Shown one piece after another: positions 1 to 46,611 of a DNA stretch of 46,611 nt. This DNA comes from Rhodocyclaceae bacterium (lineage in GTDB: Bacteria; Pseudomonadota; Gammaproteobacteria; Burkholderiales; Rhodocyclaceae). A program made the position numbers and the translations under genes. Within the stretch, counting starts at the first letter, position 1. Each line of letters begins with the position of its first letter. Below the pieces are notes generated by a model, which worked only from the letters and a program-made list of their open reading frames with translations, was not told the DNA's origin and ran no database searches. The DNA is taken from contig JAGRGD010000024.1 of NCBI GenBank assembly GCA_020445665.1, forward strand, positions 1 to 46,611, written 5' to 3'.

Positions 1-30
1 GAGCAGCAGCAGGGGCATCAGAGGTTTCAT
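1..30 (-). CDS. N-terminal fragment of an exported protein (runs off the window)
   Basis: On the minus strand an ATG at 30 opens a frame reading MKPLMPLLLL before the window edge. A Lys followed by a hydrophobic run is what the start of a Sec signal peptide looks like. It diverges from the ankyrin gene, with about 138 bases between the two starts. The rest of the gene is outside the window, so no function can be given. Confidence 0.4.
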   Translation of the reverse strand, partial: MKPLMPLLLL

Positions 31-168
31 TGCATCGTCCTTGGCAGGAGTGGCGTGGCGTCCGGCGCCGCGGCGCGCCCGCGCGACGAATCTGGGATAA
101 TCCGGCCAACGGATCGACGTCGGCGGCCGGGTGGCCCGAGCGCCGCGTCAGCACGCGAGGAGGCGAGG

Positions 169-678
169 ATGGTCAGACAGGTTGAAGGGCGTGAAAGGGT
201 TGCGGGCTGGCTGCGTGCGCTGGCGTTGTCGTCGGCCCTGGCGGCCGGCTTGGCGCAGGCCGAGGCCAATCCGGGGGAGGCGCCGATCCACCAGCTCGCC
301 CGCGCCGGCAGTGGCGCCGACATTGAGCGCGCACTGGCCGCCGACCCCATGGCGCGCGACCTGAAGAGCGCGCTCGGCTCGACCCCGCTGCACCTGGCCG
401 CGATGAATCCCGACACCTCCGCGCTCAAGGCGCTGGTTCGCGCCGGCGCCGACCCTAACGCCCGCAACGGCGACGGCTCGACCCCGCTGCACATGGCAGC
501 GTACGCGAGCCGTCCGGAGCACGCCCAGCTGCTGCTCGAGGCGGGTGCCGATCCGCTGGCGAAGAACGACGGCGGGCGGGACGCTGCCGCGATGGCGCGC
601 AAGGTCAAGTCCGACGAGGCGGCGGGCATCATCTCGCTGTGGATCCTGAAGGGCTGCAAGGCGGGCACGCCATGCTGA
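169..678 (+). CDS. Periplasmic ankyrin-repeat protein
   Basis: The 169-residue product starts with a Sec-type signal peptide (hydrophobic run ALALSSALAAGLAQA, likely cleavage near residue 28). Two or three ankyrin repeats follow: GSTPLHLAAMNPDTSALKAL with GADPNARNGDG, then GSTPLHMAAYASRPEHAQLL with GADPLAKND. Ankyrin repeats are protein-binding scaffolds; nothing here indicates catalysis. ATG 169 was chosen because GGAGG lies six bases upstream; the frame stays open back to 55, but that extension is Arg/Pro-rich and puts residues before the signal peptide. The last codons overlap the start of the DUF411 gene, implying coupled translation and possibly a shared job in the envelope. The partner protein is unknown. 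Confidence 0.8.
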   Translation: MVRQVEGRERVAGWLRALALSSALAAGLAQAEANPGEAPIHQLARAGSGADIERALAADPMARDLKSALGSTPLHLAAMNPDTSALKALVRAGADPNARNGDGSTPLHMAAYASRPEHAQLLLEAGADPLAKNDGGRDAAAMARKVKSDEAAGIISLWILKGCKAGTPC

Positions 679-1178
679 GCGCGCGCGCGGTGATCGTCGC
701 TGCCGCTCTGGCGGCCGGCGGGGCGCAGGCCGGGGAGGGGACGCTGCCCGACGTCGAGCTGAACGCGCCGATCGTCTGCCTGGCGTGCATCGACTACGCC
801 GAGCACCTGCGCCAGGCCGGCTTCACGGTCCGGGTGGCGCGCCACCCGGAGGCCGACATGCCGGCGATCAAGCGCCGCCTGAAGGTGCCGGAGGACTTCG
901 AGGCGGTACCCACCGCGGTGGTGGACGGGTACTTCATCGAGGGGCACGTGCCGGCGCAGGACATCAAGCTGCTGCTTGAGAAGCGTCCGGCGGCGCTGGG
1001 GCTGGCGGTGCCCGGCCTGCCGCTCGGTGCGCCGGGGCGTGAGGTGTCGACGCCGACCTGCGAGACCGGCTGCACCGTGCTCGAGAAGGAGAGCGGCGGC
1101 ACCCGCGTGCGGCGCGAGGCCTACAACACCTTCCTGGTCCTGCCGGAGGGCGGAAGCCGGGTCTGGTGGCGGCACTGA
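672..1178 (+). CDS. DUF411-family periplasmic protein (putative metal binding)
   Basis: The product has 168 residues with a signal peptide (ILVAAALAAGG-type core ending AQA near residue 20). The body matches DUF411: a Cys pair (CLAC) near the start of the mature chain, EHLRQAGF, AIKRRLKVPEDF, PTAVVDGYFIEGHVPAQDIKLLLEKRPAALGLAVPGLPLGAPG. DUF411 proteins usually carry a CGCC-like motif and often sit beside copper-handling genes; here it is the simpler CLAC. A further pair, CETGC, is near the C terminus. ATG 672 overlaps the ankyrin stop by seven bases. Facing convergently is the last gene of the nos cluster, so a copper role is plausible but is an inference from context. Confidence 0.8.
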   Translation: MLSARAVIVAAALAAGGAQAGEGTLPDVELNAPIVCLACIDYAEHLRQAGFTVRVARHPEADMPAIKRRLKVPEDFEAVPTAVVDGYFIEGHVPAQDIKLLLEKRPAALGLAVPGLPLGAPGREVSTPTCETGCTVLEKESGGTRVRREAYNTFLVLPEGGSRVWWRH

Positions 1179-1193
1179 GGCGGGCGCCATCGC

Positions 1194-2486
1194 CTACAGC
1201 AGGCCGAGCGCGTCGCGGAGCATCTCGCGCGCCCACGCCTGCGCCTCGCCACGAGGCTGGTTGATCCGGCGCTGATCCACCTCCTGCACGATCTCGCCGT
1301 CGCCGCGGATGCGATAGCGTGTGGCGATCCGCGTCAGCTCGGGCGGCTCGAGGCTGTGGTGGACGAAGCACACGCTGTCCGGCAGCGTGGGCTCGGCCTC
1401 GTCACCCCGCGCCGCGGCGGCGATTGCGGCCGCGGCGATGGCCCCCTGCCGAGCCGCCATGTGGCCGGTCTTGGGGTAGTGGCCGAACAGTGGCGAGGCT
1501 TCGCCCGCCGCGTCGCCCACCACGAACACCCGCTCGTCGGCGCGGCTGCGCAGGGTCAGAGGTTCCACCGCCGCCCAGTGCCCGTCGCGCCCGTCCGCGC
1601 CCGGCGCGAGCAGGCCCAGCATGCCGGCCAGGGCACCGGCGCGCTGGGGTGCGGCGAGCAGCGCCTGGTCGAAGCGCAGCTCGTCGAAGTCGGTGAGCAC
1701 GCGCCGCGATGCCGGATCGACCCGCCGGATGGCGGTGCGTGGCATGAATCGGATTGTCTCGGGGAATTGGTCCTCGAAGGCCTGGCGGAAGCCGGCGATG
1801 CCGCCGCCGGCGTCGAGCACCGTGATGGTGGTCTTCAGGCGCCGCTGGCCGAACCACCAGGCCAGCGCCAGCACCCGCTCGTAGGGCGCCGGCGGGCAGC
1901 GCGCCGGGCCGGCAGGGATGCTGACCACCACCTCGCCGCCGGCAAAGGCCTCGAGGCGGGCCTTCAGGGCGCGGGCGCCGTCCGCGTCGGCGAAGCCCGC
2001 CGAGAAGTCGCGCGCGAGGTGCGCGGCGGCCTCGGGGTCGCCATCCACCCAGGGCAGCGTGTCCTCGCGGATGCCGGGGGCCACCACCAGCCAGTCATAG
2101 CGGAGCATGCCGGCTGAGGTGGCGACGGTGCGGCGGCGGCGGTCGACCGACGTGACCTCGCTCTGGACGAAGCGGTAGCCGCCCCGACGCGCGGCCGCGG
2201 CGAGGTCGTGCTCGGGCGGGCCGTGGTCATCGCGACCGACCAGCCAGGCGGTCGACTGCGGCAGCGAGAAGAAGCGGGCCGCCCGGTCGACCACCACCAC
2301 CTCGGCGTCTGGAAGCTGGCGTCGCAGTGCGCGGGCGGCGGCGAGGCCGCCCCAGCCGGCACCGAGCACGACCACACGCCGTTGCGGACCGGTCGCCAGC
2401 GCCAGCCGGGCGCGTGGCAATAGCACGGCGCCGCCGGCGGCGAGCAGGAACCGCCGACGCAGGCGATCCGTCGACGTTGCGCTCAC
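1194..2486 (-). CDS. FAD-dependent oxidoreductase, flavocytochrome c sulfide dehydrogenase (FccB/SoxF) type
   Basis: The 430-residue product has a twin-arginine signal ([10 protein letters not shown], residues 10-19), a dinucleotide-binding Rossmann motif (LGAGWGG, residues 41-47) and two cysteines placed like the redox disulfide of FccB: C197 in CPPAPYER and C373 in [10 protein letters not shown]. It also has the C-terminal FAD motif VFVVGDAAG. Known relatives oxidise sulfide or reduced sulfur in the periplasm and pass electrons to a cytochrome c. No fccA-like cytochrome is adjacent; the nos cluster cytochromes are the nearest. The start is a GTG at 2486 overlapping the TGA of the TlpA-like gene (GTGA), so it ends the nos-cluster transcript. 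Substrate is uncertain; a polysulfide or thiol-handling role alongside the thioredoxin is possible. Confidence 0.8.
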
Positions 2487-2971
2487 AGCAAGGGGGCAAC
2501 CGCTGCGGCCATCTCGTCGCCGCTCATGGCGCCGGTCTTGCGGCCGACAATGCGGCCGTCGGCGTCCAGGATCAGTGTGAACGGAAGGCCGGCCAGATCG
2601 TTGCCAAGGGCGCGCATCAGTGCCAGGCCGTCGCCGACGCCGGCGAACACCAGCGGATAGGCGATCTCGTAGGCGATGGCGAAATCTCGGGCGCTCTCGC
2701 CCAGTTCCTCGACTGCCACGCCGATCACGTTGAGCTTGCCGGAATGGCGAGCGGCCAGTGCGTTGAGTTCGGGGATCTCCTTGCGGCACGGGCCGCACCA
2801 CCGCGCCCAGAAGTTGACCACCGTTGGCTTGCCCTTGAGTGTGGCCATCGCCTGGGGCTGTCCGGCGAGGTCCGGATAGCGGGCCTGCAGCAGCGCGCTC
2901 GCGTCGTCGCCGGCGCGGGCGGCTCCGGCCAAGCTGGCGGTGAGTGCGAATGTGGCGAGCAGACGTTTCAT
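2483..2971 (-). CDS. TlpA-like periplasmic thiol:disulfide oxidoreductase
   Basis: The 162-residue product has a signal peptide (MKRLLATFALTASLAGAARA) and a TlpA/ResE-like thioredoxin fold: GKPTVVNFWARWCGPCRKEIPEL with the active site WCGPC, then GLPFTLILDADGRIVGRKTG carrying the cis-proline. Members reduce disulfides in periplasmic metalloproteins or cytochromes. It lies 21 bases after nosY and overlaps the flavoprotein downstream by four bases. By position it could keep the Cys ligands of the NosZ CuA site or of NosL reduced for metal loading. That job is inferred from the neighbourhood; nothing in the sequence fixes the substrate. Confidence 0.85.
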   Translation of the reverse strand: MKRLLATFALTASLAGAARAGDDASALLQARYPDLAGQPQAMATLKGKPTVVNFWARWCGPCRKEIPELNALAARHSGKLNVIGVAVEELGESARDFAIAYEIAYPLVFAGVGDGLALMRALGNDLAGLPFTLILDADGRIVGRKTGAMSGDEMAAAVAPLL

Positions 2972-2992
2972 CGATAAACTCCTTCGTGGACC

Positions 2993-3823
2993 TCAGGGCA
3001 GGTCACTGCGGCGGAAGACGACGAAGCCGAAGGCCGCGGACAGGGTACCAAGGATCACCGGATAGGCGACCGCGAAGAGCTTGAAGCCGCTGGCGCCGAA
3101 GAGGTCGAGGATCACGTAGGCCGAGGGTCCGAGGACGATCAGCTGGGGGTCGAACATCGACAGCGCCGCGGTGCGGAAGACCTGCAATGGGTTGGCGAGG
3201 GCGATGGTGATGGCCACCTCGGGGGCGACCCGCGACTGGATCAGCAGGCCGAGCAGGATCAGGTCGAGGAAGACCAGCATGCCGAGCCAGGTGACGAAGG
3301 CCAGGCCCTGGGCCACGTCGGTGCTGCGGGCCAGGGTGGAGATGAGCATCGCGATGCCGAGGAAGCACCAGCCCATCGCGGCGAGGATCGCGGTGTAGTA
3401 GCCGAACATGCCCCAGGGCACTTCGATGTCCTGCACCACGGCCCAAAGGGCGGCGCCGAGCATGGCGACGAAGACGGGCAGGAAGATCGCCAGGTAGCGG
3501 CCGAGGAACTTGCCCCAGAACCAGGCGCCCAGCGGCACCGGGAAGGACAGCAGGTATTCGAAGACGCCGGCCTCCCGGTCGCCGGCCACCGAGCGCACGG
3601 TGGTGATCAGCACGAAGATCGGCAGGATCGCCATCGCCAGCTGGATGTAGGTGACCAGCAGGCGCGACAGGCCGATGAAGCCGAGTACCCGGCTCTCGGT
3701 GATGCCGAAGGCGAAGAGCAGCGCGACGATGCCGCCGAAGACCAGCGAGTAGACCAGGAACCAGCGGGCGCGCAGGGATTCGATCAGGTCGAGTTTGGCG
3801 GTGAGCCAGAGGGATTGGAGCAT
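2993..3823 (-). CDS. nosY: NosY, ABC-2 type membrane permease of the Nos maturation system
   Basis: The 276-residue integral membrane protein, the usual NosY length, has about six hydrophobic segments (for example LVYSLVFGGIVALLFAFGI and LLVTYIQLAMAILPIFVLI). It has the loop TTVRSVAGDREAGVFEYLLSFPV typical of ABC-2 permeases. NosFY with NosD form the ABC-type complex needed to mature the CuZ cluster of N2O reductase. The start ATG 3823 follows a weak AGGATC site and gives the expected N terminus MLQSLWLTAKLDL. It is separated from nosL by a 239-base non-coding gap, unlike the tight junctions elsewhere in the cluster, so it may have its own transcription or translation control. Confidence 0.92.
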   Translation of the reverse strand: MLQSLWLTAKLDLIESLRARWFLVYSLVFGGIVALLFAFGITESRVLGFIGLSRLLVTYIQLAMAILPIFVLITTVRSVAGDREAGVFEYLLSFPVPLGAWFWGKFLGRYLAIFLPVFVAMLGAALWAVVQDIEVPWGMFGYYTAILAAMGWCFLGIAMLISTLARSTDVAQGLAFVTWLGMLVFLDLILLGLLIQSRVAPEVAITIALANPLQVFRTAALSMFDPQLIVLGPSAYVILDLFGASGFKLFAVAYPVILGTLSAAFGFVVFRRSDLP

Positions 3824-4062
3824 GATGATCCTAGAGACCGTCGTTGGGCGCGCCTGAGCGTGCATGTTCCGGGTTGCGTGGCAAGGCGCAACGACGCGCA
3901 GCTTGCACGCTGCAAGGCGGCGCAACGCCGTCACGTGGCGCGAAACGTGTGCGATCGGGTGCGTCGCGTTGGGCGGCTCTCGCGCCGTGTGTTCTGAGGG
4001 AAATGTTTGTCATCGTGTGGGTCTCCGATCCCGGATCGAGCGGTCAATGGCGGTCTCCGGGA
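3824..4062. other. Non-coding gap between nosL and nosY with small palindromes
   Basis: No gene is supported here. A 13-base palindrome CGATCCCGGATCG lies at 4026-4038 and GGTCTCC-type words are repeated around it. The stretch 3860-3980 is rich in GCAACG/TTGCGT words that can fold back on each other. No TTGA-N6-TCAA box and no T-tract terminator was seen. It may be an untranslated spacer, a processing site or a decayed repeat. Confidence 0.4.
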
Positions 4063-4518
4063 TCACCTGCCTCGTGCGAGGATGGCAGCGCGGGCGTCGG
4101 CCAGCGTCAGGTGGGAATCGACGGCCGCGAGGGTGCCGCCGTAGCCATAGCCCATGGGGGTCGTGCGCCCGGCCACGTAGCGGGCGGCGCGGGCGTCGAC
4201 CCATTCGCGGCTGCGGAAGTCGGTGATCCAGAACCCCGCCTCCTTGCCGGAGAGGCCGTGCTGCTCGCTCCAGAAGAGGGCGCAGCCCAGGTCGTCGAAG
4301 CGGTGGGGCTTGCCGTCGGCGTCGCGGATCTGGGCCGCGTGGAAGCGGTCGGAGAGGACCATGCCGCAGCGCTCGCAGGTGTCCCGGTCCCAGACGACCT
4401 CGACCGGGCCATGGCCGGCGTCGCGGCCGCTGCAGGCGGCGAGGGTGAGGCTGGCGCCGGCCAGCCAGGGCCAGGTGGCGAGGCCGGCGAAGGGGCGGAA
4501 GGCCTGGCGGCGGTTCAT
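4063..4518 (-). CDS. nosL: NosL, outer-membrane copper chaperone lipoprotein
   Basis: The 151-residue product begins with a lipoprotein signal (LTLAAC, lipid-modified Cys at residue 29). It then shows the NosL signature CERCGMVLSDRFHAAQIR, with C48, C51 and M53 as the likely Cu(I) ligands, and later KPHRFDDLGCALFW and MGYGYGGTLAAVDS. NosL delivers copper to apo-NosZ in the periplasm. The ATG at 4518 overlaps the TGA of nosF (ATGA), so the two are translationally coupled. In many clusters nosL follows nosY; here it sits between nosF and nosY. Confidence 0.93.
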   Translation of the reverse strand: MNRRQAFRPFAGLATWPWLAGASLTLAACSGRDAGHGPVEVVWDRDTCERCGMVLSDRFHAAQIRDADGKPHRFDDLGCALFWSEQHGLSGKEAGFWITDFRSREWVDARAARYVAGRTTPMGYGYGGTLAAVDSHLTLADARAAILARGR

Positions 4519-5387
4519 TGCAGCACCAGTTCGGCTTCGACCTCGTGCATCTCGATCTTCGACAGCAGGCCTACGTAGCGGCTCAGCATGCCGAGGAAGC
4601 GCAGGCGGTCGGCGCCGGCCACCTGGCCATGCCAGGCGAGGCCCTCGCCCCGGTCCACAAAGGACCAGCCGGCCAGCGCGCGGGCGATGGCCGGGTCGGG
4701 GCGGCGCAGGGTCAGGTGGGTCTCGAGCAGAGCGGTGAGGCTGGCGTCGTCGGCGACCCGGTCGTCGAGCACCACCTTGCCCATGTCCATCTCGATCACC
4801 CGGTTCACCAGCGCGGCGACCTCGTCGAGGCGGTGGCTGGAGATCAGCATCGAGGTGCTGTCCTTGCGCTCGGCGAGCAGCGTGAAAAAGATGTGGCGGG
4901 CGTCCGGGTCGAGGTTGGCGGCCGGCTCGTCGAGCACCAGCACCTGGGTGTCGCGACCGAGCGCGATGGCGATCAGCAGCTTCTGCTTCATGCCGCCGGA
5001 GAGGCGGTTGAAGGGGCGCTGGCGCAGGCTCGGCATGTCGAGGCCGAGGCGGGTGGCGATGGCGTCGATGCGCGCCGGGTCGCTGCGGCACACCGCGGCC
5101 GCAAAGTGCACCAGCTGGCCCACCGGCATCCGCAGCGGCGGCGGCAGCTGCGGCACGAAGCCGATCTTGCCGAGCACGTCGGCGCGGCTGCGGCGGGGCG
5201 AGCCGCCGTCGATGGTGACCTCGCCGTCGAAGGTGTATTCGCCGAGCAGGCAGCGGATCAGGGTGGTCTTGCCGGCGCCGTTGGAGCCGATCAGCGCGAT
5301 CCGGTGGCCGGTCTCGATCTCGAGGGAGACGTCGTCGAGCACGGTGTGGCGGCGGAAGCGCTTGGTGAGGCCTTCGAACCGGATCAT
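4515..5387 (-). CDS. nosF: NosF, ABC transporter ATPase for Nos maturation
   Basis: The 290-residue product carries a complete ABC ATPase core: Walker A GSNGAGKTT (residues 34-42), Q-loop FVPQLPPPLRM, signature LSGGMKQK (about 129-136), Walker B VLVLDEPAANLD (about 149-160) and switch His ISSHRLDEV. It energises the NosFY complex that acts with NosD on the NosZ CuZ centre. The start ATG 5387 gives the standard N terminus. It ends overlapping nosL by four bases. Upstream it is cut off from nosH by 263 non-coding bases holding a REPIN-like repeat, so nosFL may depend on read-through or its own promoter. Confidence 0.93.
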   Translation of the reverse strand: MIRFEGLTKRFRRHTVLDDVSLEIETGHRIALIGSNGAGKTTLIRCLLGEYTFDGEVTIDGGSPRRSRADVLGKIGFVPQLPPPLRMPVGQLVHFAAAVCRSDPARIDAIATRLGLDMPSLRQRPFNRLSGGMKQKLLIAIALGRDTQVLVLDEPAANLDPDARHIFFTLLAERKDSTSMLISSHRLDEVAALVNRVIEMDMGKVVLDDRVADDASLTALLETHLTLRRPDPAIARALAGWSFVDRGEGLAWHGQVAGADRLRFLGMLSRYVGLLSKIEMHEVEAELVLQ

Positions 5388-5503
5388 GCGGCGCTCCGGG
5401 TGGGCAGCGGTGGGTTGGGCACGATGGGGTCACTCCTTCAGGCGCTGACATGCCGTTCAGTTGATGCGAAGCCGCCTGCCGCGCCGGACGGGTGCTGCGG
5501 GCT

Positions 5504-5599
5504 CCCTCCCCTTCAAGGGGAGGGCCGGGGTGGGGATGGGGTCTGACTCGGGGCCGTGAAACCCCATCCCCCTCCTGACCTCCCCCTTGAAGGGGGAGG
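5504..5599. repeat. REPIN-like inverted pair of palindromic extragenic repeats
   Basis: Two copies of a ~39-base G/C-rich repeat face each other at 5504-5542 and 5561-5599, about four fifths identical by eye. Each begins or ends with its own hairpin: arms CCCTCCCCTT/AAGGGGAGGG at 5504-5524 and CCTCCCCCTT/AAGGGGGAGG at 5579-5599. The inner parts are GGGGATGGGGT and ACCCCATCCCC. Two inverted REP units around a short spacer are the form of a REPIN, a non-autonomous element moved by RAYT transposases. It sits between nosH and nosF on the cluster's template and would form strong RNA structure. Confidence 0.7.
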
Positions 5600-5650
5600 A
5601 AGCCGTGCTCAACCGAACGTCATGGCCCTTGGCGCTGTCCGTCGCCGCCC

Positions 5651-6619
5651 TCAGAGCAGCTCGTTCAAGCCCTTCACTTCGAACTTCAGCGCGCCGCTCG
5701 GGCAGGTATCGACGCACAGGCCGCAACGGGTGCAGTCCGGTCCGACCGGGACTTTCACCTCCGGCGAGCGTCCCTTGATGACCATGTCGAGCACATGCGG
5801 TACGAGACAGACCTTACGGCAGTCGCCTTCGTGGAAACATTGACGGAGGTCATAAACCACCCGTACCGGGGAGATGGTGCCGACCATGCCGTAGGTGAGG
5901 CCGATCGGGCACACGTAGCGGCACCAGGCACGGCGCGAATAGACCACCTCGAAGACCAGCAGCAGGGCCACCCAGCCCAGCGCCAGGCTGGGGCCGTAGA
6001 TCAGCGCGCGCGAGAGGATACTGGTGGGTGAGAGGGTCTCGAAGACGGTGTAGCCGGTCACCACGGCGAGCAGCGAGAAGATCACCCAGAAGACGGTGCG
6101 GGCGCCCCGGTGGAAGCTGTGGTCGCTGACCCACTTCCTGTCGACCAGCTTGAGGTGCAGCGCCTCGAAGAGCTCGGCCACCAGGTGGTAGGGGCAGACC
6201 CATGAACAGAACGTGCGCCCCCCCAGCATCACCCACAGCAGGAACACCGTGGCGGTGCCGATGAAGAGGTTCACGATGATGTGCTTGTGGGCCAGCATCA
6301 CCTGCAGCGCGGAGTTGAGGTCGATCAGGTGAAAGCCGACGAAGCGCGAGGCGGTCAGCGCGCCCTCGAGCATCTGGATATCGAGCCAGAACGAGAACGT
6401 GAATAGCAGGTTGGCGAAGATCAGCACCGCCCAGCGGCGGTTGCGCCAGGTGTGCTTCTCCAGCTGGTGGTCGCGCACGTGCTGCTTCATGGCCTCGAAG
6501 TCGGCCTTGGTCATGCGCTTCATCTGGTGGATCTCGCGGGCCGCCTCCGAGACCACCTCGGGTTTCGCGGGCGCGCGGCCCAGCATGATGCGGATCTGGT
6601 CGAGGAAACGGCCTTTCAT
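5651..6619 (-). CDS. nosH: NosH (NapH-like) membrane iron-sulfur protein
   Basis: The 322-residue protein has about four to five membrane segments. It has the NapH-type cytoplasmic motifs FCSWVCPYHL and AWCRYVCPIGL (CX3CP pairs that cap helices), followed by a ferredoxin domain with two Cys clusters, CFHEGDCRKVC and CTRCGLCVDTCPSGAL. NapH/NosH relatives take electrons from menaquinol and, with NosG, pass them across or into the membrane. In clade II clusters, which lack NosR, NosGH are thought to feed N2O reduction or its maturation. ATG 6619 overlaps the nosG stop (ATGA). Confidence 0.88.
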   Translation of the reverse strand: MKGRFLDQIRIMLGRAPAKPEVVSEAAREIHQMKRMTKADFEAMKQHVRDHQLEKHTWRNRRWAVLIFANLLFTFSFWLDIQMLEGALTASRFVGFHLIDLNSALQVMLAHKHIIVNLFIGTATVFLLWVMLGGRTFCSWVCPYHLVAELFEALHLKLVDRKWVSDHSFHRGARTVFWVIFSLLAVVTGYTVFETLSPTSILSRALIYGPSLALGWVALLLVFEVVYSRRAWCRYVCPIGLTYGMVGTISPVRVVYDLRQCFHEGDCRKVCLVPHVLDMVIKGRSPEVKVPVGPDCTRCGLCVDTCPSGALKFEVKGLNELL

Positions 6620-7482
6620 GACTCGCCCTCCCAGGTCTTGCGGGCCTCGATGACGATGGCGGCCGGCTCGGCGGGGCAGATCATCTCGCACACGCCGCAG
6701 CCCACGCACTGCTCCTGCACCACCGGCCGGGCACGACGGGTGCCGTCCTGCGACGGGACTTCCTCGAGGCGGATCGCGTCGGCGATCGGGCACTCGGTGA
6801 CGCACAGGTCGCACAGGGTGCGCTCGTAGGGGTGGTCGGCGATCGGGATCGGCTGCCAGCGATCCACGTCCATGTAGCGCATCTCGCCCTCGAAGGTGGT
6901 GCCCCGCGCCGGACCGCTGAAGCCCTTGCCCTGCATCGCCAGGCAGGCCTCGGGACGGGCCAGCCGGGCGAGGCCGATGCGCTCGGCGAGGTTGATGGTC
7001 GGCTCCGGGTCCTGGGCCTTGGCTTTGAGCGTGGGCGCGTGCTCGAGGGGGGCGCCCTCGCGCACCGGCAGGAACGCGGGCTTCTCGTAGGTGAGCGCGC
7101 CGGTGGGGCAGGCGAGGATGCACTGCACCGCGTCGCAGGAGAAGTCGCAGGCCTGATCGCGGGCTTCGATGAAGGGCACGCCGATGCCGAAGCCGTCGGT
7201 CAGGTCACCGAGCCGGATGGCCTGCACCGGGCACACCTGCACGCACTGGCCGCACTTGATGCAGGACGAGAGAAAGTCCTTCTCGTCGAGGGCGCCGGGC
7301 GGCCGCAGCCGCTTGTCGCCGGCCTGCACCACCGGCAGGAAGCCGAGCAGGCCGGCGCCGATCATGCCGCAGGAGAGGACCGCGGTGCGGATGAACTCGC
7401 GCCGCGCCTGCTGGGCACGGTGGGCGGACTGGGGGCGCTTGCCCGTCGCGGGGCGGGGACGGGTGTCGGAGTCGTCGCTCAT
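6616..7482 (-). CDS. nosG: NosG (NapG-like) ferredoxin with twin-arginine signal
   Basis: The 288-residue product has a Tat-like N terminus (ARREFIRTAVLSCG, about residues 26-39) and four [4Fe-4S]-type Cys clusters: CIKCGQCVQVCP, CDFSCDAVQCILACP, CDLCVTECP and CVGCGVCEMICP. NapG homologues accept electrons from NapH at the periplasmic face of the membrane. Overlaps with nosD upstream (four bases) and nosH downstream make this a coupled trio. The first 25 residues are a charged leader before the Tat motif, somewhat longer than usual. Confidence 0.88.
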   Translation of the reverse strand: MSDDSDTRPRPATGKRPQSAHRAQQARREFIRTAVLSCGMIGAGLLGFLPVVQAGDKRLRPPGALDEKDFLSSCIKCGQCVQVCPVQAIRLGDLTDGFGIGVPFIEARDQACDFSCDAVQCILACPTGALTYEKPAFLPVREGAPLEHAPTLKAKAQDPEPTINLAERIGLARLARPEACLAMQGKGFSGPARGTTFEGEMRYMDVDRWQPIPIADHPYERTLCDLCVTECPIADAIRLEEVPSQDGTRRARPVVQEQCVGCGVCEMICPAEPAAIVIEARKTWEGES

Positions 7483-8954
7483 GTGCTCGATCCGTTCTTT
7501 CTGCGGTACTGGGGCGCTTCGTCGCGCAAGAGCAGCACCGGGCTGGTGAAGGGGGCGAGGCGTTCGAGGAAGTCGAGGGCCTCGAGCATTGGCGCGTTCT
7601 TGAAGAAGCGCGCGTAGGGTTGCTCCATCCAGATCTGGTCGGCGAAGGCGAACAGCTCGTGGGGCGTATCGCCGACCCCGTCGGCGTTACGGTCGAAGCC
7701 TTGGTAATCGTCCCAGTGGTTGCCGCGCCACAGGCTCTTGGTGGCGCTGCCGGCGCCGCCGACGGCGATCTGGGCGAGGTTGCCGTCGAAGTCGTTGCCG
7801 GTGACCTCGGTGCCGCCGATGTCGGAGGTGAAGGAGATGCCGATGCCGTTGTAGGCGAAGCGGTTGCCGCGCACGATGATCTTGCTGTCCGGCTCGAAGG
7901 GGGAAATGTCCGAGCCGATGCCGACCGCGCAATAGATGATCTCGTTGTTCTCGATGATCACGTCGGAGGCCTCCTTGAGGCCCACCGCCATGCCCGCCGC
8001 GCCGGAGGCGTGGGAGATCAGGTTGTTGCGGATGGTGGAGTAGCCGGCGTACATGACGTACACCCCGACCGAGTTGTCGTAGAAGCGGTTGTCTTCCACC
8101 AGGTTCTCGTTGGCGAACATGAAGTGCAGCGAGTAGCGGCTGCGGCGCGCCTCGTTGCGGGCGAAGACGTTGCGGTTGGAATACCAGGCCACCATGTCGC
8201 GGGCGTCGGCGATGCGGTTGTCGACGATCTGGTTGTCGTGGCTCGACCACAGCCGGATGCTGTCACCGCGCAGGCCCAGGTCGAAGGGCTTGGAGCGGAT
8301 CGAGGCGTGGGCGATCCGGTTGCGCTCGGCGGCCTTGAGGTCGATGCCGAAGAGGCAGTCGTCCACGGTCAGGTGCTCCACCACGTTGTCGTTGCCGCGC
8401 AGGTTGAGGCAGGCGTCGTCCGAGTCGTGGTTGTCGCCCGAGGCGGTGAGGTGCAGACCGCGCAGGGTCGCGCCGTCGGCCTGCAGGGTCATCACCGTGC
8501 CCTTGCCGCCGCCGTCGATGACGACGCCCTCGCCCTCGATCGTGATGCCTTTGTGGATCACGACCGGCCCGGCGTAGCGGCCGGGGGGCGGGGTCAGCGT
8601 GCCGCCCTCGGGGGTGGCGTCCACCAGGATCTGGAACCACGGCAGGTCGGTCCGGTTCGGTGCCTGCGGGCGGGGCACGCGCTGGCGTGCGTCGCCCCAG
8701 GTGTCCGCCGCAGCGCTGGGGGCGGCTTCGCGCCCCATGGTGCTGCCGGGGAAGGCGCTGCGGTCGGCCGTCGGGGCCTCGCCGTTGTCGGCGGTGTTCG
8801 GCAGGTGGAGCGGCGCGTCGTCCTTCGGCGTGATGTCCATGCCGCTCTCCTGCAACATCTTCAGCACGCCGTCGAGGTCGGCCCGGGCGGTCATCGGGAG
8901 GAGGGGGACGATCGCCAGCGCCAGGCGCGCGGCGATGCGCCGGGGCGATGTCAC
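7479..8954 (-). CDS. nosD: NosD, periplasmic beta-helix protein for CuZ assembly
   Basis: The 491-residue product has a signal peptide (ALAIVPLLPMTARA, cleavage near residue 25) and a right-handed beta-helix of NosD/CASH repeats, seen as many N-D/N-V/N-R turns (RGNDNVVEHLTVDDCLFGID, NRIADARDM, NENLVEDNRFYDNSVGVYVM, SDVIIENNEIIYC). NosD works with NosFY to build the CuZ cluster of N2O reductase. Residues about 27-105, between the signal and the helix, are a low-complexity Pro/Ala/Asp-rich extension, making the protein longer than common NosD (about 410-440). The start is GTG 8954, overlapping the nosB stop (GTGA). Confidence 0.93.
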   Translation of the reverse strand: MTSPRRIAARLALAIVPLLPMTARADLDGVLKMLQESGMDITPKDDAPLHLPNTADNGEAPTADRSAFPGSTMGREAAPSAAADTWGDARQRVPRPQAPNRTDLPWFQILVDATPEGGTLTPPPGRYAGPVVIHKGITIEGEGVVIDGGGKGTVMTLQADGATLRGLHLTASGDNHDSDDACLNLRGNDNVVEHLTVDDCLFGIDLKAAERNRIAHASIRSKPFDLGLRGDSIRLWSSHDNQIVDNRIADARDMVAWYSNRNVFARNEARRSRYSLHFMFANENLVEDNRFYDNSVGVYVMYAGYSTIRNNLISHASGAAGMAVGLKEASDVIIENNEIIYCAVGIGSDISPFEPDSKIIVRGNRFAYNGIGISFTSDIGGTEVTGNDFDGNLAQIAVGGAGSATKSLWRGNHWDDYQGFDRNADGVGDTPHELFAFADQIWMEQPYARFFKNAPMLEALDFLERLAPFTSPVLLLRDEAPQYRRKNGSST

Positions 8955-9964
8955 TCGGCCGTCCCTTCCCGCATCTGCTTGCGGCGGATGAGCAGGGCCA
9001 GGAGCAGGCTCAGCATCGTCAGCACCACCAGCAGGTAGCCCCAGTAGGGGTAGGAGTAGGTGGAGAACTGGGCCACCTTACCCTCGCCGAACACGGTGGG
9101 CATGAAGGGCTTGACCGTGAAGGCGCCCCAGGGGTGCAGGTTGTGGCCGAAGAACCACAGCCAGCCGGCGTAGTCGAGGACGAAGTAGATCGGCAGCAGG
9201 GCTGGCACCAGGGCCAGCAGCAGGGAGAACTTCGGCAGCTTCGCGACCCCCGCGAGCACGACGCCCATCGCAAGGACCAGCGCCACGACGACGCCGGTGG
9301 TGACGGTCCGCAGGGTGTCGCCCCAGGCGCTGATGCGCTCGGGCTCGCGGAAGAACGCGCCGGCAGCGGTCTTGTAACCCTCGACGAAGGCGTCGAGGCT
9401 GCCCATGACGTAGAGCTCTCCTACCATCCACGCGGTCACGATCGCGAAGCCCGCGCCGAGCACCTTCAGGCGCAGGGTCCGTCGGGTGGTCAGGAAGCCG
9501 AGCAGGAGCACCGAGAAGAAGCCGAACACGTAGCGCGACACCTGCCGCTCGACGGGTGCGCCGATGCCGATCGGGTGCATGCCCACGTAGTGGTTGATGG
9601 TGTTCATCTCATGCACGCAGTCGAGCGCCTCGGCCTTGCCCTCGCTGATCTGCTGCTGCTTCTTGGCGGCCAGCACCGGGTTGTAGCGCTCGGTCTGGGA
9701 GCCCAGGTCTTCCTGCATCGTCTCGTTGGCGAGCTGGCTGGACTTGGGCGGCGTGCTGCAGCCGTTATGCACGCCGGTGAAATGGAAGTGGATCCGGATG
9801 CCGTCGGGGAAGGCGTCCTTGGGGTAGTTCGGTGCGGTCAGCGACACCCACCAGGCGGGCGTGAAGTAGGCGGCGACCATCAGCACCAGTGCCAGTACGG
9901 TCAGCAGCTGGACGAGTCGGGTCTGCTTCGTTGCGCTGGCGGTCTCGGGTGTCGGGGCTTGCAT
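8951..9964 (-). CDS. nosB: NosB-like integral membrane protein of clade II nos clusters
   Basis: The 337-residue protein has a TM helix at about residues 19-36 (VQLLTVLALVLMVAAYFTPAWW). A large periplasmic loop follows (about 37-150, with HFHFTGVHNGC and a second Cys in LDCVHEM), and then about five more helices. It lies downstream of nosZ and the cytochromes and overlaps nosD by four bases, the position of NosB in clade II clusters such as those of Wolinella and Dechloromonas. NosB has been shown to matter for N2O respiration in Wolinella, but its biochemical role is unknown. ATG 9964 has AGGACGG upstream; the frame stays open to 10051 but that leader is Pro-rich and unlikely. Confidence 0.7.
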   Translation of the reverse strand: MQAPTPETASATKQTRLVQLLTVLALVLMVAAYFTPAWWVSLTAPNYPKDAFPDGIRIHFHFTGVHNGCSTPPKSSQLANETMQEDLGSQTERYNPVLAAKKQQQISEGKAEALDCVHEMNTINHYVGMHPIGIGAPVERQVSRYVFGFFSVLLLGFLTTRRTLRLKVLGAGFAIVTAWMVGELYVMGSLDAFVEGYKTAAGAFFREPERISAWGDTLRTVTTGVVVALVLAMGVVLAGVAKLPKFSLLLALVPALLPIYFVLDYAGWLWFFGHNLHPWGAFTVKPFMPTVFGEGKVAQFSTYSYPYWGYLLVVLTMLSLLLALLIRRKQMREGTAE

Positions 9965-10081
9965 CGTCGTTCCGTCCTGTCGGTCTGGGCTCGGAGGTGA
10001 CCCGGCGACAAGGGGATGAGCCGCCGGGTCAGGGGGTGCGGGGCCCGCCAAGGGGGGGAGGCCCCGCGGGGAACCGCGGTG
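9965..10081 (-). other. Non-coding spacer with GC-rich stem-loop between dihaem cytochrome and nosB
   Basis: The 117-base spacer holds an inverted repeat with arms GCGGGGCC (10038-10045) and GGCCCCGC (10060-10067), plus two CCGCGG words at 10065-10080. On the minus strand no run of T follows, so it is not a clear intrinsic terminator. It could stabilise the upstream mRNA or damp read-through into nosB. Confidence 0.4.
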
Positions 10082-10795
10082 TCAGTCCTGGCACATCTGG
10101 CCGGGCATCTTGAGGCTGGCCTGATAGGCGGAGATCGCCACCAGTTGCTGGTCCGTATAGGGCTTGATCACCTTGACCATGTCCGGGTTGGCGTTGCGGC
10201 GCTTGCCGTCGCGGATCTCAGTCATCTGGCGCAGCAGGTACTTGTAGTGCTGGCCGGCGATCACCGGATAGAACTTGTCCTTGTCACCTTCGCCGTTGGC
10301 GCCGTGGCACTCCTGGCACTGCTTCTGGTAGAGGTCGCGGCCCAGCGCGATCTGGATCATCTTGTCGGCGTCGTCGTACTGGCCGTGCTGGTTCGGGATG
10401 CACAGGCTCTCGATGTAGGCGGCGACGTCGGCCAGCTCCTGGGGATCGATCAGGGTGGCGGCGAACGGGTACATGGTGGGGTTGTCGCGCAGGCCGGCGC
10501 GGATGTCGGCTATCTGCTTGATCAGCACCGTGGTGTGCTGGCCGGCGAGTTGCGGGAAGGTGCCGTCCGGGCGGCCGGCGCCGGAGGGCAGGTGGCAGGC
10601 GCCGCACACCTCGTAGGCCTCCTCGCCGTTCTCGAGGTTGCCGGTCAGCTTCAGGGCTTCGATCTTCTCGCCTTCCTGGGCATTCCATTTGTAGCCTTCT
10701 GCTTCGATGCCTTCGGACTTTGGCGCCGGCTTGCCGGCGGTGGCGGGCCCGATGGCAAGCAGGGCCAGGGCGGCGGCGATCAGTAGCTGTTTCAT
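10082..10795 (-). CDS. Dihaem cytochrome c (c4-like), probable electron donor for NosZ
   Basis: The 237-residue product has a signal peptide (MKQLLIAAALALLAIGPATA) and two c-type haem sites, CGACH and CQECH, each in a class I domain with downstream Met candidates (PTMYPFAATL and NPDMVKVIKPYTDQQL). The paired-domain layout and QLAGQHTTVL/VIAGQHYKYL repeats are those of cytochrome c4. In clade II clusters, c-type cytochromes encoded next to nosZ are thought to carry electrons to its CuA site. ATG 10795 follows a GGGGGATG site. Its own FNR-type promoter lies just upstream (10860-10873), so expression need not depend on nosZ. The C terminus carries an extra Cys (MCQD). Confidence 0.88.
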   Translation of the reverse strand: MKQLLIAAALALLAIGPATAGKPAPKSEGIEAEGYKWNAQEGEKIEALKLTGNLENGEEAYEVCGACHLPSGAGRPDGTFPQLAGQHTTVLIKQIADIRAGLRDNPTMYPFAATLIDPQELADVAAYIESLCIPNQHGQYDDADKMIQIALGRDLYQKQCQECHGANGEGDKDKFYPVIAGQHYKYLLRQMTEIRDGKRRNANPDMVKVIKPYTDQQLVAISAYQASLKMPGQMCQD

Positions 10796-10831
10796 CGTTT
10801 CATCCCCCATGGGTCAGAATCAGTTGTTGCT

Positions 10832-10873
10832 AATTTAGCGGTGGGTGGCCGGGCTGCCCTTGACTGCCATCAA
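10832..10873 (-). promoter_or_regulatory. FNR/DNR-type promoter for the dihaem cytochrome-nosB-D-G-H genes
   Basis: TTGACTGCCATCAA at 10860-10873 is an exact TTGA-N6-TCAA match. On the minus strand a -10-like TAAATT lies at 10837-10832, its centre 32 bases from the box centre. That is the spacing of a class II FNR promoter (box at -41.5), which predicts a transcript start near 10825, about 30 bases before the ATG at 10795. Confidence 0.75.
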
Positions 10874-10891
10874 GGGCGCCCGGAGATCACG

Positions 10892-11203
10892 TCAGGGCGC
10901 GAGGGTGGCGATGTACTCGGCCAGCACCTTGATCTCGTCGTCGGAGACAAGGTGCATCACACCCTTCATGGCGGCGGTGTTGGCGTTGTTGCGGGCGCCG
11001 CTCTTGATGTCGAGCATCTGGCGCTCGAGATAGGCCGCGTTCTGGCCAGCGATCTTGGGGTAGTCCGGCATCAGCGGCTTGTTGCCCTGGGGGCCGTGAC
11101 AGGCATTGCAGGTCTTCTCCTTGTAGAGCGCAGCGCCATCCGCGGCGACCGCGGGCAAGGCGACCAGCGAGGCCACGAGGGCCAAAGAGACTACTTTCAT
11201 CAT
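10892..11203 (-). CDS. Monohaem cytochrome c, probable electron carrier to NosZ
   Basis: The 103-residue product has a signal peptide (MKVVSLALVASLVALPAVAA) and one haem site, CNACHG, with Met candidates in AAMKGVMHLVSDDEI near the C terminus. It is a short class I cytochrome c resembling the NosC-type cytochromes of clade II clusters. Two adjacent ATG codons (11203 and 11200) are possible; the first has GGGA about nine bases upstream. It follows a terminator after nosZ, so it is probably expressed by read-through from the nosZ promoter at a lower level than nosZ. Confidence 0.85.
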   Translation of the reverse strand: MMKVVSLALVASLVALPAVAADGAALYKEKTCNACHGPQGNKPLMPDYPKIAGQNAAYLERQMLDIKSGARNNANTAAMKGVMHLVSDDEIKVLAEYIATLAP

Positions 11204-11219
11204 GGTTATTCCCGTCCCT

Positions 11220-11251
11220 AAAAAAAGCGGGGAGCACGCCATGCGCTCCCC
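11220..11251 (-). terminator. Intrinsic terminator downstream of nosZ
   Basis: On the minus strand the sequence forms a stem GGGGAGC/GCTCCCC (11251-11245 and 11235-11229) with a nine-base loop, followed within two bases by seven T (11226-11220). It lies 34 bases after the nosZ stop and before the cytochrome start at 11203. Confidence 0.8.
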
Positions 11252-11284
11252 CGAAAAGCACACCTGTTTTCAAACAATCCCGCG

Positions 11285-13579
11285 TTACTTGATCGGCTTG
11301 GCGCCGTTCTGCTCGAGATAGGTCTTGGCGCGCAGGCCGAGGTCGGCGGCCTTCACCTGGTACTGCCAGACCTGCTCGGCCCACAGGTTCGCCTGCTCCC
11401 AATCCTGCTTGGCCGCGGCCGCGTCGGACTTGGCCTTGGCTTCCTTGGTGCGGTTGAGCTGGTCGACCGCGTCGTCCATCATCGCGACCACATCCGGGAA
11501 GTCCTTGTAGTTGACCCCGACGATGTAGCCGACGACCGAGTCGATCACCGCCTGGGTGTCGGCCACCTTCTTGAGGGTCTTCTTGTAGTCGTCCTCGGTG
11601 TAGTCCGATGCGGCGAGCGATCCACCCTTGGCCACGTAGCCCTTCGGCTTGACCAGCAGGTAGCCCTGCATCTCGAGGTGCAGTGCCGAGCAGAATTCCG
11701 TGCAGTAGTACGGATAGACGCCTTCCTTGTCGGCCGTGAACTTCACCGACACGGTCTTGCCCGGCTCGATCGAGGCATGGGTGTTGAAGGTGGAGACGGT
11801 GAAGCCGTGGGTCTCGTCCTGGGCCCGCTCGAGGTTGGTCAGGTAGATCGTGACCTCGTCGCCCTTCTCGACCTCGATGGTCTCCGGCGTGATGTGCGAG
11901 CGGATCAGCGTCGCGTACACCTTCACCTGGTTGCCGTCACGCTCGATCCGCTCCTGGCCGGCGCGGGTCTTGCCCTCGTGCACCGAGTCGGTACGGCTGT
12001 TGGTGCCGACCTTGTAGCGGACGGCCGGCTTCAGCTTGTCGGCCGAGATGCCCACCGCGTAGTGCGGCTCGCCCAGCGGCAGCGGCATGTCGTAGAGCAG
12101 CTGCATCTTGTCGTTGCTGATGTCGATGAGCTGGTGGTTCTGCGGATGCAGCGGGCCGACCGGGTTGAAACGGTCGATGGACAGCTTGTTGAGCGCGATC
12201 AGGTACTTGCCCTGCGGATTGACCGAATCGCCTTCCATCGAGAAGAGGTGGCCGATGTTGTAATGCACCGACAGCTTGTCGAGCACCTTGCCTTCGCAGA
12301 AGTCCCACTTGGCGACCTGCGAATCCACGTACAGCGAGGTGTAGGCCACGCATTTCTTCGAGTCGTACTGGGTGTGCAAGGGGCCGAGGCCGAGCTCCAC
12401 CTGGGTGTGCAGCGAGTCCTTCATCGACAGCACCGGGATGCCGTACGGGTCCTTCGACTCGTACTTGCCGGCCTTGATCAGGCCCATGATCTTCTCGAAG
12501 CTGTACACCGAGACGTGGGTGTCGAGCTTGCCGGAGACGATCATGAACTTGCCGTCCGGGGTCACGTCGACGCCGTGGGGCGACTTGGGCTCCGGGATCA
12601 GGAACAGGATGCCTTCCTTGACCGCGGTGTCGATGGTGATCAGGTTGTGACCGTTCACCTGCGTCGCCTTGCCGGCCTTGACCAGCTCGGCGGCCTTCTT
12701 CCAGTTGATCATCTGCATGTAGTCGGTGTCCTTGGCGGAGCAACCGGCTTCATACGGCGGACGACCCTTCTCGATGCCGCCCACATAGCGCTCGGAGCAG
12801 AATGAGTTGGTGAAGCTCCAGCCATCCGACGGGCCCTTGCCCGCGTCGGACAGATCCTGGGAGTAGGGGGGCAGCTCGACCGAGAAGGACTCCTCGGGCT
12901 TGATGCGGCCTTCCTGGCGATCGAACTTCCAGTAGGTCACGCCGCCGCGGTAGCTCTCGTTGAACTCCTCGAGGGGGACGAACTTCTGGTTGGCCAGCGG
13001 GGCCGGGTACTGGGCCGCCTCGATCACATAGTCGGCGTTCGGCGTCACGAAGGCGCCGCCGTGCTCGGACTTGTAGATCGGGTTCACGACGATCTGCTTG
13101 GTCTCGAAGTCACGCAGGTCCACCACCGCCAGGCGGGGGTTGGCCTTGTCGTTGATGAACAGGAACTGGCCGTCGTACTGGCCCTCCGTCTCGGAGATGG
13201 CCGGGTGGTGGGTGTCGCCCCAGGTGATGTCCTTGCCGTCGATCCGGCCCTGGGCCAGCACCGCCTTGGACTCCTCGTCGAAGCCGTAGCCCTGCCAGGG
13301 CTCCGGCGTGAACACCGCCAGATACTTCAGGATGCGCATCGACGGCACCCCGTAAACGATGATCTGGCCGCTCTGGCCGCCCGAGCTGAAGGCGATGAAC
13401 TCGTCGCGCTTGCCCGACGGGGTATAGGTCTTGGCAGCCGCCAGCAGATCCTGCTGCGACAGGTTGCGGCGCTTCATCACATCCTGCAGCGACTCGGCTG
13501 CGAAGGCCGACGAGGTGACGGCGAGTCCGAGACCCGCCGCAAGCACCGCGCCGGTGACCTGCTTCAACTTGGTTTTCAT
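11285..13579 (-). CDS. nosZ: NosZ, clade II (Sec-exported) nitrous oxide reductase
   Basis: The 764-residue periplasmic enzyme reduces N2O to N2. Its N terminus is a Sec signal (KQVTGAVLAAGLGLAVTSSAFA) with no twin arginine, the mark of clade II NosZ. The beta-propeller carries CuZ histidines in GDTHHP (H124, H125), SEHGG (H173), SPHGVDVTPDGK, GLGPLHTQYD, NIGHLFSMEGD, GPLHPQNHQ and GEPHYAVG. The C-terminal cupredoxin has the CuA motif CTEFCSALHLEM (about residues 626-637). About 120 residues of helical sequence follow, rich in Ala/Lys/Gln, with no CXXCH, so this is not the haem-fused form. ATG 13579 has GGGAG upstream; an in-frame ATG at 13594 overlaps that site and is less likely. A terminator follows directly. 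Confidence 0.97.
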   Translation of the reverse strand: MKTKLKQVTGAVLAAGLGLAVTSSAFAAESLQDVMKRRNLSQQDLLAAAKTYTPSGKRDEFIAFSSGGQSGQIIVYGVPSMRILKYLAVFTPEPWQGYGFDEESKAVLAQGRIDGKDITWGDTHHPAISETEGQYDGQFLFINDKANPRLAVVDLRDFETKQIVVNPIYKSEHGGAFVTPNADYVIEAAQYPAPLANQKFVPLEEFNESYRGGVTYWKFDRQEGRIKPEESFSVELPPYSQDLSDAGKGPSDGWSFTNSFCSERYVGGIEKGRPPYEAGCSAKDTDYMQMINWKKAAELVKAGKATQVNGHNLITIDTAVKEGILFLIPEPKSPHGVDVTPDGKFMIVSGKLDTHVSVYSFEKIMGLIKAGKYESKDPYGIPVLSMKDSLHTQVELGLGPLHTQYDSKKCVAYTSLYVDSQVAKWDFCEGKVLDKLSVHYNIGHLFSMEGDSVNPQGKYLIALNKLSIDRFNPVGPLHPQNHQLIDISNDKMQLLYDMPLPLGEPHYAVGISADKLKPAVRYKVGTNSRTDSVHEGKTRAGQERIERDGNQVKVYATLIRSHITPETIEVEKGDEVTIYLTNLERAQDETHGFTVSTFNTHASIEPGKTVSVKFTADKEGVYPYYCTEFCSALHLEMQGYLLVKPKGYVAKGGSLAASDYTEDDYKKTLKKVADTQAVIDSVVGYIVGVNYKDFPDVVAMMDDAVDQLNRTKEAKAKSDAAAAKQDWEQANLWAEQVWQYQVKAADLGLRAKTYLEQNGAKPIK

Positions 13580-13693
13580 CTGAGGTTCTCCCATGTGCTT
13601 GAGCCAGGCTCTGGATCATTGCCGTGCTGCATCTGCCCCTCGGGACACACGACAACTCGCCGAGCATGTTCCTCGCCGGCTCCTCAAAAAGAC

Positions 13694-13707
13694 TTGACTC
13701 GAGTCAA
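13694..13707. promoter_or_regulatory. FNR/DNR-type box between nosZ and the copper-chaperone genes
   Basis: TTGACTCGAGTCAA is a perfect 14-base palindrome matching TTGA-N6-TCAA. It lies 114 bases before the nosZ ATG and 101 bases before the divergent gene at 13809. Class II spacing would place minus-strand transcription near 13659 and plus-strand transcription near 13742. The -10 candidates are weak: GAACAT at 13671-13666 (minus) and TACGCT at 13731-13736 (plus). The site could serve both directions. Confidence 0.75.
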
Positions 13708-13808
13708 TTCGGCCACCGGGGTGGCACGCGTACGCTCTGGTCATCGTGTTTCGGCAACCTGGCGCGGCTTGCGATGTGGGTCATCGCGGCGTCGCGCGCT
13801 CGACATCC

Positions 13809-14306
13809 ATGACCGTTCTCAGCTGTCCGCCGCTGGCCTTCGGACCCTCCCGGTGGGTCCGCATCGTGGTCGCCCTGACCGCGCTCTGCGTTGTCCTGAC
13901 CGTGGGATGGATCTGGGCGGCCCGGCCCCTGCCGGAGGTGGTGTTGCCGACTTCGAACTGCGATCTCAACCTGGGGCCGTGCAACGAACGCCTCCCCGGC
14001 GGGGGTGAGCTGCGCTTCGAGATCGGGCCGCGTCCGATCGCCGCGGCCGCTCCCCTGGCCCTGCATCTGCGAGTCAGCGAAGGCGGCGTGCGCGACGTGT
14101 CGGTGGACCTCAACGGGGCGGTGATGAAGATGGTCCCCAATCGGGTGCCGCTCGCAGCGACCGGTGCGCTGACCTTCGCCGGTGAGGCGGCCCTGTCCCT
14201 GTGCGTGAGCGGCGACATGCTGTGGGAAGCGCGGGTCGAGTTCGTGCGGGACGGCACGCGCTATGTCCGGCCCTTCCTGTTCACCAGCCAGACCCCGGGC
14301 ACCTGA
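13809..14306 (+). CDS. Membrane-anchored periplasmic protein of unknown function, next to copper chaperone
   Basis: The 165-residue product has one membrane segment (VRIVVALTALCVVLTVGWIWAA, about residues 17-38) with the rest outside the cytoplasm. The outer part has Cys residues in TSNCDLNLGPCNERLPGG and one in LSLCVSGDMLWEARVEF. It reads as a single beta-rich domain, ending VRPFLFTSQ. I do not recognise the family. It is 24 bases upstream of the PCu(A)C gene and divergent from nosZ across the FNR box, so a part in copper handling or protein maturation for NosZ is likely. The start ATG 13809 was preferred to an open frame back to 13746; no strong ribosome site is visible. Confidence 0.7.
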   Translation: MTVLSCPPLAFGPSRWVRIVVALTALCVVLTVGWIWAARPLPEVVLPTSNCDLNLGPCNERLPGGGELRFEIGPRPIAAAAPLALHLRVSEGGVRDVSVDLNGAVMKMVPNRVPLAATGALTFAGEAALSLCVSGDMLWEARVEFVRDGTRYVRPFLFTSQTPGT

Positions 14307-14330
14307 GGCCCCCATAGGAGTTTCGCCATC

Positions 14331-14819
14331 ATGCCCATCCGCTACCTCGTGATCCGACTGCTCGGCGTGGCCCTTCTCCTCGGCGCCTCCCAGGCCGGTG
14401 CCGGCTCCCTGGAGATCAGCGAGGCCTACGTTCGGGAAATGCCGCCGGTGGCCCGCAATACCGCGGCCTTCATGACCGTGTTGAACACTGGCGACGTCCT
14501 GTTCACGATTGTTGGCGCCCGCAGTGCCGCCGCGGCGAGCGCCGAGTTGCACGATCACCTGCGCGACGGCGAGGTGATGCGCATGCGGCCGGTGGCCGCG
14601 GTGCCCGTCCCGCCCCATGACCGCGTCCGCTTCGAGCCCGGTGGCCTGCATGTGATGCTGATGGATCTGGTCGCCCCGCTGGTGGCGGGGCAGGTCGTGG
14701 AAATCGAGCTTCTGCTTGCCAACGGCACCCGCCTGCCGGTCTCGTTCCCGGTGCGCTCGCTGACTGACGGGCCCGCAGCCTCAACCGGTCACGGGATGCA
14801 TGAGGTCGGCAAGCACTGA
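14331..14819 (+). CDS. PCu(A)C-family periplasmic copper chaperone
   Basis: The 162-residue product has a signal peptide (LGVALLLGASQAGA) followed by a DUF461/PCu(A)C domain: EISEAYVREMPPVARNTAAFMTVLN, AELHDHLRDGEVMRMRPV and GGLHVMLMDL. The conserved copper ligands of the family (H-X-M pattern) are visible as ELHDH, EVMRMR and GGLHVMLM. These proteins carry Cu(I) to the CuA site of oxidases, and NosZ has a CuA site. AGGAG precedes ATG 14331. A short His/Met tail (HGMHEVGKH) may add a weak copper site. Confidence 0.9.
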   Translation: MPIRYLVIRLLGVALLLGASQAGAGSLEISEAYVREMPPVARNTAAFMTVLNTGDVLFTIVGARSAAAASAELHDHLRDGEVMRMRPVAAVPVPPHDRVRFEPGGLHVMLMDLVAPLVAGQVVEIELLLANGTRLPVSFPVRSLTDGPAASTGHGMHEVGKH

Positions 14820-14912
14820 TCTCGCTCACCATCGGCTCCGCCACTCCGGACGATCATGCCTGCTCACGACGACCGGTCCCCCCTGCCTGATTCTCGAACT
14901 GAACATCGGCCG

Positions 14913-15533
14913 ATGAAATCCGCGCGTTATCGACTTGCCCTGTGGCTCGCGATGCCGTCGGTGCGCCTCGGCGCGCTGGCCCCGACGGTGTCTCAGGCCC
15001 TGGCTGCCCGCGCCGGGCCTGCTGCCTTCGACATCTGTGTCAGCGGCGATGCCGGCGGCGTGCCCGGGCAGCCCGCGTCCGGGGCGACTGTCCGGACCCG
15101 CTTGCCCGCTTGAGAACGTCGTGCCGCCGCCCCCTGCATCGGGTGGCCACACGGCTCCCGGCCCCGCGCCCCGCATCGGCGCCAACGACTTCCAGGACGG
15201 CGACGGCGAGGCCGTGCATTCGGCCTGCACCCGCTGGAGCACGAATCCGGCCGTCGGCTGGCGGCGTCCCAACATCGGTCGGCACCGGGGCGCGGCACCA
15301 TCGTCGGCCAGGACATCGGCGACACGGCGGGCTTCGGCGTGTTCTCGCTCAATGCCGGATATCGCCCCCGCAAGGGTGTGACGGTGACGGCGGGCGTGGA
15401 CAACGTATTCGACAGGACCTACGCCGAGCACATCTCCCGCAGCAGCGCTGCGATCCCGGGCTACGAGCAGAGCCTGCGGGTGAACGAGCCGGGGCGGACC
15501 CTGTGGATCAAGCTCCAGCTGGCCCTGGAGTGA
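14913..15533 (+). pseudogene. Remnant of a copper-type TonB-dependent receptor (NosA/OprC-like)
   Basis: An ATG at 14913 opens a signal-peptide-like start (MKSARYRLALWLAM) that hits a stop at 15111-15113 after 66 codons. In another frame, about 15282-15533 encodes the last strands of a TonB-dependent receptor: GRGTIVGQDIGDTAGFGVFS, then LNAGYRPRKGVTVTAGVDNV, FDRTYAEHISRSS and the end RVNEPGRTLWIKLQLALE. Whole receptors have roughly 650-700 residues, so most of the barrel is missing and the frames disagree. The surviving tail resembles copper receptors of the NosA/OprC type, and its place after the copper chaperone fits. The last 26 bases overlap the convergent nitronate monooxygenase. Confidence 0.7.
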
Positions 15534-16596
15534 GGCGGGCGAGCGCCGCGCGGGTTTCGTCGACCAGGCGTCGGGTGACCCGCGTGGCGTCTTCGTCGCG
15601 GGCCAGCGCGTAGGCTTCGCCCGCCCACAGGGACGAGAAATCGGTCCGGCCGAGGGCTTCGGCGGCCTGCTTGAGCGGCGCCAGCGCGCGTCCGGCGGTG
15701 GGGAAGGGGGGCAGGTCGTCGGAGAGCGGCCCGTACTCGCGCATCAGCCGATTGACAAGACCGCGCGCCGGCCGGCCCGAGAACAGGTTGGTCAGCGCGG
15801 TGGGCGCCTCGGCCGCCGCCAGCGCCGCCCGGTGCAGGGGCGAGACCAGTGACTCCGGGGTGCGCAGGTAGGCGGTGCCGAGCTGCACGGCGGCGGCGCC
15901 GAGGGCCAGGGCCGCGGCGATGCCCCGCCCGTCGCCGATGCCGCCGGCGGCGATCACCGGTACATCCACCGCGTCCACGATCGCCGGCAGCAGGGCGAGG
16001 GTGCCGGCCTGGGTGGCCGGATCGACCTCTAGGAACATGCCCCGGTGACCGCCGGCCTCCACGCCCTGGGCGATCACCGCGTCGCAGCCGTGGCGGACCA
16101 GCCAGCGTGCCTCCGCCACCGAGGTGGCCGAGGCCAGCACCAGGGCGCCGGTCGCCCTGACCCGGGCGAGCAGGTCGGCCGCCGGCAGCCCGAAGTGGAA
16201 GCTCACCACCTCGGGTCGCAGCGACTCGACCAGCGCACAGGTGGTGGCGTCGAAGGGGCTGCGGTTCGCGGCGGCGGCCTCGGTCGCCGGATCGAGGCCC
16301 AGCTCGCGGTAGCAGGGCGCCAGGCGCTCGCGCCAGGCCCGCTGGCGCGGTGCGTCGTCGGCTTGCGGGGTGTGGCAGAAGAAGTTCAGGTTCAACGCCG
16401 CCGGCGTGCCGGCACGCACCGTGACCACGTCCCGTGCGATGCCCTCGGCGTCGAGCATCGCGCAGGGCAGGGCGGCGAGCCCGCCGGCGCGGGCGACCGC
16501 GATGGCCATGGCCGGGCCCCCGGCGCCGGCCATCGGCGCCAGCAGGATGGGGTGTTCGATGCCGAGGCGTTCGATCAGGCGGCGGTCGGGCCACAT
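15508..16596 (-). CDS. Nitronate monooxygenase family FMN enzyme
   Basis: The 362-residue product has a TIM-barrel with NMO/2-nitropropane dioxygenase features: LGIEHPILLAPMAGAGGPAMA, CDAVIAQGVEAGGHRG (class I NMO signature), VPVIAAGGIGDGRGIAAALALGAAAVQLGTAYL (FMN phosphate loop) and a Ser/Gly-rich C-terminal part. Such enzymes oxidise toxic nitronates such as propionate 3-nitronate. GAGGAGA lies before ATG 16596. It is 11 bases after the MFS gene and is probably co-transcribed with it. The minus-strand frame stays open far upstream (to 18684), but that runs through the MFS gene out of frame and is not coding. Confidence 0.87.
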   Translation of the reverse strand: MWPDRRLIERLGIEHPILLAPMAGAGGPAMAIAVARAGGLAALPCAMLDAEGIARDVVTVRAGTPAALNLNFFCHTPQADDAPRQRAWRERLAPCYRELGLDPATEAAAANRSPFDATTCALVESLRPEVVSFHFGLPAADLLARVRATGALVLASATSVAEARWLVRHGCDAVIAQGVEAGGHRGMFLEVDPATQAGTLALLPAIVDAVDVPVIAAGGIGDGRGIAAALALGAAAVQLGTAYLRTPESLVSPLHRAALAAAEAPTALTNLFSGRPARGLVNRLMREYGPLSDDLPPFPTAGRALAPLKQAAEALGRTDFSSLWAGEAYALARDEDATRVTRRLVDETRAALARLTPGPAGA

Positions 16597-16607
16597 GGCA
16601 GGTCTCC

Positions 16608-17807
16608 TCAGGCGTGTTCGGGGTGGGCTGCGGTCTGGGCGTCGCGGCGCTCGACGACCTTCAGGGCGACCAGCAGCAGGCTCCCCACGACCATCACCGC
16701 CGCGGCGAGGTAGAGGCCCCCGGCGTAGCTGCCGGCCCGCTCGGCGATCCAGCCGGTGACGGCCGGGGCGATGATCTGGGCGACCCCGTAGGCGATGGTC
16801 ATCCTGCCCATCATCTTGGCGGGCCGGGTCGGGAAGTATCGGCCCGCCATGGTCAGCACCAGGCTGACCAGCCCGATGAAGGTGACGCCAAAGAGCACCG
16901 CGCCGGCCAGTGCCGCGGTGAGCCCGCCGGCGAGCGGCATCAGGATGCCGGCGATCTGGACCGTCGAGGTCGCGAGCAGGGCGTTGAGCATGCCGATCCG
17001 CCGCGCCACCAGATCCCACAGGATGCAGGCAGGGGCGGCCGACAGGCCGATCACCAGGAACACCAGCGAGCCCTTGCCGGCGAGGCCGGGCAGGTGGTCG
17101 ACGATCGCGACGATGAAGGTCGCGCTGACCACGTAGCCGACCCCGGCGCAGAAGTAGGCGGCCATGAAGACCCGCATGAAGAGCGGCGAGGGCGCCGCGT
17201 CGGGCATCGGGCGGCCGGCGTGGGTCAGTCCGCTGGTGTCGGGCTTCGGCAGCCAGTAAAGCGCCGGGCCGAGCAGGATCAGGCCGGCGGCGGCGAAGAC
17301 ATACCACTGGGCGTGCCAGTCCAGCGACTGGCGCATCAGCGACACCATCAGCGCGCAGGTGGCGATGCCGAGCCCGATGCCGACGAAGTGGATGCCCAGT
17401 TCGGGCCGGTGGTCGTGGCGGATCAGCCAGTTGAGGATCAGGCCGGTGCCGAAGAGCATCCCCGCCGCGCTCGACAGGCCCGCGATGAAGCGCCAGACGC
17501 TCCACCACAGCACCGAATCCGACAGGCCCATCGCCGCGGTGGAGAGCACCGCCACGACCATGCCGACCCGGTAGAGGCGATCCTTCAGGACCAGATCCGA
17601 GACGCTCGACGCGAAGAGTGCCCCGCACAGGTAGCCGACGTAGTTCCACGCTGCCAGCCAGCCGCCTTCGGCGGCGCCGAGGCCGGCCTGCTGCTGCATC
17701 AGCGGCAGCAGCGGGGTGTAGGCGAAGCGGGCGATGCCCATGCACAGCACCAGGCTGACGATGCCGGCGGTGAGGACCTGGAGGCGGGACGGGTGGGCGG
17801 CGGGCAT
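16608..17807 (-). CDS. MFS transporter, YbfB/YjiJ-like family
   Basis: The 399-residue protein has 12 predicted membrane helices. It opens with LTAGIVSLVLCMGIARFAYTPLLPLM, a recognisable start of the YbfB/YjiJ group, and later has GWLAAWNYVGYLCGALFAS and a central loop with TSGLTHAGRPMPDAAPSP. The substrate is unknown. ATG 17807 was chosen because the upstream open part lacks a membrane start and runs into the promoter. It diverges from the LysR regulator, which probably controls it together with the nitronate monooxygenase gene. Confidence 0.82.
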   Translation of the reverse strand: MPAAHPSRLQVLTAGIVSLVLCMGIARFAYTPLLPLMQQQAGLGAAEGGWLAAWNYVGYLCGALFASSVSDLVLKDRLYRVGMVVAVLSTAAMGLSDSVLWWSVWRFIAGLSSAAGMLFGTGLILNWLIRHDHRPELGIHFVGIGLGIATCALMVSLMRQSLDWHAQWYVFAAAGLILLGPALYWLPKPDTSGLTHAGRPMPDAAPSPLFMRVFMAAYFCAGVGYVVSATFIVAIVDHLPGLAGKGSLVFLVIGLSAAPACILWDLVARRIGMLNALLATSTVQIAGILMPLAGGLTAALAGAVLFGVTFIGLVSLVLTMAGRYFPTRPAKMMGRMTIAYGVAQIIAPAVTGWIAERAGSYAGGLYLAAAVMVVGSLLLVALKVVERRDAQTAAHPEHA

Positions 17808-17854
17808 GGGCGCGGGGTCGAGGTGAACACCCGCAACGGTACGGCAGTTGTGGT

Positions 17855-17879
17855 ATCTGTACAATCGAATAAATCAGAT
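17855..17879. promoter_or_regulatory. Possible LysR operator in the divergent promoter
   Basis: An inverted repeat ATCTG (17855-17859) and CAGAT (17875-17879) with a 15-base AT-rich spacer lies in the 100-base gap between the MFS start and the LysR start. Size and symmetry are near those of LysR-type sites, and this is the most AT-rich part of the region. Confidence 0.4.
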
Positions 17880-17907
17880 TAAAGCGTTCTGTTTGGGAGA
17901 ACTGAAT

Positions 17908-18750
17908 ATGGAGCTCGTCGCGCTGCGCACGTTCAAGGCCGTGGTCGAGGAGGGGGGCGTGCTGGCGGCCTCCCGGCGCCTCAACACGGTCCAGTCCAAC
18001 GTCACCACCCGCATCCGGCGGCTGGAAGAGGAGCTGGGTGCGACGCTGTTCTTCCGCAAGGGCCGCGGGCTCGAGCTGGCGCCGCCGGGGCGCGTGCTGC
18101 TCGAGTTTGCCGATCGGATGCTGCAGCTCGAGCGCCAGACCGCAGCCGCCGTGCGCCAGGTCGGCGCCGAGACGGGGGAGCTGCGCATCGGCTCGATGGA
18201 GACCTTCGCCGCCCTGCACCTGCCCCGCGGCCTGATGCGTCTGCGCGAGCTGCATCCCGGCGTCGATCTGCGCGTCGTCACCGACACCAGCGAGGCGCTG
18301 GTGGACGGGGTGCTCGCCCATCGCCTCGACTGCGCCTTCGTCGCGGGCCCGCTGGAGGACGCGCGGCTGGTGTGCGAGACGGTGGCCGAGGAGGAGCTGG
18401 TGTGCGCCAGCGTGGGCGGGTCGTCGGGTCTGCCGCTGATCCTCTTTCGCGCCGGCTGCGCCTACCGGGCGCGGGCCATCGAGTGGCAGCGCCAGCTTGG
18501 CCAGTCGGCCACCCAGGTCATGGAGATGGGCACCCTCGAGGGCATCCTCGGCTGCGTCGGCGCCGGCGTCGGCTGGACCCTGCTGCCGCGGCGGGTGATC
18601 GAGCAGTCGCGCCATGGCGGGAAGGTGGTGCTGACCCCGGTGCCGGCCGCCCTGGCGCGGGTGCCGACGCTGATGGTGCGCCACCGGGACAGCCCGCCCC
18701 TGCGGGCTGCGGATTCGCTGGCGGCCAGCGTCGCCTGCGGCGAACCCTGA
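17908..18750 (+). CDS. LysR-family transcriptional regulator
   Basis: The 280-residue product has the LysR N-terminal winged helix (LRTFKAVVEEGGVLAASRRLNTVQSNVTTRIRRLEEELG, residues 6-44). It also has the effector domain (LRIGSMETFAALHLPRGLMRLRELHPGVDLRV, then GILGCVGAGVGWTLLPRRVIE). GGGAGA precedes ATG 17908. It is divergent from the MFS/nitronate monooxygenase pair and convergent with dctM, so the MFS operon is its probable target. The inducer is unknown; a nitronate or a related nitro compound would fit the neighbour. Confidence 0.88.
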   Translation: MELVALRTFKAVVEEGGVLAASRRLNTVQSNVTTRIRRLEEELGATLFFRKGRGLELAPPGRVLLEFADRMLQLERQTAAAVRQVGAETGELRIGSMETFAALHLPRGLMRLRELHPGVDLRVVTDTSEALVDGVLAHRLDCAFVAGPLEDARLVCETVAEEELVCASVGGSSGLPLILFRAGCAYRARAIEWQRQLGQSATQVMEMGTLEGILGCVGAGVGWTLLPRRVIEQSRHGGKVVLTPVPAALARVPTLMVRHRDSPPLRAADSLAASVACGEP

Positions 18751-18756
18751 GCCGGC

Positions 18757-20016
18757 TTAGACGAGGCCGAGGGCGGTCACGGGCAGGAAGGTGACGATCA
18801 GCAGCACGACGAACATGGCGAGGATGAACCACTTGCCGTAGCCCATTACCTGCTCGATCCGCAGGCCGGTGGTCGAGCACACCGTGAGCAGGACCGAAGC
18901 CACGGGCGGGGTCTGCTGGCCGATGCCCAGATTCAGGCAGACGATGACGCCGAAATGGACCGGATCGATGCCCATCTGGGTGGCCAGCGGGAGCAGCATC
19001 GGCACCACCACGATGATCGCCGCCGAGGCATGCAGGAACATGCCGAGCAGCAGCAGGAAGCCGTTGATCAGCAGGAGCCGCAGCACATAGCTGTCGGTGA
19101 CGCCGCCGAGGGCCTCGGCCACCTGCTGGGGCAGGCGCTCGTTGGCGAGGAACTGGCCGAGCACGGCCGAGCCGGCGATGATCATCATCACCACCGAGGT
19201 CTGGCGGACGGTCTCGAGCATCAGCTCGTAGATCCGCGCGAGGTCGAGATCCCGGTGCAGCACCGTGCCGAAGAGCAGGGCGCAGACCACCCCCACCGCC
19301 GCGGCCTCGGTCGGCGTGACGAAGCCGCCGATCAGGCCGCCGACCACGATCACCGGAATCAGCAGCGGCACCGCGGCGTGTCGCAGCGCGTGGCCGAGCC
19401 GGGGCCACTCGAAGTGCGCATCGGTGGGATAGGCCTCGCGGCGCGCGAAGAGGTAGCTGGTGATCATGAAGGCGGCGCCCAGGATCAGGCCCGGCACGAT
19501 GCCCGCGATGAAGAGATCCTTGATCGAGGTGTTGGTGGTCACCCCGTAGAGCACCATCGGAATCGACGGCGGGATGATGATCCCGAGCGTGGCGCTGGTT
19601 GCCGTGATGGCCGCCGCGAAGGCCCGCGGGTAGCCCTGCTTCTCCATGCTCGGCACGAAGACCTTGCTCATCACTGCGGCGTCGGCCACCGCAGAGCCGG
19701 ACATTTCGGCCATGAACATCGAGGTCACCACGTTCACATGGGCGAGGCCGCCCCGGATCCAGCCGACGAGGGCCCGCGCCAGCGTGATGATGCGGTCCGA
19801 GATCGACGTCGCCCCCATCAGCTCGCCCATGAAGATGAAGAGCGGAATGGCCAGCAGGATGACCTTGTTGACTCCGGAAAAGAGCTGGATCGGCACCATG
19901 ATCAGGTCCACGCCGGCGACCAGCATCGCGATCGCGGCGGCCACCATCAGCGCGAACGCGATGGGCATCCCTAAGGCGATCAGGGCAAAGAGCAGTCCGA
20001 CGACACCCCAGGCCAT
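18757..20016 (-). CDS. dctM: TRAP transporter large permease DctM
   Basis: The 419-residue protein has about 12 hydrophobic helices and clear DctM motifs: LAIPLFIFMGELMG, MFMAEMSGSAVADAAVMSKVFVPSM, LGIIIPPSIPMVLYG, FVTPTEAAAVGV and GIGQQTPPVASVL. With DctQ it forms the sodium-driven permease of a TRAP uptake system. The ATG at 20016 uses the last base of the dctQ stop (TGATG). Confidence 0.93.
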   Translation of the reverse strand: MAWGVVGLLFALIALGMPIAFALMVAAAIAMLVAGVDLIMVPIQLFSGVNKVILLAIPLFIFMGELMGATSISDRIITLARALVGWIRGGLAHVNVVTSMFMAEMSGSAVADAAVMSKVFVPSMEKQGYPRAFAAAITATSATLGIIIPPSIPMVLYGVTTNTSIKDLFIAGIVPGLILGAAFMITSYLFARREAYPTDAHFEWPRLGHALRHAAVPLLIPVIVVGGLIGGFVTPTEAAAVGVVCALLFGTVLHRDLDLARIYELMLETVRQTSVVMMIIAGSAVLGQFLANERLPQQVAEALGGVTDSYVLRLLLINGFLLLLGMFLHASAAIIVVVPMLLPLATQMGIDPVHFGVIVCLNLGIGQQTPPVASVLLTVCSTTGLRIEQVMGYGKWFILAMFVVLLIVTFLPVTALGLV

Positions 20017-20555
20017 CAGAGGGCCCTCCCGCTGGCGCGCCAAGCCCGGACGAGGGCCACGACGCTGGCGGCGAGCATCAGGCCGGCCGCCAGCGGGACC
20101 GCGGCCATGAACCAGCCCTGGGCGATCTCCGCCGTCTCGATCTCGGTGCGGCCGGACACCCGGATCATCCGGATGCCCTCGAACACGACCATGCCGAGAA
20201 ACGCGATGACCGTGGCAGCGACACCGCTGCGCGCGATCCGCCCGGCCGGCGCGGGCAGTTTCTCGACCAGCAGATCGAAGCTGATGTGGCCGCTGCGGCG
20301 CATCGCTAGATAGGCGCCGAGGAAGGTGATCCACACCAGCAGCAGGCCGGGCAGTTCGTCTGCCGTGGCCGTCAGCGGCGACAGCAGGGCGTCGCTCCAG
20401 TCATAGACCGTCCCGATCCACTCGCTGTCGCGCCCCGCCTTGCGCAGAAAGCCGAGCACGACGTAGCGGTAGAAGACGTTGAGGCACACCAGCGCGGCCG
20501 AGAGGCCGAAGCAGGCCACGCTGAGGACCCCGACGAGACGATCCAGCCAGCGCAT
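20016..20555 (-). CDS. dctQ: TRAP transporter small permease DctQ
   Basis: The 179-residue protein has four hydrophobic helices. It shows the DctQ pattern: an N-terminal helix LSVACFGLSAALVCLNVFYRYV, then LPGLLLVWITFLGAYLAMRRSGHISFDLLV. DctQ pairs with DctM in the membrane. An insertion between helices 1 and 2 (LRKAGRDSEWIGTVYDWSDA) makes it a little longer than many DctQ. It shares TGATG junctions with dctP and dctM. Confidence 0.9.
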   Translation of the reverse strand: MRWLDRLVGVLSVACFGLSAALVCLNVFYRYVVLGFLRKAGRDSEWIGTVYDWSDALLSPLTATADELPGLLLVWITFLGAYLAMRRSGHISFDLLVEKLPAPAGRIARSGVAATVIAFLGMVVFEGIRMIRVSGRTEIETAEIAQGWFMAAVPLAAGLMLAASVVALVRAWRASGRAL

Positions 20556-21535
20556 CAGCGGGCCTGGGCGGTGCTGCGCACGAAGGTGAGGTACTCGTCG
20601 CCGAAGTCGGCCTCGTAGCGCGCGTGGGTGCGTCCGGTGGCGGCCTGGAAGGCCGGCAGGTCGACCGGGTTGATCTCGGTCCGCGCCTTCATCTCCTCGA
20701 AGTAGCGGGCCTCGAGTTCGGCGGCGACGGCGTAGGCGCGGTCGGTGATCTCGCGGCCGACGGCGACGAAGACGGCACGCTGCTCGGGCGTCAGGCTGTC
20801 ATGGAAGGCCTGGGACATCATCAGGAACGACGGCGTATACACGTGGCTGGTCAGGCTCAGGTGGCCGGCCACCTCGAAGTGCTTCTGCTCGTAGAAGCCG
20901 TAGGTCGCGGCTTCGGCACCGTCCACGACGCCGGTCTGAAGCGCAGTGAAGGTTTCGCCCCAGGGCACGCTCTGGGGCGTCGCGCCCATGTCCTTGAACA
21001 CCGCCTGGCGGAACTTGCCGCCGGAGATGCGGATCTTCAGCCCCTCCAGGTCCTCGGGCTTGTGAATGGCCCGGCGCCCGTTCATGACGTGGCGGAAGCC
21101 GTTCTCATAGACCCCGATCACCTTGACGCGGCCCACGTCCTCGATGCGCGCGCGGATGGCGTCCTCGAGGCCCGCCTTCATCGCCCGCTGCACGTGTGCC
21201 CGGTCGGAGAACAGCCAGGGCAGGTCGAATACACCGATCTTCTTGTCCAGCTTCAGCACGCCGGAGGCAATGTTGATCATCTCGATCGAACCCGCCTGGA
21301 GGTTGGCGAGCAGGGCGCCCTCCTTGCCCAGCTGCCCGCTCGGAAAGAGCTGGAACTCGAACTGGCCGGGCAGGCGCTTGCCGATCTCGTCGGCAAAGAG
21401 CTTCGACTGGGCATGCAGCGGCGAGAACTCCGAGACGTGGCTGGCGATGCGCACGACGGTGGGGGCCGCCTGGGCCGGGCCGGCGGCAAGGAGTGCGGCG
21501 CCGACGGTGAGGGCAAGGGTACGGAAAAGCTTCAT
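20555..21535 (-). CDS. dctP: TRAP transporter substrate-binding protein DctP
   Basis: The 326-residue periplasmic protein has a signal peptide (LALTVGAALLAAGPAQA) and TRAP receptor motifs: FQLFPSGQLGKEGALLANLQAGSIEM, KPEDLEGLKIRI and GATPQSVPWGETFTALQTGVVDGAEAA. The conserved Arg in LKIRISGG is the usual carboxylate-binding residue, so the ligand is probably an organic acid. AGGAGA precedes ATG 21535. The adjoining amidohydrolase hints at an aromatic-derived or lactone-forming acid, but that is inference. Confidence 0.93.
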   Translation of the reverse strand: MKLFRTLALTVGAALLAAGPAQAAPTVVRIASHVSEFSPLHAQSKLFADEIGKRLPGQFEFQLFPSGQLGKEGALLANLQAGSIEMINIASGVLKLDKKIGVFDLPWLFSDRAHVQRAMKAGLEDAIRARIEDVGRVKVIGVYENGFRHVMNGRRAIHKPEDLEGLKIRISGGKFRQAVFKDMGATPQSVPWGETFTALQTGVVDGAEAATYGFYEQKHFEVAGHLSLTSHVYTPSFLMMSQAFHDSLTPEQRAVFVAVGREITDRAYAVAAELEARYFEEMKARTEINPVDLPAFQAATGRTHARYEADFGDEYLTFVRSTAQAR

Positions 21536-21548
21536 GGTGTCTCCTGAC

Positions 21549-21584
21549 GGTTCTGGTTGTGTGGTTCTGGTTGTGTGGTTCTGG
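21549..21584. repeat. Short tandem repeat, 14-base unit
   Basis: The unit GGTTCTGGTTGTGT occurs twice in full (21549-21562 and 21563-21576) followed by an eight-base partial copy. It fills the gap between the gntR stop and the dctP ribosome site. Copy number may vary between strains; no protein is encoded. Confidence 0.8.
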
Positions 21585-21594
21585 GTTGGAGAGA

Positions 21595-22338
21595 TCAGCG
21601 GATCTCGGTGCGATAGCGGAAGCGCTCGGCGGGTCCACGGCTTCGGCGCCATTCGAGGGCATCGCCGGCATAGTCGCGGGCGAGCCTGTCGATGACGATC
21701 AGGGGCGTGCCGCGCGCAACCCGGAGCAGCCGTGCCAGGGTGGCGTCGGCGGCCTCGGCGGTCAGGGATTCCTCGGCACGGGCCACGGTCTGCTCGCAGC
21801 TGGCGTCGTAGATCGGGTAGAGCAGGGGGCCGATGTCGGCCGGATCGATGGCCAGGAACGGCTGGAACCGGGGCAGGGGCAGCCAGATCTGTTCGGCAAG
21901 GATCGGCGCGCCGTCGATCAGTCGGAGCCGGTCCATGGCGATGCCTTCGCTGCCTTCGGAAACGCCGAGCTGGCGCGCCACCTCACTGGGCATCACGTCG
22001 ACCGAGCGACGCAGGATTCGGCTCTCCGGAATGAGGCGTTCGCCGGCGGCGCCACTGAAACGGAAGAAGCGGAACAGGCTCTGGTCGAAGCTGGGGCGGC
22101 GCACGAAGGTGCCGCGGCCGTGCTGTCGCTCGAGCAGCCCTTCATCCACCAGGGCGGCGAGCGCCTGGCGCGCGGTGCCCGGCGCGACGCCGAACTGCTC
22201 GGCGATGACGTTCTCCGACGGGATACGGTCGCCGGGCTTCCAGCTCCGGTCCACGATCCGGGCGCGGAGGGCATCGGCGAGGCGCTGATAACGGGGAAGG
22301 CGGTTGTCTCCGGCGAGTGCGCTCATGGCAGGGCTCAT
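21595..22338 (-). CDS. GntR-family regulator with UTRA domain (HutC type)
   Basis: The 247-residue product has a GntR winged helix (RYQRLADALRARIVDRSWKPGDRIPSENVIAEQFGVAPGTARQALAALVDEGLLERQHGRGTFV, residues 16-79). The UTRA effector domain follows (IAMDRLRLIDGAPILAEQIWLPL, then GTPLIVIDRLARDY). It is upstream of dctPQM on the same strand and divergent from the amidohydrolase, so it most likely controls both. The palindrome at 22356-22377 next to its start is the likely operator. ATG 22338 is taken; ATG 22326 is an alternative five residues in. Confidence 0.9.
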   Translation of the reverse strand: MSPAMSALAGDNRLPRYQRLADALRARIVDRSWKPGDRIPSENVIAEQFGVAPGTARQALAALVDEGLLERQHGRGTFVRRPSFDQSLFRFFRFSGAAGERLIPESRILRRSVDVMPSEVARQLGVSEGSEGIAMDRLRLIDGAPILAEQIWLPLPRFQPFLAIDPADIGPLLYPIYDASCEQTVARAEESLTAEAADATLARLLRVARGTPLIVIDRLARDYAGDALEWRRSRGPAERFRYRTEIR

Positions 22339-22355
22339 GTTGGATTGTGCTGGTG

Positions 22356-22377
22356 TATAGTTCTATATAGAAGTATA
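22356..22377. promoter_or_regulatory. Probable GntR/HutC operator
   Basis: A 22-base near-perfect palindrome has arms TATAGTTCTAT and ATAGAAGTATA; 20 of 22 positions are symmetric. It lies 18 bases before the gntR start and about 58 bases before the amidohydrolase start, in an AT-rich patch that stands out from the GC-rich surroundings and probably overlaps both promoters. Confidence 0.7.
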
Positions 22378-22434
22378 AAACTAGAGACAAGTCAATCGGG
22401 AGCGATCTTGGAATACGGGGGTGCGGCAAACCTG

Positions 22435-23220
22435 ATGGGGGTGCCTGCGGGGCGCTACGACGGCCACGTCCATGTCTTCGACCTGGCGCAGCCGATGGTG
22501 GACGGCCGCCGCTACACGCCGAGCCGCGCGGCGCTGCTCGGCTCGCTCGACGTGCTGTTGCGGGCCCACGGCATGGACGGCGCGCTGCTGGTGCAGCCCA
22601 GCTTCCTGGGCGAGGACAACGCCTATCTGCTGCAGGCCCTCGCAGCCGCGCGCGAGACCTCGGACCTGCGCTATCGCGGCGTCGCGATGACCTCCCCATC
22701 GACACCGGCGGGCACCCTGCAGCAACTGACGGACGGTGGCGTGGTCGGCATGCGCCTCAACCTCGTCGGTGCGCCGCTGCCCGATATCGACTCGCGCCCG
22801 TGGCGGGCGCACCTGCAGGCGCTGTCACGAATGGGGTGGCACGTCGAGGTGCACCTCGAGGGTGAGCGTCTCGCCGCCTTTCTGCCCGCGCTGGTGGCGC
22901 AGGTCGAGACGGTGGTCGTGGATCACTTCGGCCTGCCCGCCCCGGGCTGGTCGGACCCGGATGTGGCCCTGGCGCCGCTGCTGGACACCCCGCCCGATCG
23001 GCTGATGGTGAAACTCAGCGCGCCGTACCGCTTCGCCCCGGACACCCCGTCCGCGGCGCTTGCGCCGGCCGTCGCGCCGCTGGCCGCGCGACTGGCGCGC
23101 CATCTGGGACCGCGACGCCTGCTATGGGGCAGCGACTGGCCCTGGACGCGTTTCGAGGCGGGACGCAGCTATCGCGAGACCCTGTCGTGGGAATCGCTGT
23201 GGATGCCTCAGTCGGTCTGA
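22435..23220 (+). CDS. Amidohydrolase family (COG3618, 2-pyrone-4,6-dicarboxylate lactonase-like)
   Basis: The 261-residue TIM-barrel hydrolase has YDGHVHVFD near the N terminus (the metal-site HVH), YRGVAM, VGMRLNLVGAPLPDI, VEVHLEGE, VVVDHFGLPAPG and the C-terminal LLWGSDWPWTRFE with the conserved Asp. COG3618 members hydrolyse lactones and related ring esters of dicarboxylic acids. Divergence from gntR and dctPQM across a shared operator suggests it processes the acid taken up by the TRAP system. A TTG at 22408 with GGGAG five bases upstream is a credible alternative start adding nine residues. Confidence 0.85.
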   Translation: MGVPAGRYDGHVHVFDLAQPMVDGRRYTPSRAALLGSLDVLLRAHGMDGALLVQPSFLGEDNAYLLQALAAARETSDLRYRGVAMTSPSTPAGTLQQLTDGGVVGMRLNLVGAPLPDIDSRPWRAHLQALSRMGWHVEVHLEGERLAAFLPALVAQVETVVVDHFGLPAPGWSDPDVALAPLLDTPPDRLMVKLSAPYRFAPDTPSAALAPAVAPLAARLARHLGPRRLLWGSDWPWTRFEAGRSYRETLSWESLWMPQSV

Positions 23221-23645
23221 TCCGGTCCGGCGTCGCCGGCCGTCTCGTCTTCGGGCGGCGCGGAAGCCTCGGGTGGCGGCAGGCCAAGCGCCAGCCACGC
23301 GGTCCAGTCGAGGGGCGACCATTCCTGCGGCGGCGTCTGCGGAAACAGCGGACGCCGCGGCATGATCGGCCGCTTCGGCCGGAACGGGCGCGGCGGCATC
23401 ATCGGCAGGCCCGATGGGGGAAGGCTGTTGCGGGCCCGCGGCGCCTGCTCCGGGCACCAGCCGACGATCAGGCCGTCCCGGTCCAGCAGTGCGCCGTTGT
23501 TCCAGGGGCCGAGCCAGGTCGCCGTGGCGGCGTGATACAGGTGTTCCCGGTGGATGAAGGCCAGCCACTCGATCTGTGTATCGAAGATGTTCTGGCCTTC
23601 GACCCAGCCCACGTGCTGCATCGCACGGTCAAAAATCGGAGTCAT
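23208..23645 (-). CDS. Small 4-fold beta-flower-type protein with Pro-rich tail
   Basis: In the 145-residue product the N-terminal 60 residues contain short repeats typical of beta-flower proteins: FDRAMQHVGWVEGQNIFD, IEWLAFIHREHLYH, TWLGPWNNGALLDRDGLIVGW. Residues 70-125 are rich in Pro and Arg (PPRPFRPKRPIMPRRP) and the C terminus is acidic. No signal peptide is seen. Function is unknown. It overlaps the last 13 bases of the convergent amidohydrolase. Confidence 0.65.
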   Translation of the reverse strand: MTPIFDRAMQHVGWVEGQNIFDTQIEWLAFIHREHLYHAATATWLGPWNNGALLDRDGLIVGWCPEQAPRARNSLPPSGLPMMPPRPFRPKRPIMPRRPLFPQTPPQEWSPLDWTAWLALGLPPPEASAPPEDETAGDAGPDQTD

Positions 23646-23721
23646 CGGATCTGCCCGGCAGGATCAAGGCGGCCAGCATACCGGCCGAAGCCGGGGCCGC
23701 GCGAGTTGACGCGCCGGCTGC

Positions 23722-24165
23722 CTACTTCTCGACCTTGCCCTGCATCACCATGATGGTCTGCTGCATCAATGCGCAGAGCGTTTCACGTTCGCCGTTCACC
23801 GCGAAGACCTCGGCCCGCGTCACGATCAGGGTGCGGCCCGGCCGCAACACCGAGCCGCGGGCGACCAGATGGTCGCCGTCGGCCGGCGCCACGAGGTTCA
23901 TCTTGTATTCCACGGTCAGCACCGAAGCCGTGGCCGGAACGACGGTCATCGCGGCGTAGCCGGCGGCCGAGTCGGCGATCATGCCGACCACGCCGCCATG
24001 GACGAAGCCATGCTGCTGCTCGACGCCGTCCCAGTGGGGGACATGGATCTCGGTGCGCCCGTGTTCGATGACGGGCATCGTCGCGTGGATCAGGTGCATG
24101 GCGTTCTGTCGGGCGAAGCTGGCCGCCACGGCGGCGGCGAAGTCGGGATTGGCGATGGTGGTCAA
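23722..24165 (-). CDS. PaaI-type hotdog thioesterase
   Basis: The 147-residue product has the hotdog fold signature VEQQHGFVHGGVVGMIADSAAGYAA (HGGVV..D, catalytic region), then VEYKMNLVAPADGDHLVARGSVLRPGRTLIVTRAEVF. PaaI-type enzymes hydrolyse acyl- or aryl-acetyl-CoA thioesters. The start is uncertain: TTG 24165 has GGAG six bases upstream and gives the usual N terminus (TTIANPDFAAAVAASFARQ). TTG 24225 overlaps the stop of the preceding gene but would add 20 residues of no known domain. Confidence 0.82.
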   Translation of the reverse strand: MTTIANPDFAAAVAASFARQNAMHLIHATMPVIEHGRTEIHVPHWDGVEQQHGFVHGGVVGMIADSAAGYAAMTVVPATASVLTVEYKMNLVAPADGDHLVARGSVLRPGRTLIVTRAEVFAVNGERETLCALMQQTIMVMQGKVEK

Positions 24166-24221
24166 GGAGAGCTCCGGTCGGGCGGCGGTGCCGCCACAGT
24201 AGGCGTTCGTTGATGTCAACG

Positions 24222-24605
24222 TCAACCGTCAGGCGCGCCGAGGCGTGCGACCAGATCCCAGGCCAGGGCGGCGAAGAAGAGCGCGAAGCCGAGCCGCCTG
24301 GCGTGTCTTGCGAACGCGCGGTAGCGGTGCTCGTTGTCCCGTTCGTCGTAGTGGTCGACGATGACGGACAGCGCCAGCAGGGCGCCGCAGGCGAGGGCGC
24401 CGACCATCAGGAGGGCTGGCACGTCGTGCAGGTGGGTGACGTGTCCGCGGCGCCCCGGCAGGGCCACGTCGTTGGTGGCGAGGCCGTAGCCGCCATAGCC
24501 GATCAGGCAGGCGGCCAGGATCCCGTATCCGATGCGCTCACGCAGCGGCACCTGGTTGGGCACGTGGGCCCTGCGCGATCTGCTTCGGGAAGCGGGCTTT
24601 CCCAT
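24222..24605 (-). CDS. Small membrane protein of unknown function
   Basis: The 127-residue product has a basic N terminus (SRSRSRRAHVP), a membrane helix IGYGILAACLIGYGGYGLA and a second LLMVGALACGALLALSVIV. A short His/Asp-rich segment follows (DHYDERDNEHRYRAFARHARR) and then a third hydrophobic stretch, LGFALFFAALAWDLV. I do not recognise the family. It lies directly upstream of the thioesterase on the same strand. Confidence 0.6.
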   Translation of the reverse strand: MGKPASRSRSRRAHVPNQVPLRERIGYGILAACLIGYGGYGLATNDVALPGRRGHVTHLHDVPALLMVGALACGALLALSVIVDHYDERDNEHRYRAFARHARRLGFALFFAALAWDLVARLGAPDG

Positions 24606-24652
24606 CGATGATCCTGCTCACCGCGAAAGTGGCATTGTCGCCCAGGCAAACG

Positions 24653-24684
24653 GAAAAAGGCCGGACTGCAGATGCAGTCCGGCC
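24653..24684 (-). terminator. Strong intrinsic terminator closing the GTPase/protoglobin operon
   Basis: The arms GGCCGGACTGC (24659-24669) and GCAGTCCGGCC (24674-24684) pair perfectly over 11 bases with a four-base loop. On the minus strand the hairpin is followed at once by TTTTT (24658-24654). It lies about 50 bases beyond the protoglobin stop. Confidence 0.9.
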
Positions 24685-24733
24685 TCTCCCGGCCCGCCGG
24701 GGGGGGGGCGGGCATGGCGCGGCGGAGGGGGGG

Positions 24734-25297
24734 TCAGCCGCCGCGTTCCTTCTGCAGGCGCTTGCCCACTTCGGCGTGGAGGATGCGCTGGACCAGCGTG
24801 GGGTTCATGCCGACCACGCTCTCCATCGACTCGACGTAGGTGTAGAAGTAGGACTCGGCGATCAGCGCCGCGACGACATCGGTGGCGCGCTTGAAGGCGA
24901 GATACAGGGCCAGGGCTTCGTCGGGCGGCAGGGCGGCCTGGACTTTCTCCAGGAAGAGCTGCTGGACGCGGCTCATCATGCCGAGCATGAAGGCGTTGGG
25001 CACTGCGCGCAGGATGTGCAGGATGCCGACCACCCACTGACGCTGCCAGAAGGCCTCGTCGTGCTGGCCAGAGAGCATCTGGTCGAACCACTGCATGGTG
25101 GTCGCCTCGCGGTCCGGGCGCTCGCCGTCCTTGAAGACCTTGCGGGTCGGCTCGTAGTCGAAGATCGTGTTGTAGAAGGTGGTGACGAATTCCTGGATCC
25201 ACGGCTTGGTGGTCTCGGCGTACTTGGCCAGCAACTCGGCGTCGGCCGACGTGTAGCCGCACAGGACGCGCATCTCTTCGTAGACTTTGATGTTCAT
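24734..25297 (-). CDS. Stand-alone protoglobin-type haem protein
   Basis: The 187-residue product matches the protoglobin / globin-coupled-sensor domain: YTSADAELLAKYAETTKPWIQEFVTTFYNTIF, then FWQRQWVVGILHILRAVPNAFMLGMM. H94 in ILHILRAVP is the likely proximal haem ligand (H-X5-P as in globin sensors). No output domain follows; the chain ends soon after helix H (VGKRLQKERGG). Such globins bind O2, NO or CO. GAGGAG precedes ATG 25297. It is the last gene of a six-gene set with a roadblock protein and an MglA-like GTPase, so it may act as the gas-sensing partner of that switch. Confidence 0.88.
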   Translation of the reverse strand: MNIKVYEEMRVLCGYTSADAELLAKYAETTKPWIQEFVTTFYNTIFDYEPTRKVFKDGERPDREATTMQWFDQMLSGQHDEAFWQRQWVVGILHILRAVPNAFMLGMMSRVQQLFLEKVQAALPPDEALALYLAFKRATDVVAALIAESYFYTYVESMESVVGMNPTLVQRILHAEVGKRLQKERGG

Positions 25298-25322
25298 GGT
25301 GGGTCTCCTCGAGGGCGCTGGA

Positions 25323-25685
25323 TCAGATCAGCTTGGTGATGGACTCGGCGGCACGCTTGACGTCGAGGAAGATCAGTCCGAGCTTGGCCGAGGGCTTGGC
25401 CATCACGGTCAGCACCGATTCGCTGCCCGCGCCGATCATCAGCACGTAGCCGGTGGCACCCTTGATCAGGACCTGCTCGAGCTTGCCGCGCGACAGTTCC
25501 TGCGCCGTGCGGTCGCCCAGGGAGAGCATGGCCGCGCTCATCGCGCCGATCCGGTCCTCGTCGAGGCCCTGGGGCAGCATCGAGGCCATCATCAGGCCGT
25601 CGATGGAAATGATGGCCGAGGCTTCGATCTCGGCCGAGGTGCCGTTGAGCTCCGCGAGCACGGACTTGAGGGTTTCTGACAGCAT
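25323..25685 (-). CDS. Roadblock/LC7 domain protein (MglB-like)
   Basis: The 120-residue product is one roadblock domain: MLSETLKSVLAELNGTSAEIEASAIISIDGLMMASMLP, then RIGAMSAAMLSLGDRTAQELSRGKLEQVLIKGATGYVLMIGAG and ESVLTVMAKPSAKLGLIFLDVKRAAESI. Roadblock proteins dimerise and act on small GTPases, as MglB does as GTPase-activating protein for MglA in Myxococcus. GGAGG precedes ATG 25685. The MglA-like GTPase two genes upstream is the natural partner, though pairing is inferred. Confidence 0.92.
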   Translation of the reverse strand: MLSETLKSVLAELNGTSAEIEASAIISIDGLMMASMLPQGLDEDRIGAMSAAMLSLGDRTAQELSRGKLEQVLIKGATGYVLMIGAGSESVLTVMAKPSAKLGLIFLDVKRAAESITKLI

Positions 25686-25738
25686 GGTTTGTCCTCCGAT
25701 GGGAACGGGTTGAGCGCACGGGTCGATATGGATTCGAC

Positions 25739-26389
25739 TCAGCGCTCCAGGGTGGGGGCCGGCGAGCCGTAGCGCTGGAACAGCGCCCAGACGAGCTCGA
25801 CCAGCTGGGGTCGGTTGAACAGGGGTACGCCCTGGATGACCAGCACGAAGCGCTGTTCGCCGATGTACAGAGGCCAGAAGCCGATCTGGCTGTGTCCTGC
25901 CGCATTGGCCAGCGCCCAGGCGCTGCCCGACAGGTTGAGGTTCCGGTTCAGGGCGCCCTGGTGGCGCTCGTGCAGCGTGGCCAGGTCGGCCGACAGGGCG
26001 GCGAGCTCCTCGGCCACCTCATGGGCGAAGCCGCGGCAGGCGACGGAAAAGCCCTGGGCATCGGCGAGCAGGCATTTGCCACGCCCGGAGAAGACCCGCA
26101 CGACGAGATCGGTCAGGTTCTCGAGCGGCACGTCCGGCGCCACCGCTTCCCGCTCGAGATACTGGATCCAGCCCAGTTCTTCGAGCTGCTTCAGAAAGCT
26201 GTCCGCGTCGCGGGGGTCGTCGAAACCGCTCAGCTGACGCAGGCTCGACTCGCTCAACGCGGGCGAGCGCGGGCAGGCGAGCAGGGCCCGGAGAAATCGG
26301 CGGAGGCGGTTGTCCGCGTTCTCGGCCACGGCGAAATAGGCGCCGGCCGGCGACGGGGCAAGAAAGCTCGGGCGGTCGTTCGAGGTCAT
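25739..26389 (-). CDS. Unknown protein of the GTPase/roadblock operon
   Basis: In the 216-residue product, with no signal peptide or membrane segment, residues 25-85 look like a helical, winged-helix-like region (RLRRFLRALLACPRSPALSESSLRQLSGFDD, FLKQLEELGWIQYLERE). Residues 95-210 look like an alpha/beta sheet domain that could be roadblock-related (LVVRVFSGRGKCLLADAQGFSVACRGFAHEVAEELAALSADLATL, then FWPLYIGEQRFVLVIQGVPLF). I do not recognise a named family. It is one base from the GTPase stop and 53 bases from the roadblock start. Confidence 0.75.
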   Translation of the reverse strand: MTSNDRPSFLAPSPAGAYFAVAENADNRLRRFLRALLACPRSPALSESSLRQLSGFDDPRDADSFLKQLEELGWIQYLEREAVAPDVPLENLTDLVVRVFSGRGKCLLADAQGFSVACRGFAHEVAEELAALSADLATLHERHQGALNRNLNLSGSAWALANAAGHSQIGFWPLYIGEQRFVLVIQGVPLFNRPQLVELVWALFQRYGSPAPTLER

Positions 26390-26390
26390 G

Positions 26391-26930
26391 TCAGGCGCTG
26401 GCCACCGGGTCGATCACGCTCAGCAGGGCCTCGACCAGAAGACTGATGTCGCGGCGGTCGCGGGCGTCCACCTCGAACACCGGCACGTTAGGGAAGCCCA
26501 TGGCCTCGAGGCGATGGTTGTAGGCCTCGATGGTCGGGTCGTCCTTGAGGTCGAAGCGGCTCACGCCGACCACCACCGCGGTGCTGCGGATGAACTTGCC
26601 GAAGGCCTCCATGTAGAAGCGCAGGTCGCTGAAGGGATTCTCGCGGGCGTTGTCGATCAGCAGCACCAGGCCGATGCCGCCCTCGGTCAGGATCTCCCAC
26701 ATGAAATCGAAGCGTTCCTGGCCGGGCGTGCCGTAAAGGTGCACCGTTCCGCCGTCCTCGAGCCGCATCGCGCCGTAATCCATCGCAACCGTGGTCTTCT
26801 CCTTGCGGTCGCGGGTCATGTCGGTGGCCTTGGCGTCGGTGCTGACCGGCGCGATGTCCGACAGCGCCGCGATGGCGGTTGTCTTGCCGGCGCCCACCGG
26901 GCCGGTAAAGATGATCTTGTACTGGCTCAT
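26391..26930 (-). CDS. MglA-like small Ras-type GTPase
   Basis: The 179-residue product has a P-loop GPVGAGKTT (residues 10-18), a Thr-rich switch I, the switch II motif YGTPGQERF (about 66-74) where Ras has DTAGQ, as in MglA-type bacterial GTPases, and then LVLLIDNARENPFSDLRFYMEAF. The base-specificity motif NKXD is replaced by VSRFD (about 123-127), so nucleotide preference may be relaxed. These proteins are polarity or switch GTPases driven by roadblock-type GAPs. Its ATG overlaps the stop of the upstream gene (ATGA). It lies in the same operon as a roadblock protein and a protoglobin. Confidence 0.9.
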   Translation of the reverse strand: MSQYKIIFTGPVGAGKTTAIAALSDIAPVSTDAKATDMTRDRKEKTTVAMDYGAMRLEDGGTVHLYGTPGQERFDFMWEILTEGGIGLVLLIDNARENPFSDLRFYMEAFGKFIRSTAVVVGVSRFDLKDDPTIEAYNHRLEAMGFPNVPVFEVDARDRRDISLLVEALLSVIDPVASA

Positions 26931-28078
26931 GGGTGATCCTGTGCGGTGTCGGCGCGCTGGTTGCCGAGCAGTTTTCCGAGAATCCGGTTGAACAGGCCGC
27001 GTCGTTTCGGTGCCGGCGCCGCCTCGGGCGCTGCGGTGGCGGGCGTCGGCGGTGCGACAGGCACCGCTTCGCAGTGCACGGCCGCAATCGAGCGGCAGGC
27101 GCTGAAGAAGGCGAACACGTGGCGCTGCGGGATGCCGAGCAAGGTCGCGGTCTCGGGCATCGAGCGCGCCTGGCTTGCCCACAGCCCGGCGATCCGCATG
27201 GCGTCGGGGGGCAGGCCGAGTCGCGTCAGGTTGGGCCAGCGCACAAGCCGGATCGGTGCCCTGATAGGCACCCCCGTCGGGATGCGTCCACGGGCGGCCC
27301 ACAGGGCCAGCTCCCAGCGCAGCGGCGCAATTGCCCGCCATGCCCGGTTGGCGTCCGCCCCGGTGTTGACGGTGACGACGCGGAAGTCGGCTTTCGAGAG
27401 GGGGATCAGGCCCAGCGAGCGCAGCGATCGCCGGTCGAGCGATGTTTCGTAGGCCTGCCCGTCCGCGCGGATGGTCATGATCCGCTCTTCGCCATGAACG
27501 ATGTTTGCCGCCGCGTCCGTCGATTCGGCGATCCGGCAGGCCTCCTCGACGATGCCCTGAAGATACTTGCCGGGCTGGTAGTAGGCGCGCTCCATCATGC
27601 CGGCGTCCGCCGGATCGAGATCGGGCAGCGAGCCGACGTAGAGGTTGGACAGACGTGTGTCGGCCTGGTCCTGGACGATGGCCGAGGCGCGGCGGCCGGC
27701 CGCCTCCTTGTCGGTCCCGCTGCCGCTGGCTTTTGCGTCGTGCTGCGGGGCCCGGCCCGCAGCCAGCGCCTGCGCCAGGCCGTGGGCGAACTTCTCGAGG
27801 CTGACGGGTTTCTCGATCCATACCGACAGCGCGTCGCGGGCGAGTTCGCCTTTGAGCGACACATGGATCATCGGCCGCTTCGGGAAGAGCATCCGGTGCG
27901 CCTGCACCAGATACGGGCCCAGGTAGTTGTCGGTGTCGATTACCGCGATGTCGGCGCCGGCTTCCTCGACCAGTTCGCAGTCGAAGTTTTCGACATGCTT
28001 GAGGAACATCTCGAAGGTGGCCAGGGCGCGCCCTTCCATGCCGCCGTGGCAGAGCCGGAGCCGGTGCCGTGTGCTCAT
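26927..28078 (-). CDS. Unknown regulator-like protein of the GTPase operon
   Basis: The 383-residue product is soluble, with no signal peptide. The N-terminal ~110 residues resemble a receiver-like alpha/beta fold without a clear phospho-acceptor (LATFEMFLKHVENFDCELVEEAGADIAVIDTDNYLG, PMIHVSLKG, WIEKPVSLEKFAHGLAQAL). The KP pair in IEKPVSLEKF recalls the end of REC domains. A linker (about 110-140) is rich in Ala/Gly/Lys. The rest (FRVVTVNTGADANRAWRAIAPLRWELALWAARGRIP, then MRIAGLWASQARSMPETATLLGIPQRHVFAFFSACRSI) looks like a DNA- or protein-binding helical part. A Pro/Ala-rich tail precedes a basic end (KRRGLFNRILGKLLG). No named family is recognised. Confidence 0.75.
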   Translation of the reverse strand: MSTRHRLRLCHGGMEGRALATFEMFLKHVENFDCELVEEAGADIAVIDTDNYLGPYLVQAHRMLFPKRPMIHVSLKGELARDALSVWIEKPVSLEKFAHGLAQALAAGRAPQHDAKASGSGTDKEAAGRRASAIVQDQADTRLSNLYVGSLPDLDPADAGMMERAYYQPGKYLQGIVEEACRIAESTDAAANIVHGEERIMTIRADGQAYETSLDRRSLRSLGLIPLSKADFRVVTVNTGADANRAWRAIAPLRWELALWAARGRIPTGVPIRAPIRLVRWPNLTRLGLPPDAMRIAGLWASQARSMPETATLLGIPQRHVFAFFSACRSIAAVHCEAVPVAPPTPATAAPEAAPAPKRRGLFNRILGKLLGNQRADTAQDHP

Positions 28079-28488
28079 GCCGGTGTGGACTCCCTGCGGT
28101 CACGGCCAAGGAAACCCAGGCTCAGAACCGAGTCGCCGTAGCCGGCCGGCGAGCTGTCGCGCGCGTCGATGCCGCTGGTGAGGTGGTGCTTGAGGTAGTT
28201 GCGCTGGCCCTCGTTCAGGTGCGCGTGCACCTTGTCGTACAGATGGCGCTTGAGGCCGGCGCCCCGCTGGCCGAGGGCGATGAAGAGGTCGATCAGGGCG
28301 CCGAAGCAGCGCTCGCCCGATGCGCTCTGCCCCGCCAGCAGGATGCGCCGGGTATGGGCCTTGAGATCGGTCGGCTGGCTGGCGACGGACAGCTGCAGGT
28401 AGCCGAGCAGGTCGTCGGCGCCGCCGGGCACGCTGAGCGCCTTGTGGTCATCCATCCAGAATGAGGGTTCGGGGCGGGGGATATGCAA
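28075..28488 (-). CDS. Unknown small protein, first gene of the GTPase operon
   Basis: The 137-residue soluble product has a central segment, YLQLSVASQPTDLKAHTRRILLAGQSASGERCFGALIDLFIALGQRGAGLKRHLYDKVHAHL, that reads as a helical bundle and ends with LGFLGRDRRESTPA. Family unknown. The start is a TTG at 28488 with AGGAG six bases upstream; ATG 28455 would give a shorter form. Its end overlaps the next gene by four bases. The leader region upstream holds an inverted repeat (28539-28574). Confidence 0.65.
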   Translation of the reverse strand: MHIPRPEPSFWMDDHKALSVPGGADDLLGYLQLSVASQPTDLKAHTRRILLAGQSASGERCFGALIDLFIALGQRGAGLKRHLYDKVHAHLNEGQRNYLKHHLTSGIDARDSSPAGYGDSVLSLGFLGRDRRESTPA

Positions 28489-28538
28489 AACGACTCCTGT
28501 GGGCTGTACCGGGCCTGGGCCACGGTGGCAGTGGGTCC

Positions 28539-28574
28539 TCCGCTAACGGATCATTTCCCGGCCGCTTTAGCGGA
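28539..28574. promoter_or_regulatory. Inverted repeat upstream of the GTPase/protoglobin operon
   Basis: TCCGCTAA (28539-28546) and TTAGCGGA (28567-28574) are perfect 8-base inverted arms around 20 bases, 51 bases before the first start codon of the operon. The region upstream (28590-28630) is the most AT-rich nearby and is the likely promoter. No TTGA-N6-TCAA box is present. It may be an operator or an mRNA hairpin. Confidence 0.4.
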
Positions 28575-28702
28575 ATCGCAACGCCGCTCTGTGGCGATGT
28601 GTGTATTACTTAGGAATATGCCAGGGTGTTCCGTACTGCCCCGGATGACGAGGGGAGGGTCCGCTCCGACAGGCGGTGACTGGCCAGCCGGGGGGCGAAG
28701 AC

Positions 28703-30508
28703 TCAGGCCGGAGTGGCCTCGCGGACCAGGGCGAGGATCTGCTCGCCGTAGGCCTCGAGCTTGCGGTCACCGACACCGGAAATGGAGGACAGCGCGTCCA
28801 GGCTCTCGGGCCGCGCGTGGGCGATGTCGGTCAAGGTTGCATCGTTGAAGATCACGTAGGCGGGTACGTTGCGTTCCCGCGCCATCTCACTGCGCCATTG
28901 CCGCAGGGCCTCGAACAGCGCGTCGTCGCGGGCATCGCGACCGACGAAGCGCGGCTCCTTGCGGACCCGCTTGCGGCGGGTCGGCTCGCGCATGCGGAAT
29001 TCGGCCTCGCCCTTGAGCAGCGGGCGGGATGCCTCGGTCAGCAGCAGGGCGTTGAAGCGGTCGTGGTCCACGGCCAGCAGGCCGCGCGCCACCAACTGCC
29101 GGAACACACTCTTCCAGCTCTTCTCGTCCAGTTCGGCGCCGATGCCGAAGGTGCTGACCCCCTCGTGGCCCCGCTCCGAGACCTTCTCGGTCGGCTCGCC
29201 CCGCAGCACGTCGATCAGGTAGGCGGCGCCATAGCGCTGTCCGGTCCGGTACACACAGGACAGCGCCTTTCGAGCAGCGTCGGTGGCGTCCCAGGTGCTC
29301 GGCGGCTGCAGGCAGGTGTCGCAGTTGCCGCAGGGTTCGGAGGCCTCGCCGAAGTGGGCGAGCAGCATCTGGCGCCGGCAGCCGGTGGTCTCGGCCAGCG
29401 CCACCAGGGCATCGAGCCGGCCGCGGGCCTGGCGCTTGAACTCCTCGCTGCCCTCGCTCATGTCGATCATGCGCCGCTGCTGCACCACGTCGCCCGCGCC
29501 CCAAAGCATCATCACCTCGGCGGGCAGCCCGTCGCGGCCTGCACGACCGGTCTCCTGATAGTAGCCCTCGAGGGAGCGGGGCAGGTCGAGGTGGGCGACG
29601 AAGCGCACATCCGGCTTGTCGATGCCCATCCCGAAGGCGATGGTCGCCACCATCACCGTCGCCTCCTCGCGCAGGAAATGGAGCTGGTTCGCCGCCCGCG
29701 CCTCGGCCCCCATGCCGGCGTGGTAGGGCAGCGCTGGGATCCCCTGTTCCACGAGGAAGGCGGCCGTCTCGTCCACCTTGCGGCGCGAGAGGCAGTAGAC
29801 GATGCCGGCCTCGCCCCGGTGCTCGTCGCGGATGAAGGAAAGCAGCTGCTTGCGCGGGTTGTCCTTGTCGGCGATCCGGTAGCGGATGTTCGGGCGGTCG
29901 AAGCTCGAGATGAAACGGCGTGCCTCGGTGAGCTGCAGGCGCTCCGCAATTTCCTCCCGGCCGCGCGCATCGGCGGTGGCGGTGAGCGCGATGCGCGGCA
30001 CGCCCGGGAAGCGCTCGGCCAGCACGGCGAGCTGCAGGTATTCGGGGCGGAAATCATGGCCCCACTGGGCCACGCAGTGGGCTTCGTCGATCGCAATCAG
30101 CCCGATCCGGCCCTCCCGGTGGAGGCTCTCGAGCATCGACAGGGTGCGCCCGGCGAGCAGCCGTTCGGGCGCAACGTAGAGCAGATCGAGCGCACCGGCC
30201 CGCAGATCCATCTCGATGGCCCATGCCTCGTCCTGGTCGAGGCTGGAGTTCAGATAGGCCGCCGCGACGCCGGCCTCCCGCAGCGCGCTGACCTGATCAT
30301 GCATCAGCGCGATCAGCGGCGAGACGACGATCGCCGTGCCCACGCGCAGCAGCGCCGGGATCTGGTAGCACAGGGATTTTCCGCCACCGGTGGGCATCAG
30401 CACCAGGGCGTCGCCGCCGGCCAGGACGTGCTCGACGATGGCCTCCTGCTCGCCGCGGAAGCTCGGGTAGCCGAAGACATGCTGCAGGGTTTCGCGGGCG
30501 CGGGACAT
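28703..30508 (-). CDS. recQ: ATP-dependent DNA helicase RecQ
   Basis: The 601-residue product has the full RecQ layout: helicase Walker A MPTGGGKS (about residues 38-45), DEAH at 141-144, motif VI QETGRAGRDG, and a zinc-binding region with CRRQMLLAHFGEASEPCGNCDTC. The winged-helix RQC domain follows (FGIGAELDEKSWKSVFRQLVARGLL), then a C-terminal HRDC domain (LFEALRQWRSEMARERNVPAYVIFNDATLTDIA). It unwinds DNA with 3'-5' polarity in recombination and repair. ATG 30508 gives the typical N terminus; the frame stays open to 30655 but that part lacks similarity. trxC lies upstream on the same strand. Confidence 0.96.
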   Translation of the reverse strand: MSRARETLQHVFGYPSFRGEQEAIVEHVLAGGDALVLMPTGGGKSLCYQIPALLRVGTAIVVSPLIALMHDQVSALREAGVAAAYLNSSLDQDEAWAIEMDLRAGALDLLYVAPERLLAGRTLSMLESLHREGRIGLIAIDEAHCVAQWGHDFRPEYLQLAVLAERFPGVPRIALTATADARGREEIAERLQLTEARRFISSFDRPNIRYRIADKDNPRKQLLSFIRDEHRGEAGIVYCLSRRKVDETAAFLVEQGIPALPYHAGMGAEARAANQLHFLREEATVMVATIAFGMGIDKPDVRFVAHLDLPRSLEGYYQETGRAGRDGLPAEVMMLWGAGDVVQQRRMIDMSEGSEEFKRQARGRLDALVALAETTGCRRQMLLAHFGEASEPCGNCDTCLQPPSTWDATDAARKALSCVYRTGQRYGAAYLIDVLRGEPTEKVSERGHEGVSTFGIGAELDEKSWKSVFRQLVARGLLAVDHDRFNALLLTEASRPLLKGEAEFRMREPTRRKRVRKEPRFVGRDARDDALFEALRQWRSEMARERNVPAYVIFNDATLTDIAHARPESLDALSSISGVGDRKLEAYGEQILALVREATPA

Positions 30509-30575
30509 GGGGCGCCATTCTATCCCGCATCGGCGATTGCCTTCCTTTCCAGGCTCCGGGCGGCCGGTCAGACGC

Positions 30576-31016
30576 TCAGCGGGCCTGGCTGCGCGCCCAT
30601 TGCACGATCCCTCCGGTGTCCATCGCGCCGGCCTGTCGCGCCACCTCCCGCCCACCCCGGATCAGCACCAGGGTCGGGATGCTGCGAATGCCGAAGCGGG
30701 CGGCCAGGGACGGCTCGGCCTCGGTGTCCACCTTGGCGAGGCGCATACCCGGTTCGAGCAGCGCAGCCGCGGCCTCGAAGGCCGGCGCCATTGAGCGGCA
30801 CGGACCACACCACGGGGCCCAGAAGTCCACCAGCAGCGGCAGTTCGCCCCGGCCGGCATGGATCTCGAAGCGGCGCGCATCGAGCGCGAGGGGCGCTGCG
30901 GCAAAGATCGGCTGGTGGCACTTGCCGCAGCTCGGCGCATCGGCCAGGCGTGCGCCGGGCAGGCGGTTGAGGGCGTCGCAGGCGGGGCAGGGGACGATCA
31001 GGCTGGCGGTGGACAT
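30576..31016 (-). CDS. trxC: Thioredoxin TrxC (thioredoxin 2)
   Basis: The 146-residue product has the extra N-terminal zinc-binding part of TrxC, two CXXC pairs (CPACDALNRLPG, CGKCHQP). A thioredoxin fold with active site WCGPC and the cis-proline IPTLVL follows. It reduces cytosolic disulfides and is usually linked to oxidative stress. ATG 31016 was chosen from known TrxC starts; an upstream ATG at 31031 is possible. It is divergent from the dihaem cytochrome gene. Confidence 0.93.
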   Translation of the reverse strand: MSTASLIVPCPACDALNRLPGARLADAPSCGKCHQPIFAAAPLALDARRFEIHAGRGELPLLVDFWAPWCGPCRSMAPAFEAAAALLEPGMRLAKVDTEAEPSLAARFGIRSIPTLVLIRGGREVARQAGAMDTGGIVQWARSQAR

Positions 31017-31138
31017 CGGGCACTCCGGCAAGGGGGTGACGGGTAGATGTGGGCGCCGCCTTCCCGTTCAAGCACGGACTACAATGGAGATCATGCCAAC
31101 GGGCTGACGTCGAGCCCCTCGAGGAGCGCCCTGTCCCG

Positions 31139-31528
31139 ATGTTTTCACGCCGAATCCTGCGCACGCTGGCCCTGGTCGCCGGCGCGGCCGGCGCGCTGGC
31201 GCCGCAGGCCGGTATGGCCCAGTGCGTCGTCACCCAGCCCGCCCCGCCGACCGAGCCCGAGTCCCCCGAACATCATCCGGTCGGACGCGAGCTGCCGGCC
31301 CGGCCCGGCTTTGCCCAGCCGGACGGCTGTACCGACGCCTTCTGGTTCTTCGATCAGGATGGCGATGGTCAGGCGGACGACGCCGAGCCGCGCCTCTACG
31401 GCCCCCGGCGGGCCGTGGTGTGCGGCTCCTGCCACACCGATGCGCCACCCGATCCGGGGGGCGTCGCCTTCGAGGTATTCCTCCGCCAGGAGCCCGCGAC
31501 CTTGTGCCTCGTCTGCCATTCGATATGA
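31139..31528 (+). CDS. Small periplasmic dihaem-type cytochrome c with a DxDxDG motif
   Basis: The 129-residue product has a signal peptide (LALVAGAAGALAPQAGMA) and two CXXCH haem sites (CGSCH and CLVCH, the second six residues from the C terminus). It also has a calcium-loop-like stretch DQDGDGQADDAEPRLYG. Only about 25 residues separate the haem motifs, so the haems would be closely stacked, as in small multihaem electron carriers. No family is recognised. GAGGAG lies 12 bases upstream of ATG 31139. It leads an operon with a small protein and a caspase-like peptidase. Confidence 0.7.
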   Translation: MFSRRILRTLALVAGAAGALAPQAGMAQCVVTQPAPPTEPESPEHHPVGRELPARPGFAQPDGCTDAFWFFDQDGDGQADDAEPRLYGPRRAVVCGSCHTDAPPDPGGVAFEVFLRQEPATLCLVCHSI

Positions 31529-31571
31529 TCGGGTGCGCCGGGATTGGCCGGTGCAGATGGCAGGAGGCGGC

Positions 31572-31847
31572 GTGGGCTATCGAATCGAAGAGACGGCGAC
31601 GGGTGTGACGATCACCGTCGCACAGGTGGGTGACGCGCGGGATTCCCTGTTGGCAGCGTTTTCGGCCTGCCGCGACGGGCGCTGCCAGTGTCCGACCGCC
31701 GCCTATGGAGAACTCGAAGGCCTCGACGTGCAAGAGGTGGGTGACGGCCTGGTGCTCGACCTGCGCGTGCGGCCGGGCGGGCGGCTCGAGGTGGACGAGA
31801 TCCGGCGCTGCCTCGATTTCACCCTGGGGCAGGCCGGTCTGGCATGA
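31572..31847 (+). CDS. Small protein of unknown function between cytochrome and caspase-like genes
   Basis: The product of about 91 residues, VGYRIEETATGVTITVAQVG followed by FSACRDGRCQCPTAAYGELEGLDVQEVGDGLVLDLRVRPG, has three Cys in CRDGRCQC and no signal peptide. The GTG at 31572 is preceded by AGGAGG four bases upstream; ATG 31557 (adding MAGGG) reads through that site and is less likely. The stop overlaps the start of the caspase-like gene (ATGA), which supports it being a real coupled gene. Confidence 0.65.
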   Translation: MGYRIEETATGVTITVAQVGDARDSLLAAFSACRDGRCQCPTAAYGELEGLDVQEVGDGLVLDLRVRPGGRLEVDEIRRCLDFTLGQAGLA

Positions 31848-33109
31848 GGTGGTCGAGCCGCTGGTCCAGCCGGATCGTGGGGTGTCTGCTGGCGCTGCTG
31901 GCAGGGGGCGCCCTCGCCGGCGGCCGGGTGGCGCTGGTGATCGGCAACGCCGCCTACCCGAGCGCGCCACTGGCCAATCCGGTCAACGACGCCCGCGCGA
32001 TGGCCGACCGTCTGGGCGAACTCGGGTTCGAGGTTCGTGTGCTCACCGATGCCGACCGGAGCAAGATGGAGCGGGCGATGGTCGACTTCAGCCAGCGGCT
32101 GGGCGAGGACACCACCGCGCTGTTCTACTTCGCCGGCCACGGCGTGCAATCCCGGGGGCGCAACTACCTGCTGCCCATCGGCGCCCCGATCGACTCGGAG
32201 GCGGCGCTGCGCTTCGAGGCGGTGGACGTGGGCGACCTGCTCGACGAGATCGCCCGGAGCCGCTCGCGGGTCAATTTCGTGATCCTCGACGCCTGCCGCA
32301 ACAACCCCTACGAGCGCAAGGTGCGCGGCGGCGGCAGCGGCCTGGCGGCGATCGACGCGGCACGGGGCACCCTGATCGCCTACGCCACGGCCCCCGGGTC
32401 GGTGGCGGTCGACGGGGAGGGCAGCAACGGCCTCTATACCGCCGAACTGCTCAAGGCCCTCGAGGCCCCTGGCCTGAAGGCCGAAGATGTCTTCAAGCGG
32501 GTGCGGATCGCCGTCTCCGACCAGTCCCGCGGCCTGCAGGTGCCGTGGGAGTCCTCTTCCCTGACCGGTGATTTCGTGTTCAATCGCGCGGCCGCCGCCC
32601 CCGGCGAGGGCACGCCGACCGCCGCGCCGCCCTCCGCGTCACTCGAGCAGGGGCTGTGGGACAGTGCGCGCGAGCTCGATACCCCGGCGGCCTACCAGGC
32701 CTACCTGGAGCGGTACCCGGAGGGCGTGTTCGCCGGCATCGCGCAGCTCAGGGCGCAGCAATCGGGGCGCCCGGCCGTGCGTGCGGCCAACGCGGCCGCG
32801 TGCGATGTGAGCGGTCGCTGGCACAACCGGGTGCCCAGTCTCGACTGCGAATCCACGCTGACCTTCACGCCGCAGGCCGACGGCAGCTTCGCCCTGCAGG
32901 AGGACGGCTGCGGCGACGTCACCGGCGAGGCGCGGCAGGTGGGCGACCTTCTGGTCGTCGACTGGCGCCACAGCCTGCTCTGCCAGGGGCGGACGGAACT
33001 GCGGTTCGACGCCGACTGCCGGCGCGCCGAGGGCGACGTGATCATGCCCAGCGGCTTTCTTGGCTGCAGCGGCCGTCATCCCTCGACGGTGACCCGCATC
33101 GAAGAGTGA
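31844..33109 (+). CDS. Caspase-like (peptidase C14, metacaspase-type) secreted protein
   Basis: The 421-residue product has a signal peptide (IVGCLLALLAGGALA) and a caspase fold: RVALVIGNAAYPSAPLANPVNDARAMADRLGELGFEV, the catalytic His in FYFAGHGVQ (H99) and the catalytic Cys in VILDACRNNPY (C151). LIAYATAPGSVA and SLTGDFVFN follow. A TPR-like helical stretch (LEQGLWDSARELDTPAAYQAYLERYPEG, about 265-295) precedes a C-terminal beta domain with several Cys (CDVSGRWHNRVPSLDCESTLTF). Such proteins cleave after Arg/Lys or Asp; targets here are unknown. Secretion and coupling to a cytochrome gene point to an envelope role. Confidence 0.88.
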   Translation: MRWSSRWSSRIVGCLLALLAGGALAGGRVALVIGNAAYPSAPLANPVNDARAMADRLGELGFEVRVLTDADRSKMERAMVDFSQRLGEDTTALFYFAGHGVQSRGRNYLLPIGAPIDSEAALRFEAVDVGDLLDEIARSRSRVNFVILDACRNNPYERKVRGGGSGLAAIDAARGTLIAYATAPGSVAVDGEGSNGLYTAELLKALEAPGLKAEDVFKRVRIAVSDQSRGLQVPWESSSLTGDFVFNRAAAAPGEGTPTAAPPSASLEQGLWDSARELDTPAAYQAYLERYPEGVFAGIAQLRAQQSGRPAVRAANAAACDVSGRWHNRVPSLDCESTLTFTPQADGSFALQEDGCGDVTGEARQVGDLLVVDWRHSLLCQGRTELRFDADCRRAEGDVIMPSGFLGCSGRHPSTVTRIEE

Positions 33110-33144
33110 CGGTGCCGTCCAGGCCCCGCGCGAATGGCCCGGCT

Positions 33145-33513
33145 TCAGGGGATCGCTACGTCGATTTCGGCACCGCCATGGCCATGGACCTTGTCGTGGG
33201 CACGCAGCCGCACCGTGCCGATGCCGGGCGGAATTGCGACGCCGCCGAGGGAGCGGGTGAAGGGCTGTTCGGTCTCGTGGGGATGGAGCAGCACCCGCGT
33301 GCCGAGGACGCGACCGTCCGGCGCCAGGACGTCCCACCGGTCCGCGTAGTGGGCCCAGCCCTCGTCGGTGTGGCGGACGGTCACGTCGAAACGGCAGCGT
33401 CGGCCCGCGTCGCAGTGGGCTTCGGCGGCCACCACATCGGCCTCGCCGGCCGTCGCGCCGGTCACCGCTAGCGCGGTCAGGGTGGTCATCAGGAAGCGGG
33501 GCATGGCTTTCAT
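33145..33513 (-). CDS. Small exported His-containing protein
   Basis: The 122-residue product has a signal peptide (FLMTTLTALAVTGATA) and a mature part with one Cys pair (CDAGRRC). Beta-strand-like segments follow (FDVTVRHTDEGWAHYADRWDVL, RVLLHPHETEQPFTRSLGGVAIPPG), and a His-rich end (HDKVHGHGGAEIDVAIP). No named family is recognised. ATG 33513 overlaps the stop of the RES-domain gene by four bases, so it is the last gene of that transcript, although it is unlikely to be part of the toxin system. Confidence 0.7.
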   Translation of the reverse strand: MKAMPRFLMTTLTALAVTGATAGEADVVAAEAHCDAGRRCRFDVTVRHTDEGWAHYADRWDVLAPDGRVLGTRVLLHPHETEQPFTRSLGGVAIPPGIGTVRLRAHDKVHGHGGAEIDVAIP

Positions 33514-34247
33514 TGCGGTGTCTCCAGGGAGGGCTCCCAGGCGTGCATGTCCACCACCATCGACTCCTGCCGGCGGCGCCACATGACCTCGTGGAGGCTG
33601 ACGGCGAGCCACCAGGTCTGGTTGCCGTCGAGGGGTTTCGGGCGGGCGAAGGCGGCCGGGTCGAGCACGGCCAGGCACCAGCCGGGCTGCGGGTCGCGTA
33701 CCGACTCGTAGCGGATTGCGCCGACGCCGCCCTCCCGCGCCGAGCGGGCAAGGGTCTGGCAGGGTGCGTAATCCATTGGCGCGGTCCAGGTCGTGCGCTG
33801 TGCAGCGAAGGGGGGCGTGCGCAGGTCCACCACCGTGGTCTCGATGCGGCTGCGAAAGGCGGTGTGGGCTACCGGGTCGAGGCGCTCGAGGGCCGGCGCG
33901 TCGCGCAGAAAGCGCCAGCGCCAGTAACCGAGCTCGGCGCAGGCGGTGCGGACCGAGCCGGCGCCGTAGAACACCCCCGGGTCGGTTGCTGCGCGAAACC
34001 GGGATCCCCCCTCGCGGGGTGGATACCGGAACGGCGTGGCGAGGAGGTAGTCGAGGCTGTCGGTGTGCTCGGGCCACGAGGGTTTGCCGTCGTCGAGGAG
34101 GGATTCGAGCAGGTCCTGCTCGTCGGCGGAGTCCACCAGCTTCATGGTCGCCGCGGTGTGCTGGGCCTCGACGATCCGCCAGACGACGCCCCGCCAGGCA
34201 GATGCCTCAGACGAGACCGCGCGAGGCGTCCAGGTATTGAACGACAC
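33510..34247 (-). CDS. RES-domain toxin (predicted NAD+-degrading)
   Basis: The 245-residue product has RES features: VVWRIVEAQHTAATM, GGSRFRAATDPGVFYGAGSVRTACAELGYWRWRFL (the R-X-E-like active region), then ARSAREGGVGAIRYESVRDPQPGWCLAVLDPAAF. RES toxins such as MbcT and ParT consume NAD+ or modify metabolic enzymes. The start is GTG 34247 with GGAGGG nine bases upstream. The gene overlaps the antitoxin gene by 41 bases, which fits a coupled toxin-antitoxin pair. Confidence 0.88.
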   Translation of the reverse strand: MSFNTWTPRAVSSEASAWRGVVWRIVEAQHTAATMKLVDSADEQDLLESLLDDGKPSWPEHTDSLDYLLATPFRYPPREGGSRFRAATDPGVFYGAGSVRTACAELGYWRWRFLRDAPALERLDPVAHTAFRSRIETTVVDLRTPPFAAQRTTWTAPMDYAPCQTLARSAREGGVGAIRYESVRDPQPGWCLAVLDPAAFARPKPLDGNQTWWLAVSLHEVMWRRRQESMVVDMHAWEPSLETPQ

Positions 34248-34587
34248 GAACCAGGCCCTCCGTGCTGCGGATCAGATCGATCGGGCGACCGTTGAGGCCG
34301 CGATTCTCTGCCGTGAGCCATTGGCGGGCAGCCCCTTCGTTGCCGACGATCGAGTCGAGGGAGCGGAAGGTGCGGACGAATAGGAGGGCGAACTCCCATT
34401 CCTTGCGGTCCGGGTCGAGCTGGTACTGACCGCTGAACAGACGGGTGATGGTGGCGGGGCTCAGGCCCAGGATGCGGGCCAGCAGGTTCCTCGGGATGGA
34501 GAGCCGCTCGGCACTGCGGGTGACGGCTTTCGAGAGCACGGCGGCGGCGTCGGGCCGGGTCCCGACCGGGTGGGCGTTGGCAGACAT
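34207..34587 (-). CDS. Xre/MbcA/ParS-type antitoxin
   Basis: The 126-residue product has an N-terminal helix-turn-helix (LSIPRNLLARILGLSPATITRLFSGQYQLDPD) and a DUF2384-type C-terminal part (FVRTFRSLDSIVGNEGAARQWLTAENRGLNGRPIDLI). It ends VVQYLDASRGLV, the segment that blocks the RES active site. AGGAGG precedes ATG 34587. It is the partner of the RES toxin and should repress the pair through the palindrome just upstream. Confidence 0.9.
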   Translation of the reverse strand: MSANAHPVGTRPDAAAVLSKAVTRSAERLSIPRNLLARILGLSPATITRLFSGQYQLDPDRKEWEFALLFVRTFRSLDSIVGNEGAARQWLTAENRGLNGRPIDLIRSTEGLVRVVQYLDASRGLV

Positions 34588-34601
34588 CGTTGACCTCCTT
34601 G

Positions 34602-34629
34602 CAGAAATTATAGACGTCAATAATTTCTG
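34602..34629. promoter_or_regulatory. Palindromic operator of the RES/Xre toxin-antitoxin genes
   Basis: Perfect 10-base arms CAGAAATTAT (34602-34611) and ATAATTTCTG (34620-34629) flank AGACGTCA, whose core GACGTC is itself a palindrome, so 26 of 28 bases are symmetric. It lies 14 bases upstream of the antitoxin ATG in an AT-rich patch and probably overlaps the promoter. Binding by the antitoxin's helix-turn-helix is inferred. Confidence 0.8.
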
Positions 34630-34636
34630 AGGAAAG

Positions 34637-36055
34637 TCAGCTTCCGCTCACCTCGGGGTGCATCTGGGTCAGCGGAAAGTAATCCCGGTCAGAGCCGAGG
34701 ATGTGGCGGGTCACCAGTTCGTGGGCGAGAAACTGGAAGACCTCTCCCACCGGCAGGACGCCCGCCTCGAACTCATTCACCAGGGCATGGCAACGGGAAA
34801 TCAGGCCGGCATGCTCGACCCGGTGATCGTTCAGGCCCGAATAGGCCATTGCGTCGAGAATCCACTCCTCATCGCTAAAGTGGCGCGCCACCTCGCTGAT
34901 GAGCTGCTCGACGACGCCCAGCACCTCGTCCTTCGGGCGGCCCGACATCACCGCATCGAGCAATTCGTTGGCGCGTGCGAAGAGTTGCTCGTGCTGGCGG
35001 TCGATGACCGGGTGGCCGCAGCGGAAGGCCTCCTTCCAGACCAGCTGGACGAAGTTGCCCTCGAGATGCTCGACGTGGTTCTGGGTCATGCTGCGCGCCG
35101 GATCCACGTCGATGCGGTTGCGCCCCGCGTCCTTGGCCCGGTACATGGCCCGGTCGGCTCGGGCGAGCCACTCGGTGTGGGTCTCAGAGGGCAGATACTC
35201 GGCGACGCCGATGCTCACCGTGAGGTGGCCGATGGGTTCCAGCGCGTGGGCTGCCACCGCCTCGCAGATGCGCTGGGCGGTTGCCCTGGCCCGGCCCAGA
35301 CCGGTGTTGGGCATCAGCACGATGAACTCCTCGCCGCCCCAGCGGGTGAGCGAGTCCGACTTGCGCAGGATAGCCCGGATCAGGGTGCTCACCTGGACCA
35401 GCACCCGGTCGCCCTCCTGGTGGCCGTGCAGGTCATTGATGCGCTTGAAATGGTCCACATCGATGAGCAGCATCGACAGCGGGTGACCGTAGCGCGCCGA
35501 GCGGTGGATCTCACCCTCGATCGTCTCCTCGTAGCGGCGACGGTTCCAGGCATTGGTCAGGCGGTCGGTACTGGCCAGCTCCTCGAGGGCGAAGATCGCG
35601 CCGCGCAGCTGCGAGTTGACCAGCTGCGCCTCCTTGAGTGCCCGCTCGGCGGCCGCCGAGTCCCGCTGCTGCTGGGTGATCTCCATCGCGATGATGCCGA
35701 CGGCGATCGCCTGGTGGTGTTCGTCGAGGATCGGGAAACGGGCGACGAGGAAGGAGAGGGTGGCGCCGTCGCGCACGATGCACTCGTCAGCGCTGCGCCC
35801 CCGCCCCGACTTGAGGACGGCCTGCTCGGCCTCGTGGGCGATGCGCGCCCGCTCTGCATCGAGGAACAACTCGTCACGCTGGCCGAAGACGCGCTCCAGC
35901 CCAACGCCGACGTAGCGCTGGTACTCGCCGTTGGCGAACAGGTACCGGCCTTCCAGGTCCTTGATCGCCACGGCCGCGTGAGAGTGGTTCAGGAACAGCG
36001 GCAGGATGTCCCTGACGTCATCGATTTCCATGAGGCCTTGTGTTGCAGTCGGCAT
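34637..36055 (-). CDS. PAS-GGDEF-hemerythrin diguanylate cyclase
   Basis: The 472-residue product has a PAS domain (about residues 15-125, NHSHAAVAIKDLEGRYLFANGEYQRYVG, FPILDEHHQAIAVGIIAMEIT) and a coiled linker. The GGDEF domain has GGEEF at 240-244 and an RXXD inhibitory site RKSD at 231-234. A C-terminal bacteriohemerythrin domain carries a full set of iron ligands (H355, H392, E396, H411, H415, H451, D456). GGDEF domains make c-di-GMP; hemerythrin binds O2 at a di-iron site. It probably couples O2 to c-di-GMP, as in the Vibrio hemerythrin-DGC. ATG 36055 is taken; ATG 36031 with AAGG is an alternative. Confidence 0.92.
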   Translation of the reverse strand: MPTATQGLMEIDDVRDILPLFLNHSHAAVAIKDLEGRYLFANGEYQRYVGVGLERVFGQRDELFLDAERARIAHEAEQAVLKSGRGRSADECIVRDGATLSFLVARFPILDEHHQAIAVGIIAMEITQQQRDSAAAERALKEAQLVNSQLRGAIFALEELASTDRLTNAWNRRRYEETIEGEIHRSARYGHPLSMLLIDVDHFKRINDLHGHQEGDRVLVQVSTLIRAILRKSDSLTRWGGEEFIVLMPNTGLGRARATAQRICEAVAAHALEPIGHLTVSIGVAEYLPSETHTEWLARADRAMYRAKDAGRNRIDVDPARSMTQNHVEHLEGNFVQLVWKEAFRCGHPVIDRQHEQLFARANELLDAVMSGRPKDEVLGVVEQLISEVARHFSDEEWILDAMAYSGLNDHRVEHAGLISRCHALVNEFEAGVLPVGEVFQFLAHELVTRHILGSDRDYFPLTQMHPEVSGS

Positions 36056-36175
36056 GCAGGCGCCCAGCCCTGGGGAGGGAACCGGGATCGTGATGGCTGT
36101 ATGCCCGCAGCGTAGCAACTATCGACATGCTTCGCGAGTCACCCGAATGTTAATGTGGTTTTCGTATGCATTTCG

Positions 36176-37432
36176 TCATAACACCAGAATCGCCCTGAAA
36201 TCGTTCACATTGGTCAGGGTCGGGCCGGTCACGACAGAGTCGCCCAGCGCCTGGAAGAAGCCGTGGCCGTCGTTGTCGTCGAGGGCCGCGCGAGGCGGGA
36301 TACCGGCCTGCCACGCGCGAGCCAGGGTGTCGGGCGCGATGATCGCACCGGCGATCTCCTCCGCCCCATCCACCCCGTCGGTGTCGCCGGCCAAAGCCCA
36401 GGTGCCCGCCTGGCCATCAAGCCCGAGGGCGAGGGCCAGCAGGAACTCCACGTTGCGCCCGCCGCGCCCCCGGCCTTTCAGCGTGACCGTTGTCTCGCCG
36501 CCCGAGAGCAGCACGCACGGCGGCCTGGCCGGCTGGTGGTGGCGCGACACCTGTTGCGCCATACCGGCGAGCACGCGGCCCAGCTCACGGGCCTCGCCTT
36601 CGAGGCTGTCGCCGAGGATCAGTGGCCGGATGCCGTGCCGCGCCGCGACGCCGGCGGCGGCCAGCAGGGCGATCTGCGGCGTGGCGACGAAGTGGGTCTC
36701 GCCCCCCGCGAGGCGGTCGTCCCCCGGCTTGATCGACTCGCCCCGGCCGGACTCGAGCAGCGCACGGGCCGCGTCCGGCAGCGCAACGCCGTAGCGACGC
36801 ACGATCTCGAGGGCGTCGGCGCAGGTGCTGGCGTCAGCGACGGTCGGCCCCGAGGCAATGTCCGCAGGCCGGTCGCCCGGCACGTCGGAGACCAGCAGGT
36901 TGACCACCCGCGCCGGGTGACAGGCCGCGGCCAGCCGCCCGCCCTTGATGGCGGAGAGGTGTCGCCGCAGGCAGTTCATCTCGCCGATCGTCGCGCCGCA
37001 GTTCAGGAGCGCCCGGTTGATGGCCTGCTTGTCGGCGAGGGTCAGCCCCTCGGCCGGCAGGGGCAGCAGGGCCGAGCCGCCGCCCGAGATCAGGCAGATC
37101 ACCAGGTCGTCCGCCCCCAGCGGGGTCACCAGCTCGAGCATCCGCCGGGCGGCGGCCTCGCCGGCCGCGTCGGGCACCGGGTGGGCGGCCTCGACGATCT
37201 CGATGCGTCTGCAGGGCACCGCGTAGCCGTAGCGGGTCACCACCAGGCCGCCAAGTTCGCCCGGCCAGTGGGCTTCGAGCACCCGCGCCATCTCGGCCGA
37301 GCCCTTGCCGGCGCCGATCACCACGGTGCGACCGGTCGGGGGCTCGGGCAGCAGCGGCGGCAGGCTGTGCTCGGGCTGGGCGGCCCGCACCGCCGCATCG
37401 AACATCTCGCGGAGTATCGCGCGCGGATCCAT
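36176..37432 (-). CDS. ttuD: Glycerate kinase, GckA/TtuD type
   Basis: The 418-residue product has MOFRL/DUF4147-type glycerate 2-kinase features: RTVVIGAGKGSAEMARVLE, DLVICLISGGGSALLPLPAEGLTLADKQAINRALLNCGATIGEMNCLRRHLSAIKGGRLA, NLLVSDVPGDRPADIASGPTVAD, and the C-terminal GRGRGGRNVEFLLALAL and GDTDGVDG. It phosphorylates glycerate to 2-phosphoglycerate. Its ATG shares the last base of the preceding stop (TGATG), coupling it to the reductase that makes glycerate. Confidence 0.92.
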   Translation of the reverse strand: MDPRAILREMFDAAVRAAQPEHSLPPLLPEPPTGRTVVIGAGKGSAEMARVLEAHWPGELGGLVVTRYGYAVPCRRIEIVEAAHPVPDAAGEAAARRMLELVTPLGADDLVICLISGGGSALLPLPAEGLTLADKQAINRALLNCGATIGEMNCLRRHLSAIKGGRLAAACHPARVVNLLVSDVPGDRPADIASGPTVADASTCADALEIVRRYGVALPDAARALLESGRGESIKPGDDRLAGGETHFVATPQIALLAAAGVAARHGIRPLILGDSLEGEARELGRVLAGMAQQVSRHHQPARPPCVLLSGGETTVTLKGRGRGGRNVEFLLALALGLDGQAGTWALAGDTDGVDGAEEIAGAIIAPDTLARAWQAGIPPRAALDDNDGHGFFQALGDSVVTGPTLTNVNDFRAILVL

Positions 37433-38334
37433 CAGCGCGGCGCCTGGCCGCCGATCTCGTGGTTGGCGAGGCCCTCGAGCGCTCGCACCATGGCCGAGTG
37501 GTCCCAGGCCTTGCCGCCGTGGGCGACGCAGGCGTTGAACAGCTCCTGGGCGGTGGCCGTGTTGGGCAGCGACAGGCCCAGCTCGCGGGCGGTGCCGAGC
37601 GCCAGGTTGAGGTCCTTCTGGTGCAGCTCGATGCGGAAGCCGGGGTCGAAGGTCCGCTTGACCATCCGCTCGCCGTGCACCTCGAGGATGCGTGAATTGG
37701 CGAAGCCACCCATCAGCGCCTCGCGCACCCGGGCCGGGTCGGCGCCGGCCTTGGAGGCCAGCACCAGCGCCTCGCCGACCGCCTCGATGGTCAGCGCGAC
37801 GATGATCTGGTTGGCCACCTTGGTGATCTGGCCGGCGCCGTTCTCTCCGACCAGGGTGATGTTCTTGCCCATCTTCTGGAAGATCGGCAGGACCCGGTCG
37901 AAGGTCGCCTGCGGGCCGCCGACCATGATGGTCAGCGCCGCGTTGCGGGCGCCCACCTCGCCACCCGACACCGGCGCGTCGAGGTAGCGGGCGCCCTTGG
38001 CCTCGATGCGCGCCGCGAAGTCGCGGGTCGCCACCGGCGAGATCGAGCTCATGTCCACCACCACCTTGCCCGCCGAGATGCCTTCGGCCACCCCTCCCTC
38101 GCCGAACAGAACGCGCTCCACATCGGGGGTGTCGGGCACCATCACGATCACGATGTCGGCCTGGCGGGCGACCTCGGCGGCCGATTGGCAGGCCACGCCG
38201 CCGGCGCCGGTCAGATCCTCCGGCACGCCGCTGCGGCTGTGCAGGTAGGCGGGGTGGCCGGCGGCCAGCAGGTGGCCGGCCATGGGGCGGCCCATGATGC
38301 CGAGGCCGATGAAGCCGATGGTTTCCATGCTCAT
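37432..38334 (-). CDS. glxR: Tartronate semialdehyde reductase (GarR/GlxR)
   Basis: The 300-residue product has the beta-hydroxyacid dehydrogenase pattern: N-terminal NAD(P) site IGFIGLGIMGRPMAGHL, DAPVSGGEVGARNAALTIMVGG (substrate site), GQITKVANQI with the catalytic Lys, and a helical C-terminal part. It reduces tartronate semialdehyde to glycerate. AGGAGA precedes ATG 38334; ATG 38328 is two residues in. It is flanked by hydroxypyruvate isomerase and glycerate kinase, completing a short route. Confidence 0.92.
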   Translation of the reverse strand: MSMETIGFIGLGIMGRPMAGHLLAAGHPAYLHSRSGVPEDLTGAGGVACQSAAEVARQADIVIVMVPDTPDVERVLFGEGGVAEGISAGKVVVDMSSISPVATRDFAARIEAKGARYLDAPVSGGEVGARNAALTIMVGGPQATFDRVLPIFQKMGKNITLVGENGAGQITKVANQIIVALTIEAVGEALVLASKAGADPARVREALMGGFANSRILEVHGERMVKRTFDPGFRIELHQKDLNLALGTARELGLSLPNTATAQELFNACVAHGGKAWDHSAMVRALEGLANHEIGGQAPR

Positions 38335-38372
38335 GCGTGTCGTCTCCTGGGGTGTCTTGTCCTTGTGGGGTG

Positions 38373-39146
38373 TCAGCGGCCGGGCAGCCAGCCCAAGCCG
38401 GCCGCGGTATCGCCCGCCGGGCGGTACTCGCAGCCAATCCACCCATCGTAGCCCAGCCGGTCGATCTCGCCGAACAGGAAGGGGAAGTGGATCTCGCCAC
38501 TGCCCGGCTCGTGGCGGCCGGGGTTGTCGGCGAGCTGCATGTGGTCGATGCGTGGCAGCAGCCGGGCGATCGTGGCGGCCAGCTCGCCCTCCATGCGCTG
38601 GGCGTGGTAGATGTCGTACTGGAGGTAGAGGTTCGGCGCCCCGACCGCCTCGATCAGGCGCATCGCCTGGTCCGAGCGGGTGAGCAGGAAGCCGGGGATG
38701 TCGAAGTGGTTGATCGGCTCGATCAGCAGCTTCAGCCCGGCCCGGGCAAGTTCGCCGGCGGCGTAGGCGAGGTTCTCGCTGAACACCGCCTCGGCATCGT
38801 CCCGGCCGAGCCCCTTCGGCACGATGCCGGCCAGGCAGTTGAGCCGCGGGCAGCCGAGCCGCGTCGCATAGGTGATGCCGCGGGCGACGCCGTCGCGAAA
38901 CTCGTCCCGCCGGTCGGGGTGGCAGGCGATGCCGCGCTCGCCGGCGTCCCAGTTGCCCGGGGGCAGGTTGTGCAGCACCTGCACCAGGCCGTTGTCCCGG
39001 AGGCGGGCAGCGAGCTCGTCGGCCTCCCAGGCGTAGGGAAACAGATACTCGACCCCGGTGAAGCCGGCCCGGGCCGCGGCCTCGAAGCGGTCGAGGAACG
39101 GCACCTCGTTGAACAGCATGGTCAGGTTGGCGGCGAACTGGGGCAT
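38373..39146 (-). CDS. hyi: Hydroxypyruvate isomerase
   Basis: The 257-residue TIM-barrel isomerase starts MPQFAANLTMLFNEVPFLDRFEAAARAGFTGVEYLFPY, typical of Hyi. It goes on with LLIEPINHFDIPGFLL (metal-binding Glu), YLQYDIYHAQRMEG (metal-binding Asp/His), and IGCEYRPAGDTAAGLGWL near the C terminus (second Glu). It interconverts hydroxypyruvate and tartronate semialdehyde. GAGGAG precedes ATG 39146. First gene of the hyi-glxR-ttuD set; glyoxylate carboligase is not in the window. Confidence 0.93.
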   Translation of the reverse strand: MPQFAANLTMLFNEVPFLDRFEAAARAGFTGVEYLFPYAWEADELAARLRDNGLVQVLHNLPPGNWDAGERGIACHPDRRDEFRDGVARGITYATRLGCPRLNCLAGIVPKGLGRDDAEAVFSENLAYAAGELARAGLKLLIEPINHFDIPGFLLTRSDQAMRLIEAVGAPNLYLQYDIYHAQRMEGELAATIARLLPRIDHMQLADNPGRHEPGSGEIHFPFLFGEIDRLGYDGWIGCEYRPAGDTAAGLGWLPGR

Positions 39147-39340
39147 GGTCGGCTCCTCGGGGGCGAATGGCGGTTACCTTGCCATGACTCGCGCCGCGCC
39201 GTCGATGCGCCCGGTGGCGCGATTCTCCGTTGCGTTGCAACAGTGGCGCCCAAAAAATGCACACTGCGGGGCCCGATCGCGATAAAGACTGCCGCGGCGA
39301 TGCCGAAACCTGAAGGGATATCCAAGTAGAGGGGTCCTGC

Positions 39341-41701
39341 ATGCCTGGCGTCGAGGAGCAGACCGGCAAGCGGCCGGGGGTCATCCGCCTTGTCGTCGTG
39401 GCGCTGGTGGTGTGCCTGTTCGGCGCGCTGATGTCCACGCTGCTGACGCGAGCCAAGCTGCAGGACGGCCTGTCGCAGATTGTTGAGGCGCGGGTGCTGG
39501 CGGCGGGGCGCGAGCTCGCCCGCAGCGTCGAGCGTGCCCAGGGTCTCGGCCTCAACCTGGCCGAGCTCGACACTTTGCCGGCCCTGCTCGAGCGGCACCG
39601 GGCGGTGGACCCGCTGATCGGCACCATCGATGTCTTCGACGAGGCGGGCCAGGTCATCGCCAGTTCCGAACCGGCACGGGCCGGCGCCGCCGTCCCGGAT
39701 GCCGTGCGCCGCGTCGCGGAGCGGGCCGGCGAGACGCCCTGGTCGGCGGAGCTGGACGGCGAACGGGTTGCCGGCGTGACGCTGCGCACGGGCTTCGGCC
39801 TGGTCATCGGCCACGTCGGGCTGCGCTACGCGGAGGACGAGCTGACCCGCGCCATGGACGCCGCCGACGGGCGCCTGCTGCCCGCCGCCGCCCTCTACTT
39901 CGGGCTCGCCGCCGTCATCTCGTTCGTCGCGGTGACCTGGCTCGCACGGCGCGAGCGTCACGCGCTGGCCGGCGCCTCCCAATGGCCCTTCGCGCTGGCC
40001 TGCCTGCTGCCATTGCTGTGCGCGATGGCGGCTTTCGGGCTGGTGGCCCGCGAGGCCTTCAGCGAGCAGCTCACGCCCCAGGCGCTGCGCAAGGCCACCA
40101 CCCTCGGAGCCGGCGTCGCCGAGCTGGTCGGCGAGGCCCGCCAGGCCGGCTTCGCCTTCGAGTCGCTCTACGGCGTGGAAGCGGCGCTCTCCGAACTGCG
40201 TGCGCGCAACCCGGAGGTCGCCTTCGCGGCGGCCAGGGATGCCGGCGGGCAGATGCTGTTCTCGGACGGACAGGCGCCTGACGACGCCGCCGATACCGCC
40301 ATCGTACCGCTGGTCGACGGTTCGGAGTCCTACGGCAGGCTGGTGTTCGCGATCGACCCGGCCTTCGTCAGCGACATGATCGGCGAGATGGCCATCGACG
40401 TGGCGGTGGTGCTGGTGGTGGCGCTGGTGCTCGCCGGCGAACTGGTACGCCACGTCACCGGCACCGCCGGCGGCGCGCCGGCGGCGCCGCTGATGCGCAT
40501 CCGCGCGCCGGTATTCACCTTCATCCTCGCAGAGGAACTGACCCGCCCCTGCCTGCCGTCCTACATCGGGCGGCTCGCCAGCGACGGCGCCGGGGCGGTG
40601 GCGCCACTGGTGGTCAGCCTGCCGATCGCCCTCTTCATGCTCATCGTGGCCCTCGGCCAGCCGGTGCTCGGCCGATGGAGTGAGCGCATCGGGCGCCGTC
40701 GTGCGCTGCTGACCGGCGCGCTGGTCGGCGCGGTCGGCTTCGTCGGCAGCGGTTTTTCCCAGGGGCTCTACGATCTGATCGCCTGGCGGGCGGTCTGCGC
40801 GCTGGGCTACGCGGTGGTGTTCTCCGCTGGCCAGGGCTACGTCCTCGAACAGGCCGGCGAGGCCGGGCGCACCCGCGGCTTCGCGGTCTTCGTCGGTGCG
40901 ATCATGGCGGCGACGGTGTGCGGCCCCTCGATCGGCGGCATCCTCGCCGATCAGCTCGGCCAGCGGGCCACCTTCCTGGTCTCGGCGCTGCTGTGCATCG
41001 CCGCATTGGTGCCCATGTGGGGGCTGGCCGGTCGGGGAGGCGCCGCACCGCAGGTGGCTTCGCAGCGCGAGGGCTTCGGCGGACTGGTCCGCCTGCTGGC
41101 CAACCGGCGCTTCGCCGCGCTGACCTGCTTCGCCGCGATCCCGGCCAAGGTCCTGCTGATCGGCGTGCTGTTCTACCTGGTGCCCCTCTACGTGGTCGAT
41201 CTGGGGCATGGGCAGGCCATGGCCGGGCGCCTGATCATGCTCTATGGCCTGCTGATGGTGCTGCTGGTGCCGGTCGCCGCGCGCCACGGCGAGGGCTTCG
41301 CGCGGCGGGTGGCGCTGGTCGGCGGTGGCCTGGCCGCCTCGGGCGCCGGCGGCTTTGCGGTCGCGGCGATGCCGGACCTGGCCGGCCTGTTTGCCCTGGC
41401 CGCGCTGCTCGGCCTCGGCCAGGCCCTGTCCATTTCGGCCCAGGCGGCGCTGGTCGGTGAGCTGTGCCGCGACGAGATCGCCAGCCATGGTGTCGACGCG
41501 GTCTATGGCGCCTACCGGATGCTGGAGCGGCTCGGCAATGTGGCGGGCCCACTGGTGGCCGGTGTACTGGTCGCGAGCACGGGCTACGCCGGGGCCTTCG
41601 CCATCCTCGGCGGCGGCGCGCTGGCCTGCGCCCTCTTGCTGCGGCTGGGCCTCAGCGAACCCGCGGTACTGCCGGCTGTGGCCGGGGAGGCAGGACGATG
41701 A
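39341..41701 (+). CDS. MFS transporter fused to an N-terminal periplasmic sensor module
   Basis: The 786-residue product has TM1 at about 17-36 followed by a periplasmic domain (about 37-180) with a long helix and a beta core (IGTIDVFDEAGQVIASSEPARAG), as in CACHE/sensor domains. Two helices (about 182-200, 212-235) and a second periplasmic domain (about 237-345, VAFAAARDAGGQMLFSDGQAPD) follow, then a helix at about 350-372. The last 400 residues are a 12-helix MFS carrier (GQPVLGRWSERIGRRRALLTGALVGAVGF, FVGAIMAATVCGPSIGGILAD). GAGGGG precedes ATG 39341. The stop overlaps the next gene. Fusion of paired sensor domains to an MFS carrier is unusual; the substrate is unknown. Confidence 0.85.
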   Translation: MPGVEEQTGKRPGVIRLVVVALVVCLFGALMSTLLTRAKLQDGLSQIVEARVLAAGRELARSVERAQGLGLNLAELDTLPALLERHRAVDPLIGTIDVFDEAGQVIASSEPARAGAAVPDAVRRVAERAGETPWSAELDGERVAGVTLRTGFGLVIGHVGLRYAEDELTRAMDAADGRLLPAAALYFGLAAVISFVAVTWLARRERHALAGASQWPFALACLLPLLCAMAAFGLVAREAFSEQLTPQALRKATTLGAGVAELVGEARQAGFAFESLYGVEAALSELRARNPEVAFAAARDAGGQMLFSDGQAPDDAADTAIVPLVDGSESYGRLVFAIDPAFVSDMIGEMAIDVAVVLVVALVLAGELVRHVTGTAGGAPAAPLMRIRAPVFTFILAEELTRPCLPSYIGRLASDGAGAVAPLVVSLPIALFMLIVALGQPVLGRWSERIGRRRALLTGALVGAVGFVGSGFSQGLYDLIAWRAVCALGYAVVFSAGQGYVLEQAGEAGRTRGFAVFVGAIMAATVCGPSIGGILADQLGQRATFLVSALLCIAALVPMWGLAGRGGAAPQVASQREGFGGLVRLLANRRFAALTCFAAIPAKVLLIGVLFYLVPLYVVDLGHGQAMAGRLIMLYGLLMVLLVPVAARHGEGFARRVALVGGGLAASGAGGFAVAAMPDLAGLFALAALLGLGQALSISAQAALVGELCRDEIASHGVDAVYGAYRMLERLGNVAGPLVAGVLVASTGYAGAFAILGGGALACALLLRLGLSEPAVLPAVAGEAGR

Positions 41702-42738
41702 GTGAAGGAATCTGCTTCGGCGCCTCGGCTGGACGTCGCCGTTTCCTCACCGCCGCCAGCGGACTGGCCCTGGCCAGCGCGGCGGGGCCGCTGCTGGCCG
41801 GTGCAGAGCGCCCGTTGCGCATCGCCATCGTCAACTACCGGGGGCGCACCCGGGTCGAGGACGGATTCGAGACCTACCTTGCCGCGCGGCGGATCCGGGC
41901 CGAGATCCTGTGGCACGACATCGCCCGCGACAAGCAGCGGCTGCCGGGGGTGGTCGAGGCGATCCGGGCGCAGGCGCCGGACCTGGTCGTGACCTGGGGC
42001 ACCACTGTGAGCCTCGGTGTGCTCGGTCCCTACGACGGCGTCGACCCGGTCCGCCACATCACCGACATCCCGGCGGTGTTCACCCTCGTTGCCGACCCGG
42101 TGGGCGCCCGCCTGGTGCCCGCCATGGCGTCGTCGGGGCGGGGCGTCACGGGGGTTACCCACATGGCGCCGGTCGACGCCCAGTTGCGCGCGATGCGGGC
42201 CTACCGCCCTTTCCGCAAGCTGGGCCTGATCTACTCGCCCAACGAGAAGAACTCCCGCCTGGTGGCCGCGCGGGTGGCCGAGCTGGGCCGGACGGACGGC
42301 TTCACGGTGGCCGAGCGTACCTTTCCCCTCGATGCGGACGGGCGTCCGGACGGCAGCGGTGCCACCGGCCTGCTCGACGCGTTGAAGGCCGACGGGGTGG
42401 AGTGGCTCTACCTGCCGCCCGACTCCTACCTTACGACCCTCGCCCGCGACCTCCTCGCGCGCGCCGCCGAGCTCGGCGTGCCGACCTTCGCCTCGACCGA
42501 GGCGCTGGTCAAGGCCGGTGCCCTGACCGGCGTGGTGTCCCGCTATGAACGGGTGGGCCAGTTCACTGCCTACAAGGCCGAGCAGATCCTGCTGGGCGGA
42601 CGCGCGCCGGCCAGCATTCCGGTCGAGACCCTGAGCCGCTTCTCGCTGCAGGTGAACCTGCCGGTCGCGCGCCGGATGGGTCTGCCGCCGCCGCTGGCGA
42701 TGTTCGACTACGCCGAACTGCTCGAGCCGGAGGGCTGA
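41698..42738 (+). CDS. ABC-type substrate-binding protein (PF04392-like), orphan
   Basis: The 346-residue product has a twin-arginine-like signal (GRRRFLTAASGLALASAAG, about residues 12-30). The mature chain is of the ABC_sub_bind family: RIAIVNYRGRTRVEDGFETYLA, APDLVVTWGTTVSLGVLGP, IPAVFTLVADPVGARLVP, RKLGLIYSPNEKNSRLVAARVAEL and LGVPTFASTEALVKAGALTGVVSRYERVG. Relatives bind small organic ligands such as amino acids. No ABC permease or ATPase is near; instead the gene is fused by overlaps and a one-base gap to a sensor-MFS gene and a kinase gene. It may present a ligand to the sensor parts of those proteins. Confidence 0.87.
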   Translation: MSEGICFGASAGRRRFLTAASGLALASAAGPLLAGAERPLRIAIVNYRGRTRVEDGFETYLAARRIRAEILWHDIARDKQRLPGVVEAIRAQAPDLVVTWGTTVSLGVLGPYDGVDPVRHITDIPAVFTLVADPVGARLVPAMASSGRGVTGVTHMAPVDAQLRAMRAYRPFRKLGLIYSPNEKNSRLVAARVAELGRTDGFTVAERTFPLDADGRPDGSGATGLLDALKADGVEWLYLPPDSYLTTLARDLLARAAELGVPTFASTEALVKAGALTGVVSRYERVGQFTAYKAEQILLGGRAPASIPVETLSRFSLQVNLPVARRMGLPPPLAMFDYAELLEPEG

Positions 42739-42739
42739 G

Positions 42740-45232
42740 ATGAACCGGGCGCCGATCGTGGATGACAAGACCATCAAGGTGTCGCGCGAGGCATTGCTCG
42801 ACGAACTCGACGCGACCCGCATTCTCGCCCGCGACGGTCTGCTGGCGCCGACCGAGGACGCCGACGCGACTCGGGTGCTGCCCATGTCCGCGCCGGCCGG
42901 CGCGGACGATGACGCCACCCGGACCCTCGGCGAGTTGCCCGAGTACGTCTCGGTGGTGGTGCCCCGTCAGGCGGCGCCCGCCGCGACGGTCGAGGACGAT
43001 CGCACCATCGTCAAGCCGCTTCCCCAGACCCGCCCGACCGCCAACTACATCCCGTCCGAAGGCGTCGAGAGCGAGACCCTGCCCAAGGGCTACCGCCTGC
43101 ATGAGTACCGCATCGAGCGGGTGCTCGGCCAGGGGGGCTTCGGCGTGACCTACCTGGCTTCCGATATCCACCTGCACTCGCGGGTCGCCATCAAGGAATA
43201 CCTGCCCGGCCAGATCGCCCACCGGGTGCAGGAGCACCGGGTCAGCGCGCGGGGTGCCCGGCGTCTGGACATGTACCTGCACGGCCTCGAGAACTTCCTC
43301 GTCGAGGCACGCACGCTGGCCACCTTCCGCCACCCCAACATCGTTCGCGTGGCGCGCTTCTTCGAGGCCAACAACACCGCCTACATGGTGCTCGAGTACG
43401 AGCGTGGCAAGTCGCTGCGCGAGTGGTGGCCCGACCATCACGGGATGTCCGAGCGCGACCTGCTCGACCTGCTCGTGCCGCTTCTCCACGGCCTCGAGAC
43501 GGTCCACGCGGCGGGCTTCATGCACCGCGACATCAAGCCGGACAACATCTCGGTGCGGGCCGACGACGGCTCCCTGGTGCTGCTCGACTTCGGCTCCGCC
43601 GGGCCCACCGGCGGGCGCGAGGGCGAGGTGACGATGATCACCCCCGGCTATGGTCCGATCGAGCAGTACGGCAGCGGCGCCCAAGGCCCCTGGACCGACA
43701 TCTATGCCCTCGGTGCGACCCTCTACTGGATGCTCTTCGGCGAGAAGCCGCCCGAGGCCACGATGCGGCTGGGCGAGGTCGATCCGATGGCCCCGGCCAC
43801 GGAGCGGGGAGGGGCCCGCTACAGCGAGGCCCTGCTCAAGGCGGTGGACTGGGCCCTCGAGCCCCACGCGCCAGACCGCCCCCAGTCGGTCGCCGAGTTC
43901 CGCCAGGCCCTGTTCGCGGCCGACCCGGCGGCGATGGCGCTGACCGACGCGCTGGCCGCGAGCCTCGACAAGGCCCGCGCCCCGGCGCGCAAGCCGTCGT
44001 TCTCCAGCCGGCTGAAGGACGGCCTGCAGCGGCTCCTCCGCCCGGCGAGCTGGCCGCTTTCGGTCAAGATGACGGTGGCGATGGTCTTCGCCGCCCTGGC
44101 GCCGATGCTGATCACCGCCTACTACAACCTCACCGCCAGCACCGACCGGGTCAGTGCGGGGGAGCTGCGCAACCTGACCCAGCTCGCCGACAGCCTCGCC
44201 GCGCGGGTCGCCCAGCTGCTGGCCGACAGCCGCAACCTGTCCCGCTACCTGGCCTCGGATGACGCGCTGGTCACCTACCTGGAGAATGCCGCGACGCGGC
44301 AGAAGCAGGGCGGTCGCGCCCAGGCCCGTCTCGATGATCTGGTGCGGGCCAATCCCGACGTCCAACTGGCCATGCTCTATGACCGGGTCGGCACCATCGT
44401 GCTCTCCAGCGATCCGGCGGTGGTGGGCAAGAACTTCGCGTTCCGCGACTACTTCCAGCGGGCCATCCTCGGTCAGTCGTACGTCAGCGGCGTGATCGTG
44501 GGCGCGGTGGCCGGCGAGCCCGGCATCTTCTTCGCCGAGCCGGCCCGCAGCGGTGGGGGCGAGGTGATCGGCGTGATCGTGTTGCGGGTCAAGGGAAAGG
44601 CGGTGGACCAGATCCTGGAGCGGGGCAGGCAGCCTGGTGAGCGGGAACCCTTCCTGGTGGATGGCGATGGCGTCATCCTCCATCATCATGATGCCGCGCT
44701 GCTCTATCACAGCCTGCGCACGCTGGCACCGCCGGTGCTCGAGGCGATCCTCTCCGACCGCCGCTTCCGCCGCGACCGCATCGACAGCCTCGACATGCCG
44801 CAACTCGCCAGCGCAGTGATCGGCGCGCAACGGCCCGGCAGCGTGGCCTATCGCTCGACCATCAGCGGGCAGCCCGAGATCGCCGGCTTCGCGCCGGTCG
44901 AAGGGCACGACTGGGTGGTGGGCGTGACCGAGCCGCGGGCTTACTTCGAGTCGCCGCTCAACCGCCTGTTCCGCAACGTGCTGGCCAGCGTGGCGCTGGT
45001 CGGTGTGCTGTTCGTGCTGGTGGCGGTTTTCTTCGCCCGCTCGCTGCTGCGCCCGATCGTCTCGCTGACCGCGGCGGCCGACGCCCTGCGCGGGGGCGAC
45101 TATTCGGCGGCCAGCGTGAAGGTCACCGGGCGCGACGAGCTGGGCCAGCTGGCGCGCACCTTCAACGTGATGGTCGACGTCCTGCGCCAGCGCGAGCGCG
45201 AGCGCGACAAGACCCGCGGTGGCGCGCCATGA
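42740..45232 (+). CDS. Membrane Ser/Thr protein kinase with extracytoplasmic sensor and HAMP domains
   Basis: In the 830-residue product, residues 1-92 hold five short Thr-centred repeats (DDKTIKV, LDATRIL, ADATRVL, DDATRTL, EDDRTIV). The kinase domain (about 122-395) has GQGGFG (130-135), catalytic Lys K152, HRDIKPDN (262-269) and DFG (283-285). A TM helix (about 440-460) leads to a double-CACHE-like periplasmic part (about 465-740; LYDRVGTIVLSSDPAVVGKNFAFRDYFQRAILG, GVIVLRVKGKAVDQIL). A second TM (about 755-780) and a HAMP domain (RPIVSLTAAADALRGGDYSAASVKVTGRDELGQLARTFNVM) close it. It starts one base after the substrate-binding gene. No FHA or PP2C partner is in the window. Confidence 0.9.
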   Translation: MNRAPIVDDKTIKVSREALLDELDATRILARDGLLAPTEDADATRVLPMSAPAGADDDATRTLGELPEYVSVVVPRQAAPAATVEDDRTIVKPLPQTRPTANYIPSEGVESETLPKGYRLHEYRIERVLGQGGFGVTYLASDIHLHSRVAIKEYLPGQIAHRVQEHRVSARGARRLDMYLHGLENFLVEARTLATFRHPNIVRVARFFEANNTAYMVLEYERGKSLREWWPDHHGMSERDLLDLLVPLLHGLETVHAAGFMHRDIKPDNISVRADDGSLVLLDFGSAGPTGGREGEVTMITPGYGPIEQYGSGAQGPWTDIYALGATLYWMLFGEKPPEATMRLGEVDPMAPATERGGARYSEALLKAVDWALEPHAPDRPQSVAEFRQALFAADPAAMALTDALAASLDKARAPARKPSFSSRLKDGLQRLLRPASWPLSVKMTVAMVFAALAPMLITAYYNLTASTDRVSAGELRNLTQLADSLAARVAQLLADSRNLSRYLASDDALVTYLENAATRQKQGGRAQARLDDLVRANPDVQLAMLYDRVGTIVLSSDPAVVGKNFAFRDYFQRAILGQSYVSGVIVGAVAGEPGIFFAEPARSGGGEVIGVIVLRVKGKAVDQILERGRQPGEREPFLVDGDGVILHHHDAALLYHSLRTLAPPVLEAILSDRRFRRDRIDSLDMPQLASAVIGAQRPGSVAYRSTISGQPEIAGFAPVEGHDWVVGVTEPRAYFESPLNRLFRNVLASVALVGVLFVLVAVFFARSLLRPIVSLTAAADALRGGDYSAASVKVTGRDELGQLARTFNVMVDVLRQRERERDKTRGGAP

Positions 45233-46254
45233 GCTCGCGCCTGCCGGAGATGGGCGACGCCCTGCAGCTGCGCAACTGGTACGACTACCTGCGCCAGGCT
45301 GAAGAGACCATGGCCCGCTTCGCCGGCCACTACGTCCTCGCCCACTTCGACTACGAACACCCGGCCCGGCTCCAGCCGGGCACGCCGCGACGGATGCGCA
45401 AGCCCTACCGGGTGCGCCTGTCCTACGCCGCCTGGGGCGAGCCCGGCCAGCCGCTGCTGGTGTGCTGCGGCGGGGTGGTCAACACCGCGATGCGCTTCGC
45501 CTGGCTCGCCGACGCCCTGCGCGATGGCTACCGGGTGGTGTGCTTCGACTGGGCCGGGCGCGGCAACTCCGGCTGGCTCTTCGACGAAGCGGACTATTCC
45601 CTCGACAGCTATGTGGAGCAGGTGCGGCAGCTGATCGAGCACCTGGGGGGCGGTCCGGTCACCTTGCTCGGTTCGTCCCTCGGCGGCAGCGTCGGCATTG
45701 CGCTGGCGGCGCGTCGCCCGCGCCTGATCGAGCGCCTGATCCTCAACGACATTGGCCCGTTCATCCCCAAGGCCCGCCGCGCCCGCCGCGCGCAGGCGCT
45801 GGCCCGCCACTACGTCTTCCGAGAGCCGGCCGATCTGCTGCGACGTATCGGCGCCGCCCAGCGCAACTTCGGCCCCGCGGGCGATGACGTGCGCTTTCAC
45901 CTGAGCTATCACCAGACCCGCTGGTCAGAGGCCGACGGCGGGCGCATCTACCGCCACGACGTGCGGGCGCTGCAGGCCTACCGCCACGACGCCGCCAGCA
46001 GCCTCGACCAGTGGGCGCTGTGGGCCCGGGTCCGCTGCCCGGTCCTGGTCATCCACGGCCTGCTCTCGGATGCCTTGCTGCCGGCCACCCTCCGGCGCAT
46101 GGGCGCGCACCATCCGCTGGACGTCATGCACGTGCCCGACACGGGTCACACGCCGATCCTTCATGATGCCAATCAGATTCACTGGGTGCGTCAATGGCTC
46201 GAGTCCAGCGGCGAAATGACGGTCGACTGGTGCGTGTTGCACGCGAGGCGCTGA
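45229..46254 (+). CDS. Alpha/beta hydrolase
   Basis: The 341-residue product has an alpha/beta hydrolase fold: LLVCCGGVVNTAMRFAWLADAL (oxyanion region), VVCFDWAGRGNSGW, nucleophile elbow LLGSSLGGSVGIALA (Ser in GSSLGG), an Asp in VLVIHGLLSDALLP and the catalytic His in VPDTGHTPILHD. No signal peptide is seen. ATG 45229 overlaps the kinase stop (ATGA), so it is the last gene of the four-gene set. Substrate unknown; it resembles esterases or meta-cleavage hydrolases only in general form. Confidence 0.87.
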   Translation: MSSRLPEMGDALQLRNWYDYLRQAEETMARFAGHYVLAHFDYEHPARLQPGTPRRMRKPYRVRLSYAAWGEPGQPLLVCCGGVVNTAMRFAWLADALRDGYRVVCFDWAGRGNSGWLFDEADYSLDSYVEQVRQLIEHLGGGPVTLLGSSLGGSVGIALAARRPRLIERLILNDIGPFIPKARRARRAQALARHYVFREPADLLRRIGAAQRNFGPAGDDVRFHLSYHQTRWSEADGGRIYRHDVRALQAYRHDAASSLDQWALWARVRCPVLVIHGLLSDALLPATLRRMGAHHPLDVMHVPDTGHTPILHDANQIHWVRQWLESSGEMTVDWCVLHARR

Positions 46255-46334
46255 ACCCAGTCGGGCCGGCCACCGTCGCCACCGAGCGCCGCGTGGGCCC
46301 ACGAATACGGTGCTTCCCCGCGCGTCGCCCAAGC

Positions 46335-46367
46335 AAAAAGCCGCCGACCCTTGCGGATCAGCGGCTT
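46335..46367 (-). terminator. Minus-strand intrinsic terminator with GCAA loop
   Basis: On the minus strand AAGCCGC/GCGGCTT (46367-46361 and 46344-46338) and an inner GATCC/GGGTC pair close a GCAA tetraloop, followed by TTTTT (46339-46335). No minus-strand gene is visible upstream before the window end, so it may end a transcript that was cut by the element at the right edge, or a small RNA. Confidence 0.65.
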
Positions 46368-46484
46368 CATTGTCTGGTGGTGGTGATGGGCGGAATCCTT
46401 GCCTCTGCAGGGAAACCCAGCAACCACGCGGGTTCTAAGTCATCTCTGACCTCGCGTGTAGGTTACCGTGTGTGAAGGTCCAGG
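46368..46484. other. Non-coding stretch between terminator and right-edge repeats
   Basis: No gene is supported. The minus strand reads a GCCCATCACCACCA stretch just before the terminator and carries a TTTCCCTGCAG/CTGCAGGGAAA-type palindrome near 46406-46416. It could be the body of a small RNA or decayed sequence. Confidence 0.3.
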
Positions 46485-46611
46485 GTGTCCGCGCGCATTG
46501 AATTTTGACCACCCGTGCGCGTTGAATTTTGACCAGGGGCGGATAGCCGCTCGTCATTGAGCGGCTGTGGATAAGTTTAGCCTCGGAGCTTTTGCGGGGG
46601 GAAGCGGTGGA
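46485..46611. mobile_element. Possible left end of an IS21-like insertion element (partial)
   Basis: Two direct copies of TTGAATTTTGACCA lie at 46498-46511 and 46522-46535, 24 bases apart, in a TGTCCGCGC-type end. Repeated terminal boxes of this kind occur at the ends of IS21-family elements just before istA. A GTG at 46567 opens a frame (VDKFSLGAFAGGSGG) to the window edge; I cannot tell whether it is a transposase start. The family is inferred from the repeat form only. Confidence 0.35.

What the first reader, a model, noticed from the sequence alone, without database searches (positions are those of the whole stretch)
24653..28574. Six-gene operon joining an MglA-like GTPase, a roadblock protein and a lone protoglobin
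Six co-directional genes with overlaps or short gaps end in one strong terminator and encode: unknown (137 aa), receiver-like unknown (383 aa), MglA-like GTPase (179 aa), unknown (216 aa), roadblock/LC7 (120 aa), protoglobin (187 aa). GTPase/roadblock pairs act as polarity or switch modules; a haem gas sensor beside them suggests a switch set by O2, NO or CO. The GTPase and roadblock assignments are firm; the coupling to the globin and the whole-system function are inference. I know of no described system with this set.
Basis: partly seen in the sequence, partly recalled or inferred. Interest (0 to 1): 0.85.

Follow-up and report, generated by a model that had tools for sequence, protein, structure and literature searches.

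The report
GTPase switch with stand-alone globin sensor
A bacterial operon joins a Ras-like GTPase switch and its two roadblock regulators to a separate haem globin, and related operons elsewhere repeatedly carry a globin or another oxygen/redox sensor beside the same regulator, which points to a small-GTPase switch set by gas or redox state.

Summary
In detail: six minus-strand genes (28488-24734), overlapping or 1-53 bp apart, end in one strong hairpin. Most Group 3 operons lack the globin: 5 of 95 MglA places in 369 class genomes have one beside them. But stand-alone globins of certain lineages usually have a roadblock gene next door: 17 of 25 loci (10 of 15 families), against 0 of 20 multi-domain globins with about 6 kb flanks. 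Genomes with a stand-alone globin have MglA in 15 of 20 cases, others in 49 of 348. Roadblock-linked globins fall in at least four places of the globin tree. Chloroflexota and Calditrichota show the pairing too, though most Anaerolineae stand-alone globins do not. Sibling operons carry other free sensors by the roadblock gene: Aer-type PAS, PhnD-like protein, truncated-globin reductase. Physical coupling and ligand are inferred. My paper searches found no description; the nearest is HGbRL, a globin-roadblock fusion.

The parts
28075..28488 (-). P0001, 137 aa helical protein of unknown function, TTG start; longer relatives (246-254 aa) have a C-terminal stretch, TPR-like by Pfam in one of two tested, that this one lacks
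   Evidence: AlphaFold low confidence (pLDDT 61), five helices, no fold match below E 1
26927..28078 (-). P0002, 383 aa, Group 3 companion: receiver-like N-terminus and (by the literature on the family) winged-helix C-terminus
   Evidence: profile of 14 relatives: best PDB hit a response regulator, E 0.0062; relatives precede MglA in most of 30 sibling loci; PMC4316618
26391..26930 (-). P0003, Group 3 MglA-like small GTPase, 179 aa, only MglA-like match found in this genome
   Evidence: G5 motif DAR, G4 without the NKxD lysine, read from the sequence
25739..26389 (-). P0004, 216 aa, second MglB-type roadblock protein with an extra N-terminal part
   Evidence: AlphaFold pLDDT 76; Foldseek probability 1.00 to M. 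xanthus and Thermus MglB; weak Pfam; weak profile link to P0005
25323..25685 (-). P0005, MglB-type roadblock/LC7 protein, 120 aa, only Pfam roadblock match found in the genome
24734..25297 (-). P0006, stand-alone protoglobin-family haem globin, 187 aa, with conserved His94 and Phe41-Tyr42
24654..24684 (-). intrinsic terminator after the globin gene

Best explanation
The operon encodes a Group 3 MglA switch whose input is a separate haem globin. SHOWN by sequence or structure prediction: an MglA-family GTPase, two MglB-type roadblock proteins, a receiver-like companion protein, and a protoglobin-family protein with its histidine ligand position kept, in what reads as one transcription unit; recurrence of the roadblock-globin pairing in other genomes with different globin lineages, and of other oxygen/redox sensors beside the roadblock gene in sibling operons. 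INFERRED: the globin binds O2, NO or CO (or reports haem redox state); it changes the assembly or activity of the roadblock protein(s), most likely P0005 whose gene it neighbours; this sets how long MglA stays GTP-bound; MglA-GTP acts through the receiver/winged-helix protein (gene expression) and perhaps on type IV pili. It works like a globin-coupled sensor split into separate subunits with a small GTPase as transmitter.
For: One operon with the globin as last gene before the hairpin. Stand-alone globins: a roadblock gene beside 17 of 25 loci, gaps 11-237 bp, 15 of 17 on the same strand, 10 of 15 families. Controls on multi-domain globins: 0 of 20 loci with about 6 kb on each side where the contig allows; also 0 of 30 loci (29 multi-domain, 1 stand-alone) within 1.5 kb. 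In eleven of the 17 one or more of u383, u137 and MglB2 are there as well, and in four so is MglA. In the window's family all 3 stand-alone globins that P0006 found (own, G195, G248) lie beside a roadblock gene and MglA. Co-occurrence with MglA: 15 of 20 stand-alone-globin genomes (own excluded) against 49 of 348, Fisher 7e-9; multi-domain-only 15 of 95 against 34 of 253, p 0.60 (relatedness not corrected). Tree of 85 globins: the roadblock-linked label needs 8 changes, 6 forced, so different globins took the same place. Chloroflexota: MglA, roadblock genes, DUF4388+roadblock, two globins. Exchangeable slot in 30 sibling MglA loci: PAS in 7, PhnD-like protein in 10, truncated-globin reductase in 2 seen (the one PAS tested matches the aerotaxis receptor best, 3.9e-37). 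Natural fusion HGbRL joins globin and roadblock (PMC4476040, passages).
Against: Only 5 of 95 MglA places in the class sample have a globin beside them, and none of 30 sibling MglA loci has a protoglobin-type one, so the switch does not need it. 12 of 29 loci found with the globin's own subfamily have no roadblock in the held flank, among them Anaerolineales (up to 54% identity to P0006) and Aquificota; some of these contigs are short, and the best hit by E-value, L151, does have roadblock genes. In an Anaerolineae-class sample 1 of 30 fetched loci had a roadblock, and that one is the query genome. 8 of 25 class loci have none. Some roadblock-globin pairs lie in genomes where no MglA was found (G347, G396). 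The three other genomes of the genus gave no P0006 match. No complex was modelled, no ligand tested.
Confidence: 0.6

Rival explanations
1. The globin is a protective or metabolic haem protein (NO dioxygenase, O2 or redox buffer) that rides in the operon because the same conditions induce it, without touching the GTPase or the roadblock proteins.
For: Several of the closest globin relatives, in Anaerolineales and Persephonella, lie among unrelated genes; two sibling MglA operons hold a truncated-globin reductase that looks enzymatic.
Against: No reductase in the window operon; the pairing is with roadblock genes, repeats with different globin lineages and also without MglA beside it; non-catalytic sensor types (Aer-type PAS, binding protein) sit beside the roadblock gene in sibling operons; among the best-matching solved structures are sensor globins: GsGCS (so named by recall), a globin-coupled histidine kinase, HemAT.
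Confidence: 0.2
2. The globin feeds the receiver-like protein P0002 or MglA directly (for example as exchange factor), and the roadblock proteins are only constitutive GAPs.
For: P0002 relatives are also present in many globin operons, including ones without MglA beside them; pseudo-receiver proteins often take protein inputs (recalled).
Against: Six of the 17 class loci (L142, L145-L149) have roadblock plus globin with no u383 found, and so do the Calditrichota loci L162 and L163, so the roadblock is the constant partner.
Confidence: 0.15
3. The adjacency is a by-product of operon decay and shuffling; the window's globin is a recent, neutral arrival in an intergenic place.
For: P0006 is a divergent single tip (end branch 0.85) and the three genus mates gave no match.
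Against: 17 of 25 against 0 of 20, globin often inside the operon between two MglB-type genes or between roadblock and u137, mostly tight gaps.
Confidence: 0.05

Closest known systems
Group 3 MglA systems (Wuichet and Sogaard-Andersen 2014, PMC4316618)
   Same: MglA with DAR G5 motif and no NKxD lysine, one or two MglBs, conserved receiver/winged-helix protein in the neighbourhood
   Different: No sensor gene is described in the passages I saw; the words globin, heme, oxygen, PAS domain and phosphonate do not occur in the held main text
HGbRL of Methylacidiphilum (PMC4476040)
   Same: Globin coupled to a roadblock/LC7 domain, proposed signal relay; genome also has an MglA-MglB-like pair
   Different: One fused polypeptide with an HGbI-related globin, in an operon with a methyltransferase; here separate genes, a protoglobin-family globin, and the MglA operon itself
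Globin-coupled sensors (GsGCS, HemAT, globin-coupled kinases)
   Same: Globin of the sensor family, histidine position kept
   Different: No transmitter domain fused; the supposed transmitter is a separate GTPase module
Actinobacterial conservons (Group 2 MglA: CvnA-D)
   Same: Sensor plus roadblock plus small protein plus MglA-type GTPase in one operon
   Different: Sensor is a histidine kinase, other MglA group (PMC4316618 passages)
Snodgrassella group 3 mgl locus (PMC11112851)
   Same: Same MglA group with two coupled MglBs; changes in an orphan mglB give an advantage in gut colonisation, possibly through type IV pili
   Different: No globin mentioned in the passages seen

Membership tests
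Group 3 MglA system | MglA with deviating G4 (no lysine) and DAR G5 motif | tested here: met
   P0003 reads GVSRFD at G4 and VDARDRRD at G5; motif definition from PMC4316618
Group 3 MglA system | Conserved companion protein with receiver-like N- and winged-helix C-terminus | tested here: inconclusive
   Receiver part supported (best PDB hits response regulators, E 0.0062); winged helix not tested; relatives precede MglA in most sibling loci
Group 3 MglA system | One or two coupled MglB proteins | tested here: met
   P0005 Pfam roadblock; P0004 roadblock fold; profile link between the two families is weak (probability 16%)
Protoglobin / sensor-globin family (PF11563) | Family profile and proximal histidine | tested here: met
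   7.9e-18; His94, Phe41, Tyr42 invariant in 19 of 19 aligned
Protoglobin / sensor-globin family (PF11563) | Binds haem and a gas ligand | not testable with these tools
   needs purified protein
Globin-coupled sensor (sensu stricto) | Globin fused to a transmitter domain | tested here: not met
   187 aa, globin only
HGbRL-type globin-roadblock fusion | Both domains in one chain | tested here: not met
   separate genes P0005 and P0006
Conservon (Group 2) | Histidine-kinase CvnA in the operon | tested here: not met
   no kinase domain found among the six

The most novel reading that the evidence does not exclude
Group 3 MglA/MglB operons have a sensor slot beside the roadblock gene into which free-standing oxygen or redox sensors are plugged and swapped: protoglobins of at least two lineages, a truncated-globin reductase, an aerotaxis-type PAS domain, and a PhnD-like binding domain with no export signal seen by eye. 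Bacteria would thus use roadblock-controlled small GTPases as a general, modular receiver of cytoplasmic gas/redox signals, a sensor-to-Ras-type-GTPase architecture not described in the papers I could search.
Probability: 0.5. Interest if true: 0.85.

Novelty: new variant of a known kind. Interest (0 to 1): 0.72.

Why it matters
The papers I saw name no input signal for Group 3 MglA systems, which are almost confined to beta- and gammaproteobacteria. A recurrent stand-alone globin (and Aer-type PAS) beside the GAP-like roadblock gene names a testable input, oxygen, NO, CO or redox state, and a testable point of action. It would be a direct gas-to-Ras-like-GTPase link without histidine kinase or cyclic nucleotide, built from exchangeable subunits.

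Tried and rejected
Rejected: the six-gene set as one conserved unit. Most MglA operons seen have no protoglobin-type globin beside them (0 of 30 sibling loci; 5 of 95 places in the class), and P0001 is often missing or much longer.

Rejected: stand-alone globins in general go with roadblock genes. The Anaerolineae-class sample says no (1 of 30 loci), and 8 of 25 class loci have no roadblock: L126, L127, L134, L135, L139, L140, L144, L150.

Led nowhere: fold of P0001 (pLDDT 61, no match below E 1); profile link P0004-P0005 (probability 16%); Pfam and NCBIfam on P0001 and P0002; one paper search with too loose terms. The terminator scanner missed the hairpin. Viral, phage and E. coli collections were not searched.

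Caveats on counts. 'Stand-alone' means an open frame of at most about 240 aa among the rows that one search listed (its weakest rows were not listed); L150 gave no match to my own globin profile and L144 a weak one. The roadblock profile was built partly from roadblocks of the same loci; Pfam on its own confirms roadblock for 15 of 15 members of A5 and for 10 of 10 further neighbours. The 30 sibling loci include several from one genome and a few divergent MglAs; of the 10 PhnD-like hits, 7 loci were confirmed with Pfam and 3 (L087, L090, L091) rest on BLAST; only some neighbour genes were scanned, so 2 truncated-globin loci is a minimum. In L034 roadblock and binding protein face the MglA operon from the other strand. 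The tree's root split is weak (77/75) and treekit warned of long branches at the G195/G248 pair. Gene calls are a crude home-made ORF picker. MglA counts use E 1e-15.
Full report
OBSERVATION. The six minus-strand genes are there as described. Neighbouring genes overlap by 4 bp twice, then lie 1, 53 and 25 bp apart, with Shine-Dalgarno-like stretches before five of six starts by eye, and a perfect 12-bp hairpin with five T follows the globin gene at 24684-24654. The consensus scan found no promoter-like site in 22500-31500 and no minus-strand terminator-like site there, but it also missed the hairpin just named. The unit is best read as one transcript that ends with the globin. The genome is a draft of 4.79 Mb in 341 contigs in which P0003 found one MglA and Pfam one roadblock, both here, and two PilT-family matches over cut-off.

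WHAT THE CORE IS. P0003 has the G1, G3 and switch residues of its relatives, a G4 without the NKxD lysine (GVSRFD) and a DAR G5. These are marks that Wuichet and Sogaard-Andersen give for Group 3 MglA (PMC4316618, passages read; Group 2 shares the DAR). They describe Group 3 operons as a conserved protein with receiver-like N- and winged-helix C-terminus, MglA, and one or two MglBs. P0002 fits the first (profile best matched by response regulators, E 0.0062). P0005 is a plain roadblock protein. P0004, without a Pfam match over cut-off, folds as an N-terminal part plus a roadblock domain (pLDDT 76); its best solved matches include MglB of Myxococcus and Thermus at probability 1.00, while the sequence-profile link to P0005 is weak. 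So four of the six genes are a known kind. The same four genes without globin occur in other genomes of the order and in Neisseria gonorrhoeae. In Snodgrassella, which has the same group, changes in an orphan mglB give an advantage in gut colonisation of a non-native host (PMC11112851, passages).

THE GLOBIN. P0006 is a stand-alone protoglobin-family protein (7.9e-18); His94 and Phe41-Tyr42 are invariant in 19 of 19 aligned relatives. His94 lines up with the histidine that solved sensor globins have at this place; that this is the haem-binding proximal histidine is recalled knowledge of the family.

IS THE GLOBIN A REAL PARTNER? In the window's family (150 genomes) P0006 finds 7 genomes with a match; the three with short frames (own, G195, G248) all have it beside MglA and a roadblock gene; the other four matches lie in frames of 669-911 aa. 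In G195 and G248 the operon is a DUF4388-like protein, a divergent MglA (37%), roadblock, globin, then a GGDEF-EAL protein (the domain names DUF4388, GGDEF and EAL there are my reading of the sequence). In 369 genomes of the class, 116 have a protoglobin match. I took the 25 listed stand-alone loci outside the own genome: 17 have a roadblock gene 11-237 bp away, 15 of these on the same strand, in 10 of 15 families; 8 have none. Controls: 0 of 20 multi-domain globin loci with about 6 kb on each side where the contig allowed, and 0 of 30 loci (29 multi-domain) within 1.5 kb. In several the globin sits inside the operon, between the two MglB-type genes (L129, L131, L133, L136) or between roadblock and u137 (L130, L132, L137, L138). 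Genomes with a stand-alone globin have MglA in 15 of 20 cases (own excluded) against 49 of 348 (Fisher 7e-9); genomes with only multi-domain globins do not differ from those with none (15 of 95 against 34 of 253, p 0.60). Related genomes are not independent; by family, MglA is found in 10 of the 15 with stand-alone globins.

A scan of named genomes with the globin's own subfamily gave 29 loci, 17 with a roadblock gene in the held flank; 9 of these 17 repeat earlier contigs. New are Chloroflexota operons with MglA, roadblock genes, a DUF4388-roadblock protein and two globins (L151, checked with Pfam; L154 and L155 alike by profile), Calditrichota loci with roadblock and three globins (L162, L163), and three gammaproteobacterial ones. 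Twelve have none, among them Anaerolineales and Aquificota relatives that are among the most similar to P0006; some of those contigs are short. In 199 Anaerolineae-class genomes, 30 fetched globin loci gave one roadblock neighbour, the query genome itself. The association is thus lineage-bound, not general.

The tree of 85 globin domains puts roadblock-linked globins into at least four places: the 38-row clade with P0006, the clade of L128/L129/L131/L133/L136, the G195/G248 pair, and the first globin of the Chloroflexota operons; 8 changes of label, 6 forced by well-supported branches (the root split is weak and the G195/G248 branch is long). P0006 is not in the clade used by the other Group 3 MglA operons with a neighbouring globin. 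So different globins came to sit at the same place, which I take as the strongest sign of function.

A SENSOR SLOT. Sibling MglA operons carry other stand-alone sensors there (30 loci). Seven have a PAS protein next to the roadblock gene (L035, L084-L087, L090, L091; Pfam); the one tested against solved structures is closest to the aerotaxis receptor Aer (3.9e-37). Ten have a PhnD-like substrate-binding protein (7 confirmed with Pfam; 3 by BLAST); several begin directly with the mature domain, with no export signal seen by eye. At least two have a 2Fe-2S/FAD/NAD reductase fused to a truncated globin (L083, L088). Oxygen or redox sensing is thus the likely theme of at least three unrelated sensor types.

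HOW IT MOST LIKELY WORKS. Haem ligand or redox state changes the globin; the globin, as partner of the roadblock protein, changes MglB action on MglA; MglA-GTP signals through P0002 and perhaps type IV pili. Order of genes, recurrence and exchange are shown; each physical step is inferred. HGbRL, where a globin and a roadblock domain are one chain (PMC4476040, passages), is a natural precedent.

NOVELTY. Searches of the held papers for protoglobin with roadblock (none), globin with MglB (one paper: HGbRL), MglA with roadblock and globin (the same paper), globin with 'roadblock LC7' (none) and MglA, roadblock, PAS domain, aerotaxis (none) found no description. Subscription papers are mostly not held. 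I rate it a new variant of a known kind.

Noticed in passing
L089:5194-7040 (G250, same genus as the window): Next to RecQ-like and thioredoxin-like genes as in the window, a sister species keeps only P0002 and MglA; its MglA reads PGREPL where the window has PGQERF and has lost a switch threonine, and no Pfam roadblock gene was found in that genome.
   Followed up: partly
L136:4400-8316 (G396): An operon u137-u383-MglB2-globin-roadblock without MglA, in a genome of 99% completeness where the MglA profile found nothing.
   Followed up: partly
L088:1169-2776 and L083:6122-7915: 2Fe-2S/FAD/NAD reductase fused to a truncated globin inside a roadblock-rich MglA operon.
   Followed up: partly
L037:4880-6226: An ABC-type ATPase fused to a dual-specificity-phosphatase-like domain between MglA and a roadblock gene.
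   Followed up: no
L044 (NZ_CP119140.1): Two Neisseria gonorrhoeae records of 2.17 Mb listed as plasmids are chromosome-sized; the MglA match in both is in two pieces, in different frames in the one fetched.
   Followed up: no
window 23208-24225, minus strand: A '4-fold beta flower' protein (PF21784) and a thioesterase follow the operon; a gene that looks like the former also follows MglA in G250 (by eye).
   Followed up: no
L162:2790-5077 and L163:1992-4217: Three stand-alone globins after a roadblock gene in Calditrichota.
   Followed up: no
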